Source: Betaproteobacteria bacterium
GTDB lineage: Bacteria > Pseudomonadota > Gammaproteobacteria > Burkholderiales > Ferrovaceae
Assembly: GCA_028868905.1 (NCBI GenBank)
Contig: JAGWTQ010000002.1
Coordinates: 1-57,709 of the forward strand
Direction: 5' to 3'
Length of the DNA stretch: 57,709 nt
A program made the position numbers and the translations under genes. The notes below the pieces were generated by a model. That model was not told the DNA's origin. It searched no databases and worked only from the letters and a program-made list of their open reading frames with translations. Position 1 is the stretch's first letter, and each line of letters opens with the position of its first letter. Of this stretch, positions 1 through 57,709 are shown piece by piece.

Positions 1-30
1 AACTGGAAATTTCAATTCCCCAGTAAGGAC

Positions 31-2201
<2,171 letters not shown>

Positions 2202-2204
2202 TCA

Positions 2205-2237
2205 AATAAAAAAGCCCTATCTTGACGATAGGGCTTT
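2205..2237 (-). terminator. Intrinsic terminator or attenuator between rpmA and obgE
   Basis: Read on the minus strand, AAAGCCCTATC and GATAGGGCTTT form a perfect 11-bp stem (2227-2237 with 2211-2221) around a five-base loop. A run of T residues follows immediately (2205-2210). It lies 18 bases after the rpmA stop and ends only three bases before the obgE ATG, so the U-tract occupies the space where a ribosome-binding site would be. It should end much of the rplU-rpmA transcription and limit obgE/proB expression. Confidence 0.85.
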
Positions 2238-2255
2238 CCTGGAAAGGGGGAGCCC

Positions 2256-2525
2256 TCAGGCCGCCGGGGTCAGGGGTTCGATCGTGACGATCTTGTCCTG
2301 CAGCGGACCCTTGTTGCGGAAGGCCACCCGCCCGTCCACTTTCGCGAACAGGGTGTGATCCTTGCCCATGCCCACGTTGGGGCCTGCATGGATGCGGGTG
2401 CCACGCTGGCGAACGATGATGCTGCCGGCCGAGACCAGCTGGCCGCCGTAGGCCTTGATGCCCAGTCGTTTCGATTCGGAATCGCGTCCGTTGCGGGAAC
2501 TCCCGCCTGCCTTTTTATGTGCCAT
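2256..2525 (-). CDS. rpmA: 50S ribosomal protein L27
   Basis: Ribosomal protein L27 (89 aa) sits near the peptidyl-transferase centre, where its N-terminal tail contacts the tRNA acceptor ends. The sequence starts [19 protein letters not shown], the canonical mature N terminus without the cleavable extension seen in Firmicutes. It continues with the conserved [10 protein letters not shown] and GKDHTLFA segments. It lies 10 bases downstream of rplU, as in most proteobacteria, and shares its promoter. A strong intrinsic terminator follows. Confidence 0.98.
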
Positions 2526-2535
2526 GGCTTAAACC

Positions 2536-2850
2536 TCAACCTGCGGTGATGGTGTCGATTTGCACTTCAGTGAACCCCTGGCGGTGTCCCTGGTGCTTCT
2601 GGTAATGCTTGCGGCGGCGCATCTTGAAAATTTTGACCTTGTCGTGCCGGCCATGGGACAGCACCGTGGCGGTCACTTTGGCACCGTTGACCAGGGGACG
2701 GCCAAACGTGACGGCATCGCCGTCAGCGACCATAAGGACCTGGTCCAGTTGCACCTGGGCGCCCACTTCCGCGGGAATGAGCTCGATTTTCAGTTTTTCG
2801 CCGGACTGCACTCGGTACTGTTTGCCGCCGGCCTTGATTACAGCGTACAT
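2536..2850 (-). CDS. rplU: 50S ribosomal protein L21
   Basis: Ribosomal protein L21 (104 aa), a 23S rRNA-binding protein of the large subunit. The N terminus [14 protein letters not shown] and the C-terminal stretch [16 protein letters not shown] are diagnostic of the family. It is first in the rplU-rpmA-obgE-proB unit, 39 bases downstream of the -10 element of a near-consensus promoter. Confidence 0.98.
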
Positions 2851-2888
2851 GACGACGCTCCCTGCCTGTTCGAATCAATGAATCCGCA

Positions 2889-2918
2889 ACTATACCTTTT
2901 CCTCACCCCTGTTGTCAA
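2889..2918 (-). promoter_or_regulatory. Sigma-70 promoter of rplU-rpmA
   Basis: On the minus strand a perfect -35 TTGACA (2913-2918) is separated by 18 bp from TATAGT (2889-2894). It faces rplU with a leader of about 30 bases, as expected for a strong ribosomal-protein promoter. The ispB promoter lies back-to-back with it. Confidence 0.85.
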
Positions 2919-2960
2919 AACCAATCAAGCCCTTACCGGATTCCCCGGGGTCCGGGCGCG

Positions 2961-2990
2961 TTGACAGAATCCGTCGGCTCTCCCTACCAT
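2961..2990 (+). promoter_or_regulatory. Sigma-70 promoter of ispB
   Basis: A perfect TTGACA (2961-2966) is followed after 18 bp by TACCAT (2985-2990). Transcription would start near 2997, leaving a very short leader before the first GTG at 3009. That favours one of the later in-frame GTG codons as the ispB start. Confidence 0.65.
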
Positions 2991-3008
2991 TGACCCTCCC
3001 GCTTAGCC

Positions 3009-4007
3009 GTGCCATCAGAGAAGGTGTCCGTTTCCGTGAGCTTTGATCAAATCCGCCAGTTAATCGAAGAAGACATGGCGGCGGTGGATCGCGTCATCCG
3101 CACGCAGCTTCACTCCGATGTCGTTCTGGTGCGCCAGGTTTCCGAATACATCATCCACAGTGGCGGCAAGCGCCTGCGTCCGGTGCTCACCCTGCTGGCG
3201 GCCAAGGCGCTGGGTTATGCCGGGACACATCATCACACGCTGGCCGCCGTGGTGGAATTCATCCACACTGCCACCCTGCTGCACGATGACGTGGTGGATA
3301 AATCCGAAATGCGGCGCGGGCAGAAAACGGCCAACGAACTGTTCGGCAATGCCGCCAGCGTGCTGGTGGGCGACTTCGTGTATTCGCGCTCCTTCCAGAT
3401 GATGGTTTCGGTGGGGGACATGCGAGTCATGCAGGTGCTGGCCGATGCCACCAACGTCATTGCCGAAGGGGAAGTGCTGCAGCTGCTCAATTGCCACGAT
3501 CCGGACGTGGACGAAGCGCGCTACCTGCAGGTGATCCGCTACAAGACGGCCAAGCTGTTCGAGGCGGCCGCCCGCCTGGGCGCCCTCCTGGCGGGAGCGC
3601 CGGATGCGGTCGAGCAAGGCCTCGCGGCTTTTGGCGCCCATTTGGGCACGGCCTTCCAGATCATCGACGACGTCCTGGATTATTCCGGGGACTTGTCCGA
3701 AACAGGCAAAAACCTGGGCGACGATCTGGCCGAAGGCAAGGCAACGCTCCCTCTCATTCACGTCATGCGCGAAGGCCCGCCAGCCGATGCGGCGCTGATC
3801 CGGAATGCCATCGTTGAAGGCGGAGGGCAATCCCTGCCGGCGGTGGCTGCCGTGATCCGGGAAAGCGGGGCGCTGGATTATGCCCGTGACTGTGCCCAGC
3901 GCGAATCGGATGCGGCTTGTGCCGCGCTGAAAGGCATCATGCCCGATTCTCCCTACCGGGACGCACTGGAACAGTTGGCCCACCTGGCCGTGAACCGCTC
4001 CCGCTGA
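3009..4007 (+). CDS. ispB: Polyprenyl (octaprenyl) diphosphate synthase
   Basis: Trans-prenyltransferase adding isopentenyl diphosphate units to make the C40-type side chain of quinones. Both aspartate-rich magnesium-binding motifs are present: DDVVD near residue 94 (in LLHDDVVDKSEMRRG) and DDVLD in IIDDVLDYSGD near residue 220. The protein is all-helical and, at up to 332 aa, family-sized. Three in-frame GTG codons (3009, 3024, 3036) are possible starts. The one at 3036 (VSFDQIRQ) matches where homologues usually begin, and 3024 is preceded by AGAGAAG. The chain length of the product cannot be read from the sequence. Confidence 0.92.
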   Translation: MPSEKVSVSVSFDQIRQLIEEDMAAVDRVIRTQLHSDVVLVRQVSEYIIHSGGKRLRPVLTLLAAKALGYAGTHHHTLAAVVEFIHTATLLHDDVVDKSEMRRGQKTANELFGNAASVLVGDFVYSRSFQMMVSVGDMRVMQVLADATNVIAEGEVLQLLNCHDPDVDEARYLQVIRYKTAKLFEAAARLGALLAGAPDAVEQGLAAFGAHLGTAFQIIDDVLDYSGDLSETGKNLGDDLAEGKATLPLIHVMREGPPADAALIRNAIVEGGGQSLPAVAAVIRESGALDYARDCAQRESDAACAALKGIMPDSPYRDALEQLAHLAVNRSR

Positions 4008-4018
4008 ATTCCTGCCCC

Positions 4019-4726
4019 ATGCCCCGGCCGATTGCCCTGTTCAGGCACTATCCCACGGAAGGGCCTGCGTATTTCGGTGATTTCCTGGATGGCGAAGCCT
4101 ATCCGTGGCAACTGGTGGCGCTGGACGAAGGTATGCCCGTACCCCCCACGGCCGACGGCTTTGCCGGGCTGGTGTTCATGGGCGGCCCCATGAGCGTCAA
4201 CGACGACCTGCCCTGGATTCCCCCCGTGCTGCGCCTGATTCGCGATGCCGTGGCGCGTGGTGTGCCGGTGCTGGGCCATTGCCTGGGGTCGCAACTCATG
4301 AGCAAGGCCCTGGGCGGTCAGGTGACGCAAAACCTCCTGAAGGAAATCGGTTGGGGTGCGGTGCGCGTGCGGAACACGCCAAAAGCCCGGCGCTGGTTTG
4401 GCGAGGTGGAAACGTTCGAGGCGTTTCACTGGCACGGCGAAACCTGGAGCCTGCCGCCCGGAGCCGAATTGCTGGCGGGCAGCGAGGCCTGTCCGCACCA
4501 GGCGTTTGCGCTGGGCCCTCATCTGGGCATGCAGTTTCATGTGGAAATGACCGAAGCTTACGTGCGCAGCTGGTGTGAAGGCGGCCGGCGGGAAATCGAA
4601 TCAAGCCACAGCCCGGCCGTGCAGTCCGTGGCGACGATACTGGAACTGATGCCGCGCAAGCTGCCAGCCATGACCGACAGGGCGCGCCACATCTACCGCG
4701 TCTGGATGGAAGGGCTGGCCCGCTAG
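4019..4726 (+). CDS. Class I glutamine amidotransferase-like protein
   Basis: A 235-aa stand-alone GATase1 domain of the GMP-synthase-like type. The nucleophile elbow GHCLGSQLMSKALGG carries the catalytic Cys, and FHVEMTE near the C terminus supplies the His and Glu of the triad, so glutamine hydrolysis looks possible. The substrate is unknown; related proteins include enzymes acting on gamma-glutamyl compounds. I chose the ATG at 4019 because the longer frame from 3917 runs through the end of ispB. The stop codon overlaps that of the convergent hydrolase at 4723-4725. Confidence 0.8.
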   Translation: MPRPIALFRHYPTEGPAYFGDFLDGEAYPWQLVALDEGMPVPPTADGFAGLVFMGGPMSVNDDLPWIPPVLRLIRDAVARGVPVLGHCLGSQLMSKALGGQVTQNLLKEIGWGAVRVRNTPKARRWFGEVETFEAFHWHGETWSLPPGAELLAGSEACPHQAFALGPHLGMQFHVEMTEAYVRSWCEGGRREIESSHSPAVQSVATILELMPRKLPAMTDRARHIYRVWMEGLAR

Positions 4727-5541
4727 GCCTTCTCTGCCAGAAACGGGCGGATGGCTGCCAGGAACTGTTCCGGTGCCTGCAGCTGGGGCACGTGGGCGCA
4801 ACCAGGCAACACGGCGAGCCGTGCATCCGGCAGTCCGGCCGCGAGTTCCCGGGACATGGCCGGAGGCGTGGCTTCATCTTCTTCCCCCACCAGCACCAGG
4901 GCCGGTACGCGCAGCGTGTGCAACTGATCGCGCAGGTCCAGGGTCGCCAGCGCTGCACAGGCCTGCTGGAAGGTGTCCGGGTTCACAGCCAGGAAACGTT
5001 GCCGGCGTTCTGCCACCAAACCAGGATTGGCCTCCTGATAAGCTGCAGAAAACAGGCGTCGCATGGCCACGTCGGCGATGGCATCCAGGCCTTTCTCGCG
5101 TGCCGCGGTCGACATGTTGCGGAACGCGGCACGCCCGCCTTCGCTGAAGCACGCACCGCAATCGGCCAGGATCAGGCGTCCTGCCAGGTCGGGGTGACGC
5201 AGGGCGGCGAGCAAGGTCACAAAGCCGCCATAGCCGTTGCCCATCACGGTGGGCTGCCGGTCGAATGCGAAGGCTTTCAGTCCTTCGGCCACACGGTCAG
5301 CCACCGCTTCCAGACCCCCTTCCGCAGGGGAAGAGGCGCCGAAACCCGGCAAGGAAAGAATGACCACGCGGTGCGTTTCGCTGAGGGGAGCTGCGATGCG
5401 GTCAAAACTGCTGTCGTCGGCCAGCAGCGAATGGCACAGCACCAAGGGGGGGCCATCGCCTGCGACCCGCGCGGAAATCCGGTGCGGGCCGAGCGACCGG
5501 GTTTCGGTTCGGAACGGGGGACGGTTGTTGTCCATGGGCAT
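4723..5541 (-). CDS. Alpha/beta hydrolase-fold protein with Gly at the nucleophile position
   Basis: A 272-aa alpha/beta-hydrolase resembling the 3-oxoadipate enol-lactonase group. The oxyanion region (LVLCHSLLADDSSFD) and the strand LSLPGFGASSP are normal, as are the late acidic loop VGEEDEATPP and the C-terminal histidine motif GCAHVPQLQAPEQF. The nucleophile elbow reads MGNGYGG, so residue 103 is Gly (GGC) where Ser is expected. The protein is therefore either not a hydrolase or a degenerate one. It lies 6 bases downstream of the aldehyde dehydrogenase gene, so the two are probably co-transcribed. Confidence 0.8.
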   Translation of the reverse strand: MPMDNNRPPFRTETRSLGPHRISARVAGDGPPLVLCHSLLADDSSFDRIAAPLSETHRVVILSLPGFGASSPAEGGLEAVADRVAEGLKAFAFDRQPTVMGNGYGGFVTLLAALRHPDLAGRLILADCGACFSEGGRAAFRNMSTAAREKGLDAIADVAMRRLFSAAYQEANPGLVAERRQRFLAVNPDTFQQACAALATLDLRDQLHTLRVPALVLVGEEDEATPPAMSRELAAGLPDARLAVLPGCAHVPQLQAPEQFLAAIRPFLAEKA

Positions 5542-5547
5542 TCCGGC

Positions 5548-7089
5548 TTAATTGAGCCGCGGCTGGCTGGCGGTGTCGCGATACCAGTCGAACGGCGTCT
5601 CATCCATGCGCAGCATGACGCTTTTGGTTTCGAAATGCTGGTCAAAGGATTCTGTCCCGCACTCCCGGCCAATGCCGGAATCCTTGACCCCGCCCCAGGG
5701 AGATGCCGGATCGAGCCGGTGGTGATCGTTGACCCAGACGATCCCGCATTGCAGGCGTGCCGCCACGCGGTGCGCCCGGGTCAGGTTGTTGGTGCGGATG
5801 GCGCCTGCGAGGCCGAACTGGGAATGATTGGCCAGCGCCAGCCCTTCCTCTTCCGTGGAGAAGCGCGAGATCGACACGAAGGGGCCAAACACCTCCTCCT
5901 GGAAAATTCGCATGTTGGCCGTCACGTCGGCAAACACCGTGGGTTCAACGTAGAACCCGCTTTTCAGGGCAGGGTCATCCGGAATGCGGCCGCCGGCCAC
6001 CAGTCGCGCCCGGTCTTCCTCCAGGCCGATGCGGATGTAGTTGAGGACCCGCTGTTGCTGCCGCAACGAAACCACGGGACCCAGCTGGACTGACGGGTCG
6101 ATGGGATTTCCGATCCGTATGGTTTTTGCCTTGGCCGCCAGCTTTTCCACAAACTGGTCGTATACCTTCTCCTGGACGATCTGCCGGCTGCCGCAGATGC
6201 AGGTCTGTCCTGCGCCGATGAAAGCGCCGAAAGCCGCGTAATTGACGGCCTGGTCCACGTCATAGTCGTCAAACACCAGCACCGGCGTTTTTCCGCCCAG
6301 TTCCAGGGTCTGGTGGGCGAAGTTGCTGGCAGCCAGTGCTCCGGTGATGCGTCCGGCTTCAGTGCCGCCGGTCAACACCCATTTGGCAAGTCCCGGATGG
6401 GTGGCAAGCGCCCGGCCTGTGGTGGGCCCAAGTCCGGTAATGACGTTGAAAACTCCGGGCGGCAGGCCGGCCTCAACGAACAGGGCAGCCAGCCTCAGTG
6501 TTGTCAGGGGGGTGTATTCGGAAGGTTTGACCACGGTGGTGCAACCGGAAGCCAGGGTGGGGGCCAGGCTTTTCATGAGGATCATGAGCGGGTGGTTGAA
6601 GGGGGTGGAATTGCCGACCACGCCCACGGGAGTGCGTACCGTGTAGTTGAAATAGTTTCCATCCACCGGAATTACCGAGTCCCGTCGCGCAATGGCAAGC
6701 CCGGCGTTGTAGCGAAGGAAGTCGGGAAGACGCGAAATCTGGGCGCGTGTTTCATTGACGGGCCGTCCGTTGTTGGTGGTTTCCAGTTGGAAGAACTCTT
6801 CAAGATGGGCTTCGAAGGCATCGGCCAACTTGTTGATGAGTTTGGCGCGGGTGCGGTTGGACAGGTCGGCCCAGTCGCTGCGCTTGAAAGCGGTCCGAGC
6901 GCTTTGCACGGCCCGGTCCACGTCTGCATCGCTGGCGTGGCTGATATGCGCCAGCACGGCGCCGGTGGCTGGGTTGATGACTTCCAGGGTGTCGCTGCGG
7001 GTGGCCTGGACTTCGCGGCCGTCGATAAACAATCCGTGCAGCGGCTGAGCGTTGCTGGCAGAGGCTGCTGAATGCGTGGCGTTGGGCAT
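5548..7089 (-). CDS. NAD(P)-dependent aldehyde dehydrogenase
   Basis: A 513-aa member of the aldehyde dehydrogenase superfamily, oxidising an aldehyde to the acid. The general-base Glu is in LELGGK and the catalytic Cys in GQTCICGSR. The nucleotide-binding segment is VVKPSEYTP followed by GLGPTTGRALATHP. The C-terminal WGGVKDSGIGRECG motif is typical of betaine-, hydroxymuconic- and vanillin-type enzymes. It shares a locus with a GntR repressor and an aromatic-acid-type importer, so I infer a role in catabolism of an imported acid; the substrate is unknown. The start ATG at 7089 is followed by an Ala/Ser-rich N terminus. Confidence 0.92.
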   Translation of the reverse strand: MPNATHSAASASNAQPLHGLFIDGREVQATRSDTLEVINPATGAVLAHISHASDADVDRAVQSARTAFKRSDWADLSNRTRAKLINKLADAFEAHLEEFFQLETTNNGRPVNETRAQISRLPDFLRYNAGLAIARRDSVIPVDGNYFNYTVRTPVGVVGNSTPFNHPLMILMKSLAPTLASGCTTVVKPSEYTPLTTLRLAALFVEAGLPPGVFNVITGLGPTTGRALATHPGLAKWVLTGGTEAGRITGALAASNFAHQTLELGGKTPVLVFDDYDVDQAVNYAAFGAFIGAGQTCICGSRQIVQEKVYDQFVEKLAAKAKTIRIGNPIDPSVQLGPVVSLRQQQRVLNYIRIGLEEDRARLVAGGRIPDDPALKSGFYVEPTVFADVTANMRIFQEEVFGPFVSISRFSTEEEGLALANHSQFGLAGAIRTNNLTRAHRVAARLQCGIVWVNDHHRLDPASPWGGVKDSGIGRECGTESFDQHFETKSVMLRMDETPFDWYRDTASQPRLN

Positions 7090-7112
7090 GATGGATCCTC
7101 GAGGGGTCGATA

Positions 7113-7787
7113 CTAGCGGGTCACGAGCATGCGCGAGAGCGCGGAGCTGACCCGGATTGCGGCAGATTCGATGTGCTGCTCGGCCAGCCGAACCGCACGT
7201 CGGGCATTGCGTTCCTGCAGCGCGTCAATGATGTGGCCGTGTTCTTCAATCACTTGCGCGGGGTTGCCCTGTTTCATGGCGGTGAGACTGACCAGGACCG
7301 CCCGCTCCATTTGTCCCACCAGGGTGCCGATCTGGTCACTCAAGCGACGATTGGCGGACAGGATGGCCAGGCGCTGATGGAATGTGCGGTTGTATTCCGC
7401 AAAGCCTCCGGCCCAGCGGCTGGCGTCAAAGCTGCGGAATTCGTCGAGCTCTTCCAGGTCCTGTTCTCCGGCATGTCGCACGACGCGTTCCATGCAGGCC
7501 ACTTCCAGAACCTGCCGCAAATCAAACATGTCCTGGACGTCGGAGAGGGATATGGGAGCGACGCGATAGCCCTGGCGCGGCGTCGTGATGACCAGACCTT
7601 CCCGTTCAAGGTGCATCAGGGCATCGCGCACGGGGGACTTGCTGACCCCGAAACGGGTGGCAAGTTCGGCTTCACGGATTTCGCTGCCCGGGGGAATCTG
7701 GCAACGCAGGATATCGGCCCGCAATTGCGCGTGAACCGTTTCGCGCAGCAGTTTCTTTTCGGGGGCTGTGGTCAGTGTCTGTGGCAT
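7113..7787 (-). CDS. GntR-family transcriptional regulator, FCD type
   Basis: A 224-aa regulator. The winged helix-turn-helix is at residues 15-80 (REAELATRFGVSKSPVRDALMHLEREGLV), followed by an all-helical FCD ligand-binding domain with metal-coordinating-type residues such as the His in YNRTFHQRL. It is transcribed with, or just upstream of, the aldehyde dehydrogenase (23-base gap) and divergently from the MFS gene at 8014. Two identical palindromes in the divergent region are its likely operators. The effector is probably the substrate of the neighbouring enzymes, but this is inference. Confidence 0.9.
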   Translation of the reverse strand: MPQTLTTAPEKKLLRETVHAQLRADILRCQIPPGSEIREAELATRFGVSKSPVRDALMHLEREGLVITTPRQGYRVAPISLSDVQDMFDLRQVLEVACMERVVRHAGEQDLEELDEFRSFDASRWAGGFAEYNRTFHQRLAILSANRRLSDQIGTLVGQMERAVLVSLTAMKQGNPAQVIEEHGHIIDALQERNARRAVRLAEQHIESAAIRVSSALSRMLVTR

Positions 7788-7822
7788 GAAAAGGCCGGAA
7801 GTTCAAAGTTGAAAAAATTTTA

Positions 7823-7832
7823 TGATATATCA
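7823..7832. promoter_or_regulatory. Palindromic operator candidate 1 (TGATATATCA)
   Basis: A perfect 10-bp palindrome, TGATATATCA, lies 35 bases upstream of the GntR-type gene. An identical copy occurs at 7921-7930. The 7788-8013 intergenic region is strikingly AT-rich compared with its surroundings, so the exact duplication of the palindrome is the informative part. Confidence 0.6.
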
Positions 7833-7920
7833 GAAAATTCATCAACAAATAAATAACATACTGTATTTAATGAGTATTTAATTTATTTTGCGCTTTTGAT
7901 ATTGCATTTTAAAAAAATCG

Positions 7921-7930
7921 TGATATATCA
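7921..7930. promoter_or_regulatory. Palindromic operator candidate 2 (TGATATATCA)
   Basis: Second exact copy of the palindrome at 7823-7832, with its centre 98 bp away and 83 bases upstream of the MFS start. One copy sits near each divergent gene, the arrangement expected if one dimeric repressor controls both directions or forms a loop. Confidence 0.6.
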
Positions 7931-8013
7931 TGGCCGGGACTCATCTGCACGGACTGCACCCGGCCGGACTGTTCGGCCGCATACACCCAAAACACGCAGC
8001 GCGAGGAGGAGAT

Positions 8014-9360
8014 ATGGCATCCAGCGTCAATACGGGCGCAAGGCTTGATCGTCTACCGATTTCTTCGTTCCATCGACGGGTCCGCATGCTGATTGGCATC
8101 GGGATGTTTTTTGATGGGTTTGACATCTACATTGCCGCAACCGTGCTGGGAGCTACGCTTCACAGCGGGTTTTCCACCATGGCCCAGAATGCCCTGTTCG
8201 TGTCTGCCACGTTTGTGGGCATGATGTTGGGGTCATTCATGACCGGTTTTCTGGGTGACCGGTATGGAAGGCGCTTTACCTACCAGTTCAATTTGCTGCT
8301 TTTTGGCGGCGCATCCCTGCTGGCAGCCTTTGCTCCCAACATGACCGCGCTGATCCTGCTGCGCCTTGTCATGGGAATTGGCCTTGGGGCTGAAAACGTC
8401 GTCGGCTACTCGACGCTGACGGAGTTTGTTCCTGCACGGGTTCGCGGCAAGTGGCTGGGCGGGATGGCCGTGTTTGTCGTCTCGGGTTTGCCGGTGGCGG
8501 CCTTGACCAGCACGTACGTGATTCCTGCGTTCTCATGGAGAGCCATGTTCATTCTGGGCGGGATTGGTGGGGCGGTGGTGTGGTACCTGCGCAAATCCCT
8601 GCCGGAATCTCCGCGCTGGCTTGAGTCCGTCGGGCGCCTTGAAGAGGCGGAAGCGCTGATGCGCCAGATCGAGGCGGAGGCTTCGGCCGGGAAACCGTTG
8701 CCCGAACCCGAGCGGCAATCGGCTCCTGCAGAATCCTATGAATTGTCGAGCCTTTGGGGCCCTCAGCTGTTGCCGCGCATGGTTGTGGGCAGCGTGGCCT
8801 TGATTGTCATCAACACGCTGCTCTATGGTTTTGTCACCTGGTTGCCCACGTTTTTCGTCAAGCAGGGCCTGACCATTGCCACCTCGTTTCAGTATTCCAT
8901 GCTGATGTCGATCGGGGCTCCGATAGGATCGGCCATCGGTGCGCTTTCGTCCGATGTCTGGGGGCGTAAGCCGACCATCGCCATTTCCTCGTTGCTGGCG
9001 ATTGTTTTCGGCTTCATTTATCCGTTCGTCAATGATCCCGTATTGCTGCCAATGGTGGGCTTCGCACTGACCGTGCCCATTTACGTGCTGGTGGCCTTGC
9101 TATTCGGCATCTATATTCCGGAGCTTTTTCCGACGGAAGTGCGCTTGCGCGCATCGGGGATTTGCAACACATTCGGACGGGGCGCCACCATTGGAACGCC
9201 GTTCCTGGTGGTATGGCTGTTCTCGAATTACGGCATCCGGGGGGTGTTGGCGCTCATGATCGGGCTTCTGCTCACCCTCATCGTGGTGGTGCTGAAATTC
9301 GGCGTGGAATCGGGAAAAAGGAGCCTGGAACAGATGGGCTATGCTGCAAAAGTGGCATGA
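8014..9360 (+). CDS. MFS transporter, aromatic-acid/metabolite:proton symporter type
   Basis: A 448-aa inner-membrane transporter with about twelve hydrophobic segments. It shows the loop 2-3 signature GDRYGRRFTYQF, its second-half counterpart SDVWGRKPTIA, and DGFDIYIAA in the first helix as in acid:proton symporters. I chose the ATG at 8014 because it is preceded by AGGAGGA at ideal distance; a frame open from 7930 starts inside the operator palindrome. It is divergent from the GntR repressor and the aldehyde dehydrogenase, suggesting uptake of the compound they degrade. Confidence 0.9.
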   Translation: MASSVNTGARLDRLPISSFHRRVRMLIGIGMFFDGFDIYIAATVLGATLHSGFSTMAQNALFVSATFVGMMLGSFMTGFLGDRYGRRFTYQFNLLLFGGASLLAAFAPNMTALILLRLVMGIGLGAENVVGYSTLTEFVPARVRGKWLGGMAVFVVSGLPVAALTSTYVIPAFSWRAMFILGGIGGAVVWYLRKSLPESPRWLESVGRLEEAEALMRQIEAEASAGKPLPEPERQSAPAESYELSSLWGPQLLPRMVVGSVALIVINTLLYGFVTWLPTFFVKQGLTIATSFQYSMLMSIGAPIGSAIGALSSDVWGRKPTIAISSLLAIVFGFIYPFVNDPVLLPMVGFALTVPIYVLVALLFGIYIPELFPTEVRLRASGICNTFGRGATIGTPFLVVWLFSNYGIRGVLALMIGLLLTLIVVVLKFGVESGKRSLEQMGYAAKVA

Positions 9361-9413
9361 TTTGGAAGCGCTCTCTGGCAAGGGGGCCGACAGTACGGTA
9401 GAATGCCGCGTTT

Positions 9414-9490
<77 letters not shown>

Positions 9491-9655
9491 ATTTTCTTTT
9501 CTCAAGCAAGCTTGCGGTGTTTTGATATCCGACGGCTTTGCAACGATTTTCTCCCCCTGACCTTTCGTTAAAAATTCGCCACCAGGAACCTGGGCGTTCT
9601 TGCGATACGCTTTCGGCTCAAGGTGGCGAAAGGGGGGACGATAGGGACCGTACGG

Positions 9656-10024
9656 TTACTGGTGCACGCGGTCCTGGGTCTGGGTGCGGTCCCGGGTCTG
9701 ATCACGGGTTTGGTCACCGCTCTGATCACGGGTCCGGTCGCGTGTTTGGTCGCGACTCTGGGTTCCCGTTCCTTGTCCTCCAGCCTTTTCCCGTGTCTGG
9801 GTTTGCGTTTGGGTTTGTGTTTGTTCGCGCGTCTGGGTCTGTGTCTGGGCTCCGCTTTGGGATCCGCCACCGTAGCCACCACTGCCACCACCACTGCCGC
9901 CACCGCCACCGCCGCCACCACCGCCGCCACCGCCGCCACCACCACCACCGGCAGCCAGCGCAGCACCGACCAGCAACGTGCCCAGCATCAGGGCCAGCGG
10001 TCTGCTCAAGTTTGGCCTATTCAT
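9656..10024 (-). CDS. Secreted low-complexity protein: polyglycine plus Gln-Thr/Asp-Arg repeats
   Basis: A 122-aa protein of unknown function. It has a signal peptide (MNRPNLSRPLALMLGTLLVG, then ALA), a run of 18 consecutive glycines grading into GGGS/GGY, a Gln-Thr repeat tract (QTQTREQTQTQTQTQ) and a charged tail of RDQTRDRTRDQ-type repeats. The start at 10024 has AAGGAG nine bases upstream; an ATG two codons earlier (10030) is too close to that site. The tail would be disordered and strongly polar. Opposite-strand frames over this stretch are His/Arg-rich or hydrophobic artefacts of the repeat. I do not know a family function. Confidence 0.7.
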   Translation of the reverse strand: MNRPNLSRPLALMLGTLLVGAALAAGGGGGGGGGGGGGGGGGGSGGGSGGYGGGSQSGAQTQTQTREQTQTQTQTQTREKAGGQGTGTQSRDQTRDRTRDQSGDQTRDQTRDRTQTQDRVHQ

Positions 10025-10101
10025 GTGCATTCACTCCTTTTAAGCATTGGGTTAATGAAGGCGGGCCTTTCCGGAAAGGGCGGACCCGCCAGGGAATCAT
10101 T

Positions 10102-11922
10102 TCAATTGCCGAGCTTCAGGTTGTACATGCCATAGGCATCGGCGGTTGTGGTGAGCTTGAACTGGCCGGGGAAGTAGGTTGCATAGACTCCCGCCCAGCT
10201 TTCGCTCGCTGCGTTCAGCGAGGAAACGGTCAGGCTGAACCATCCGGAACGCAACGATTCGCGTTCGATGCCCAGCGACGTGATGGCTGAGGCTGCCGGT
10301 GCACTCGGGTCTACCGTCGCCATGTCATCTCCTTCGGCAAGAACCTTGAAAACAGGGCCCATGCCGGCCTGGCCCGTCAGCAACTGACTGCCGTAGATGC
10401 CTGAGCCCGGAGTTGTGGAGGTTCCTGCAACGTTACTGACGGAACCTTTGAAAAGGACGCCGCGATTGCCATCCATGGCCGCAAATGCCGAAGAGCGCCA
10501 GCGCGGGGGCTCGCCGTCAACCGTTTTCGGGTTGCCGGAGAAGGTCCAGAAAATGAAGTTCTGGAATTGGCCCACGGCGGCAGAGGGGGGTGTGGAAGGC
10601 GGGGTGGTTCTTGCCGCCATCCAGAGTTTCCCGAGCTGGGTGTCATAGACGAAAATGCCCTGGTCCACGGTTTCGGTGACCGTGGTCAGTCCGGGGCCCG
10701 CATTGCTTTGCGCATTGCAGGCGGCAATCATGTCCTTGTTGCCGTCTGTCGGGCAGGCCAGGGTCCTCGTGCGCACCCCATTGGTTCCCCAGGCACCCCA
10801 GAAGGATACATAGCGGCCATCAAATGACAGGCCTTCACCGAACTGGTTGAAGGTGGAACCATCCGTCAGTGCAGTACCCGTGCTGTCCGGTACCGGATCG
10901 CCGATTTTCACTAACGCCGTCAGGGCAGGCTTGCTGGCAATGGGGGCGAGGAATATACCGCCTGCTGTGGGCGCGCCTTCATTGTCCAGGCCGGTGAAGA
11001 CCACCTGGTTTCCGGCAGCGCTGGGTGGGGCTGTGGAGCCGAATGCCGTGCTGGTGCCGGGAATCATCATATTGGTGTCGGCGATGACGGCCACCGCAGA
11101 TTTGGGAGTGCTCACATCCCGGTAATAAACCCCGGTTTTGGAGACCGTCAGGGCCCCGGTCGAATCGGCATCGGTGTAGTTGCCCTTGAACAGGACGTAC
11201 TTGCCGCCGGTGCCTGCCACTGCCGGAGAACCAGGGAACTGGTCAAAACGGATCGGTGTGGTGCTGGTGGCGTTGGGGACCTGCATGTAGGCATAGTCCG
11301 TCACTGTTCCGAACAGGCCGATGGCCGTGGTCAGCCCGCTGTTGAGGGTCACGTAAACGCCCGAGGTGCCCAGTTTCGTACCGTCCGGCAGCGTCAGCAG
11401 TGGTTGCGACATGCCGCGCGTGGCCAGCACGCCGGAGGCCATGTCGATGCGCGGAATCGAAGGAAATTCCGTAAACACCGTTCCGCTGGTGTTGGGGTCG
11501 GGCACCACCATGTTGGAGTCGGCGGCCGTGTAGAGGGTGAATTTTGTCAGGCAGGGCTGCGCCGCATAGATGCCGCTTTGTACTGCGGAACTGCCGCTGG
11601 AACCGCTGTTGCCGCCGCTGGAACCCACGCTGCTATCCCGCGCACGTCCCCGGAATGTCACCATCCCGCTGTTGTTGATGGAAGGCTGGTTGTAACTGAA
11701 AAACAGGACGTCTGGCGAGTCGGGAATGGCAACCGTGTTGTTGGACACCATTTTCCAGGTGCCGATGGAGTCGCTTCCGGGCTGGCAGGCGAGATTGTCG
11801 TAGGCAGGGCTGTACAGGTTGAGGGCCGTGAGCGCGAGGTTTCCGCTGCCACCCCCGCATCCGCCTAGGGTTGCGGCCGCAGCCACAGCCAGGATGCTCA
11901 ATTTTGTGCGAACCGTTGACAT
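10102..11922 (-). CDS. Large surface lipoprotein with repeated beta-type motifs, function unknown
   Basis: A 606-aa lipoprotein: the signal peptide ends in a lipobox (ATLGGC, Cys about residue 22) followed by GGGSGN. The body contains loosely repeated units with the pattern 'GxYVxFxG' (such as MVTFRGRA, KYVLFKGNY, QVVFTGLDNEG, RYVSFWGAWG), each followed by a segment naming a value and a G-[IV]-[YF] strand (GIYAAQ, GVYVTL, GVYYRD, GIFLAP). That pattern fits a beta-propeller-like repeat. The start at 11922 is preceded by AAAAGGAGA. It is upstream of, and in the same direction as, the polyglycine protein (71-base gap). No enzymatic motif is visible. Confidence 0.78.
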   Translation of the reverse strand: MSTVRTKLSILAVAAAATLGGCGGGSGNLALTALNLYSPAYDNLACQPGSDSIGTWKMVSNNTVAIPDSPDVLFFSYNQPSINNSGMVTFRGRARDSSVGSSGGNSGSSGSSAVQSGIYAAQPCLTKFTLYTAADSNMVVPDPNTSGTVFTEFPSIPRIDMASGVLATRGMSQPLLTLPDGTKLGTSGVYVTLNSGLTTAIGLFGTVTDYAYMQVPNATSTTPIRFDQFPGSPAVAGTGGKYVLFKGNYTDADSTGALTVSKTGVYYRDVSTPKSAVAVIADTNMMIPGTSTAFGSTAPPSAAGNQVVFTGLDNEGAPTAGGIFLAPIASKPALTALVKIGDPVPDSTGTALTDGSTFNQFGEGLSFDGRYVSFWGAWGTNGVRTRTLACPTDGNKDMIAACNAQSNAGPGLTTVTETVDQGIFVYDTQLGKLWMAARTTPPSTPPSAAVGQFQNFIFWTFSGNPKTVDGEPPRWRSSAFAAMDGNRGVLFKGSVSNVAGTSTTPGSGIYGSQLLTGQAGMGPVFKVLAEGDDMATVDPSAPAASAITSLGIERESLRSGWFSLTVSSLNAASESWAGVYATYFPGQFKLTTTADAYGMYNLKLGN

Positions 11923-12233
11923 GGTGATGTCTCCTTTTAAAAGGGCGGCTCTGGAACGGGGGGTTATTTGTTTTCCTGATGAAACAAGGGGTTGCATCGA
12001 GATTAATTCCGTCCGAGAACTGTGTTGGGTTGTCTGTCAATAAAAATTTTGTAACCAGTGTTTACAGTTGTAACGATACGGCCGGGCAATACCCCTCTCA
12101 ATACGTGCGAGTACTGACGCGGCGATCGGCCCTGCGCTTGCGCTTCCAGGGCAAATCATGCAAGCTCGGGACGCGGCACTCCGCGCGCCGCAGGTGTTGC
12201 GGCGGGGGGTTGGACGGCAATCAGGAGATTCGA
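11923..12233. other. Intergenic region between divergent genes
   Basis: A 311-base gap. It holds the ribosome-binding sites of both flanking genes and two direct TTGTAAC copies (12049-12055 and 12068-12074) separated by CAGTGTTTACAG-like sequence. I see no convincing -35/-10 pair, RNA gene or small reading frame. Confidence 0.4.
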
Positions 12234-13133
12234 ATGCACAAAAGCGCGCTGACCTTTTTGGGCCTGGGGAAAATGGGAGCGCCCATGGCCCGCAACCTGC
12301 TCGAGGGCGGGTTTCCCTTGACGGTTTTCAACCGGTCGCGGCCGGCGACAACGGGCCTGGCAGAGGCCGGGGCCACAGTGGCCGATGCGCCCTGCGAAGC
12401 TGTGGTGCCGGGCGGAATTGCCATCACCATGCTGTCAAACGATGCCGCGCTGGAAACGGTCACCCTGGGGAGGGAAGGCTTTGCCGATTGCCTGGGTGAA
12501 GGAGGGCTGCACATTTCCATGAGCACGGTGTCGCCGGAACTGTCGCGCCGGCTGGCACGGGAACATGCCTTGCGCGGCAGCTTCTTTCTGGCGGCCCCCG
12601 TGTTTGGCCGGCCGGAGGCCGCAGCGGCGCGCAAGCTCTGGATTTGCCAGTCGGGCGATGCCGAAGCCAAGGCGCGGGCCCAGCCCATCCTGGAAGCGCT
12701 GGGCCAGGGGATTCACGATTTCGGCGAAGATCCGGGCGCGGCTAACGTCGCCAAACTGTCAGGAAATTTCCTGATTCTTTCAGCCATCGAAGCCATGGCG
12801 GAAGCGCTGGCCCTGGCAGAAAAAAGCGGCCTGGACCGGAAGGCGCTGGCCGGTTTTCTGGGTCAGACCATTTTTTCCTGCCCGATTTACCAGAATTACG
12901 GCCCCATCCTGGCCGACCGGGTGTACGAACCGCCGGGTTTCAAGTTGGAACTGGGCATGAAGGACGTGCGCCTGGTGCGCGAAGTGGCCGAATCGGTCAC
13001 GTTGCCCATGCCGGTGGCCGACCTGCTGCATGCGCGCCTGCTGTCCGGATTGGCGAAAGGACGCGGCCAACTGGACTGGACGGCCATCGAACTGTCCACT
13101 GCGGAAGAAGGTGGTTTGAAGAAGGCGGGCTGA
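12234..13133 (+). CDS. NAD(P)-dependent reductase, 3-hydroxyisobutyrate dehydrogenase/glyoxylate reductase family
   Basis: A 299-aa beta-hydroxyacid dehydrogenase. The Rossmann motif FLGLGKMGAPMARNLLEGG is at the N terminus, followed by NRS at the end of the second strand, typical of NADP preference. The substrate-binding segment is APVFGRPEAAAARKLW, and the catalytic Lys lies in ANVAKLSGNFL. Likely reactions are reduction of glyoxylate or succinic semialdehyde, or the reverse oxidation of a hydroxyacid. The start ATG at 12234 has CAGGAGA upstream. An MFS gene follows 6 bases after its stop, so the two probably form an operon. Confidence 0.88.
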   Translation: MHKSALTFLGLGKMGAPMARNLLEGGFPLTVFNRSRPATTGLAEAGATVADAPCEAVVPGGIAITMLSNDAALETVTLGREGFADCLGEGGLHISMSTVSPELSRRLAREHALRGSFFLAAPVFGRPEAAAARKLWICQSGDAEAKARAQPILEALGQGIHDFGEDPGAANVAKLSGNFLILSAIEAMAEALALAEKSGLDRKALAGFLGQTIFSCPIYQNYGPILADRVYEPPGFKLELGMKDVRLVREVAESVTLPMPVADLLHARLLSGLAKGRGQLDWTAIELSTAEEGGLKKAG

Positions 13134-13139
13134 AGCGTC

Positions 13140-14330
13140 ATGGATCGACCAGACCCGCAGCATCGCCGGGCCGTCCTGCTGCTGTCCTTTGCCGCGTTCG
13201 CGAGCGCCGCTTCCGCGCGCTTGTGCGATCCCATGCTGCCCAGCCTCGTGCAGGTGTTTCGCGTGGCTCCCGAGCAGGCGGCCCAGGTGGTGTCCTCTTT
13301 TTCCGTGGCCTATGGTCTGCTGCAGGTTTTTTTTGGCCCGCTCGGAGACCGCATCGGCAAATACCGCCTCATTGCCCTGACGACGCTCGCCTGTACCGTG
13401 GGCAGCCTGGGCGCGGTGCTGGCCCAGTCCATGGGCTGGCTGATTGTCGCCCGGCTGCTGACCGGCGCTTCGGCGGCCGGCATCATTCCGCTTTCCATGG
13501 CCTGGATCGGCGACACCATTTCCTACGAGCATCGCCAGGCCACCCTGGCGCGGTTCCTTGCCGGGCAGATCGTGGGCGTGATCGGCGGGCAGTTCATCGG
13601 TGGCGTTTTTACCGACACGCTGGGGTTTCGCTGGGCCTTCGGGTTCATGGCAGCCACCTATCTGGTGGTGGGGCTCTGGGTGCTGTACGAATCCCATGCC
13701 AACGAGCGCACGCATCACGTGCGCCACGCCGCAACCGGCCCGGCCGGCGTGCTTTCCCAGGCCCGTGTGGTGCTGGGTGTTTCCTGGGCGCGGGCGATTC
13801 TCGCCACGGTTTTTGTTGAAGGTCTGGTGGTGTTTGGCACGCTGGCGTTCGTTCCTTCCTATCTCCATGGACGGTTCGGGCTGTCGCTGACACTGGCAGG
13901 GGCACTCATGGCCGCATTCGGAATTGGCGGCTTTTCGTACACGCTGTTTGCCCGCCAGTTTGTGAGCGGCCTGGGAGAAGTGGGGTTGGCCAAACTGGGT
14001 GGCGTGCTGATCGGTACCGCCTGGTTCATGCTCGCTGCAGGCCCGGCCTGGGGGTGGGCGTTGCCGGCCTGCTATCTGGTCGGACTCGGCTATTACATGC
14101 TGCACAACACGTTGCAGACCAACGCCACCCAGATGGCGCCGCAAGTCCGCGGGACGGCGGTTTCCCTTTTTGCTTCGGCCTTTTTTCTCGGGCAGTCATT
14201 GGGGGTCGTCCTCGCTTCGTTCCTGCTGGCGTGGTCCGGCCCCGCCTTGCTGTTCACTTTGGCAGGGCTTGCCCTGCCGGTGATCGGGCTGGTTTTTTCC
14301 CGGGCGCTCAAGCGGCACCACATCCGGTGA
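13140..14330 (+). CDS. MFS transporter, drug-efflux-like
   Basis: A 396-aa protein with twelve predicted membrane segments. It has the signature GPLGDRIGKYR between helices 2 and 3 and a helix-4/5 stretch VARLLTGASAAGIIPLSMAWIGD resembling motif C of 12-helix exporters such as YnfM/Bcr types. N-terminal RLCDPMLPSLVQVF is common in that group. The substrate is unknown. It follows the reductase gene by 6 bases. Helix-rich shadow frames on the opposite strand were disregarded. Confidence 0.87.
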   Translation: MDRPDPQHRRAVLLLSFAAFASAASARLCDPMLPSLVQVFRVAPEQAAQVVSSFSVAYGLLQVFFGPLGDRIGKYRLIALTTLACTVGSLGAVLAQSMGWLIVARLLTGASAAGIIPLSMAWIGDTISYEHRQATLARFLAGQIVGVIGGQFIGGVFTDTLGFRWAFGFMAATYLVVGLWVLYESHANERTHHVRHAATGPAGVLSQARVVLGVSWARAILATVFVEGLVVFGTLAFVPSYLHGRFGLSLTLAGALMAAFGIGGFSYTLFARQFVSGLGEVGLAKLGGVLIGTAWFMLAAGPAWGWALPACYLVGLGYYMLHNTLQTNATQMAPQVRGTAVSLFASAFFLGQSLGVVLASFLLAWSGPALLFTLAGLALPVIGLVFSRALKRHHIR

Positions 14331-14369
14331 TATAGTGATGATGGATTTGGCATTGATGAAGGACAAGCC

Positions 14370-14564
14370 ATGATGAAACAGGTCATTCTGTGTGCGGCGG
14401 TATTGCTGCTGTGTTCCTGCGAACAGACCAAGACGCAGGGTTACTACATGTCCCATCCCGACGAACTGGCGGCGGATCTCGCGGACTGTCAGCGATCGAA
14501 CAAAAACACCTACAACTGCAACGAAGCCGCCAAGGCGGATTTCCTGCGAAAACATCCGCAATGA
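14370..14564 (+). CDS. EexN-like small lipoprotein
   Basis: A 64-aa lipoprotein. The signal peptide ends in the lipobox LLCSC (Cys 17), followed by EQTKTQGYYMSHPDELAADL, two further cysteines and NCNEAAKA. The spacing and wording (CEQTK, YYxxHPDE, CxxxNxxxCNEA) resemble EexN-type entry-exclusion lipoproteins known from conjugative plasmids, though many chromosomal copies exist. The two later Cys residues could form a disulphide. Its stop overlaps the start of the thioredoxin-like gene (ATGA), so the two are translationally coupled. The actual function is not evident. Confidence 0.75.
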   Translation: MMKQVILCAAVLLLCSCEQTKTQGYYMSHPDELAADLADCQRSNKNTYNCNEAAKADFLRKHPQ

Positions 14565-14914
14565 ACGCGTATGAAAACCCCGGCCCCACGCTGGAAGCCG
14601 TGCGCAGCAGGCCGGGTCCGTTCATTCTGGAGTTTGGAGTGGACTGGTGTCCCCACTGCCAGGCGGCGCAGCCGGTGATGGAATCGGCATTGGGCGCGTG
14701 CCCCGGCGTGCCGCTGGTCCAGGTGGAAGACGGTCGCGGCAGGGCCCTGGGGCGCGCTTTTCAGGTCAAGCTCTGGCCGACGTTCGTGCTGTTGCGGGAT
14801 GGCATTGAACAGGGTCGCCTGGTGCGCCCGGTCACCCGTCGGGAGGTGGACCAGGCGCTGACGCAGGCGGGTTTTCTCCAGGCCCGCCATCACCAGGACC
14901 TTTCCGGCGGCTGA
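14561..14914 (+). CDS. Thioredoxin-like protein
   Basis: A 117-aa single thioredoxin fold without a signal peptide. The active site is DWCPHCQAAQPV (Cys-Pro-His-Cys, a DsbA-like redox pair in a thioredoxin frame). The cis-proline segment is KLWPTFVLLRDG, and VRPVTRREVDQAL forms the last helix. The start ATG at 14561 is the one overlapping the lipoprotein stop; upstream in-frame codons lie inside that gene. It is probably cytosolic. Confidence 0.85.
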   Translation: MNAYENPGPTLEAVRSRPGPFILEFGVDWCPHCQAAQPVMESALGACPGVPLVQVEDGRGRALGRAFQVKLWPTFVLLRDGIEQGRLVRPVTRREVDQALTQAGFLQARHHQDLSGG

Positions 14915-14996
14915 GTCTGTTTGCGCGCTTGCATTGACAAGGCAATCAGGTACACTCAGTGCGTTTTAACGTTATCGGAAACCGAACGATTCCTTC

Positions 14997-17900
14997 ATGG
15001 ATGACACCTCTTCGTCCCCAGAGACGAGCGATTCCTTGTTGCCTGCCTACCTGGAATCCATTTCCGATTACCGATCCTACTTCCGAATCTTTTTTGAAAA
15101 GGCCCCCACGGGCGTCGTCATATTCGGGCTGAAGCACCAGATCCTCGATGCCAATCCGCATTTTTGCGGACTGCTGGGTTACCCGCGCGACGAACTGAAG
15201 CTTGCCCCCTGTTCGAAAATTCTGGCTGCCGAAGATTGCGAGCGCAACCTGGGCGAATTCAGCCGGCTGATTTCGGGGGGGCACGCCTCCATGTCCCTGA
15301 ACACCCATTTCGTATGCCGCGATGGCCGGGTGGTCTGCCTGCTCATGGAGCTCACGCCGGTGCGCGATCAAACGGGTCAGGTGGTGCAGCTTCTGGGCCT
15401 GGTGAGCGATGGCGACGAACGCAGCGTCACCCGCAGTTGGCTGACCCGCCAGATCCGCATGAACGAATCGCTGCTGCACATCGCCAGCGACGGCATTCAC
15501 GTCCTGGATGCCCAGGGCACTCTGGTGGAAATGAGTGACTCCTTTTGCCAGACACTGGACTATCCGCGCGAGGAAATGCTGGGCATGCACGTGTCGGCCT
15601 GGGACGCCAAATGGTCCGAGGACGAGTTGCGTGAACGCATCGTGTGGTTGATGGGGCACGGCGAAGCAACTTTTGAAACGCGGCACCGGCGTAAGGACGG
15701 GACGCTGATCGATGTGGAAATCCACGCCAAATCCTTCAATCTGGGCGACGAGACGCTGCTGTTTTGTTCGTCCCGCGACATTTCGGTCAGAAAGGAATCG
15801 GAGTCCCTGATCCGGCTCCAGGCCGGGGCCCTGAACAACAGCATCAACGGCATTGCCATTGCGGATGCCACGCTGCCCGACTACCCCCTGATTTACGTCA
15901 ATCCGGCTTTCGAAAAGATCACGGGCTACCCCTCGGTGGAAGTGATCGGCAAGAATTGCCGTTTCCTGCAACGCGATGACTGCAAGCAGCCTGACCTGCC
16001 GGGCATACGGCAGGCGCTGCAGGAACGGCGGGCCGTGAAGGCCACCCTGCGCAACTACCGCAAGGACGGCACCATGTTCTGGAACCGGTTCCAGATTGCG
16101 CCGGTACATGACAAGGAAGGCAGCCCCACCCATTTTGTCGCCATCATCAATGACATTACAGAGCGCAAGATTTCCGACGATTACCTGAAGCTGGTGTCCC
16201 GGGTGTTTCTCCATGCCGACGAAAGCATTTTCATCACCGATGCCGATGGCTGGATCGTCGAGGTGAATCCCGCTTTCAGCAGGACCACGGGCTACAGCCG
16301 CGAGGAAGTGCTGGGACGAAATCCCCGCATCCTGCAATCCGGCCGTCACGATCGCACGTTTTTCACGGCCCTGTGGGATGCCGTGCTGAGCAAAGGCCAC
16401 TGGTCGGGTGAAATCTGGAACCGTCGCAAGAACGGGGAAATTTATCCGGACAAGCTGACGATTTCAGTGGTCAAGAACGACGAAGGAGAAACGCTGAGCT
16501 ACGTGTGCATTTCCTCCGACATCTCCGTGATCAAGGCCCAGCAGAGTGAGCTGGAGCTCATGGCCCTGCACGATCCGCTGACCGGCCTGCCCAACCGGGC
16601 GCTGCTCAATGACCGTCTGGCCATGGCGCTGGCCGAATCCCGCCGCTCCGGCGGCAAAATGGCCGTCTGTTTCATCGACCTGGACGACTTCAAACCGGTC
16701 AACGACACCTACGGACACGAAACCGGCGATTTGTTGCTGATTGAAGTGGCGCGACGCGTGAGCACCGTTCTGCGCGCCACGGATACCGTGGCCCGCCTGG
16801 GCGGCGACGAGTTTGTCCTGATCCTGTCGGAAATCCAGAGCGAGCAGGAGTTTCTGTCCATGCTCACGCGCATCATGGATGCGATAGCCAAGCCGTATGC
16901 CCTGGGCGAAATATCCGTGACCATTTCGGCCAGCATCGGGGCCACCATTTACCCCGATGACAATGCCGATGCCGACACCCTCCTGCGCCATGCCGATCAG
17001 GCCATGTACCTGGCCAAGGAAAAGGGACGCAACTGCTTCCATTTCTTCGACGTGGTGGACGACCGCAATGCCCACCTGCGTTCCGAAGGAAAGGCGCGGG
17101 TGGAGTTGGCCTTGCAGCGCCACGAGTTCGAGCTGTTCTATCAACCCAAGGTGGATTTGCGCAATGGCCAGGTGGTGGGCCTCGAAGCACTCATTCGCTG
17201 GCGCCATCCGGAGCAGGGTTTGCTGCTGCCGGCGGATTTTCTGCCGCTGGTGGAAAACAGCGAATTCGAAACGCGCCTGTCGGAATGGGTGATTTCCGAA
17301 GCATTGCGGCAGATGACCCAATGGCAGTGGGACGGGCTCGACATGGTGGTGAGCGTCAATTTGCCGGCACGCCACCTGCATTCTGACCGGTTCATTCCGT
17401 TCATCGTCAGCGTGCTGGCGGAGAATCCCGAGATTCCGCGTGACCGGCTGGAACTGGAAGTTCTGGAAACGGTGGCCTTATGGGATATTCCACGAGTCAC
17501 CAAGACCATGGAAGAATGCCGTCGCCATGGCGTCATGTTTTCCATTGACGATTTCGGCACCGGCTATGCGTCACTGGCCTACCTGCGGCGCCTGCCGGTC
17601 AACACGATCAAGATCGACCAGAGCTTCACCCGGGACATGCTGAATGATCCCGACGACCTGTCCATCGTGGAAGGGGTGATCAGCCTGGCCGAAGCATTCC
17701 AGAAGAATGTCATTGCCGAAGGGGTGGAGTCGGTGGATCATGGGACCGTCCTGCTTTATCTGGGATGTCGCCATGCCCAGGGTTTCGGCATTGCCCGGCC
17801 GATGGAAGCGGCGCGCATTCCGGGCTGGATCAGCGACTTCCGGCCTTTTCCGGCCTGGGTGCAGTCCCAGGACAAGCGCCTGTCGCGCAAGGACATGGCG

Positions 17901-18227
17901 CTGGTGTTTTCGGAAGTCTGGCATCGGCGCTGGGTGGAGGATCTGGCAAACGCCATCGGACAGCGGGCGGCAGGCAGCCTGGCCGTGGCGCCCCGCGAAT
18001 GCGGGTTCACGGAATGGCTGGGCGGCCCCGGGAAATCGGCTCACGGCCATCTGCCCCAGTTTTCCGAAGTGGAAAGCCTGCATGGCATGATTCACCTGCT
18101 GGCCCAGGAACTGGCACGGCTGGGCAGCATGGGGGAATTTGATCGTGCCACTGTCCAGTTGCCCGAACTGCTGGTCCTGAAAGAGCGCCTGATCCGGGCG
18201 CTGCATGAGCTGATCGCGGTCATTTGA
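14997..18227 (+). CDS. Multi-sensor c-di-GMP enzyme: PAS-PAS-LOV/PAS-PAS-GGDEF-EAL-CZB
   Basis: A 1076-aa soluble signalling protein, predicted to make and/or degrade cyclic di-GMP. Four PAS-type domains cover about residues 25-515. The third carries the LOV signature GKNCRFLQ (Cys 321) plus NYRKDGTMFWN, the flavin-binding pattern of blue-light receptors. The GGDEF domain has an intact RLGGDEF near 602-606. The EAL domain starts at E731 (GLEALIRWRHP) and keeps DDFGTG and AEGVE, so both activities look possible. The C-terminal 110 residues resemble a zinc-binding CZB domain, with His 976, Cys 1002, His 1029 and His 1033. No membrane segment is seen. A weak promoter candidate, TTGCAT-16-TACACT, lies at 14929-14956. 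Confidence 0.93.
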   Translation: MDDTSSSPETSDSLLPAYLESISDYRSYFRIFFEKAPTGVVIFGLKHQILDANPHFCGLLGYPRDELKLAPCSKILAAEDCERNLGEFSRLISGGHASMSLNTHFVCRDGRVVCLLMELTPVRDQTGQVVQLLGLVSDGDERSVTRSWLTRQIRMNESLLHIASDGIHVLDAQGTLVEMSDSFCQTLDYPREEMLGMHVSAWDAKWSEDELRERIVWLMGHGEATFETRHRRKDGTLIDVEIHAKSFNLGDETLLFCSSRDISVRKESESLIRLQAGALNNSINGIAIADATLPDYPLIYVNPAFEKITGYPSVEVIGKNCRFLQRDDCKQPDLPGIRQALQERRAVKATLRNYRKDGTMFWNRFQIAPVHDKEGSPTHFVAIINDITERKISDDYLKLVSRVFLHADESIFITDADGWIVEVNPAFSRTTGYSREEVLGRNPRILQSGRHDRTFFTALWDAVLSKGHWSGEIWNRRKNGEIYPDKLTISVVKNDEGETLSYVCISSDISVIKAQQSELELMALHDPLTGLPNRALLNDRLAMALAESRRSGGKMAVCFIDLDDFKPVNDTYGHETGDLLLIEVARRVSTVLRATDTVARLGGDEFVLILSEIQSEQEFLSMLTRIMDAIAKPYALGEISVTISASIGATIYPDDNADADTLLRHADQAMYLAKEKGRNCFHFFDVVDDRNAHLRSEGKARVELALQRHEFELFYQPKVDLRNGQVVGLEALIRWRHPEQGLLLPADFLPLVENSEFETRLSEWVISEALRQMTQWQWDGLDMVVSVNLPARHLHSDRFIPFIVSVLAENPEIPRDRLELEVLETVALWDIPRVTKTMEECRRHGVMFSIDDFGTGYASLAYLRRLPVNTIKIDQSFTRDMLNDPDDLSIVEGVISLAEAFQKNVIAEGVESVDHGTVLLYLGCRHAQGFGIARPMEAARIPGWISDFRPFPAWVQSQDKRLSRKDMALVFSEVWHRRWVEDLANAIGQRAAGSLAVAPRECGFTEWLGGPGKSAHGHLPQFSEVESLHGMIHLLAQELARLGSMGEFDRATVQLPELLVLKERLIRALHELIAVI

Positions 18228-18254
18228 TTTGCAGTCGGGGGAGAATCCGACGCC

Positions 18255-20780
18255 ATGATTGACGAATACCGGGGGCTTGATGCCGCCACCGTGGCAGCCC
18301 GCCAGGCGGCGGAAGGCCCCAATATCCTGAGCCGGGAACCCCGGCGCACCTTCTGGGCCATTGCGGCCGAAATTTCCCGTGAACCCATGTTCCTGCTGCT
18401 GCTGGGGGCCGGCCTCGTCTATCTGGTGCTGGGGAAACCGGGAGATGCGCTGGCATTGCTGGGTTTCGTCATCATCATCATGGGGGTGACCATCGCCCAG
18501 GAGCGCCGTACCGAGCGCACGCTGGAAGCCTTGCGGGACCTGTCGAGCCCGCGGGCACTCGCCATTCGCGACGGGGTGCCCATGCGGATTGCCGGGCGCG
18601 ACGTGGTGAGGGACGACTTGCTGGCGCTGGTCGAAGGCGATCGGGTACCGGCTGACGCGTGGGTGCTTCAGGCCCACGAGCTCGCCCTGGACGAGTCGCT
18701 GCTCACGGGCGAATCCGTGCCCGTGGCCAAGGCAGGGGCCGCGCCGGGGGCGCCGGCGGCTGATGAGGTCGCGCGCGTCTATGCTGGAACGCTGGTGGTG
18801 CGCGGGCAAGGCCTGGTGCGGGTGACGGCCATTGGCGATGGCACGCGCCTGGGCGCCATAGGCCGATCGCTGGAAACGGTGAAGTTTGAGACATCCCCCC
18901 TGCAGCAGGAGCTGGCCCGGCTGACGAAGCGTCTGGCCTGGATTGCGCTGGCTTTTTGCCTGCTGCTGGTGGGCCTGTACTGGGCGTTGCGGGGGGGCTT
19001 CCTGGAAGGGGCGCTGGCGGGCATTACGCTCGCCATGGCGATTCTGCCGCAGGAAATTCCGGTGATCCTGATCGTGTTCCTGGCTCTGGGCGCGCGCCGG
19101 ATTTCCCGCCACCGGGTGCTGACCCGGCGTCTCAATGCCATCGAAACGCTGGGCGAGACCACCGTGCTGTGCGTGGACAAGACCGGAACGCTCACCCAGA
19201 ACCGCATGACCCTGAGCAGCCTTTGCGTGGAGGGTCAGGTGCTCGACGTGGGCGACCTTGCGATCCGCGACCTTCCGGAACGGTATCACCTGCTTCTGGA
19301 ATACGCGGTGCTGGCCAGCGAAATCGAACCGCATGACCCGATGGAACGGGCTTTTCACTCGTTTGCGCACGATTATCTGGCCCATACCGAGCATTTGCAT
19401 GCTGACTGGGCGCTGGTTCGCGAATACGAACTCACGCCGGAGCTGCCGGCCATGACCCATTTGTGGCAGCCCGACGACGGCAGCCATGCCGTGGTGGCTG
19501 CCAAGGGGGCGCCGGAAGCCGTGGCGGACCTGTGCCACCTGCCCGAAGCGATGCGGCGCGAAGTGGCCCGCCAGTCGGAGTCCATGGCGGATCGGGGATT
19601 GCGGGTGCTGGGCGTGGCCCGGGCCATTCATCGCGGCGAATCGTGGCCGGATGCGCAACACGACTTCGACTTCGAGTGGGTTGGGCTGGCCGGTCTTTCC
19701 GACCCGCTGCGCCCTGAAGTGCCTGCCGCCGTGCGCCTGTGCCGCAACGCCCACATTCGCATCGTGATGATCACGGGCGATCACCCGAGAACGGCGCGTG
19801 CCATAGCCCAGGGTGCAGGCATCGACTGCCGCCGGGTCATCACCGGCGCCGAAATGGAATCCTGGTCGCAGGAGATGCTGGACGAGCGGGCGGCCCAGAC
19901 CTGCGTGTTTGCCCGGGTGACGCCGGCCCAGAAATTGTTGCTGGTGAATGCGCTCAAGCGCCGGGGAGAAATCGTCGCCATGACCGGAGACGGTGTGAAC
20001 GATGCACCTGCGCTCAAGTCGGCGCACATCGGCGTGGCCATGGGCAAGCGCGGCACCGACGTGGCCCGCGAGGCGGCCTCGCTGGTGCTGCTGGAAGACG
20101 ATTTTTCCGCCATAGTCACCGCCATCGAACTGGGCCGCAGAATCTATGCCAATCTTCGCCAGGCCCTGGTCTATACCATTGCCGTGCATGTGCCCACCAT
20201 CGGACTGAGCCTGCTGCCGGTGCTCATGGGTTGGCCTCCCGTGCTGGCGCCCGTCCACATCGCCTTTCTGGAACTGGTCATCGATCCGGCCTGCTCGGTG
20301 GTGTTCGAGGCCGAGGAAGGGGGAGAGCCGCTCATGGAAAATCCCCCCCGGGCGACGACAGAAGCGTTGCTGTCGAACCGGCAACTGGTGATGAGCCTGA
20401 CATTCGGCCTGCTTGCCACGGCGGTCGTGTGTGCACAGTACCTGTGGGCGGTTCAGGGCGGAGTACAGGAAGGGACGGCTCGCGCCATGACGTTCGTGGC
20501 CCTGATCGGTGCCAATATCGCCCTGATCCTGGCTTCCCGTTCCCCCCGTCCGGGCGTGGGACGCCTGCTGGGACGCCTTTCGAAAACAGCGTTGCGCGTG
20601 CTGGTGCTGACTGTGGTCGGGCTGGTGTGCGTGACGGCCTGGCCGCCGCTGGCCACCCTGTTCTCTTTCCGCACGCTGACGCCGCAGTCCTGGCTGGCTG
20701 CCTTTGGCCTGGGGCTGGCCACGGTCCTGCCGCTGGAGCTGGCCAAGCGCGCCCTGTCCGGGGTCGTCACAAAACCTTAA
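18255..20780 (+). CDS. Cation-translocating P-type ATPase, P2 type
   Basis: An 841-aa inner-membrane ion pump. The phosphorylation site is DKTGTLTQN (Asp about 308), the actuator loop has LTGESVPVAK, and the hinge is MTGDGVNDAPALK. Helix 4 reads LPQEIPVILIVF, a PQEIP variant of the PEGL/PEEFP ion-site motif. Two helices precede the actuator, two precede the phosphorylation domain and six follow, the P2 layout. The transported ion (calcium, magnesium, proton, manganese or other) cannot be decided. The gene begins 27 bases after the c-di-GMP enzyme. Confidence 0.9.
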   Translation: MIDEYRGLDAATVAARQAAEGPNILSREPRRTFWAIAAEISREPMFLLLLGAGLVYLVLGKPGDALALLGFVIIIMGVTIAQERRTERTLEALRDLSSPRALAIRDGVPMRIAGRDVVRDDLLALVEGDRVPADAWVLQAHELALDESLLTGESVPVAKAGAAPGAPAADEVARVYAGTLVVRGQGLVRVTAIGDGTRLGAIGRSLETVKFETSPLQQELARLTKRLAWIALAFCLLLVGLYWALRGGFLEGALAGITLAMAILPQEIPVILIVFLALGARRISRHRVLTRRLNAIETLGETTVLCVDKTGTLTQNRMTLSSLCVEGQVLDVGDLAIRDLPERYHLLLEYAVLASEIEPHDPMERAFHSFAHDYLAHTEHLHADWALVREYELTPELPAMTHLWQPDDGSHAVVAAKGAPEAVADLCHLPEAMRREVARQSESMADRGLRVLGVARAIHRGESWPDAQHDFDFEWVGLAGLSDPLRPEVPAAVRLCRNAHIRIVMITGDHPRTARAIAQGAGIDCRRVITGAEMESWSQEMLDERAAQTCVFARVTPAQKLLLVNALKRRGEIVAMTGDGVNDAPALKSAHIGVAMGKRGTDVAREAASLVLLEDDFSAIVTAIELGRRIYANLRQALVYTIAVHVPTIGLSLLPVLMGWPPVLAPVHIAFLELVIDPACSVVFEAEEGGEPLMENPPRATTEALLSNRQLVMSLTFGLLATAVVCAQYLWAVQGGVQEGTARAMTFVALIGANIALILASRSPRPGVGRLLGRLSKTALRVLVLTVVGLVCVTAWPPLATLFSFRTLTPQSWLAAFGLGLATVLPLELAKRALSGVVTKP

Positions 20781-20803
20781 CCGGCCGTTCACAAATCGGT
20801 CAC
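20764..20803 (+). promoter_or_regulatory. Pho box-like direct repeats upstream of the lipid-remodelling operon
   Basis: Four 7-base units at an 11-base period: TCGTCAC, CCTTAAC, CGTTCAC and CGGTCAC, with linkers AAAA, CGGC and AAAT. The last pair (20786-20803) matches the classical 18-bp PHO box (CTGTCAT-A[AT]A[AT]-CTGTCA[CT]) at 14 of 18 positions by my count, including the AAAT linker. A -10-like CTCAAT lies 10 bases further on (20814-20819), the spacing usual in PhoB-activated promoters. The first unit overlaps the end of the ATPase gene. Confidence 0.65.
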
Positions 20804-20828
20804 CTGCGCGTGGCTCAATGGGCGAAAC

Positions 20829-21722
20829 TTGAAATGGACCCCAGCCATATTGTTATCACCGCGCCCGATCTCGCCTGACCCCACCCCTCCCCGGGTCGAA
20901 ATTCATTCCCGGGGCGAAAGTTTCAATTACCGTGCCATCTGGATCTCCGACATTCACCTCGGCACGCCCGGCTGCAAGGCCGACTACCTGCTCGATTTCC
21001 TGCGCTGCCACGAAGCGGAAACGTTTTATCTGGTGGGCGACATCCTGGACGGCTGGCAGCTCAGAAAAAGCTGGTACTGGCCGCAGACCCACAACGACGT
21101 GGTGCAGAAGCTGCTGCGCAAGGCACGCAAGGGCACGCGCGTGGTCTACGTGCCGGGAAACCACGACGAGCTGGCGCGCCAGTTTGCAGGGCTCGCCTTC
21201 GGCGACGTGGAAGTGGCGGAAGAGGCGGTGCATACGCTGGCGGACGGCCGTCGCCTGTGGGTGGTGCACGGCGACCTGTTCGATGGCGTGACCCAGCATG
21301 CGCGCTGGCTTTCCCATCTGGGCGACACGCTCTACACCCTGGTGCTCAAGTTCAACCAGTGGCTCAATGCCGTGCGTGCGCGACTGGGCATGCCCTACTG
21401 GTCGGTATCCCAGTACCTGAAGCAGCAGGTCAAGAATGCCGTCAACTACATTGCCGCCTTTGAGGAAGTGATGACCGAAGAGGCGCGCCGGCGCGGCTGC
21501 CACGGCGTGGTGTGCGGCCATATCCACAAAGCGGAAATCCGGGACATCGGCGGCCTGCTCTACTGCAACGACGGCGACTGGGTGGAAAGCATGACGGCAC
21601 TGGTGGAGACCTTCGAAGGGGAGCTGAAGATCGTGGAGTGGCGCAACCGGGTGGATGCGCCGCTCAACCTGGGACCGACCGTCCTCGATGAAGAAACGCC
21701 CATTCTGGAGACTGTGGCATGA
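20829..21722 (+). CDS. plcP: PlcP-like metallophosphoesterase (phospholipase C-type; also annotated LpxH-like)
   Basis: A calcineurin-type binuclear phosphoesterase of up to 297 aa. Metal-binding motifs are SDIHLG, GDILDGW, GNHDE, VVHGD and GHIHKAE. The family-specific wording around them (AIWISDIHLG, WYWPQTHNDVVQKLLRKARK, YWSVSQYLKQQVKNAVNYI, NDGDWVESMTALVE) is that of the PlcP group, shown in rhizobia to cleave phospholipids to diacylglycerol during phosphate starvation. The start is uncertain: TTG at 20829 or 20850, and no in-frame ATG precedes the conserved region. Its stop overlaps the glycosyltransferase start (ATGA). PhoB-like repeats lie just upstream. Confidence 0.8.
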   Translation: MKWTPAILLSPRPISPDPTPPRVEIHSRGESFNYRAIWISDIHLGTPGCKADYLLDFLRCHEAETFYLVGDILDGWQLRKSWYWPQTHNDVVQKLLRKARKGTRVVYVPGNHDELARQFAGLAFGDVEVAEEAVHTLADGRRLWVVHGDLFDGVTQHARWLSHLGDTLYTLVLKFNQWLNAVRARLGMPYWSVSQYLKQQVKNAVNYIAAFEEVMTEEARRRGCHGVVCGHIHKAEIRDIGGLLYCNDGDWVESMTALVETFEGELKIVEWRNRVDAPLNLGPTVLDEETPILETVA

Positions 21723-22756
21723 AAATCATGATTGTGACCGATGCCTGGGAACCCCAGGTCAATGGCGTGGTTCGCACGCTCAAGAATACCCGCCGGGAAC
21801 TGGAAGCGCTGGGCCACCAGGTGGAGTTTCTGACGCCGCTCGAGTTCCGGACGTTGCCGTGCCCCACGTATCCGGACATCCGGCTTTCGCTTCTGCCGGG
21901 TACGGCCGTGCGCCGCCGCATCCGGGCCTTTGCGCCGGATGCCCTGCACATTGCCACGGAAGGGCCGTTGGGCATGGCGGCCCGGGCCTGCGCGTTGCGC
22001 GACGGCCTGCCTTTCACCACGGCATACCACACGCGCTTTCCGGAGTACGTGAAAGCGCGCTTTGCCATTCCGTTGTCCTGGACCTACACCTTCCTGCGCT
22101 GGTTTCACGGCCCGTCGCGCGCCGTCATGGCGCCCACCCCGGTCGTGGTCAGAGACCTGGAGTCCTACGGGTTTCGCAATGTGGTGTTGTGGAGCCGGGG
22201 AGTGGATCTCGATATTTTTCGTCAGCAGGATGTCAACAAGCTCAACACCAAGCCGCCGATTTTTCTGTACGTGGGCCGGGTGGCGGTTGAAAAGAACGTG
22301 GATGCCTTCGTGAACCTGGATCTGCCGGGGTCGAAGTGGGTGGCCGGCGACGGCCCGGCACTGGCGCGCATCAAGCAGGCCCATCCGGACGTGAATTATC
22401 TGGGCGTGCTCAACCAGACCCAGCTGGCAGAAGTGTATGCCTCGGCCGACGTGTTCGTGTTCCCCAGCAAAACCGACACCTTCGGGTTGGTGCTGCTGGA
22501 GGCCATGGCCTGCGGGTGTCCGGTGGCCGCTTATCCCGTCACCGGGCCGCTCGATGTGATCGGGTCGTCCGGGGCCGGCGTGATGCACGAGGATTTGCGC
22601 GAGGCCTGCCTGCAGGCGCTCGCCATCCCGAGGGAAGCGGCACGTGCGCACGCTGAAAAGTTTTCCTGGCGTGCGGCCACCCAGCAGTTTCTGGGCCACT
22701 TGCGCCCCATGCCGGAACGGGCCGGAGTTGCCGAGTTGCAGGGTGAAAGCGTTTGA
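21719..22756 (+). CDS. agt: Family-4 glycosyltransferase, Agt-like (diacylglycerol glycosylation)
   Basis: A 345-aa GT-B glycosyltransferase. The N-terminal half begins MKIMIVTDAWEPQVNGVVRT, with TEGPLG and TTAYHTRFPEY as in sugar-lipid synthases of the SqdX/alpha-mannosyltransferase type. The C-terminal half holds the donor site with YVGRVAVEKN, a FPSKTDTFGLVLLEAMACG signature (EX7E) and a C-terminal helix. Placed directly after plcP with a four-base overlap, it matches the PlcP-Agt pair in which Agt puts hexose or uronic acid onto diacylglycerol. The sugar donor cannot be predicted. Confidence 0.8.
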   Translation: MKIMIVTDAWEPQVNGVVRTLKNTRRELEALGHQVEFLTPLEFRTLPCPTYPDIRLSLLPGTAVRRRIRAFAPDALHIATEGPLGMAARACALRDGLPFTTAYHTRFPEYVKARFAIPLSWTYTFLRWFHGPSRAVMAPTPVVVRDLESYGFRNVVLWSRGVDLDIFRQQDVNKLNTKPPIFLYVGRVAVEKNVDAFVNLDLPGSKWVAGDGPALARIKQAHPDVNYLGVLNQTQLAEVYASADVFVFPSKTDTFGLVLLEAMACGCPVAAYPVTGPLDVIGSSGAGVMHEDLREACLQALAIPREAARAHAEKFSWRAATQQFLGHLRPMPERAGVAELQGESV

Positions 22757-23136
22757 ACCCTCCCCACCCTGAAAGCCCTTACAAGGGGAAAACCGGGCTG
22801 CGCCGGGTCTGGAATGCGCTGGGCTATTCGCTCGACGGCTTTGCCGTCGCCTACCGCCATGAAAGCGCGTTTCGCCAGGAGGTGGTGCTTGCCGCCGTGC
22901 TGATTCCCCTGTCGTTGTTCCTGCCGGCTTCAGGCGCCGGTCATGCGTTGATGGCGGGCAGCATCCTGCTGGTCATGCTGGTGGAATTGCTCAACTCGGC
23001 GGTGGAAGCGGCCGTGGATCGCATTTCCCTGGAAAACCATCTGCTCGCCAAGCGTGCCAAGGATATCGGCAGTGCCGCCGTGCTGCTCAGTCTCATCCAT
23101 GTGGCTGTGGTTTGGGTGCTGGTGCTGTTTTTTTGA
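22753..23136 (+). CDS. dgkA: Diacylglycerol kinase
   Basis: A 127-aa integral membrane kinase of the prokaryotic DgkA family, converting diacylglycerol to phosphatidate with ATP. It has three membrane helices. The catalytic segment ELLNSAVEAAVDRIS is complete, as are the N-terminal GYSLDGFAVAYRHESAFRQE glutamates. It starts at TTG 22753, whose last two bases are part of the previous stop (TTGA). It is probably co-transcribed with plcP and agt, where it could recycle diacylglycerol. Its 3' end overlaps the convergent EamA gene by 44 bases. Confidence 0.93.
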   Translation: MNPPHPESPYKGKTGLRRVWNALGYSLDGFAVAYRHESAFRQEVVLAAVLIPLSLFLPASGAGHALMAGSILLVMLVELLNSAVEAAVDRISLENHLLAKRAKDIGSAAVLLSLIHVAVVWVLVLFF

Positions 23137-24025
23137 TCAGCGCACCCAGCCCGGCTCCCACCGTTACCAGAATCACTCCCAGTCCCGTCACGCCCGTGAT
23201 GTCTTCGCCCAGGAATGGCACGGCCAGCAGCGCCGATGTGCCGGGAACGATGGCCAGCATGAGCGATGCGACGCCCGAACCGAGCGAGAGGGTGGCGTAG
23301 GCGTAGCTGAATGCGGCCACCAGCGCGGCGATCACGCCCTGGTACACCGCCTGCAACAGGATGTCGTTGAGCGACGCGGCTCCCAGGCCCTTGGGAAGCA
23401 GCAGGGCGTAAATCGGCAAATAGATGCAGGCTGAAGTCACGGCAATGCCGCTCACCGCATCGATCGGGCGCACGTGCCAGAGGCGCACCAGCAAACCGTA
23501 GCAGGCCCACAGCAGCGAAGCAGCCACGAAACACAGGTCGCCGGCCCATTCCAGGCTGTTTTCCGCATGCGGTGCGCCCAGGCTGTTGAGGCCCAGGATC
23601 AGCACTCCCGTGGCGGCCAGTCCGAGCGCCGCGAAGGCGCGGGCGGTGGGACGGTCCTTGAGCCAGACCCAGGCCAGCAGTGCCGTGCCCAGGGGGACGC
23701 CGCCGTTGACGATGATGCCGGCGTGAGCTGCCGGCGCGAAAACGAATCCACTGTAGACAAACAGCGCATAAAAAAGTCCGCCGACTCCGGCCACTGCCAG
23801 CAGGCGGGGCAAGGGCAGGCTGTTTTTCACGGCGATGAACACCGGCAGCATGAAGCAGCCCGATACCGCAAAACGCAGCGCTGCCATGTCGAATGGCGTC
23901 AGCGGACTTTTGCCGCCCAGGCGCGAGACGATGTTGAAGCCGGTCCAGCAGGCGATGACAACGGCGGCGGCAAGAAAACCTTTCCAGCGGGGGCGTTCCG
24001 GATGCGTGTGGGGCATGTGGGGCAA
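23093..24025 (-). CDS. EamA/DMT-family transporter
   Basis: A 310-aa membrane protein with ten predicted helices arranged as two EamA repeats of five. The first opens with AAAVVIACWTGFNIVSRLGG and the second with GDLCFVAASLLWACYGLLVR. Members export amino acids, nucleosides or other metabolites; the substrate is unknown here. A His/Pro-rich N terminus (MPHMPHTHPERP) gives two possible ATG starts, at 24025 and 24016. It is convergent with dgkA. Confidence 0.88.
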   Translation of the reverse strand: MPHMPHTHPERPRWKGFLAAAVVIACWTGFNIVSRLGGKSPLTPFDMAALRFAVSGCFMLPVFIAVKNSLPLPRLLAVAGVGGLFYALFVYSGFVFAPAAHAGIIVNGGVPLGTALLAWVWLKDRPTARAFAALGLAATGVLILGLNSLGAPHAENSLEWAGDLCFVAASLLWACYGLLVRLWHVRPIDAVSGIAVTSACIYLPIYALLLPKGLGAASLNDILLQAVYQGVIAALVAAFSYAYATLSLGSGVASLMLAIVPGTSALLAVPFLGEDITGVTGLGVILVTVGAGLGALIKKTAPAPKPQPHG

Positions 24026-24096
24026 AAAAGCTCGGGTCGAAAGGGAAGTCTATCACCGATTTCTTGTTGCGCTGCGGTCATGGTAGATTGAGTCCC

Positions 24097-24336
24097 ATGA
24101 TACGACTGTTGCTTTGGGGGCTGGTGATCTGGCTCGCCATCAAATATCTTTTGCCGGCGCTGGGACGGCTCAGCGCACCCCCGCCACCTCCACCGCCGCC
24201 GCCGGCACCCGATGCGGGTGCCCAGGAAATGGTGCGGTGCGCCCATTGCGGCCTTTTCGTCCCCAAAACGGAAGCCCTGGCGGGTGGCGGCGCCTGGTTT
24301 TGCAGCGAAGCACATCGCCGGGCAGGACCGCGCTAG
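24097..24336 (+). CDS. PP0621-family small membrane protein with zinc ribbon
   Basis: A 79-aa protein. One N-terminal membrane helix (MIRLLLWGLVIWLAIKYLLP) is followed by a run of nine prolines, then a cytosolic treble-clef-like motif with CAHCGLF and a later WFCSEAHR. The layout (helix, linker, CxxCG...FCSxxH) is that of the PP0621/MYND-like zinc-ribbon family found in beta- and gammaproteobacteria, of unknown function. The start at 24097 begins the membrane helix. The ampD GTG follows directly after its stop without a gap, suggesting coupling. Confidence 0.82.
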   Translation: MIRLLLWGLVIWLAIKYLLPALGRLSAPPPPPPPPPAPDAGAQEMVRCAHCGLFVPKTEALAGGGAWFCSEAHRRAGPR

Positions 24337-24915
24337 GTGGGCAGCCTCCAGTTCCCGGTGGATGCCGCCGGCCGCGTGCGGCGTGCCCGCCAGATTCCGT
24401 CACCCAATTGCGACGAGCGCCCGCCGCGCACGCCCATCTCCCTGCTGGTGATCCACAACATCAGTCTGCCGCCCAACCAGTTTGGCGGCGATGACATCAT
24501 CCGGCTGTTCACCAACACCCTCGATCCGGACTCGCATCCTTCCTACCAGGGTTTGCGGGGGTTGCAGGTGTCCGCCCATTTCCTGATCCGGCGCGACGGC
24601 GAATTGATCCAGTTTGTTCCCTGCCTGCAGCGTGCCTGGCATGCCGGCGAGTCGAATTGGCGCGGACGTCCTCACTGCAACGCCTTTTCCATCGGGATTG
24701 AGCTGGAAGGGTGTGATACGCAGCCGTTCGAAGCGGCTCAATACGAAGTCCTTGTTGCGCTGGCCAACAGCCTGTGCGATGTTTATCCGATCAAGGCCAT
24801 CACAGGCCATTCCAATATCGCTCCGGGTCGCAAAACCGACCCGGGTTCCTGCTTCGACTGGGCATTGGTGCGGGAAAAAGTGATCGACTGTCCAAATGGG
24901 GTAGGCTCGGGATAG
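24337..24915 (+). CDS. ampD: 1,6-anhydro-N-acetylmuramyl-L-alanine amidase
   Basis: Cytosolic zinc amidase (192 aa) that removes the peptide from anhydromuropeptides in cell-wall recycling; its loss induces AmpC beta-lactamase in species that have AmpR. Zinc ligands are the His of LLVIHNIS and the His and Asp of GHSNIAPGRKTDPG. The substrate region ERPPRTPISLLVIHNISLPP is typical. It starts with GTG at 24337, abutting the preceding stop. No ampG or ampE is adjacent. Confidence 0.94.
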   Translation: MGSLQFPVDAAGRVRRARQIPSPNCDERPPRTPISLLVIHNISLPPNQFGGDDIIRLFTNTLDPDSHPSYQGLRGLQVSAHFLIRRDGELIQFVPCLQRAWHAGESNWRGRPHCNAFSIGIELEGCDTQPFEAAQYEVLVALANSLCDVYPIKAITGHSNIAPGRKTDPGSCFDWALVREKVIDCPNGVGSG

Positions 24916-24972
24916 AATGCCGGGCTACCGGGGCAGCAAGACCCCAACAGAATGATCCATAGGGAGTTTTAA

Positions 24973-26547
24973 ATGGCAATGATAATCGGGATTCCCCGCG
25001 AAGTACATGCCGGGGAGCGGCGGGTTGCGGCTACTCCGGATACGGCAACACAGCTGATGAAGCTGGGCTACAAGGTGATTCTGGAAGCCGGAGCAGGTAG
25101 CGGCGCCCAGTTTGCCGATGCGGTCTATGCGGCAGCCGGTGTTGAAATCGTGCCGGATGCCCAGTCGGTCTGGGGGCAGGCCGACATCGTGATGAAAGTG
25201 CGTCCGCCGGAACAGCATCCGGCTTTGGGTGTTCACGAGGCGGAGCTGTTGCGTGCCGGTTGCACGCTGGTCAGTTTCATTTGGCCGGCACAGAACGCGG
25301 ACCTGATGGAACGGCTGATCGCCCGTGGCGCCAACGTGCTTGCCATGGACACCGTACCGCGCATTTCCCGTGCCCAGAAAATGGATGCCCTGAGCTCGAT
25401 GGCCAACATTGCCGGCTATCGCGCCATCGTGGAAGCGTCGCAGCATTTCGGCCGGTTCTTTACGGGGCAGATCACCGCCGCAGGCAAGGTGCCGCCGGCA
25501 AAAGTCATGGTGATCGGCGCCGGTGTGGCCGGCCTGGCCGCCATTGGCACGGCCCGGGGCCTGGGTGCCATCGTGCGCGCCTTCGATACACGGCCTGAAG
25601 TGAAGCAGCAGATCGAAAGCATGGGCGCCGAATTCCTGGAGCTCAATTTCGAGGAAGAAGGGTCGGGCAGCGGTGGTTACGCCAAGCAGATGAGCCCCGA
25701 GTTCATCAAGGCGGAAATGGAACTGTTTGCCGCCCAGGCCAAGGAAGTGGACATCATTGTCACGACCGCCCTGATTCCCGGCAAGCCGGCTCCCAAGCTG
25801 ATCACTGCCGAGATGGTGGCTTCCATGAAGCCGGGCAGCGTCATCGTGGACCTGGCCGCCGAGCAGGGCGGCAACTGCGAATGCACCGTTCCCGGCGAAG
25901 TGGCGGTCGTACATGGCGTCAGCGTGATTGGCTACACCGATCTGCCCAGCCGCCTGGCGGCCCAGTCCAGCCAGCTTTATGGCACCAACCTGCGCCACTT
26001 GCTGACGGACATGACCCCCGGCAAAGACGGCCAGATGAACATCAACATGGAAGATGACGTCATTCGTGGCGCCACCGTCATCCACAACGGTGCCCTGTCC
26101 TGGCCCGCACCACCGCTCAAGATCCCGGCCATCGCGCCGTCATCGAAGAGTGCCGCGCCGCCTCCCGTGGCGCCCAAGCATGGCGAACCTTCGCCGCCAA
26201 CCCGCACCTCCACCCTGATGCTGGTGATGGGTCTGGGCGCGCTCGCGTTTGCCGGTATCGGAGCCTATGCCCCGCCGGCGTTCTTGCCGCACTTTACCGT
26301 GTTCGTGCTGGCCTGCTTCGTGGGTTACCAGGTGGTGTGGAACGTGACGCCGGCCCTGCACACGCCGCTCATGAGCGTGACCAACGCCATCAGCGGCATC
26401 ATCGTGATCGGCGCGCTGCTTCAGGTTTCCAGCAGCGACACCCTGGTCATGGTGCTGGCGGTGTTTTCCGTACTCATTGCAACCATCAATATTGCCGGTG
26501 GCTTCCGTGTGACCCAGCGCATGTTGAACATGTTCCGTAAAGATTGA
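24973..26547 (+). CDS. pntA: NAD(P) transhydrogenase subunit alpha (fused form)
   Basis: The 524-aa alpha subunit of proton-pumping transhydrogenase, which uses the proton gradient to reduce NADP with NADH. The N-terminal NAD(H)-binding domain I covers residues 1-380, with the Rossmann segment [22 protein letters not shown] and RVAATP near the start. A Pro/Ser-rich linker follows, then four membrane helices ([20 protein letters not shown] onward). It is thus the fused E. coli-like form rather than separate PntAA/PntAB. The leader at 24925-24960 contains a GGGG/CCCC hairpin and AGGGAG as ribosome-binding site. Confidence 0.96.
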
Positions 26548-26558
26548 GGGCCGACACC

Positions 26559-27950
26559 ATGGCAAACGGATTGATGACAGTTTCCTATGTCGCTGCGGCG
26601 ATTCTTTTCATATTGAGCCTGGGCGGGCTGTCCCGCCAGGAAACCGCGCGCCGCGGCAATTTCTACGGCGCCCTGGGCATGGCGATCGCGATTCTCGCCA
26701 CCATCATCGGCGCGCACGTGACGGGCTATGCCTTGCTGGTTCCGGCCATCGTGGTCGGTGCCTTCGTGGGCTGGACATTGGCTGTCCGGGTTGAAATGAC
26801 CCAGATGCCGGAACTGGTGGCGGTGCTGCACAGTTTCGTGGGTCTTGCCGCAACCCTCGTGGGCTATGCCAGTTATCTCGATCCCGGCGCCCATTTCACG
26901 GGTGCGGAAAAATCCATCCACGAAGTGGAAATTTTCCTTGGGGTATTCATTGGCGCCATCACCTTCACCGGCTCCATCATTGCGTTTGGCAAGCTGCGCG
27001 GATCCATTTCGGGCAAGCCGCTCATGCTGCCGGCCCGTCATTGGCTCAACCTGGCAGGCATCCTGCTCTCCGTGTACCTGGGCGCCGTGTTCCTGGGGGC
27101 CGAAGGCACGGCAGGATTGCCGGCGCTGCTGGTGATGACCGTGATCGCACTGCTCATCGGCATTCACCTGGTGATGGGGATTGGGGGTGCGGACATGCCG
27201 GTGGTGGTGTCCATGCTCAACAGCTACTCGGGCTGGGCGGCGGCAGCCACGGGTTTCATGCTGTCCAATGACCTGCTGATCGTGACCGGCGCACTGGTGG
27301 GCAGCAGCGGCGCCATTCTCTCCTACATCATGTGCCGTGCCATGAACCGCAGTTTCGTGAGCGTGATCCTGGGCGGCTTCGGAACGGGAGGCGGCACGTC
27401 GAGCGCGGAAGCGCCGGCGGGCGAAGTGGTGGCCATTTCGGCCGAGGACACGGCCCAGCTGCTGGCCGATGCCAAGGAAGTGATCATCGTTCCCGGCTAT
27501 GGCATGGCGGTGGCCCAGGCCCAGGGCGTGATCAGCGAAATCACCAAGCGGCTGCGCTCCAAGGGCGTGAAGGTCCGCTTTGCCATCCACCCCGTGGCCG
27601 GTCGCCTGCCGGGGCACATGAACGTGCTGCTGGCGGAAGCCAAGGTACCTTACGACATCGTGATGGAAATGGACGAAATCAATGCCGATTTCCCCGAAAC
27701 CGACGCGGTGCTGGTGGTGGGGGCCAACGACATCGTCAATCCGAGCGCGCAGGAAGATCCGGGCAGCCCGATTGCCGGCATGCCCGTGCTGGAAGTGTGG
27801 AAAGCCAAGACGGTGGTGGTGTTCAAGCGCAGCATGGCCACCGGCTACGCCGGGGTGGAAAATCCGCTGTTCTACAAGGAAAATACGCGCATGCTGTTTG
27901 GAGATGCGAAGAAGAGCGTGGACGGCATCCTGGCCCACATTCCCTCCTGA
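26559..27950 (+). CDS. pntB: NAD(P) transhydrogenase subunit beta
   Basis: The 463-aa beta subunit. About nine membrane helices form the proton channel (residues 1-270). The NADP(H)-binding domain III follows, with [33 protein letters not shown] and a Rossmann-like [13 protein letters not shown] chose ATG 26559 ([14 protein letters not shown]); an upstream in-frame TTG at 26544 overlaps the pntA stop. It is followed by an intrinsic terminator. Confidence 0.96.
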
Positions 27951-27989
27951 CCGGGCAAAGCCGGAGTTTCAACCGGCCGCTTCATCCAT

Positions 27990-28021
27990 CCCCAGACTCA
28001 GAGATGAGCTGGGGATTTTTT
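27990..28021 (+). terminator. Intrinsic terminator of pntAB
   Basis: CCCCAG-A-CTCA / TGAG-CTGGGG forms a 10-bp stem with one bulged A and the stable tetraloop GAGA (27990-28014), followed by ATTTTTT. It lies 40 bases after the pntB stop and ends that operon. Confidence 0.9.
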
Positions 28022-28042
28022 AATCTGTCTGCGACTGCAATC

Positions 28043-28897
28043 ATGACGACAACGACGACAACGACGCATTGCAGAAAAACCCCTTTTCACAGTCGTGCAA
28101 CACGAAGAGGGTACCCTGCCTGGAGGCTCCGGCGGACGCTGGCTGCCTTGCTGGCAGGCCTGTGGATGGCGGGTCCTGCCCGCGCCGTCCTGCAGGACGA
28201 AATCCAGGTCTACGACGACAGCATCAACAAGCCCGGGCAATGGGGCCTGGAATTGCATTTGAATTCCACGCCGTCGGGCATTTCGACGCGCGAGTATCCG
28301 GGGGAAATCCAGAACGTGCACGGTTATCGGGGCACGCCGGAAATCAGTTATGGCCTGACCGACACCCTGGAAGCGGGGCTTTACCTGCCGGTGGTGCACG
28401 ATGCCTCGGGAGCCACCGAGTTTGCAGGACCCCGGGTTCGCATGAAATGGATTCCGCGCCAGGCGCCGGAGACGGGCGGCCTGTTCTACGGGGTCAATGT
28501 GGAGGTCTCGGCTGTGAAACCGCGCTATGAACAGTACCAGAACTCCATGGAGCTGCGGCCGATCATCGGCTATCGGACGCCCGACTGGCTGCTGGCTGCC
28601 AACCCGAGCCTCGACTATCCGCTGCGTGCCGGCTATCGGCAGGGCGGGCCGGATTTCGATCCGGGCGTCAAAGTGGCGCGCACGGTGGCCCAGGGCATCG
28701 CGGCCGGCTTTGAATATTATGGCGACATCGGCAGCATCAACGGCCCGTTGCCTTTCGCCCAGCAAAACCATGTGCTGTTCCTGGCGCTGGACGTGGATCG
28801 CAAGCCCTGGATTTTCAACGTGGGCATCGGTCGTGGCCTGACTTCCTCGTCGGATCGCTGGACCCTGAAAAGCATTTTTGAAATCCCCTTCGACTGA
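28043..28897 (+). CDS. Outer-membrane beta-barrel protein of unknown transport role
   Basis: A 284-aa exported protein. A basic N region (several Arg) and hydrophobic stretch TLAALLAGLWMAGPARA are followed by DEIQVYDDSINKPGQWGLELH and alternating amphipathic strands to the end (FEIPFD). The phrases PEISYGLTDTLEAGLYLP and GFEYYGDIG are typical of small barrels of the phenol-degradation MetA/transporter-like group. The start is uncertain: ATG 28043, encoding a run of seven threonines, has no clear ribosome-binding site and lies just after the pntAB terminator. The next gene begins two bases after its stop, so the two probably form an operon. Confidence 0.72.
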   Translation: MTTTTTTTHCRKTPFHSRATRRGYPAWRLRRTLAALLAGLWMAGPARAVLQDEIQVYDDSINKPGQWGLELHLNSTPSGISTREYPGEIQNVHGYRGTPEISYGLTDTLEAGLYLPVVHDASGATEFAGPRVRMKWIPRQAPETGGLFYGVNVEVSAVKPRYEQYQNSMELRPIIGYRTPDWLLAANPSLDYPLRAGYRQGGPDFDPGVKVARTVAQGIAAGFEYYGDIGSINGPLPFAQQNHVLFLALDVDRKPWIFNVGIGRGLTSSSDRWTLKSIFEIPFD

Positions 28898-28898
28898 C

Positions 28899-30176
28899 GT
28901 GATCCTGTTCCGCATACTGATTCTCTGCCTGCCGATCCTGGCGTTTGCGGCTGATCCCGCAAGCGACTGGGCCTGGCACGCGGACGAGACCCTGATCGGG
29001 CAGGAGCACGGCAGCTTTTACTCGGCGCGCCCGGATGGCGCCAATAGTTTCCTGTCGCACTCGGAACGTTCCTATTCTTCAGTTACCGGGGTCGATCTGG
29101 GACATGCGCTGGGCAGGGACGCCGAAGCCTGGGTGCGATTTGAAACCATCCGCGGCATTCCGCTGAGCGATGCCGGCGGCCTGGCCGCGCTCACCAACAA
29201 CGACATGCAGCGCATCATGGAGAACCGCTTCGTCTCCTATGTGGCGCTCGCTTTCGTCACCCGCTACTGGTCACTGGGCGGGGACAGCGTCCGGCTCGAC
29301 GCGGACAGCACCCAGCTGGCACGGGACAGCTCTTCGCGGCGCGCCAGCCTGACGGTGGGCAAGGTGGACGTGCTGGGCCTTTTTGACGACAACGCCTATG
29401 CCCACAAGGCGGACGACCAGTTCCTGAACTGGTGTTTCATGACCAGTTGCGCCTACGACTTTGCGGCGGATGCCCGCGGCTACACTTGGGGCATCGACGG
29501 TGCGCTCGACTGGGATGACTGGTCCACCCGGGCCGGATGGTTTGCCATGCCGCGCCTGCCCAACCAGCTGGAAATCGACGGTTCCGTCGGTCAGCACTTC
29601 GGCGTCAACTGGGAACTGGAGCGGCGCTGGGTCGGTGGTGCGCTGAAATTTCTGGCCTATCAAGGGCGCATGAAGCTGTCGGACTACACGCAGTTTGCCG
29701 GGCAGAGCGGGGTGTTCATCCAGAATGCCCCCAAGACGGATGCCAAGCGCGGGGGCGCGGGCCTGAACCTGCAGCAGGCCATCTCCCCGGATATCGGATT
29801 CTTTGGCCGGATTTTCTGGACCGGCGGGCACAGCGAAAGCATGGCCTTCACGGAAGCGGACCGCAGCCAAAGCACCGGCGTGGTGTTTGGGGGTAACCTG
29901 TGGGGGCGGGTTCTGGATGGCATCGGGATTGGCTATGCGCGCAATGAAATCAGCCAGGCTCGCCAGAATTTTCTGGCGGCAGGCAATTATGACCTGTTCA
30001 TCGGGGACGGTTATCTGGCCTATGCCCCGGAGTCCGTGCTGGAAACCTATTACAAGATTGGCCTCGTGAAAGGGGTGCACCTCACCCTGGACTGGCAGCG
30101 CATCAACAATCCCGCCTACAATCAGGAGCGCGGGCCAGTCAGCGTGTACGGCGTCCGCTTTCACGCCGAATTCTGA
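28899..30176 (+). CDS. OprB-like carbohydrate-selective porin
   Basis: A 425-aa outer-membrane barrel. The short signal peptide (FRILILCLPILAFA) precedes the mature start ADPASDWAWHADETL. Recognisable family text includes LTVGKVDVLGLFDDNAYAH, DDQFLNWCFMTSCAYDFAAD and a C-terminal aromatic strand ending HAEF, which signals barrel assembly. Proteins of this group let sugars or other small solutes cross the outer membrane. The start may be GTG 28899 or TTG 28878; the former fits the signal peptide. It lies two bases after the preceding barrel gene. Confidence 0.82.
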   Translation: MILFRILILCLPILAFAADPASDWAWHADETLIGQEHGSFYSARPDGANSFLSHSERSYSSVTGVDLGHALGRDAEAWVRFETIRGIPLSDAGGLAALTNNDMQRIMENRFVSYVALAFVTRYWSLGGDSVRLDADSTQLARDSSSRRASLTVGKVDVLGLFDDNAYAHKADDQFLNWCFMTSCAYDFAADARGYTWGIDGALDWDDWSTRAGWFAMPRLPNQLEIDGSVGQHFGVNWELERRWVGGALKFLAYQGRMKLSDYTQFAGQSGVFIQNAPKTDAKRGGAGLNLQQAISPDIGFFGRIFWTGGHSESMAFTEADRSQSTGVVFGGNLWGRVLDGIGIGYARNEISQARQNFLAAGNYDLFIGDGYLAYAPESVLETYYKIGLVKGVHLTLDWQRINNPAYNQERGPVSVYGVRFHAEF

Positions 30177-30224
30177 TTCCTTAAATTCCGGGCCACGGCC
30201 CGTCATCTTCGCCAGGAGCATTTC

Positions 30225-30638
30225 ATGTACATCAAACCCGCATTGTCGCTTGCCGATGCCAAGGCCGTGGCCGCCGCGGCGCGCGCCAAGGCCGAAGAAA
30301 ACAACTGGAACGTGGTCATTGCCATCGTGGACGAAAGCGGCCACCTGATGTTGCTGGAACGCATGGATTACACCCAGCTGGGCTCGGTCGAAGTGGCCCA
30401 GGCCAAGGCCCGCACGGCATTCCTCTTTCGCCGCCCCACCCAGAAGCTGGAGGAAAGCATCCTGGGAGGCCGCTCGGTCATACTGAACCTGCCGGTCATG
30501 CCGATCGAAGGTGGCGTGCCGCTCATGAACAAGGGGGAAATGATCGGCGCCATCGGCGTGTCCGGCGTTCAGTCGTTCCAGGACGGCCTCATCGCTGAAG
30601 CCGGTGCGGCACTGGCCGCCAACTTCAACAAGGCCTGA
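30225..30638 (+). CDS. GlcG/HbpS-family protein
   Basis: A 137-aa single-domain protein of the GlcG/HbpS fold (MYIKPALSLADAKAVAAAARAKA start, VVIAIVDESGHLMLLERMD core, GEMIGAIGVSG near the end). Members bind haem or occur in glycolate and corrinoid loci; the exact role is often unknown. There is no signal peptide. It starts 48 bases after the OprB-type gene with CAGGAGC upstream and may belong to that operon. Confidence 0.85.
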   Translation: MYIKPALSLADAKAVAAAARAKAEENNWNVVIAIVDESGHLMLLERMDYTQLGSVEVAQAKARTAFLFRRPTQKLEESILGGRSVILNLPVMPIEGGVPLMNKGEMIGAIGVSGVQSFQDGLIAEAGAALAANFNKA

Positions 30639-30651
30639 CGCACCCTGGCCG

Positions 30652-31776
30652 ATGCGCTGGGATATTTTCTGCAAGGTCATCGACAACTTCGGCGACGCCG
30701 GCGTCGCCTGGCGCCTGGCACGCCAGCTCCAGGCGGAGCAGGGGGCCGATGTCCGCCTCATCATCGACGACATGGCCACCCTGGCGCGACTGGACCGGCG
30801 CGTGCGCCCGGATGCGGAAGCGCAAACCGTCGGCGGCATCACGGTGATGCGCTGGGGCCGGCCGCTGGGTGCCGTGGCGGACGTGGTGGTGGAAACTTTT
30901 GCCTGCGAAGCGCCGCCCCAATACGTGGAAGCCATGGCCGAACGCAGTCCCGCCCCGCCCTGGATCAACCTGGAATACCTGAGCGCTGAAGACTGGGTCG
31001 GGCGTTGCCACCGGCTGCCGTCACCCCACCCCCGTCATCTCCTGACACGCCATTTCTTCTTTCCCGGGTTTGGGCCCGAGACCGGCGGGCTGTTGCGCGA
31101 GCGCGGCCTGCTGGCGGCACGCGATGCGTTCCAGGGCGCATCGGCGGCACGGGATCGCTTCTGGCAGGACTTGGCCCTGCCGTCCCCGGCAGCGGAAGAG
31201 CAGGTGGTGACGCTGTTCGGGTACGACACCGTGCAGGTGCATGATCTTTTTGACGCCTGGTCCGCTTCGAAACACCCCGTGCGCTGCCTGATTCCCGACC
31301 ACACGCCGCTGGCTGCCCGTGCCGTCCATCATGTCCGGCGCCCCGCCGGAGAGAACCGGGCAACGCTGGGAGCCCTCACCCTGGCCTGGATTCCGTTCAG
31401 GGATCAGGTGGATTACGACCCCCTGCTGTGGGCGGCCGATTTCAACTTCGTGCGCGGGGAGGACTCCTTTGTCCGCGCCCAGTGGGCTGCCCGCCCCATG
31501 GCCTGGCACATTTATCCGCAGCCCGGGGACGCCCATCGCATCAAGCTGGAAGCGTTCCTGGAAAAATACCTGGCCGGCCTTGAACCTCCGGTGGCGCAGC
31601 GGGTCCATGATCTGTTCCTGGCCTGGAACGGGGAAGGGCATCTGGGCGAGGCCTGGAATGCGCTCTCCGGCGACTGGCCCCTGTGGACGGCCCATGCCGC
31701 GACCTGGGCCGGACAGCTTGCAGCCGGCCCGGATCTGGTGAGCAATCTTGCGGATTTTGTTGAGAAATTGTTATAA
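30652..31776 (+). CDS. earP: EF-P arginine 32 rhamnosyltransferase
   Basis: EarP (374 aa) transfers rhamnose from dTDP-L-rhamnose to Arg32 of elongation factor P, which activates EF-P for rescuing polyproline-stalled ribosomes. The start MRWDIFCKVIDNFGDAGV is diagnostic, with the conserved aspartate in NFGDAG. C-terminal donor-site residues lie in FNFVRGEDSFVRAQWA. ATG 30652 is the natural start; a frame open to 30604 overlaps the previous gene. efp follows directly, its promoter overlapping the earP end. Confidence 0.96.
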   Translation: MRWDIFCKVIDNFGDAGVAWRLARQLQAEQGADVRLIIDDMATLARLDRRVRPDAEAQTVGGITVMRWGRPLGAVADVVVETFACEAPPQYVEAMAERSPAPPWINLEYLSAEDWVGRCHRLPSPHPRHLLTRHFFFPGFGPETGGLLRERGLLAARDAFQGASAARDRFWQDLALPSPAAEEQVVTLFGYDTVQVHDLFDAWSASKHPVRCLIPDHTPLAARAVHHVRRPAGENRATLGALTLAWIPFRDQVDYDPLLWAADFNFVRGEDSFVRAQWAARPMAWHIYPQPGDAHRIKLEAFLEKYLAGLEPPVAQRVHDLFLAWNGEGHLGEAWNALSGDWPLWTAHAATWAGQLAAGPDLVSNLADFVEKLL

Positions 31777-31777
31777 T
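31748..31777 (+). promoter_or_regulatory. Sigma-70 promoter of efp inside the earP 3' end
   Basis: TTGCGG (31748-31753), an 18-bp spacer and a perfect TATAAT (31772-31777), the latter overlapping the earP stop codon. It gives a leader of about 35 bases before the efp ATG, so efp can be expressed more strongly than earP. Confidence 0.7.
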
Positions 31778-31817
31778 TTACAGTTAATTTTTAATTCTTC
31801 CCCCAGGAATCAGGCGC

Positions 31818-32378
31818 ATGAAACAGGCACAAGAACTTCGTTCCGGTAACGTGATCATGGTCGGCAAAGACCCCATGGTCATCCAGAAGACCGAATACAA
31901 CAAGGGCGGACGTAGCGCGGCCGTCGTCAAGATGAAGCTCAGGAACCTGCTGACCGGCGCAGCCAGCGAAGTGGTGTACAAGGCCGACGACAAGCTCGAC
32001 CAGGTGATCCTTGAGCGCAAGGAAGTGACCTACTCGTACTATGCCGACCCTTCCTACGTGTTCGTGGACAGCGAGTACAACCAGCACGAAATGGACAAGG
32101 AAAGCCTGGGCGATGCGCTCAACTACCTTGAAGACGGCATGCCCGGGGAAATCACGCTGTATGAAGGCCGTGCCATCTCTGTGGAATTGCCCAGCTCGCT
32201 GGTGCGTGAAATCGAATACACGGAGCCTGCCGTGCGTGGCGACACTTCCGGCAAGGTGCTGAAGCCCGCCCGCCTGAAGAATGGCTTCACCATTTCCGTG
32301 CCGCTGTTCTGCGAGACCGGCGACCGGATCGAAATCGACACCAGCACCGGCGAATACCGTCGCCGCGTCACGGGCTGA
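31818..32378 (+). CDS. efp: Elongation factor P (Arg32 type)
   Basis: EF-P (186 aa) binds between the P and E sites and speeds peptide-bond formation at consecutive prolines. The N-terminal KOW-like domain carries the modification loop [11 protein letters not shown] with Arg exactly at position 32, followed by two OB domains ending GEYRRRVTG. The Arg, instead of the Lys found in E. coli, fits the adjacent EarP and implies rhamnosylation rather than beta-lysylation. Confidence 0.98.
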
Positions 32379-32389
32379 CCCAACCCGCC

Positions 32390-33490
32390 ATGGCGCTCAA
32401 ACGACCCCAGGGGGCAGCAGGGCGCCTGGTGTGGGTGGAGCACCAGTCCCGGGTGCTGGCGGATAATCCGCTGGGCGATCCGTCCCTGCGCCGTTTTCCG
32501 GTCTGGCTCCCGCCGCAGTACGACCAGCCAGCCTTTCAGGGCCGGCGATTCCCCGTGTTCTATGACCTGGCCGGTTACCTGGGGGCCGGCCACGGTCACG
32601 TGAACTGGCGGCCTCTCGACGAGAACATTCCGGAACGGATGGAGCGGCTGATCCACGAAAAGGCGCTGGGTCCGGTCATCCTGGTGTTCCCAGACTGTTT
32701 CACGGCCCTGGGCGGTACCCAGTACATCAATTCCAGCGCCATCGGCCGCTACGCGGATTACCTGACGCGTGAAATCGTTCCATTCATCGACCGTGAATTC
32801 CGTACCCTGGCCTCGCGCGAGCACCGTGGCGTGTTCGGCAAGTCTTCAGGCGGCTACGGCGCGATGGTGCACGGCATGAAATACCCACAGGTCTGGGGCG
32901 GCGTGGCCAACCATTCCGGCGATGCCTACTTCGATTTCGTCTATCGCAGCGACTGGCCCAATACCCTGAACGTGCTGGCGCGTTACAGCAAGCCGCAGGC
33001 CAAACCGGGAGCGTTCCGGATGAAAGCGGACCGCGGGCTGGGGAAAGGGCTGGACGATGGCCGGGTGAAGCGTTTTCTGCAACACGTGTGGCAGGAAGCA
33101 AAGCCTTCCCACGCCGAAACCCATGCCCTCATGAATCTCTGCATGGCCGCCAGCTATGATCCCGATCCGCGGGCGCCCAACGGGTTCAGGCTGCCGTTTC
33201 ACCTGGACAGCGGGGCACTGATTCCCGAACGCTGGAACCGCTGGCTGGCGCAGGATCCCGTGCACCTGGTGGGGCAGCATGCCAAGGCGCTCAAGTCGCT
33301 CAAGGCGCTCTTCATCGATTGCGGCTGGCGCGACCAGTACCACATCCATTTCGGCAGCCGCCAGTTGTCGCAGCAGCTCGATCGCCTGGGTGTTCCCCAT
33401 CGCTACGAAGAATTCGACGACACCCATTCGGGTATCGACTACCGGCTGGACCGCAGCCTGCCTTTCCTTTTCAAAGCCCTGAAAAGCTGA
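32390..33490 (+). CDS. Putative esterase, esterase D/enterochelin esterase fold
   Basis: A 366-aa alpha/beta hydrolase of the Esterase (PF00756-type) family. The nucleophile elbow is FGKSSGGYGA, preceded by REHRGV as usual for the family. The acid and His are likely in the C-terminal CGWRDQYHIHFG and DDTHSGIDYRLD stretches. There is no signal peptide. The substrate is unknown; related enzymes cleave S-formylglutathione, trehalose esters or siderophores. It starts 12 bases after efp, so read-through from efp is likely, and overlaps the convergent dadA by 20 bases. Confidence 0.85.
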   Translation: MALKRPQGAAGRLVWVEHQSRVLADNPLGDPSLRRFPVWLPPQYDQPAFQGRRFPVFYDLAGYLGAGHGHVNWRPLDENIPERMERLIHEKALGPVILVFPDCFTALGGTQYINSSAIGRYADYLTREIVPFIDREFRTLASREHRGVFGKSSGGYGAMVHGMKYPQVWGGVANHSGDAYFDFVYRSDWPNTLNVLARYSKPQAKPGAFRMKADRGLGKGLDDGRVKRFLQHVWQEAKPSHAETHALMNLCMAASYDPDPRAPNGFRLPFHLDSGALIPERWNRWLAQDPVHLVGQHAKALKSLKALFIDCGWRDQYHIHFGSRQLSQQLDRLGVPHRYEEFDDTHSGIDYRLDRSLPFLFKALKS

Positions 33491-34718
33491 AATCCACTTC
33501 GGGGCGGCGTCCCGAAACGATCGCGGCCAGTGCCTTGCCGCTGCCGCAGCCCGTAGTCCAGCCCAGCGTGCCGTGCCCCGTGTTGAGGAACAGGTTGGGT
33601 ATCCGGGTACGCCCGATGAGCGGGCGGTTGGAAGGCGTGGCGGGACGAAGTCCGGCCCAGAACGTCGGCTGGCCGTAATCGGCCGCTTCCGGGAAAAGCA
33701 GGCGCGCGCGTTCGATCAGGGCGTTGCAGCGGGCTTCGTTGAGGCCGGTGTCGTAACCCGTGAACTCTGCGGTTCCGGCAATGCGCAGGGTATCGCCCAG
33801 GCGGCTGAATACCATTTTCCAGGCATCGTCGGTGATGCTGACCTGGGGTGCCGCTTCCGGCCGCAGCAGCGGCACCGTAGCCGAGTAGCCTTTGACGGGA
33901 TAGACGGGAATGCGGATGCCATGCGGACGCAGCAGGAGGGGCGTGTAGCTGCCCAGCGCTGCCACCACGGCATCGGCGCCCAGCAGTGTCTCCCGGCCGG
34001 CCAGGCGCACGCCGGTGATGCGGCCAGCTTCTTCCGCCAGCCCCAGCACGGACTGGTTGAAATGAAACACGACGCCCAGCGCCCGGCATTTTTCAGCCAG
34101 GACCTGGGTCCATTGATGCGCATCGCCAGATCCGTCGCCGGGCGTATAGGTGGCGCCGACCCAGGGGGCGCGCATGTTGCCCAGGGCCGGCTCGATGCGA
34201 AGCGCTTCTTCGCGGGTGATGCGATGGCGCGGGTAGCCCAGCCGGGTGATTGCTGCAGCAGCCCGGCTGCCGCGAGCCCATTCCGCCGGAGTGGCATACA
34301 GGTTGAGGATGCCGCGGTCGATGGCCTGGAATTCGATGCCGGTTTCGGCCCGCAACGCCTGCTGTGCGGCACGGCTGTACAACCCGAGGTTGAGCAGCTC
34401 GCGCAGGTTGTGCCGGTTCCGGGCGGGCCAGCATTCGAGAAAGAACTGTGCCCCCCACTGCCACTGGGCCAGATCCGCGCGCGGCCGGAACAGCACCGGC
34501 GCACGTTCGCTGAAACCCCATTTCCACAGTTGCGGCAGGGTTTCAAGGCTGGCCCAAGGCTCCACGTGGCCCACGGACAACTGGCTGCCATTGGCAAAAC
34601 TGGTTTCAAGCGCGGCACCGGGCTGGCGTTCGACCACGGTGACTTCGTGGCCTTCCTGGCGCAGGTACCAGGCGCTGCTCACACCCAGGATGCCAGCGCC
34701 CAGAACGACGACATGCAT
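33471..34718 (-). CDS. dadA: D-amino acid dehydrogenase
   Basis: FAD-dependent oxidative deamination of D-amino acids, notably D-alanine, feeding electrons to the respiratory chain (415 aa). The FAD Rossmann motif is VVLGAGILGVSSAWYL, then VVERQPGAALETSFANGSQLS, characteristic of DadA. ADAVVAALGSYTPLLL and the C-terminal LNTGHGTLGWTTGCGSGKALA complete the fold. No dadX racemase or Lrp-type regulator is adjacent. Confidence 0.95.
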   Translation of the reverse strand: MHVVVLGAGILGVSSAWYLRQEGHEVTVVERQPGAALETSFANGSQLSVGHVEPWASLETLPQLWKWGFSERAPVLFRPRADLAQWQWGAQFFLECWPARNRHNLRELLNLGLYSRAAQQALRAETGIEFQAIDRGILNLYATPAEWARGSRAAAAITRLGYPRHRITREEALRIEPALGNMRAPWVGATYTPGDGSGDAHQWTQVLAEKCRALGVVFHFNQSVLGLAEEAGRITGVRLAGRETLLGADAVVAALGSYTPLLLRPHGIRIPVYPVKGYSATVPLLRPEAAPQVSITDDAWKMVFSRLGDTLRIAGTAEFTGYDTGLNEARCNALIERARLLFPEAADYGQPTFWAGLRPATPSNRPLIGRTRIPNLFLNTGHGTLGWTTGCGSGKALAAIVSGRRPEVDFSFSGL

Positions 34719-34848
34719 GAACTGATTCCTTCCGACTTGGCCTGCAAACCGCGCGAATGAAAAAGGGGCACTCAGTTTAGCAGAAGCGGGAGCGCTCCGG
34801 CAGCGCTATAATGACGCCCGGTTTTCTTTATATATCAGGAAGCAGGTT

Positions 34849-35397
34849 ATGAATCTCGATCGAGTGCCGGCAGGGCGCGACATTCCCAACGATTTCAACG
34901 TCATCATCGAAATCCCGATGAATGGCGAACCCATCAAGTACGAACTGGACAAGGAAACCGGCGCCATGTTTGTGGACCGTTTCATGTCCACCGCCATGCA
35001 TTACCCCTGCAATTACGGGTACATCCCCAAAACGTTGTCTGCCGACGGCGATCCGGTGGACGTGCTGGTGTTGACGCCGATTCCGCTCATTACCGGGGTT
35101 GTGGTGCGCTGCCGGCCGATCGGCATGCTCAAGATGACCGACGAGGCGGGCGGAGACGCCAAGGTTCTGGCGGTGCCCGTGGACAAGCTGTGCAACATTT
35201 ATCGCCCCATCCAGAGCCCGCGCGACCTGCCCGAACTCACGCTCAACCAGATTGCCCACTTTTTCGAGCACTACAAGGATCTGGAGCCCGGCAAATGGGT
35301 CCGGATCGACGGCTGGGTGGGTCAGGAGGAAGCCAAGGCGGAAATCCTGACGGGTATCGAGAACTACGCCGGCGCCGAAAAGAAACCCATGTACTGA
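34849..35397 (+). CDS. ppa: Inorganic pyrophosphatase, family I
   Basis: Soluble pyrophosphatase (182 aa), hydrolysing PPi and pulling biosynthetic reactions forward. It has the signature [12 protein letters not shown] with three metal-binding Asp residues, plus [21 protein letters not shown] at the N terminus and the late [11 protein letters not shown]. An upstream TATAAT (34807-34812) lacks an obvious -35. AGGAAGCAGG precedes the ATG. bioC ends 5 bases beyond, convergent. Confidence 0.97.
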
Positions 35398-35402
35398 GGT
35401 CG

Positions 35403-36260
35403 TCAGGCCGCCTTCAGACCGATGATGGGACGCCCGTCCGGCATGGTGCGCGGGGCGGGCTTCCACGCATGGCCGTAAACGATTTCAAAGGTGGCCGGCA
35501 GGCCGTCGCTGCGGCGCAGGCGCTCGTATTCGGCAGTCAGGTTTTTCCATCGCTGTCTTCCCGTTAGGGTGCGGCGCCGCTCCGGCAGCGTGTTGATTCC
35601 ACCCATCAGGCGCAAGTCCCGCAACAGGCCGGGCAGGGCGGTGTAGGTTGCGGTCAGGTCTTCGCGATCCATGACCGGATCGGCAAAGCCGGCATGCACC
35701 AGGGCGTCGCCCACATCGTGCATGTCCGCAAATTCCTGCACGTGGGCGCAGCCGTCCGGATGACGTCCAAACACCTGCTTCAGTTCCTTCAGGGTGTCCG
35801 GTCCCAGCGTGCTGAAAATGAACAGCCCTTCGGGAGCCAGCACGCGCTGCACTTCCTGGATGACGGCTTGCGGGTCGCAGCTGGGCAACAGGAGGTTGGC
35901 CCAGACCAGGTCGACAACCCCTCCAGCCAGCGGCAGCTGCCCGGCATTGGCGCACAGCCGGTGGCGCCGGTCGGTGGTTCCGAACGTCCACCAGGAACGA
36001 CGGCGGGAGGGGTGCAGGCGGAGCAATTCGCAGGAAAAGTCGGCGCTCAGGATCTCGGCCTGGGGAAACAGGCGGCGCAATTCGTCGCCTGCCGCTCCGG
36101 TGCCGGCCCCCAGGTCCAGAATGCGATGGGCGGCAGGTTTGAGAAACGCCAGGTGTTCCAGCAGGCGCCGGCCGATCTCTTGTGCCAGAACCGCGCCTTC
36201 GGCGTGGTGCCCGGCGTGCCGGTCGAAAGCGCGGCGCAGGCGTGCCGTTTCAGGCGTCAC
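35403..36260 (-). CDS. bioC: Malonyl-ACP O-methyltransferase
   Basis: SAM-dependent methyltransferase (285 aa) that methylates malonyl-ACP to disguise it as a fatty-acid primer for pimelate synthesis in biotin formation. Motif I is [17 protein letters not shown], followed by the acidic residue of [19 protein letters not shown] and [19 protein letters not shown] are BioC-specific. I use the GTG at 36260, which overlaps the bioB stop as GTGA; the frame remains open far upstream within bioB but without a sensible start. It is last in bioB-bioC. Confidence 0.9.
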
Positions 36261-37249
36261 TCGGCATGCAGGCCCAGACGCTCGAACAGGCGGCGATCCC
36301 GTTCCACGTCCGGATTGCCGGTGGTGAGCAGCCGTTCGCCATAGAAAATCGAATTGGCCCCGGCGAGGAAACACAGGGCCTGCATCTCGTCGGAGAGGGA
36401 TTCCCGTCCGGCAGACAGGCGCACGCGCGATGCAGGCATGGTGATGCGCGCGCAGGCGAGGGTGCGCACGAATTCGAACGGGTCGAGCGGTTCCGTGCCA
36501 TGGAGCGGCGTGCCTTCCACCTGGACCAGCAGGTTGATGGGCACCGATTCCGGGGCAGGGTCGAGATTGGCCAGTTCGGCCAGGAGCCCGGCGCGCACCT
36601 GCCGGGTTTCGCCCATGCCGACAATGCCGCCACAACACACGTGCATGCCGGCATGACGCACGGCTTGCAGGGTGTCCAGGCGATCCTGGTAGTCCCGGGT
36701 GTGGATGATGTCACCGTAAAACTCGCGTGACGTGTCGAGGTTGTGGTTGTAATAGTCCAGCCCGGCCTGTTTCAGGCGTTCGGCCTGGGCCGGCTTGAGC
36801 ATGCCCAGGGTGGCGCAGGTCTCAAGGCCCATGGCGCGTACGCCTTCGATCATGTGGATGACCGCATCCAGATCGCGTTCCTTCGGGCTGCGCCAGGCGG
36901 CCCCCATGCAGAAACGGGAAGCGCCGGAGGCTTTGGCAGTGCGGGCGGCAGCCAGGACTTCTTCCGTGGACAGGATGGCCTGGTTGGCCACGGCCGTGGG
37001 ATGACGGATCGATTGCGGGCAATAGCCGCAGTCTTCCGGGCAACCGCCGGTTTTCACGGAAAGCAGCGTGGAGAGCTGCACCCCGTTGGGATCGAAATGG
37101 GCGCGGTGGACGGACTGGGCGCGCCAGATGAGATCGTTGAAGGGAAGTGCAAAAAGGGCTTCAACGGCTTCAACGGACCAAACCGTGGTGCTTTTCGAGG
37201 GCGAGGGTTGCGCGTTTTGCGTGCGCGACACAGTAGAATGAGTATCCAT
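36257..37249 (-). CDS. bioB: Biotin synthase
   Basis: Radical-SAM enzyme inserting sulfur into dethiobiotin. The [4Fe-4S] motif is [11 protein letters not shown]; the [2Fe-2S] ligands include the Cys of [13 protein letters not shown] and of [17 protein letters not shown] choose ATG 37249 ([11 protein letters not shown], 330 aa), leaving 61 bases to the divergent comF. An ATG at 37312 would add 21 residues and overlap the comF start codon; AAAGGA precedes it but is only two bases away. The N-terminal 40 residues before [10 protein letters not shown] are not conserved. Confidence 0.94.
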
Positions 37250-37310
37250 GCCGGGATGATCAAGGACCGGCAACCTCTTTGTCAAATCAGGCAGCGTTGC
37301 GTGCCCCGTC

Positions 37311-37991
37311 ATGATCCTTTCGTCTTTTTGGCCGCACCAATGTTTCCTGTGCGGGGCGGCGCACGAAGCCTCTGCTGCGCTCTGCCCCCGCTGCTGGTCC
37401 GCCCTGCCGCCGCCCGCTCAGCCCGCTTGCCCCCGCTGCGGCGAAGCCAGCCCCTTTGCAGGGGGATGCCGCTGTTGCCGGCAGCTTGAACCGGCCTTCG
37501 ATGAAACAGTGGCCGCTTTCGCGTACCGTTATCCGGTGGATGTCCTGGTCCGGCGCCTCAAGTACGGAGGCGCCTTGCAGCTGGCGCCATTGCTGGCAGC
37601 CGGGTTGTCACAGGCCCTGGCCGGCCGCGAGTTGCCGGACCTGCTGGTGGCCATGCCGCTGTCGCAGCGGCGATGGCGTCGGCGCGGCTACAATCAGGCC
37701 CATGAAATTGCGCGCCGGGTTGCGGCCCGCTGCAGCCGGCCGCTCGAACCGGTCCTGGAACGGTTGCGCGACACGCCCGCCCAGGCAGGGCTCACGGCCG
37801 TGCGGCGGCGCGACAACCTGATCGGGGCTTTTCGCTGCCGCAGCCCGCTCGCCGGGTTGCGGGTGGCCCTGGTGGACGATGTCATGACCAGCGGCGCCAC
37901 CCTGGATGCCGCCGCGCGTGTCCTGAAAGCGGCGGGAGCCTGCCGTGTGAGCGCCTGGGTGGCGGCCAGGACCCCGGCCCCTGAATTCTGA
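37311..37991 (+). CDS. comF: ComF-family phosphoribosyltransferase-like protein
   Basis: A 226-aa ComF/GntX-type protein connected with DNA uptake and use of DNA as nutrient. The N-terminal zinc ribbon has CFLCG, CPRC and a second CPRCG...CRCC set. The C-terminal type I phosphoribosyltransferase domain has the PRPP loop [18 protein letters not shown] and the upstream [15 protein letters not shown]. It is divergent from bioB, a neighbourhood seen in other proteobacteria (bioH/comF/bioB). trmL begins nine bases after its stop. Confidence 0.92.
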
Positions 37992-38000
37992 GGACTGAAC

Positions 38001-38465
38001 ATGTTTGACGTGGTGCTGTTTCAACCGGAAATTCCGCCCAACACGGGCAACATCATCCGCCTGTGCGCCAATACCGGCGCACGCCTGCATTTGATCGAAC
38101 CGCTCGGTTTCGACATATCCGACCGCCAGTTGCGGCGGGCCGGCCTTGACTACCACGAAAGCGCCGTCATGCGCGTGCATGCGGGATGGAATGCCTGCCG
38201 GCAGACGCTGGAAGGCCGGCGCTGGTTTGCCCTCACCACCAAGGCCGTACGCCGTCATACGGAACCGGCCTACCAGCCGGGCGATGTTTTCCTGCTGGGC
38301 CCTGAAACGAGCGGTTTGCCGGATGCCGTACTGCAGGAGTTCGACCCGGCGCAACGCTTGCGGCTGCCGATGGTGCCGGGCAGCCGCAGCCTCAATCTGT
38401 CCAACGCGGCGGCGGTGATGGTGTTTGAAGCCTGGCGCCAGCTGGGGTTTGCAGGGGCCGTATAG
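38001..38465 (+). CDS. trmL: tRNA (cytidine/uridine-34 2'-O)-methyltransferase
   Basis: SPOUT-class methyltransferase (154 aa), modifying the wobble 2'-OH of tRNA-Leu species. The opening FDVVLFQPEIPPNTGNIIRLCANTG is diagnostic, as are LGPETSGLP and the knot segment RLPMVPGSRSLNLSNAAAV. It is probably co-transcribed with comF and convergent with gpsA. Confidence 0.95.
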   Translation: MFDVVLFQPEIPPNTGNIIRLCANTGARLHLIEPLGFDISDRQLRRAGLDYHESAVMRVHAGWNACRQTLEGRRWFALTTKAVRRHTEPAYQPGDVFLLGPETSGLPDAVLQEFDPAQRLRLPMVPGSRSLNLSNAAAVMVFEAWRQLGFAGAV

Positions 38466-38470
38466 CGGGG

Positions 38471-39454
38471 CTATTCGGAACGGGGTTCACGCGAAAGCAG
38501 CGCTTCCACGGCTTCGTGGGCCGTGAGCGCTCCTGCCAGGACGCCCTGCACGGCTTCCGTGATGGGCATTTCCACCTGGTGATGGCGGGCCAGGGCCATG
38601 GCGGAGGCTGCCGAAGTCACGCCTTCCGCCACATGGCCCAGCTTTTCGAGGATCTCGGCCAGGGTCTCGCCCCGCCCGAGTCCCTGTCCGACGCGGTAAT
38701 TTCTTGAGAGGGGGCCGGTGCAGGTGAGCACCAGGTCTCCCAGTCCCGACAGGCCCATGAAGGTTTCCGGGCGTCCGCCCAGAACCACGCCCAGGCGCGC
38801 GATTTCAGCCAGGCCGCGGGTGATGAGCGCGGCACGCGCGTTGAACCCCAGCCCCAGCTGATCGGAAAGGCCGGTGGCGATGGCGATGACGTTCTTGAGC
38901 GCGCCGGCGATTTCCACGCCCACCAGGTCGGTGCTGGAATAGAGGCGCAGCCGGTGCCCATGGAGCGCGCGCGCGGTTTCCCGGGCGAAGGCAGGGTGAG
39001 GCGAGGCCAGCGTGATGGCCGCCGGCAGGCCGGCAGCGACTTCTTCGGCAAAGCTGGGGCCAGACAGCACGCCGCTCAGGGTGCCTGCGGAAACCGTTTC
39101 GGCCACGATCTGGTGCGGCAGATAACCGTTGTCCGGATCGAATCCTTTGCAGGCCCACAGCAAGGGCAATTTTGGCTGGCAATGCTGCAGCTGTTGCAGC
39201 GTGTCGCGCAAGGCCGCCACGGGAACCGCCAGGATCGCCAGGTCTGCATCGGCCACCGCCTCATGCAGGTCTGCGGTTACGGCAAGCTGGGGCGGCAGCA
39301 GGTGGTTGGGGAGATAGCGGCGGTTGATGCGGCTGGTGCGCATCTCGCCCATGGTGGCCGGGTTGCGTCCCCACAACGTGCTGGGATGCCGGCCGATGAA
39401 GCTGATGGCCAGGGCCGTTCCCCAGGCGCCGGCACCGAGGATGGCCAGTTTCAT
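38471..39454 (-). CDS. gpsA: Glycerol-3-phosphate dehydrogenase [NAD(P)+]
   Basis: Reduces dihydroxyacetone phosphate to sn-glycerol 3-phosphate for phospholipid synthesis (327 aa). It has the Rossmann motif MKLAILGAGAWGTALAISF, GPSFAEEVAAGLPAA, and the catalytic Lys in EIAGALKNVIAIATG. The start at 39454 begins the fold; an upstream frame to 39571 overlaps secB. It is last in the YibN-like, grxC, secB, gpsA order known from E. coli. Confidence 0.97.
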   Translation of the reverse strand: MKLAILGAGAWGTALAISFIGRHPSTLWGRNPATMGEMRTSRINRRYLPNHLLPPQLAVTADLHEAVADADLAILAVPVAALRDTLQQLQHCQPKLPLLWACKGFDPDNGYLPHQIVAETVSAGTLSGVLSGPSFAEEVAAGLPAAITLASPHPAFARETARALHGHRLRLYSSTDLVGVEIAGALKNVIAIATGLSDQLGLGFNARAALITRGLAEIARLGVVLGGRPETFMGLSGLGDLVLTCTGPLSRNYRVGQGLGRGETLAEILEKLGHVAEGVTSAASAMALARHHQVEMPITEAVQGVLAGALTAHEAVEALLSREPRSE

Positions 39455-39458
39455 GGCG

Positions 39459-39935
39459 TTACTGGGTAACCGGTGATGCCGGCGCGGCCTGGGCCTGGGC
39501 TTCCTGCAGGCGCTGCTGGAAGAGCGCTTCGAAATTGACCGGGTTGAGCACCACGGGCGGGAAACCGGCACGGGTCACGAGATCGGAAACCGCTTCGCGC
39601 GCGTACGGAAACAGGATGCCGGGGCAGGTGACGCCCAGCACGTAGGGCATGTCGGTAGCCGGGATGTTCTCCAGGCGGAATATGCCGGCCTGGGCCACTT
39701 CCACCAGGAACATGGTCTTGTCGCCAACCTTCGCCGTCACGGTGACGGAAACGGCCACCTGGAAGATGCCCGCGTCAACCGGTTCGCTGCTGTTGGAAAG
39801 TTGCACCTCGACTTGCGGCGTATCGCGCTCCAGGAAAATCTGGGGTGCGTTGGGCAGTTCCAGGGAGATGTCTTTGACGTAGATTTTTTCGATGGAAAAA
39901 ACCGGGGTAGTGTCGGGTGCGCCTTCTTGGGTCAT
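39459..39935 (-). CDS. secB: Protein-export chaperone SecB
   Basis: Tetrameric chaperone (158 aa) that holds preproteins unfolded and delivers them to SecA. The family text [19 protein letters not shown] and [11 protein letters not shown]-like [14 protein letters not shown] are present, as is the C-terminal [19 protein letters not shown] with NFEALFQQR. The last 15 residues are Ala/Pro/Gln-rich and disordered. It lies between grxC and gpsA with gaps of 4 bases on each side. Confidence 0.97.
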
Positions 39936-39939
39936 GAGT

Positions 39940-40215
39940 TCATTGTCCTGAAGTGGAATCGGCCAGAAGTGGATCCAGCCGGCCGGCCTGGTCTAGGGCG
40001 ACGAGATCGTCGTATCCGCCCACGTGGGTGTCGTTGATGAAAATCTGGGGAACGGTGCGCCGCCCCGTGCGGCCGGTCATGGTTTCCCGCTGCGCGGGGT
40101 CGAGGTCGACGCGGATTTTTTCCAGCGACGCCACGCCTTTTTTGAGCAGGAAACGTTCCGCCATGATGCAGTAGGGGCAAACCCCGGTGGTGTACATGAC
40201 AACGCGCGGATCCAT
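39940..40215 (-). CDS. grxC: Glutaredoxin 3
   Basis: Small dithiol glutaredoxin (91 aa). The active site is Cys-Pro-Tyr-Cys in [13 protein letters not shown], with the cis-Pro segment [10 protein letters not shown] and the glutathione-binding [10 protein letters not shown]. It reduces disulphides and mixed glutathione disulphides in the cytosol. The order upstream of secB matches E. coli. Confidence 0.96.
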
Positions 40216-40223
40216 GGGAGACC

Positions 40224-40667
40224 TCAGGCCTTGCCGGCAGGTTTTTCGATGGGCAGGTTGGCCTCAACCCAGGAGGACATGCCGCCCTGGAGCACGAACA
40301 CATCAGCGAAGCCCTGGGCTTTCAGGGTGTTGGATGCCTTGGCGCTGTTCTGGCCGGTGGCCACGAGAATGACCGGGCGTGCCTTGAACCGTGAAATTTC
40401 CTCGGCGCGGGCAGTCAGTTCGTCTGCGGGGATATGGCGTGCCCCGGGCAGGTGCCCGATCTCGAAATCCTTGGGGCGCCGCAAATCGATGACAATGGCG
40501 TGCTTCTGGTTGATGAGCTGGGTCGCCTCAAGGGTACTCACGGAAGCCTGGGAGCCTCGCAGAGACTGGAGTTCCGGCCAGACGAGCATGATGCCGCTCG
40601 CCGCCATGAGGATGACCAGGCCGAGATGCTGGTAGAGAAAGTCCAAGATGACAGGTGCTCCATGCAC
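40224..40667 (-). CDS. YibN-like membrane-anchored rhodanese-fold protein lacking the active Cys
   Basis: A 147-aa protein: one N-terminal membrane helix (LGLVILMAASGIMLVW) and a cytosolic rhodanese domain (VIDLRRPKDFEIGHLPGARHI; VFVLQGGMSSW). The loop that normally holds the sulfur-carrying Cys reads VATGQNSAKA, with no cysteine, so sulfurtransferase activity is not expected. Position before grxC-secB-gpsA corresponds to E. coli yibN, whose domain also looks degenerate. Confidence 0.88.
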   Translation of the reverse strand: MHGAPVILDFLYQHLGLVILMAASGIMLVWPELQSLRGSQASVSTLEATQLINQKHAIVIDLRRPKDFEIGHLPGARHIPADELTARAEEISRFKARPVILVATGQNSAKASNTLKAQGFADVFVLQGGMSSWVEANLPIEKPAGKA

Positions 40668-40766
40668 GTAAAAACGCCCTGTATTCTACCAAAGAACCAC
40701 AATTGTTTTTCGCGCCTGTTATTTTTCTTGCTAGAATAACTCTATTTATTGTTACTGAATGGCGCC

Positions 40767-41516
40767 ATGAAGAAAATCGTGCTGCTACGTCATGGGCAGA
40801 GCGTCTGGAACGAAGAAAACCGCTTTACCGGATGGGCTGACGTGGGGCTGACGGCCCGCGGCATGCAGGAAGCGGTCCGGGCCGGACAATTGATGAAATC
40901 GGCGGGGTTTGAAGTCGATCTGGCATTCACATCGATGCTTCAGCGGGCCATCAAGACCTTGTGGCTTGGCCTCGAAGTCATGGAGCGCATGTGGGTGCCG
41001 GTGGTGACCGACTGGCGCCTGAACGAGCGGCACTATGGCGACCTGCAGGGACTCAACAAATCCGAGACGTCCGCCCGATTCGGCGAGCAGCAGGTGTACC
41101 AGTGGCGCCGCAGCTACGACATCCGTCCGCCCCAAATGCCCCTCAACGACAGCCGGAGCGAAGCCGAAGACCCCCGCTATCGTCACCTCGCGGGCAACGA
41201 GCTGCCTTGCGGGGAAAGCCTCAAGGATACGGTGGAGCGCGTCATTCCCTATTGGGAAAACGTGATTGCGCCTGCCGTGCGCAACGGCCGGCAGGTTCTG
41301 GTCGTGGCCCATGGCAATTCCCTGCGCGCCCTCATCAAATACCTGGGCAATATCCCCGACGATGCCATCGTGGGCGTCAACATCCCCACCGGAATGCCCA
41401 TGGTGTATGAGCTGGACGAGGATCTCACGGCCCTCAACAGCTACTATCTGGGCGACCCGGACGAAATCACCCGGATGACGCAGGCGGTTGCCAACCAGGG
41501 TCGCATCGAATCCTGA
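40767..41516 (+). CDS. gpmA: 2,3-bisphosphoglycerate-dependent phosphoglycerate mutase
   Basis: Glycolytic interconversion of 3- and 2-phosphoglycerate (249 aa). The phospho-His motif LRHGQSVWNEENRFTGWADV is complete, with the acid LNERHYGDLQG and the second His in VVAHGNSLRALIKYL. I use ATG 40767 (MKKIVLLRHG). A -10-like TAGAAT lies at 40732-40737. It occupies the spot where E. coli has the unrelated, manganese-dependent gpmM. Confidence 0.97.
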   Translation: MKKIVLLRHGQSVWNEENRFTGWADVGLTARGMQEAVRAGQLMKSAGFEVDLAFTSMLQRAIKTLWLGLEVMERMWVPVVTDWRLNERHYGDLQGLNKSETSARFGEQQVYQWRRSYDIRPPQMPLNDSRSEAEDPRYRHLAGNELPCGESLKDTVERVIPYWENVIAPAVRNGRQVLVVAHGNSLRALIKYLGNIPDDAIVGVNIPTGMPMVYELDEDLTALNSYYLGDPDEITRMTQAVANQGRIES

Positions 41517-41525
41517 GCGGGTCGG

Positions 41526-42755
41526 GTGGCGACGCGCACACACATCATTGCCGCACTGCTTTCCTTCCTCGCCTGCGGGGTGGCCTGGGCGGGGCCTGCC
41601 AACGATCTGGAAGACCTGCGCGGACGCATTCACCAGATGCAGCAGGAACTGTCCGCCACCGAAGGCTCCAAAAACGAAGCCGTGGACGCCCTGCGCAAGT
41701 CGGAGCGGGCCATCAGTGAAATCAACCGCACCTTGCGCAACCTGGACCAGCAGCATCAGGCCCTGCAGTCGGAGCTGGGCCGGCTGCATCAGCGTTCCGG
41801 CCGTACCCGCGATGCCATCGGACAAGGCCAGGCCGCACTCGCCGCACTGCTGAGGCAACGATACGAGCAGGGGGCGTCCGAGCCCCTGTCGTTGTTGCTG
41901 TCCGGCCAGAACCCCGACGACATCGAGCGCCAGATGGAGTATCTGGAAATTCTCGCGCGCTCGCGCGCGGAAACGCTCCAGGCCTTGCGCAACAACCTGC
42001 AGACGCTCGCCCAGGTCACGGCGGAACGCGAGCAGAAGCTGCGTCAGCTGGCGCAGGTCCAGGCCGAGCAGGCCAGCCAGCGCAAGCATCTGCAGGCGGA
42101 AAACAAGGAACGCGCCAAGCTGGTGGCAAACCTTTCCAGCAAGATGAAGAAACAGAAGCGCAGCCTCCAGTCCCTGCAAAAGGATGAAAGGCGGCTGACC
42201 AAGCTGGTGGAAGACATCAACCGGATGCTGGCGCGGCGGGAACAGGAGCGCAAACGCCGGCGCGAGGAAGAAAAGCAGGGCGGAAAAGCGGGGGGAGCGC
42301 AGCCCCCGCCCCTGGCCATGATCGACAAGGTGCCGGAGTTCGGTTATGACAGCGACGGCTTTGCGCGGATGAAAGGCCATCTGCGTCTGCCCGTGGCCGG
42401 GGAACTGATGAACCGGTTTGGCAGTCCACGTTCCGATACCGGCCTGAGCTGGCGCGGACTGTTCATCCGGGCTCCGGAAGGAAGGGATGTCAAGGCGGTG
42501 GCGTCCGGCCGGGTGGTGTTTGCGGACTGGCTGCGGGGCTTCGGCAACCTGCTCATCATCGACCACGGGGGCAGCTACATGAGTCTCTATGGCGGGGTGC
42601 AAAGCCTTTTTGTCCAGGTCGGTGACCTGGTCAAGGGGGGGGCGACGGTTGCCAGCGCCGGCAGCACGGGTGGAAACAGCGAATCGGGGCTATACTTCGA
42701 GCTTCGCTATCAAAGCAAGCCGTTCGATCCCATGAAGTGGGTTGGGCGGCCGTAA
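41526..42755 (+). CDS. envC: EnvC-like murein hydrolase activator
   Basis: A 409-aa periplasmic protein that activates AmiA/AmiB-type amidases at the septum. The signal peptide (MATRTHIIAALLSFLACGVAWA) is followed by about 230 residues of coiled coil (Leu/Gln/Glu/Arg-rich) and a LytM domain from about residue 290. The zinc-binding positions of M23 peptidases are altered: SWRGLFIRAP and GLYFELRYQ replace the HxGxD and HxHFE patterns, so it is a non-catalytic activator. It starts with GTG at 41526, ten bases after gpmA. The gpmA-envC-ctpA order suggests co-expression. Confidence 0.93.
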   Translation: MATRTHIIAALLSFLACGVAWAGPANDLEDLRGRIHQMQQELSATEGSKNEAVDALRKSERAISEINRTLRNLDQQHQALQSELGRLHQRSGRTRDAIGQGQAALAALLRQRYEQGASEPLSLLLSGQNPDDIERQMEYLEILARSRAETLQALRNNLQTLAQVTAEREQKLRQLAQVQAEQASQRKHLQAENKERAKLVANLSSKMKKQKRSLQSLQKDERRLTKLVEDINRMLARREQERKRRREEEKQGGKAGGAQPPPLAMIDKVPEFGYDSDGFARMKGHLRLPVAGELMNRFGSPRSDTGLSWRGLFIRAPEGRDVKAVASGRVVFADWLRGFGNLLIIDHGGSYMSLYGGVQSLFVQVGDLVKGGATVASAGSTGGNSESGLYFELRYQSKPFDPMKWVGRP

Positions 42756-42776
42756 CGTCATCAAAGGATCAAGGCT

Positions 42777-44201
42777 ATGGGTGGGCAATTGAAGAAACTG
42801 GGCTTGGTGTTGCTGGGAGCCGTGATCGGTTTTTCCCTCACGCTGAACTTCTCTGCGGTTGCTGAGCGTCCTCAGGCCGGCACCCCCCTGCCGATCGAAG
42901 AGTTGCGCACGTTCAGCGAAGTCTTCGGTCGCATCAAAAGCGATTATGTGGAACCGGTGGACGACCACAAGCTCATCAAGGAAGCCATCACCGGCATGGT
43001 GGCGGGTCTGGATCCCCACTCTGCCTATCTTGACCAGGATGCCTACAAGGAACTGCAGGCCGGCACGCAAGGCGAGTTCGGCGGCCTGGGCATTGAAGTG
43101 ACGATGGAAGACGGCCTGGTCAGGGTGGTTTCCCCCATCGACGACACCCCGGCATCGCGCGCCGGCATCAAGCCGGGCGACCTCATCATCAAGCTCGACG
43201 AGATGGCCGTCAAAGGCATGACACTGAACGATGCGGTCAAGCGCATGCGCGGCAAGCCTGACACCCAGATCACCTTGACGCTGGTGCGCAAGAACGCACC
43301 CAAGCCGATCGTCGTCACGCTGACCCGTTCCGTCATCAAGATGAAAAGCATCAAGCTCAAGGAAGTGGAGCCGGGCTACGCCTCCATCCGCGTGAGCCAA
43401 TTCCAGGAGCACACCGGCGAAGACCTGGCCGCCGCAGTGGAGAAGTTCTACAAGGACAACAAGGGGGCCGTCAAAGGCCTCGTGCTGGATCTGCGCAACG
43501 ATCCCGGCGGCCTGCTCAATGCTGCGGTGGGCGTATCGGCCGTGTTCCTGCCGCAGGATGCCCTGGTGGTATACACCGAGGGCCGGGTGCCGGATGCCAA
43601 GATGCGCCTGACGGTGGAACCCGAAAACTACCTGCGCAACCCCACGGAGTCCGACTACGTGGCCGGTTTGCCGGCCGTCGTGAAAAAGATTCCGATGGTG
43701 GTGCTGGTCAACAGCGGGTCGGCGTCGGCCTCGGAAATCGTGGCGGGCGCGCTGCAGGATCATCACCGGGCAACCATCATGGGCGTGCGCACCTTCGGGA
43801 AAGGCTCGGTGCAGACCATACTGCCGCTGTCCAACAACACGGCACTCAAGCTCACCACGGCCCGCTACTTTACGCCCAGCGGCCGTTCCATCCAGGCCAA
43901 GGGGATCGAGCCCGACGTGGTGGTGCCGGAAGATCCGGACATGGTGGAAGCTTCCCTGGGCATCCGCGAGGCGGATCTGGAAGGCCACCTGTCCAATCCC
44001 ACAGACAGCAAGGCGGGTACGGGGGCTGATGCCGCGGCCGCCACGGCAGCTGCCAAAGCGGCAGCCGCCAAGGCGCAGGAAGCGGCTGCCAAGTCAGCCC
44101 ACAAGCCTGAAGCCAAGCTGGAGAACGGCAAGGAAAAACCCGACTACCAGCTGAACCAGGCCATCACTTTCCTCAAGCGGAAGCAGCCGAAAACCAACTG
44201 A
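42777..44201 (+). CDS. ctpA: C-terminal processing serine protease, S41 family
   Basis: A 474-aa periplasmic carboxyl-terminal protease. N-terminal signal anchor (KKLGLVLLGAVIGFSLTLNF), then a PDZ domain at about 95-175 (GGLGIEVTMEDGLVRVVSPI, GIKPGDLIIKLD). The catalytic core has LVNSGSASASEIVAGAL (Ser) and TFGKGSVQTILPL (Lys). An unusual Ala/Lys-rich low-complexity segment (residues ~415-450) precedes the C terminus. Such proteases trim cell-wall hydrolases and lipoproteins, in keeping with adjacent envC. Confidence 0.95.
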   Translation: MGGQLKKLGLVLLGAVIGFSLTLNFSAVAERPQAGTPLPIEELRTFSEVFGRIKSDYVEPVDDHKLIKEAITGMVAGLDPHSAYLDQDAYKELQAGTQGEFGGLGIEVTMEDGLVRVVSPIDDTPASRAGIKPGDLIIKLDEMAVKGMTLNDAVKRMRGKPDTQITLTLVRKNAPKPIVVTLTRSVIKMKSIKLKEVEPGYASIRVSQFQEHTGEDLAAAVEKFYKDNKGAVKGLVLDLRNDPGGLLNAAVGVSAVFLPQDALVVYTEGRVPDAKMRLTVEPENYLRNPTESDYVAGLPAVVKKIPMVVLVNSGSASASEIVAGALQDHHRATIMGVRTFGKGSVQTILPLSNNTALKLTTARYFTPSGRSIQAKGIEPDVVVPEDPDMVEASLGIREADLEGHLSNPTDSKAGTGADAAAATAAAKAAAAKAQEAAAKSAHKPEAKLENGKEKPDYQLNQAITFLKRKQPKTN

Positions 44202-44214
44202 CCGCTGGCTGAAC

Positions 44215-44976
44215 ATGGACGACACACAGCTGCTGCGCTACAGCCGCCACATCCTGCTCAACGAGCTGGGTGTGGAAGGGCAGGAAAAATTTCGTGGCGC
44301 CCGGGTGTTGCTGGTGGGCACCGGCGGACTGGGATCTCCGGCTTCGCTTTACCTGGCGGCCAGCGGGGTGGGACACATCACCCTGTGCGACGGAGATACC
44401 GTGGACCTGACCAACCTCCAGCGGCAAATTGCCCTGCGCACGGCCGATATTGGACGCAACAAGGCCGAAGCGACGCGTGATGCCTTGCTGGCCATCAACC
44501 CGGACGTGGTGGTGGACGTGGTCGCAGCGCGGGTTTCCGGCAGCACGCTGGAGGAGCGGGTGGCTGCCGCCGATGTGGTGCTGGACTGCAGTGACAACTT
44601 TTCCACGCGGCATGCGGTCAATCGTGCCTGCGTGCGCCATCTCAAGCCTCTGGTGTCAGGGGCGGCCATTCGTTTCGACGCACAGATTGCGGTGTTCGAT
44701 CCGCGCAAAACCGGTAGCCCCTGTTACGAATGTCTCTATCCCGAAACGGCCACCGACGAGGAAGTCCGCTGTGCCGTGATGGGGGTTTTTTCCCCGCTGG
44801 TGGGAATTGTGGGGGCCACGCAGGCAGCGGAAGCCCTCAAGCTACTGGCGGGCATGGGCCAATCCCTGGCCGGCCGGCTGCTGATTCTCAATGCCTTGAC
44901 CATGGAATGGCAGCAACTGACGTTGCCGCAGGATCCCCACTGCAAGGTGTGCGGCAGCCTCAGCGCAGCACACTAG
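44215..44976 (+). CDS. moeB: MoeB/ThiF-family sulfur-carrier adenylyltransferase
   Basis: A 253-aa E1-like enzyme that adenylates the C-terminal Gly of MoaD or ThiS for sulfur transfer into molybdopterin or thiamine. The ATP loop is [18 protein letters not shown], with [13 protein letters not shown] and the adenylation-site Asp in [13 protein letters not shown]. Zinc ligands are CYEC and CKVC. There is no rhodanese extension. MoeB versus ThiF cannot be separated by sequence alone; the NasA gene in this window needs molybdopterin. Its end overlaps tsaD by 17 bases. Confidence 0.92.
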
Positions 44977-45988
44977 CCTGGGCGTATTCCTGCAGGTTCC
45001 AGCGCGGGTGGATGGTGAACTGGCCCGGTTGCTGCGCGGCTTCAGGATGGCGCAGCAGGCGGCAGGCGCCGGCGTAGGCGATCATGGCGCCGTTGTCGGT
45101 GCACAGCCGCAACGGCGGGAACGCCACACGGGCGCCGCGCCGGGCCAGGCGTTCAGTCAGGGTTTGGCGCAGGCGGCGATTGGCGCCCACCCCTCCGGCC
45201 ACCACCAATTGATTCATTTCCGTCTGTTCGAGTGCCAGTTCGGCCTTCCGGCACAGCACATCCGCCACGGCCGCTTCGAAACTGGCCGCAATGTGTGCAT
45301 GATCGTCGTCGCCCCGTGATTTGACCAACAGCGATACGGCGGTTTTGAGACCACTGAAGCTCATGAGGAGGTCGCCGCTCTGAAGCATGGGGCGGGGCAG
45401 GGCAAAGCGCCCGGGGTCTCCGTTCTCCGCCAGCCGCGACAGTGCGGGGCCGCCCGGATAGGGCAGTCCCAGGAGCTGGGCGGTCTTGTCGAACGCTTCG
45501 CCTGCGGCATCGTCCACCGTTTCTCCCAGCAATTCGTATTGTCCGACGTCGCGAACGGCCATGAACTGGGTATGGCCTCCGGACACCAGCAGCGCCACGA
45601 AAGGAAAATCGGGGGGCAGTTCGCCCAGCAGGGGCGAGAGCAGGTGCCCCTCCAGGTGGTGCACTCCCACCACGGGGATCTCGAGTGCCACGGCCAGGGA
45701 CTCGGCCACCGAGGCCCCCACCAGCAGGGCGCCGGCAAGGCCAGGCCCTGCCGTATAGGCCACTGCATCGATTGCATCCAGGGTCCGGTTGCCATCCTGC
45801 AAGGTTTTCCGGATGAGCGGAATGATGCGCCGGATGTGGTCGCGCGAGGCCAGTTCGGGCACCACGCCGCCATAGGCTTCGTGCAGAGCCACCTGGGAAT
45901 GCAGCGCTTCGGACAGCAGGCCGGCCTCCGTGTCGTAGAGGCCGATGCCGGTTTCGTCACAGGACGTTTCGATGCCCAGGATCAACAT
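44960..45988 (-). CDS. tsaD: tRNA threonylcarbamoyladenosine transferase subunit TsaD
   Basis: Catalytic subunit for t6A37 formation on ANN-decoding tRNAs (342 aa). It begins [19 protein letters not shown], with metal-binding histidines in [14 protein letters not shown] and the nucleotide-binding [10 protein letters not shown] and [15 protein letters not shown] 45988 is used; the frame continues to 46048 without homology. In many proteobacteria tsaD is divergent from rpsU; here a lipoprotein gene and terminator lie between them. Confidence 0.97.
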
Positions 45989-46071
45989 GGGTTCAGGTTC
46001 GAAGGACAGAAAATCGGGATGAAAAGCAGAGCAGTTTGGCATAGCCACCGTTCTGCTTCAAGCGGCGGCCC

Positions 46072-46123
46072 GCAAAGAGAAAGGCCCTGTCCGCCAATCC
46101 CGGGAGGGCGGCGGGCAGGGCCT
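46072..46123 (-). terminator. Intrinsic terminator after the surface lipoprotein gene
   Basis: On the minus strand, AGGCCCTGCCCGCC (46110-46123) pairs with GGCGGACAGGGCCT (46082-46095) with a single mismatch, forming a 14-bp stem. It is followed by the T-rich TTCTCTTTG. It lies 18 bases after the lipoprotein stop and insulates tsaD from it. Confidence 0.8.
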
Positions 46124-46140
46124 GGAGCGCAAGGACCGGA

Positions 46141-47838
46141 TCAGTGGTCCTGGGAACCGCTTCCTTCCATGGAAGCGCCCGGCATGGCGTGGGCTTCGCC
46201 TTCGGCCATGTGGCCGAGAGCGCTTTCATGCATGGCCAGCACATTGTTGGCGCTGGCGCTTGCAAATATCACCAGGCGGGTTCCCAGCACGTAGTAGGTG
46301 GTGCCGGTAACGGGCGTGCCGTTCTGGGTGTAGGTGGCACTGCTATCGCTGATGATGAACGGTGCGGCGGTGGCACCGGTCACTTCCGACCAGGTGGGAG
46401 CTGTCAGGGTGGGCGGCGTGGCCGTGGATGACGAGGCTTGCGAATCATCGAAATAATAGGCTGCACCGGACGTGGGCGCGGCCATGGTCCAGCCCGTGGC
46501 CGTGGGCGTTATGCATTCGCCGATGCTGCCGCCACCCAGGGTGGTGCCGAAGGTGTCAAGACGGAGCGGGGTGCTGCCAGCGGCACAGCTCACTCCGTGG
46601 CTGGAAGCCGCCGGAAGTGAAGCGATGCCCGTCCAGGAGGGGCTGACTGCGGCGGGGGCGAGGACCGCTTCGAAATTGGTCAGCACCTGGGTTGCGTTGT
46701 TGGTCCCGCCGCTCTGGATGGCATACGCGTTCCCTCCCGTGGTCAGGGCGGACGGAATCTGTCCGATCTTGCCGCGCAAGGTGTAAGCGGGAGCGCCCGT
46801 TCCGGTGCCGTTGGTCACGTTCAGTGTCAGCAGGTTGCCAACGAGCGTGCCGCTGACCTGTTTGTCCGTGGAAGTTACGGCACCCGTGGAGTCGATGGTG
46901 ATGGCGGCGTCCACGAAAATGCTGGCTGGCACGAAGGTGAGCGTGCTCACGGTGATGCTGCCTGACGCCGGAGCCATCATGCCGGTTTCGGCAATGACGC
47001 CCTGCAGCTGATAGGTGCCTGCCGGTACGCTGACCAGGTTGGCATCGATCACGTCGCCCACGTGCAATTCAGGTCCGAAATCGGGATCCGCGGCAATCTG
47101 CATGGGCAGGGTGGCAAGCACCGTGGGACAGTTGCCGCCCAGCGCAGTGGCTGCCGTTTGCAGCGTGGTGGAACTGCCTGAAGACAGGTTGGAGCCGGCG
47201 GCAATATTGGCGGCGAGGTTGGTCGACGTGGTGAGCGTGGTGCCCGGTGTGCACAGATTGTCACCCACGGCCTTGATGGCGGCCGAAATGGCCAGGATGT
47301 CGTTCCAGTAAGTTTGCAGCGTGCTGGCGTACGTGGTGGGCGTCAGCGTTGCATAGCTGTTGCCGTTGAGCTGGGCATAGACCGCCAGGGCAGCCGTGGT
47401 GACGGGGCTGATCTCGAGGTCGGGCAGGTTGGCGGTGGTCAGGGTCCCTGCGGTGCCCAGCTTGTCCGATTGCCCCAGATAGCTGCTCAGGATGACGAAG
47501 CTGTTGCTGGGGTCGGTGGCATTGGCAAACACGGGCACGCTTGTCGTCGGCAGCGGCACGTTGACCGTGAAGGCGCCGGAAGAGTCGGCCGTGATGGTGC
47601 CCGCCGTGCTTGCGCCGGCATCATTGAGCGGTGCTCCGGTGGTGATAGTGATGACGGCACCGGCGATGGGGTTGTCCTTGGCTGCGCCCGTCAGGGTGGT
47701 GGCCTTGAGCTGGGTGGCGCCTGCGGCTGATCCCGCAGAGCCGCCTCCGCCGCCGCAGGCCGCAACGACCAACGACAGAGAAAGTGCTGATAAAACAGCG
47801 AGTTGAGACTTGGTTTTGGGGGGTTGATGGGGTTTCAT
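46141..47838 (-). CDS. Large surface lipoprotein, Ser/Thr/Ala-rich, function unknown
   Basis: A 565-aa lipoprotein. The signal peptide LAVLSALSLSLVVAACGGGGG has lipobox VAAC. A carboxypeptidase-regulatory-like beta sandwich follows (IAGAVITITTGAPLNDAG, SGAFTVNVPL), then long Thr/Ser/Gly-rich beta-type sequence and a His/Met-containing tail (ALGHMAEGEAHAMPG). The composition suggests an extracellular, non-enzymatic role. The start at 47838 has AGGAGG at ideal spacing; the frame open to 48501 is rejected because it runs antisense through rpsU. An intrinsic terminator follows. Confidence 0.8.
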   Translation of the reverse strand: MKPHQPPKTKSQLAVLSALSLSLVVAACGGGGGSAGSAAGATQLKATTLTGAAKDNPIAGAVITITTGAPLNDAGASTAGTITADSSGAFTVNVPLPTTSVPVFANATDPSNSFVILSSYLGQSDKLGTAGTLTTANLPDLEISPVTTAALAVYAQLNGNSYATLTPTTYASTLQTYWNDILAISAAIKAVGDNLCTPGTTLTTSTNLAANIAAGSNLSSGSSTTLQTAATALGGNCPTVLATLPMQIAADPDFGPELHVGDVIDANLVSVPAGTYQLQGVIAETGMMAPASGSITVSTLTFVPASIFVDAAITIDSTGAVTSTDKQVSGTLVGNLLTLNVTNGTGTGAPAYTLRGKIGQIPSALTTGGNAYAIQSGGTNNATQVLTNFEAVLAPAAVSPSWTGIASLPAASSHGVSCAAGSTPLRLDTFGTTLGGGSIGECITPTATGWTMAAPTSGAAYYFDDSQASSSTATPPTLTAPTWSEVTGATAAPFIISDSSATYTQNGTPVTGTTYYVLGTRLVIFASASANNVLAMHESALGHMAEGEAHAMPGASMEGSGSQDH

Positions 47839-47959
47839 GGTGTCCTCCTGGCGCGTGTTCAGTAGGGCGATTGTACCGAATTTTTTAAAAATGTGGGAAA
47901 AAATCCCATTATTTTTTCGGGCCAGGGACCACGGCGGTATTTCTTCTCCGGTCTGCCGG

Positions 47960-47989
47960 ATGACAAACGGCAAAACCTGTTGGTATAAT
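47960..47989 (+). promoter_or_regulatory. Sigma-70 promoter of rpsU-yqeY-dnaG-rpoD
   Basis: ATGACA (47960-47965), an 18-bp spacer and a perfect TATAAT (47984-47989), 44 bases before the rpsU start. It is the evident major promoter of the macromolecular-synthesis operon. Confidence 0.82.
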
Positions 47990-48033
47990 TGGCGTTTTTC
48001 CGGGCTTGCCCCGCTGTGAAACCAGAGGATTGA

Positions 48034-48246
48034 ATGCCAAATATCCGCGTAAAAGAAAACGAACCGTTTGACGTGGCCCTGCGCCGTTTCAAGCGTGCAG
48101 TGGAAAAAACCGGCCTGCTGACCGAACTGCGGGCGCGCGAGTTTTACGAAAAACCCACCGCGGAACGCAAACGCAAGCTGGCTGCCGCCATCAAGCGCCG
48201 TTACAAGCGCCTGCGCAGCCAGATGCTTCCCCCCAAGCTTTATTGA
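48034..48246 (+). CDS. rpsU: 30S ribosomal protein S21
   Basis: Small-subunit protein (70 aa) needed for initiation on natural mRNAs. The sequence begins [20 protein letters not shown] and ends in the basic [10 protein letters not shown] region. AGAGGA precedes the ATG. It is first in the operon with yqeY, dnaG and rpoD. Confidence 0.98.
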
Positions 48247-48247
48247 T

Positions 48248-48276
48248 TCCCGCGTGACGGGAGGCCTTGAGCCTCC
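48248..48276 (+). promoter_or_regulatory. Two overlapping, competing hairpins between rpsU and yqeY
   Basis: TCCCG-CGTGA-CGGGA (48248-48262) and GGAGGC-CTTGA-GCCTCC (48260-48276) share three bases, so only one can be fully paired at a time. Neither has a T-run. In E. coli a terminator or processing region separates rpsU from dnaG; these hairpins could play a comparable role in lowering downstream expression. Confidence 0.45.
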
Positions 48277-48282
48277 AATGCC

Positions 48283-48732
48283 ATGACACTCAAAGCGCGC
48301 ATCACGGAAGACATGAAGTCGGCCATGCGCGCCCGGGATTCCGGGCGCCTCAACGCCATCCGGCTGATCCTGGCAGCACTCAAGCAAAAGGAAGTGGACG
48401 AGCGCATCGAACTCGATGACGCCGCCGTTCTGGGCGTGCTGGACAAGATGCTCAAGCAGCGCAAGGACTCCATTGCCCAGTTCGAAGCAGCGGGCCGGCA
48501 TGACCTGGCCCAGCAGGAACAGCTGGAAATATCGGTGTTGCAGGACTACATGCCGCAGCCCTTGTCCGATGAAGCCGTGGTTGCCCTCGTGGACCAGGCG
48601 GTGCGCGAAAGCGGTGCTGCCGGCATGCAGGACATGGCGCGCGTCATGGCTCTGGTCAGACCCCAGGTGGCCGGGCGTGCTGACATGGGAAAAGTCTCAA
48701 GTCTCGTCAAGGCCCGTCTGACCGCCCGCTAG
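48283..48732 (+). CDS. yqeY: GatB/YqeY domain protein
   Basis: A 149-aa YqeY protein, related to the tail domain of the GatB subunit of Asp/Glu-tRNA amidotransferase but stand-alone and of unclear function. It begins MTLKARITEDMKSAMRARDS, with LGVLDKMLKQRKDSIAQFEAAGR and LQDYMPQPLSDEA typical of the family. The position between rpsU and dnaG is common in betaproteobacteria and Pseudomonas. Confidence 0.95.
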   Translation: MTLKARITEDMKSAMRARDSGRLNAIRLILAALKQKEVDERIELDDAAVLGVLDKMLKQRKDSIAQFEAAGRHDLAQQEQLEISVLQDYMPQPLSDEAVVALVDQAVRESGAAGMQDMARVMALVRPQVAGRADMGKVSSLVKARLTAR

Positions 48733-48786
48733 GCGGCTGACAGTTTGCGCCCCGATCGGGCGCCGTTTTGCGTGGGACACCGGTGA

Positions 48787-50556
48787 ATGATTCCCAGGGA
48801 TTTCATTCAGACGTTACTGGGCCGTGTCGACATCGTCGACACGATCGAACGCTACGTCCCCCTCAAGAAGGCCGGTGCCAACTACGTGGCACGCTGCCCT
48901 TTCCATTCCGAAAAGAGCCCTTCCTTTTCCGTGAGTCCGTCCAAGCAGTTCTACTACTGCTTCGGATGCGGTGCGAGCGGCACAGCCCTGGGCTTTGTCA
49001 TGGAGTACACCGGGGCCGGGTTTGTGGAGGCCGTCCATGAACTGGCCCAGCAGGCCGGACTTGATGTCCCCGCAGAAGCCGCTCCCACGGGGCGGCGAAC
49101 CGAAACCCACCTTGACCTGAGCGAAGCGCTGCGGCGCGCGGCCGACTACTTCCGTGCCGAGCTCAAGGCTTCGCCTGCCGCCATCCAGTACCTCAAGCAG
49201 CGCGGCCTGACGGGAACAATAGCCGCGCGTTTTGGTCTGGGCTATGCCCCTGAAGGCTGGCGCAGCCTGTCGCACGTATTTCCTGACTACGACTCGCCCG
49301 TGCTGGTGGAGTCGGGCCTGGTTATCGACAACGGCGAAGGCAAGCGCTATGACCGGTTTCGCGGACGCGTGATGTTCCCCATTCTGGATGGCCGCGGGGA
49401 AGTGATTGGGTTTGGCGGACGGGTCATCGGGCCGGGCGAACCCAAATACCTCAACTCGCCGGAGACGCCTCTCTTTGAGAAAGGGCGTGAACTCTATGGC
49501 TTGTCGCAGGCGAGACGTGCCATACGCGATTCGCACCGGGTGGTCGTGGTGGAAGGTTACATGGACGTGGTGGCCCTGGCGCAGGCGGGTGTGGAATATG
49601 CCGTGGCGACACTGGGAACTGCCACGTCTGCCGTTCACGTGCAGAAGCTGCTGCGCATGGCCGATCAGGTGGTCTTTGCCTTTGATGGTGACCAGGCGGG
49701 CCGCAATGCCGCACAGCGGGCTTTGGAAGTGGCGTTGCCGCACCTGGTGGACGGCAAGCAGGTGTCGTTCCTGTTCCTGCCCGAAGACGAGGATCCCGAC
49801 AGTTTTGTGAGAAGCCAGGGGGCCGACGCCTTCGAGGCGTTGCTGGGCCGTGCCACTCCCGCCTCGGAATTCCTGCTCGAGACGCTGACGCGCGGGGTGG
49901 ACATGACCCGGGCCGAAGGCCGAGCCCAGTTTCTGCAGGCAGCCAAACAGCGCCTGGGGCAGATTACGGCCCCGGCCCTGGCCTTGTTGTTGCGCAAGCG
50001 GGTGGCGGCCTTGGCCCAGGTCGAATCCCGGGATCTCGAACTGCTGATGGGCAAGGCCCCGGCTCCCGCAACCTTGCAGCGCACGAGCCGGGCTCCGGCG
50101 CGCGCAGCTCCCAGCTCGCTGGCGGAACGGCTGCTGGCCTGCCTGCTGCATCATCCGGAACTGGCAAAGGCCGAAGGCATTCCGGGAGACGAGGCTGTCC
50201 AGTCTGACGAGCTGGCCCTGCGTTCGGTGGCTGAATTCATCAGGGACCAGGAACACGCGGTCACCCTGGCGGGCATCGTGGAACATTTCCGCGGACTGCC
50301 GGAAGGAACGTTCATCCAGGAAGCACTGCGGCGGGAATTTTCGGCGGTGGAATCCAGTCCAATGGATCAGTTGGCCGTGCTTTACCGGGAAGGGCTGGGG
50401 CGTCTGAGCGAAGGGGGCCTGCGCCGGACCAGCAAAAAGCTGCTGGATCTGGCACATGAACGTCCCCTGACTCCGGAAGAAATGCAATTGCTGCAGGAAA
50501 CCAACCAGAAAATTCAACGGGTTGGCAGAGGCGCGGCGACAGGCAAGGCCCCGTGA
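48787..50556 (+). CDS. dnaG: DNA primase
   Basis: Primase (589 aa) that makes the RNA primers for replication. The N-terminal CHC2 zinc ribbon is CPFHSEKSPSFSV...YYCFGCG (about residues 36-65). The TOPRIM domain carries VVVVEGYMDVVALAQAG and the metal-binding FDGDQAG. The C-terminal helicase-binding domain interacts with DnaB. The length fits the family (581 aa in E. coli). Confidence 0.97.
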   Translation: MIPRDFIQTLLGRVDIVDTIERYVPLKKAGANYVARCPFHSEKSPSFSVSPSKQFYYCFGCGASGTALGFVMEYTGAGFVEAVHELAQQAGLDVPAEAAPTGRRTETHLDLSEALRRAADYFRAELKASPAAIQYLKQRGLTGTIAARFGLGYAPEGWRSLSHVFPDYDSPVLVESGLVIDNGEGKRYDRFRGRVMFPILDGRGEVIGFGGRVIGPGEPKYLNSPETPLFEKGRELYGLSQARRAIRDSHRVVVVEGYMDVVALAQAGVEYAVATLGTATSAVHVQKLLRMADQVVFAFDGDQAGRNAAQRALEVALPHLVDGKQVSFLFLPEDEDPDSFVRSQGADAFEALLGRATPASEFLLETLTRGVDMTRAEGRAQFLQAAKQRLGQITAPALALLLRKRVAALAQVESRDLELLMGKAPAPATLQRTSRAPARAAPSSLAERLLACLLHHPELAKAEGIPGDEAVQSDELALRSVAEFIRDQEHAVTLAGIVEHFRGLPEGTFIQEALRREFSAVESSPMDQLAVLYREGLGRLSEGGLRRTSKKLLDLAHERPLTPEEMQLLQETNQKIQRVGRGAATGKAP

Positions 50557-50641
50557 AGTTTGCGGGCAATACAGGTATCTTTATGGTAGAATTACAGGTT
50601 TTTCAACGGAATTCCTTATCCTTTAAGGGGTGCGACTGAAT

Positions 50642-52522
50642 ATGGCTGCAGAAAACTCCAGATCCGACGCGCGGCAATCGGACGCCGAAGCGCAACGCAC
50701 ACGCCTCAAAAACCTGATCGTGCTGGGGAAGGAACGGGGATTCCTGACTTACGCGGAAATCAACGACCACATTCCGGAAGACATGCTGGATGCCGAACAG
50801 ATCGAATCGGTCATCGGCATGATCAACGACATGGGGATCGCGGTTTATGACGAGGCACCGGACAGCGAACAGCTGCTGATGTCGGAAGCCCCGCCTCCGG
50901 TGGCGGACGAAGACGTGGTGGAAGAGGCCGAAGCCGCCCTCTCCACGGTGGATTCCGATTTCGGCCGCACCACGGACCCCGTGCGCATGTACATGCGCGA
51001 AATGGGGACGGTGGAACTGCTGACCCGCGAAGGCGAAATCGAAATTGCCAAGCGCATTGAAGATGGCCTGAAGCACATGATCCAGGCCATTTCGTCCTGC
51101 CCGACCACCATTGATGAAATTCTCGCCCTGGCCGACAAGGTGGAGCGCGAGGAAATGCGCATCGATGAAGTCATCGACGGCCTGATCGACGGCGAGGAAG
51201 AAGAAGCGGTCGAAGCCGAAATGGCCGCCGAGGAAGAAGAAGTCGAGCTGGAAGAGGAAAGCGAAGAGGACGAGGACGGCGCCATTGCCAGCGCCAACCT
51301 GGAGCAGCTCAAGCAGGACGCCATGGTGCGCTTCAACGCCATCCGCCGCCTCAACAAGCGCATGCGCAAGGCTCTGGCCGAGAAGGGCTCCCGCAGCCGC
51401 GCCTACAAGGACCTGCAGGAAAGCATTTCGGCCGAACTCATGAGCATCCGCTTTACGGCCAAGCAGGTGGAAGCGCTGTGCAACGGCCTGCGCCGCCTGG
51501 TGGATCGCGTGCGCAGCTATGAACGGGGCATCATGAACCTGTGCGTGACTTCGGCCGGCATGCCGCGCGCCCATTTCATCAAGGCCTTTCCCGGCAACGA
51601 AATCAACCTCAAGTGGGTTTCCGAAGAGATGGCCTCGCGCAAGGCCTACAGCAACACGTTGGCGCGCTTCAAGCATGCCGTCGTCGAGCAGCAGGAGAAC
51701 CTGATCACCCTGCAGAAGGAAGTGGGCATTCCCATCAAGGATCTCAAGGAAATCGCGCGCCAGATGTCCACCGGCGAAGCCCGTGCGCGACGCGCGAAGC
51801 GCGAAATGATCGAAGCCAACCTGCGACTGGTGATTTCCATTGCGAAAAAGTACACCAACCGCGGGCTGCAGTTCCTCGACCTGATCCAGGAAGGCAACAT
51901 CGGCCTGATGAAGGCGGTGGACAAGTTCGAATACCGCCGCGGCTACAAGTTTTCCACGTACGCCACCTGGTGGATCCGGCAGGCCATCACCCGTTCCATC
52001 GCAGACCAGGCTCGCACCATCCGCATTCCGGTGCACATGATCGAAACGATCAACAAGATGAACCGCATTTCCCGCCAGATCCTGCAGGAAACCGGCCAGG
52101 AACCCGATCCCGCGGAGCTTGCCAAGCGCATGGAAATGCCCGAGGAAAAAATCCGCAAGATCCTCAAGATTTCCAAGGAACCCATTTCCATGGAAACGCC
52201 GATTGGGGACGACGACGATTCCCACCTCGGGGACTTCATCGAAGACACGGCCACCGTTGCGCCCGCAGACTCGGCCATGTATGCGAGCCTGCGCGACGCC
52301 ACCAAGGACGTGCTGGATTCGCTGACACAGCGTGAAGCCAAGGTGCTGCGCATGCGGTTCGGAATCGAAATGAACACCGACCACACCCTGGAAGAAGTGG
52401 GCAAGCAATTTGACGTGACCCGCGAACGCATTCGCCAGATCGAAGCCAAGGCCCTGCGCAAGCTGCGCCACCCGTCGCGTTCCGAGCGGCTGCGCAGCTT
52501 CATCGACAATAACGAAACCTGA
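50642..52522 (+). CDS. rpoD: RNA polymerase primary sigma factor (sigma-70)
   Basis: Housekeeping sigma factor (626 aa). Region 1.2 is [22 protein letters not shown] long acidic non-conserved insert (Glu-rich, around residues 180-220) follows. Region 2.3/2.4 is [20 protein letters not shown], and region 4.2 is the helix-turn-helix [20 protein letters not shown]. The ATG at 50642 has AAGGGG upstream; an in-frame GTG at 50630 overlaps that site and is less likely. A -10-like TAGAAT at 50587-50592 may be an additional promoter. Confidence 0.98.
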
Positions 52523-52529
52523 TCACACA

Positions 52530-52606
<77 letters not shown>

Positions 52607-52608
52607 AA

Positions 52609-55386
52609 TCAAACCAGCAGCTTTCCCCGATCCATCCCCCTTCCCGGGGGACGGATCTCATGTCCGGCCTGACGGATCATCTGGCCAATTTCAGGCAAGC
52701 AGGATCCGCACTGGGTTCCGCAGCGCAGCCCCTCCTTGAGCTCCGGCAGACCGGCCCCGTTGCGAATTTCGTGCAGGATTTGCGATTCCGTGACGTGATG
52801 ACAATTGCAGATGACGCGGCTTGTTTCCGGCAACGGGCTGGGGGAAGCGGTCACAGGGGCCAGCAGCCATCGACGGAGACCGGAGATTTTCATGTTCTCC
52901 ACCATGATCTTTTCAAGCCAGGCCGCCGCCGCAGTTTCCCCCGAAAGCCGAATGCCGACCAGCCGCTCTTGTTCCACCAGAGCCTTCTTGGTGACGTGAT
53001 TCAATGAATCCTGGTAACACATGCAGGATTCGTCCGACAGCTCAAAGCACCGATCCAGCTGTTCCAGCCATTCCGCTGGAACAGGAGTTTCATGATTCAG
53101 TTGCAGCACCAGAATCGGATGGTTGCGTCCGGCCAAGCGCAGCGACGCGTAATCGAAACGCGACAGCATCGGGCGCAGCCGTTCGGCGATTTCAAGGACC
53201 AGCGAAACGGCGTTCTCGTCTTCAAGAGCCGTGCGAATGAGCACGGTCTGGTGGGGCAGGGAGACCGCCTCCACCCGGACCGCGGCCTGCTTGAGTTCCG
53301 GCTGCCTGGAAAACGGATCGGTGTCGTTCAATGTCAGTTCATTGACACCGCTGCTGTTGAGCCAATTCCGCCCCCAGTGCATGGCCACGAAACCCTGGCC
53401 GGAAGAAACTTCATGCGAAGGCAATGCCTTCAGGACCACGGACCCTCGCCGGCTGGAGACCCTGACCAGAGACCCGGGCGCAATTCCCCTGCGTTCCAGG
53501 TCGTTGGGATGGAGTTCGATGCAGGGTTCGCTGGCATGATTCCACAGCATCGGAACCTTTCCGGTGCGGCCCATCGTGTGCCATTGGTCGCGCAGTCGCC
53601 CGGTGGTGAGCCTCAAGGGGAAACGTGCGTCGGTCTTTTCACTCGTGATGGATGTTGCCGGAACCACGAAGCGGGCTCGCCCGTCTGCAGTGGGAAAAAG
53701 GCCGTCGGCATACAGGCGTTTCTTTCCTTCCGTGGAACCTGCAGGGAAAGGCCATTGCTGAGGCCCCTCACGATCCAGCCGTTCATAGGACAGGCCGGTG
53801 ATGTCGAGGTCCCGCCCCCGCGTGGTTTCCGCATGTTCCAGAAATATGGCCTCGGGTGCGGTGTAAGGAAAAAGCCGCTTGGCGACGTCGCTGCAATCCA
53901 GGCTGCTGCCCAGGGCATGGGCGAAATCCCGGGCAATGGTCCAGTCGGCGCGGGCTTCACCGGGAGGCGGTACGGCGGCATGCACGCGCGTGATGCGACG
54001 TTCGGAATTGGTGACGGTGCCTTCTTTCTCGCCCCAGGTGCTGGCGGGCAGCAGCAAGTCGGCAAAGGCGGCTGTTTCCGTGTTGGCACAGGCCTCTTGC
54101 ACGACCACGAAATCGCAGCGCTCGAGCGCTGCGCGAATCAGGGACTGCTGGGGCATGGAATGGGCCGGATTGGTGCAGGCAATCCAGAGGGCTTTCAGTT
54201 TTCCCAGGCGCGCGGCCTCGAACATTTCCACCGCAGTCAGTCCCGGCTGCCCGGGAACGGCGGGGATTCCCCATAAACCGGCCATTTCGGCGCGGTCTTC
54301 CGCTCGGGACAAATCGCGATGGGCTGACAACAGGGTGGCCATTCCGCCCACTTCGCGTCCGCCCATGGCATTGGGCTGACCCGTCAGGGAAAAAGGCCCG
54401 CATCCCGGCTGACCGATTTTTCCCGTGGCAAGCGACAGCGCAATCAGCGCAGCCCCGCTGTGGGTGCCGTGATGCGACTGGTTCAGGCCCTGGCACCACA
54501 GGCTCAGGGGCGCTTTGGCCTCTCCCCACCAGCGGGCGGCCGTGATGATGGATGGGGCGGGAATGCCGCACAGGTCGGCGGCGACAGCCGGCGTGACGTC
54601 GCGCACCGCCTCCTGCAATGCCTTGAATCCCGTGGTATGGCGCGCAATGAAGGTCTGGTCCACATGGCCTTCCCAGATCAGGACATGCAGCATGGCGTTG
54701 AACAGCCAGATGTCGGTTCCGGGAAGAATCGGCAGGTGAAGGTCGGCGGAGGCCGCGGTGGGCGTCCGGCGTGGATCGACGACGATCACCTTCATCCGGT
54801 CCGACGCCTGCTTGGCGGCTTCCAGGCGACGATACAGAACGGGATGCGCGTAAGCCGGGTTGCTGCCGGCAATCAGCACGCAATCTGAAAGCTCCACATC
54901 CTCGTAGGCGCAAGGCGGGGCATCAGCGCCCAGCGTTTGCTTGTAGGCCATGACGGCGCTGGACATGCACAGACGCGAATTGGTATCCACATTGTTGGTG
55001 CCGATGAGGCCTTTGGCCAGCTTGTTGAAGGCGTAATAGTCCTCGGTGAGGAGCTGGCCGGAAATGTAAAAACCCACCGAATCCGGCCCATGCGTCCGAA
55101 TGGCTTCGGCAAACCGTGTCGCTGCAAACTGCAGGGCTTCGGACCATGAAACGTTTTGGCGCAGTGCGGAGCGCGTCCGACGCAGTGCGGGACTGAGCAG
55201 GCGGCCCTCGGCGCGCGTGGATTGCAGCAACGTGGAGCCCTTGGTGCAGAGTTTGCCCTGGTTTGCAGGGTGCTCCGGATCGCCCGTTACTTCCACAATC
55301 CGGTTGTTTTCAGTTCGGATCAGAAGGCCGCAACCCACGCCGCAGTAGGGGCAGGTGGATCGCACGGTTGATGTCGTCGTCGTCAT
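52609..55386 (-). CDS. nasA: Assimilatory nitrate reductase catalytic subunit
   Basis: A 925-aa cytosolic molybdopterin enzyme reducing nitrate to nitrite. The N-terminal [4Fe-4S] cluster uses Cys 12, 15, 19 and 47 (CPYCGVGC...KLCTKG). The molybdenum Cys is in NSRLCMSSAVMAYK. The molybdopterin-guanine-dinucleotide region includes GQPNAMGGREVGG, and the dinucleotide-binding domain is near 600-720. A C-terminal BFD-type [2Fe-2S] segment reads ICNCHHVTESQ...CGTQCGSC, as in NasA of Klebsiella. It follows the phosphatase/kinase gene by nine bases and ends only two bases from the convergent tRNA. Confidence 0.95.
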   Translation of the reverse strand: MTTTTSTVRSTCPYCGVGCGLLIRTENNRIVEVTGDPEHPANQGKLCTKGSTLLQSTRAEGRLLSPALRRTRSALRQNVSWSEALQFAATRFAEAIRTHGPDSVGFYISGQLLTEDYYAFNKLAKGLIGTNNVDTNSRLCMSSAVMAYKQTLGADAPPCAYEDVELSDCVLIAGSNPAYAHPVLYRRLEAAKQASDRMKVIVVDPRRTPTAASADLHLPILPGTDIWLFNAMLHVLIWEGHVDQTFIARHTTGFKALQEAVRDVTPAVAADLCGIPAPSIITAARWWGEAKAPLSLWCQGLNQSHHGTHSGAALIALSLATGKIGQPGCGPFSLTGQPNAMGGREVGGMATLLSAHRDLSRAEDRAEMAGLWGIPAVPGQPGLTAVEMFEAARLGKLKALWIACTNPAHSMPQQSLIRAALERCDFVVVQEACANTETAAFADLLLPASTWGEKEGTVTNSERRITRVHAAVPPPGEARADWTIARDFAHALGSSLDCSDVAKRLFPYTAPEAIFLEHAETTRGRDLDITGLSYERLDREGPQQWPFPAGSTEGKKRLYADGLFPTADGRARFVVPATSITSEKTDARFPLRLTTGRLRDQWHTMGRTGKVPMLWNHASEPCIELHPNDLERRGIAPGSLVRVSSRRGSVVLKALPSHEVSSGQGFVAMHWGRNWLNSSGVNELTLNDTDPFSRQPELKQAAVRVEAVSLPHQTVLIRTALEDENAVSLVLEIAERLRPMLSRFDYASLRLAGRNHPILVLQLNHETPVPAEWLEQLDRCFELSDESCMCYQDSLNHVTKKALVEQERLVGIRLSGETAAAAWLEKIMVENMKISGLRRWLLAPVTASPSPLPETSRVICNCHHVTESQILHEIRNGAGLPELKEGLRCGTQCGSCLPEIGQMIRQAGHEIRPPGRGMDRGKLLV

Positions 55387-55395
55387 GGATCAGGC

Positions 55396-57120
55396 CTAAG
55401 GGCGGTTCAGGTAATAAAGGGCTGCCAGGTTTCCCAGCAAGGAAAGCACAAGCAGGCATTTCAGCAGGAGCAGCGGATGCTTGTGAGCAAAGGGCACGCG
55501 CCGGGGCCGGGCCAGCGGCCGGGTGGCTCCACGTTCCAGGGCCAGGAGAAATTCATCGGCTGTCTCAAAGCGGTCTGCCGGATTGGCGGCACAGGCTTTC
55601 AGCAGCAGATTGTCCAGCCAGGAAGGAATGTCCGGCCGGTAGCGGGAAGGCGGCGCAGGCTCCTTGAAGCGGGGGTGCTGGAACGGTTCGATTTCTCCAT
55701 AGGGAAATTTGCGGGTCAGCAGTTCATACAAGGTCACGCCGCAGGCGTAGAGATCGCTGGCTTCGTTGCATGGACTTCCGTAAAAAAGCTCCGGTGCCAT
55801 GTAGGAGGGGGTTCCCGGATTATTGATTTCGGCCAGGTGGTCCCTCTCCGATGCGGCCACCCCCAGGTCCAGCACCACCAGCTGCCCTTCCGTATCCAGC
55901 AGCAGATTGTCCGGCTTGACATCGCGATGAAGAATTCCCAGTCGATGAAGGTAACCCGTGCACTTGAGCAGGCTGATGCCGATTCGCGCCACCTCTTCAG
56001 GGTGGAACTGGTGGCCACGGCGCAGGCGCGCACTCAGGGTTTCGCCTTCGTGCCACGACATGAGGTAATAGAGAAAGCTGCGTTCGGGATGGGAATGGAC
56101 TTTCGGAAAGCCCCGTTTCACAACCCGTCTGGCCAGCCATTCCTCATGAAGCAGTGCCGCAACGGATTCCTCGTCAGATGCTTCGGGTTTGATGGTTTTC
56201 AGAACCAGCTGTTCGCCGCCATCCGCGGTATTTCGCAATACGCGATAGAGCGCGGTTACCCGGGAGACATGCAGCACGGATTGCACCACCAGGCCGTCGA
56301 TGGTATCCCCCGGCTTGAGCCGGGGAGGGATGCCCAAATGAAGGGAGGGATCAAGAACGGGATGGCGCCTGTGCGCGGGAACCTCGCGCACGACAATCAC
56401 CGTGCACGTGCAGTTGTCCGCACATTTCAGGTTTCCCGCTTCGTCCAGCAAGGCCTGCGCCAGCTCCTGCGGGTCGTCATGGCCAGCCAGCAGCTGTTTC
56501 AGGCGGGAGTCCGGTACGGAGTTCCACACACCGTCAGTGGCCAGAAGAAAGCGGTCCCCTGCCTTGATTTCGCCTTCCAGGTAATCCAGTTTGACATGTT
56601 CATCCAGCCCCATGGCCCGGCTGAGCACATTGCTGAGCTCAGGGTGGGGCCAGGTGTGGTCCTCGGTCAGCTGGGTGAAATCGTTGTCGCGCAGCAGGTA
56701 GGCTCTCGAATCTCCTACATGGGCCAGATGGAAGAGGTTGTCGCGCAATACCAGCGCGGTCAGCGTGGTCGCCATGCCCGCATACTCGGGCGTTCTGCGA
56801 GCCTGGGAAAACAGCCAGCGGTTGGTGGCGTTGAGCACCTTCTCCAGTGACTTGGCCACACCCAGGGTTTCGGGAGTGGAATAGTAATCGGCCAGCAGGC
56901 TGCGCACGGCAAATTCCGCTGCTTCGCGCCCTTTGGCATGTCCCCCAACCCCGTCCGCTACGGCAAACAGATTTCCCTTGTGTGCGAGCATGTTGCCAGC
57001 CGGCAAGGTGGCACCCATAAAGTCCTCGTTTCTGGGGCGGGTACCCGTGCTGCTGGCACACCCCATGACAACCTGCAAAGCGGAACAGGCATCCAGTGAA
57101 GACATGAGGGGTGCGTTCAT
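55396..57120 (-). CDS. Bifunctional PP2C phosphatase-Ser/Thr kinase, membrane-anchored
   Basis: A 574-aa fusion. Residues ~20-255 form a PP2C phosphatase with metal-binding motifs RNEDF, ADGVGGHAKG, GDSRAYL and ATDGVWN. Residues ~275-535 form a eukaryotic-type kinase with HRDVKPDN and a DLG in place of DFG. One C-terminal membrane helix (HPLLLLKCLLVLSLLGNLAAL) would leave both domains in the cytosol. Related fusions sit next to nitrate transporter genes in Pseudomonas and other genera, suggesting control of nitrate uptake or reduction. It lies between the transporter (7-base gap) and nasA (9-base gap). Confidence 0.92.
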   Translation of the reverse strand: MNAPLMSSLDACSALQVVMGCASSTGTRPRNEDFMGATLPAGNMLAHKGNLFAVADGVGGHAKGREAAEFAVRSLLADYYSTPETLGVAKSLEKVLNATNRWLFSQARRTPEYAGMATTLTALVLRDNLFHLAHVGDSRAYLLRDNDFTQLTEDHTWPHPELSNVLSRAMGLDEHVKLDYLEGEIKAGDRFLLATDGVWNSVPDSRLKQLLAGHDDPQELAQALLDEAGNLKCADNCTCTVIVVREVPAHRRHPVLDPSLHLGIPPRLKPGDTIDGLVVQSVLHVSRVTALYRVLRNTADGGEQLVLKTIKPEASDEESVAALLHEEWLARRVVKRGFPKVHSHPERSFLYYLMSWHEGETLSARLRRGHQFHPEEVARIGISLLKCTGYLHRLGILHRDVKPDNLLLDTEGQLVVLDLGVAASERDHLAEINNPGTPSYMAPELFYGSPCNEASDLYACGVTLYELLTRKFPYGEIEPFQHPRFKEPAPPSRYRPDIPSWLDNLLLKACAANPADRFETADEFLLALERGATRPLARPRRVPFAHKHPLLLLKCLLVLSLLGNLAALYYLNRP

Positions 57121-57127
57121 GACGGGC

Positions 57128-57709
57128 TCAGATGCGTGCGGAGGTCAGATGGGATGCGCCCCAAGTGGTGCGCCAGCGCAGCTTGACCCCGGTCAATCCG
57201 GCCAGGGCCAGCAGCGCCAATCCGGCAAAAATCAGCAGTCCGGTCTGGTAGCTGCCCGTCAACTGGCGCGACAGTCCCAGCGACGACGCGAGGTAGAATC
57301 CCCCCATCCCTCCAGCCATGCCCACCAGTCCGGTCATGACGCCAATCTCTTTCCGGAAGCGTTGCGGCACCAGCTGAAACACGGCGCCATTGCCCATGCC
57401 CAGCGCCAGCATCACCACCATGAAGGCGATAAGGGCCATCCAGGCCTGAGGCAGGCCGAAGCTGGCCAGCAACAGGGCCGATGCAGCGACGGCATAGACC
57501 ACGGACAGCGATTTCACGCCGCCGATGCGGTCAGCCAGATTCCCACCGATCGGCCGAACCATCGAACCGGAAAATACGCAGGCTGCGGTAAAGAAGCCGG
57601 CTGTTTTTGCGTCCAGGCCGTACTGGGTATTGAAATAAATCACCAGGGAAGAGGCCAGGCCCACGAACCCGCCAAACGTGACCGAATAAAAAAACATGAA
57701 CCACCAGGC
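57128..57709 (-). CDS. Nitrate/nitrite transporter, NarK/NasA MFS family (C-terminal part, truncated by window edge)
   Basis: The visible 194 residues are the C-terminal half of a nitrate-nitrite porter. The reading frame runs through the window end (the last codons before the edge read AWWF), so the start lies outside. The characteristic text FFYSVTFGGFVGLASSL and the signature GNGAVFQLVPQRFRKEIGV followed by GGMGGF are those of the family. About six membrane segments remain. It is first in the visible nitrate operon and probably supplies NasA with nitrate. Confidence 0.9.
   Translation of the reverse strand, partial: AWWFMFFYSVTFGGFVGLASSLVIYFNTQYGLDAKTAGFFTAACVFSGSMVRPIGGNLADRIGGVKSLSVVYAVAASALLLASFGLPQAWMALIAFMVVMLALGMGNGAVFQLVPQRFRKEIGVMTGLVGMAGGMGGFYLASSLGLSRQLTGSYQTGLLIFAGLALLALAGLTGVKLRWRTTWGASHLTSARI

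Follow-up and report, generated by a model that had tools for sequence, protein, structure and literature searches.

A predicted PhoB-controlled plcP-agt-dgkA operon for membrane lipid remodelling in a betaproteobacterium of the Ferrovaceae

Introduction

Why would a diacylglycerol kinase gene close an operon whose first two genes appear to exchange membrane phospholipids for glycolipids? The question is raised by a locus in the genome of a Betaproteobacteria bacterium (Ferrovaceae; assembly GCA_028868905.1, 87.7% complete), on the stretch of contig JAGWTQ010000002.1 from position 1 to 57,709, which was analysed as a whole and is called the window below. The PlcP-Agt pathway has been reported for marine bacteria (PMC4796936) and for Methylosinus (PMC9239053), and the two papers propose the same pathway for the PlcP proteins of Sinorhizobium meliloti, Phaeobacter, SAR11 and Methylosinus working with a GT4 Agt; a search of both for the word kinase gave no hit. 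In Pseudomonas aeruginosa, the promoter region of plcP-agt1 is described as carrying a Pho box and the plcP and agt1 mutants as changed in their lipids (PMC8528852). PlcP-Agt with a Pho box is a known pathway on the account of that paper (PMC8528852), and dgkA as the third gene makes the window's operon a variant of it. Whether the phosphoesterase is indeed a PlcP, and what the kinase contributes, are the points on which the reading of the locus turns.

Results

The three genes run in the same direction and overlap by four bases each, at an ATGA (21719, plcP/agt) and a TTGA (22753, agt/dgkA); the open reading frames are found where a first-pass annotation of this DNA had placed three genes with these two overlaps (Table 1). 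The upstream neighbour is a P-type cation ATPase gene, the 3' end of which forms the first 17 bases of the Pho-box array, and the downstream neighbour is an EamA-type transporter gene in the opposite direction, which shares 44 bases with the end of dgkA. A relative from the same genus, G003, backs the TTG start of plcP (20829): its ATG lies near the same place and is followed by a conserved LLSPxP.

Table 1. Features of the plcP-agt-dgkA locus, in window positions
Feature	Position	Strand	Basis
Predicted PhoB-binding Pho-box array of four 11-bp direct repeats	20764..20807	+	motif score and family conservation
-10-like CTCAAT (predicted)	20814..20819	+	same position in aligned relatives: CTYAAT/CCCAAT/TTCAAT
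plcP, phospholipase C-type phosphoesterase, TTG start	20829..21722	+	PF00149; PlcP clade; metallophosphoesterase motifs
agt, GT4 diacylglycerol glycosyltransferase	21719..22756	+	GT4 domains; clade with P. aeruginosa Agt1; GTcp residues
dgkA, diacylglycerol kinase, TTG start	22753..23136	+	PF01219; matches solved structures; single copy found

The PhoB-like repeats noticed before the operon in the first pass hold up as an array that is conserved in the window's own family and reads, from 20764, TCGTCACAAAA, CCTTAACCGGC, CGTTCACAAAT and CGGTCACCTGC, with the -10-like CTCAAT six bases past its end and ten past the last CGGTCAC. Fourteen loci from other genera, 12 of which belong to the window's own family, served to train a 62-base motif. 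It scores +39.4 at 20764 and no higher than -3.8 anywhere else in the window, and the four-repeat score of 20 is attained at 2 of 115,338 window places. A single 18-bp Pho box matches 9 of 14 consensus letters and ranks 216 in the window, which is unremarkable; since the single box is too weak, the four-repeat array and its conservation were used as evidence instead. At each of the 19 own-family loci in the test, no more than 3 of 300 approximate dinucleotide shuffles matched the score of the best array before plcP; six further own-family plcP places lay outside the test, namely that of G018 and five in a genus whose PlcP is more distant. Over the whole set of 48 loci, from which duplicates and G018 were excluded, the same held for 32, including P. 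aeruginosa but not S. meliloti (20/300 shuffles). Alignment of the loci shows CTYAAT, or a sequence close to it, at a constant distance after the array; several loci have a start codon 7-9 bases further on, and the plcP message may therefore be nearly leaderless.

The genome also encodes the regulators that such an array calls for. Its PhoB scores 348.2 bits (NCBIfam cut-off 296.2), a kinase with a PhoR domain adjoins phoB, and a pst locus is present, consisting of pstB with pstS upstream and a Pho box, CTGTCATGAAACTGTAAT, preceding pstS. By sequence, both marks of a PhoB-regulon member are found, a Pho box ahead of plcP and a PhoB-PhoR pair encoded in the same genome.

The first protein of the operon is a calcineurin-like phosphoesterase (PF00149, 44.1 bits, cut-off 21.5). 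The first-pass annotation had proposed to place it in a tree with experimentally tested PlcP and LpxH, and had named the lack of a second lpxH in the genome as an observation that would count against a PlcP. In a 70-row tree, from which duplicates were left out, and G018 (L024) as well although it has no duplicate, 12 LpxH rows and 58 PlcP-type rows are split at 100/100 by a very long branch. The window's protein groups with PlcP and not with LpxH: its side holds the S. meliloti and P. aeruginosa PlcP, to which it is 58% and 53% identical over about 80% of its length, and the other side holds E. coli LpxH and the source genome's own LpxH. The latter is encoded elsewhere in the genome and shares 50% identity with its E. 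coli counterpart across 218 residues. The NCBIfam LpxH models give the window's PlcP 40.1 (cut-off 134) and 36.7 (cut-off 190.35), and an LpxH identity was thus rejected on the tree, the model cut-offs and the separate LpxH together. Residues D41-H43, G70-D71-D74, G110-N111-H112-D113 and G230-H231-I232-H233 are invariant in 9 rows and correspond to the metallophosphoesterase motifs D-x-H, GD-x-x-D, GNHD and GH-x-H. Public records label PlcP genes, including that of S. meliloti, as UDP-2,3-diacylglucosamine diphosphatase, in agreement with the earlier remark that routine LpxH-type annotation hides the pathway.

The second protein carries the GT4 domains PF13439 (92.4 bits) and PF00534 (77.5 bits). 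Its identity is 51-53% with P. aeruginosa Agt1 and 30% with the product of the plcR-adjacent gene taken as Agt2. In a tree of 61 selected rows, for which Agt2 was chosen as the root, it falls in a mostly betaproteobacterial clade of 45 rows (99/97), nested in a 55-row clade with Agt1 (98/95), and Agt2 lies beyond that branch. Both motifs looked for are present, as GRVAVEKN (GRVAxEKN) and FPSKTDTFG (FPSxTDTFG). Essential residues, including diacylglycerol (DAG) contacts, are reported for the Pelagibacter enzyme GTcp (PMC8231724); by an inferred numbering, GTcp itself being outside the alignment, the window's Agt keeps H104 and D253 (the His-Asp dyad), R160 and W317, and has Ser159 in place of GTcp Thr162.

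The third protein is a prokaryotic diacylglycerol kinase (PF01219, 114.4 bits, cut-off 22.3) that matches solved structures of this enzyme at 2.4e-26. It retains the helix stretch that holds the active site of the E. coli enzyme, VELLNSAVEAAVDRI in the window and VEILNSAIEAVVDRI in E. coli. The operon gene is the sole dgkA found in the source genome, in which, at 87.7% completeness, a second dgkA or an OpgB/EptA gene could be missing. It is the resident kinase and not an additional copy, and the description of dgkA as an added branch in the first-pass annotation has to be revised on this point. Among the 18 own-family genomes that are at least 90% complete, all 13 with plcP-agt have a dgkA (in G017, elsewhere in the genome); the other five, which belong to one genus and have no agt beside plcP, have none (0/5), and one of these, G010, encodes a 38% identical glycosyltransferase elsewhere.

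E. coli DgkA handles DAG freed by members of the PF00884 family, OpgB and EptA among them. A search of the source genome (87.7% complete) found no PF00884 protein over the cut-off, its one weak match being a PF04185 protein, and PlcP is thus the main recognisable DAG source there. Five near-complete genomes of one sister genus gave no PF00884 match of any kind and all have dgkA. Over the family, 6 of 32 genomes have a PF00884 protein over the cut-off, five of them together with dgkA, so that PlcP need not be the sole DAG source family-wide. Stand-alone dgkA genes, including that of E. coli, are preceded by a convincing Pho array at 1 of 23 loci (L107), and independent Pho control of such genes was rejected. 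It follows that dgkA is generally no Pho gene, and that it is the operon which places it under PhoB.

The trio is not a peculiarity of the source genome, as might have been supposed from this locus. The first-pass annotation had suggested searching related genomes for conservation of the third gene: among 150 genomes (source included), with 81 strong PlcP places in 79 of them, agt is next to plcP at 47 places, and dgkA follows as third gene in the same direction at 21 of these 47. The 26 pairs in which a third dgkA is absent include one broken across two contigs, where agt and dgkA remain neighbours (G004), and others cut by contig ends (G018, G021, perhaps G081). A neighbouring agt was counted as absent if nothing matched at an E value of 1e-45 or below, so that another glycosyltransferase may be present, as in L072. 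The trio also occurs, in the same order, in 22 of the best 80 of at least 593 named stretches, many of them from Burkholderiaceae, the carriers including Burkholderia, Paraburkholderia, Cupriavidus, Caballeronia and Polynucleobacter. For 5 of the 80, the plcP match is less than 1.5 kb from a contig end, and an absence of dgkA is uninformative there. A convincing four-repeat array was found for 18 of these 22 trios.

The genes of the trio may not all share one history. Agt proteins of the own family and the Burkholderiaceae form one clade (99/98), which also holds Thiobacillus and G070, where dgkA is absent beside agt. The own-family operon dgkA groups with stand-alone copies of other families, apart from the Burkholderiaceae operon copies; in the Burkholderiaceae-type trios G062, G106 and G148, dgkA is of a different clade from the window's and 47-57% identical to it, vs 74-75% for agt. 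A single origin of the own-family and Burkholderiaceae operon dgkA was rejected (p-AU 0.006, nested rows included) and one of all operon dgkA copies was not (p-AU 0.09), these groups having been named after the first dgkA tree was seen; an earlier topology test without nested rows (p 0.0002) is not relied on. Of the 22 named loci with the trio, 16 entered the first dgkA tree, and for the second, 11 rows were dropped, 10 because they were long (as a row or a clade) and L122 because its operon state falls at a contig end. The common Agt clade, set against the split operon dgkA copies, suggests that dgkA joined the plcP-agt operon more than once.

Discussion

The data make it very probable that the locus is a PhoB-activated lipid-remodelling operon, in which PlcP would produce DAG, Agt would turn it into a glycolipid and DgkA would turn it into phosphatidate. 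When phosphate is short, PhoR-PhoB would activate one promoter, the four-repeat array standing in place of a -35 region. PlcP would then remove the phosphate headgroup from membrane phospholipids, leaving DAG, which Agt would combine with a UDP-sugar, most likely UDP-glucose, into a phosphorus-free glycolipid. The start of dgkA overlaps the end of agt, and the translation of the two is probably coupled; DAG unused by Agt would be converted by DgkA to phosphatidate, preventing a build-up of DAG and returning the backbone to phospholipid synthesis.

Among the closest described relatives of this operon is the P. aeruginosa plcP-agt1 pair, with two homologous enzymes in the same order, overlapping genes and a strong four-repeat array, but no dgkA as third gene; a convergent gene with an adenylate/guanylate cyclase domain adjoins agt instead. 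The plasmid-borne P. aeruginosa genes compared here are presumably PA3219-PA3218, judging by their order and neighbours. S. meliloti differs in that agt is absent beside plcP, the neighbours of which are an acyl-homoserine-lactone synthase gene and a LuxR gene; this neighbourhood fits SMc00171, the gene that we take it to be. In P. putida BIRD-1, PlcP and DagK are reported to rise on phosphate depletion and are called PHO-dependent in the discussion, while the list of proteins absent from the phoBR mutant names PlcP and not DagK, and an arrangement of the two genes in one operon is not stated in the available excerpts (PMC5082522). We found no description of a plcP-agt-dgkA operon in the open-access papers searched, and one may have been published elsewhere; in the one paper found to name both plcP and dgkA, the latter is a line in a gene list.

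Three other readings of the locus have to be weighed. That plcP in fact encodes a lipid A enzyme of the LpxH type, in an envelope-building operon that holds a glycosyltransferase and dgkA by chance, is the label's reading: public records name the family so, the two enzymes share a fold family, and the nearest solved structures by sequence are those of LpxH. Given the 100/100 split along a very long branch, the separate LpxH, model scores far under their cut-offs and the Pho array before plcP, we regard it as extremely improbable. It is rather unlikely that Agt, instead of supplying the membrane with monoglucosyl-DAG in bulk, makes a lipid carrying glucuronic acid or another sugar, or one that anchors a glycan at the surface. 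The window's Agt belongs with P. aeruginosa Agt1, which uses UDP-glucose only, and apart from Agt2, an argument limited by the breadth of a clade that includes alphaproteobacterial enzymes; on the other side, the sugar donor varies among tested GT4 Agt enzymes (PMC8231724, PMC8528852).

The place of the kinase is the more delicate matter. PlcP and Agt might remodel lipids while dgkA, parked in the operon or read from a promoter of its own, did housekeeping only and made no use of PlcP's DAG. This we judge unlikely, even though dgkA is mostly single-copy, stands alone in many relatives and mostly lacks a Pho array there, and PF00884 proteins over the cut-off exist in some own-family genomes. 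Against it, (i) agt and dgkA overlap in the window, (ii) the trio occurs in several families, and the trees hint at more than one recruitment, and (iii) PF00884 proteins over the cut-off are absent from the source genome, and PF00884 matches are wholly absent from the five sister-genus genomes that keep dgkA. On the favoured reading, in which DgkA takes up DAG released by PlcP, it is tempting to speculate further that a resident kinase was captured more than once as third gene in several lineages (the own family, Burkholderiaceae and others), with PlcP now its source of DAG and starvation a regulated branch point. We hold this extension as a tentative possibility, somewhat doubtful as it stands.

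For genomes of this kind, many genes labelled as encoding a lipid A enzyme are more likely to encode phosphate-starvation phospholipases. PlcP-Agt remodelling is usually drawn as one-way, and the presence of dgkA in the same operon in genera as familiar as Burkholderia, Cupriavidus and Polynucleobacter suggests a controlled branch point at DAG. If this is true, DAG would be either converted to glycolipid or rephosphorylated for new phospholipid, and the headgroup phosphate would be recovered at each turn.

Discussion

dgkA also occurs outside the plcP-agt-dgkA order. A stand-alone dgkA in comparison genome G126 (locus L107, contig C31), which carries a plcP-agt pair without dgkA, is preceded by its own Pho-type array, and 0 of 300 shuffles scored as well, this locus being one among 23 tested. 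At three further loci (L072, L073 and L077) dgkA lies immediately 5' of a different glycosyltransferase (identity 32-36%), on the same strand as plcP and at most about 3 kb away; this arrangement is a second dgkA-glycosyltransferase pairing, and the PlcP of these genomes is of a more distant type. The downstream neighbour of dgkA in the window is a transporter gene (Table).

By eye, the predicted -10 of the window's own genus is followed within about 10 bases or less by the plcP start (window 20820-20829), and the plcP mRNA may therefore be nearly leaderless in this genus. Three loci of a sister genus (L015, L018 and L021) carry, again by eye, an ATG mini-ORF of 10-11 codons upstream of plcP, which begins right behind the -10 and ends as ATGA at the plcP start.

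Two plcP-agt loci closely resembling those of Burkholderiales (L136 and L184) come from MAGs whose records bear the names Klebsiella pneumoniae and Asaia bogorensis; these names may be wrong.

Table. Additional genes in the window and elsewhere in its source genome
Feature	Position	Contig	Strand	Remarks
EamA-type transporter gene	window 23093-24025		-	convergent with dgkA; covers its final 44 bases
GNAT protein	L102:9564-10397	C89	-	PF13444 domain
Lipoprotein-like phosphoesterase	L205:1371-3074	C56	+	PF04185, 229 bits

The source genome also encodes a lipoprotein-like phosphoesterase of PF04185, to which acid phosphatases and secreted phospholipases C belong. Its PF13444 GNAT gene adjoins the phosphate-transport locus pst and ORFs that by eye look ppx- and ppk-like. 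The GNAT protein could be an OlsB-type ornithine-lipid enzyme, and through it the organism possibly has a second phosphorus-free lipid route.
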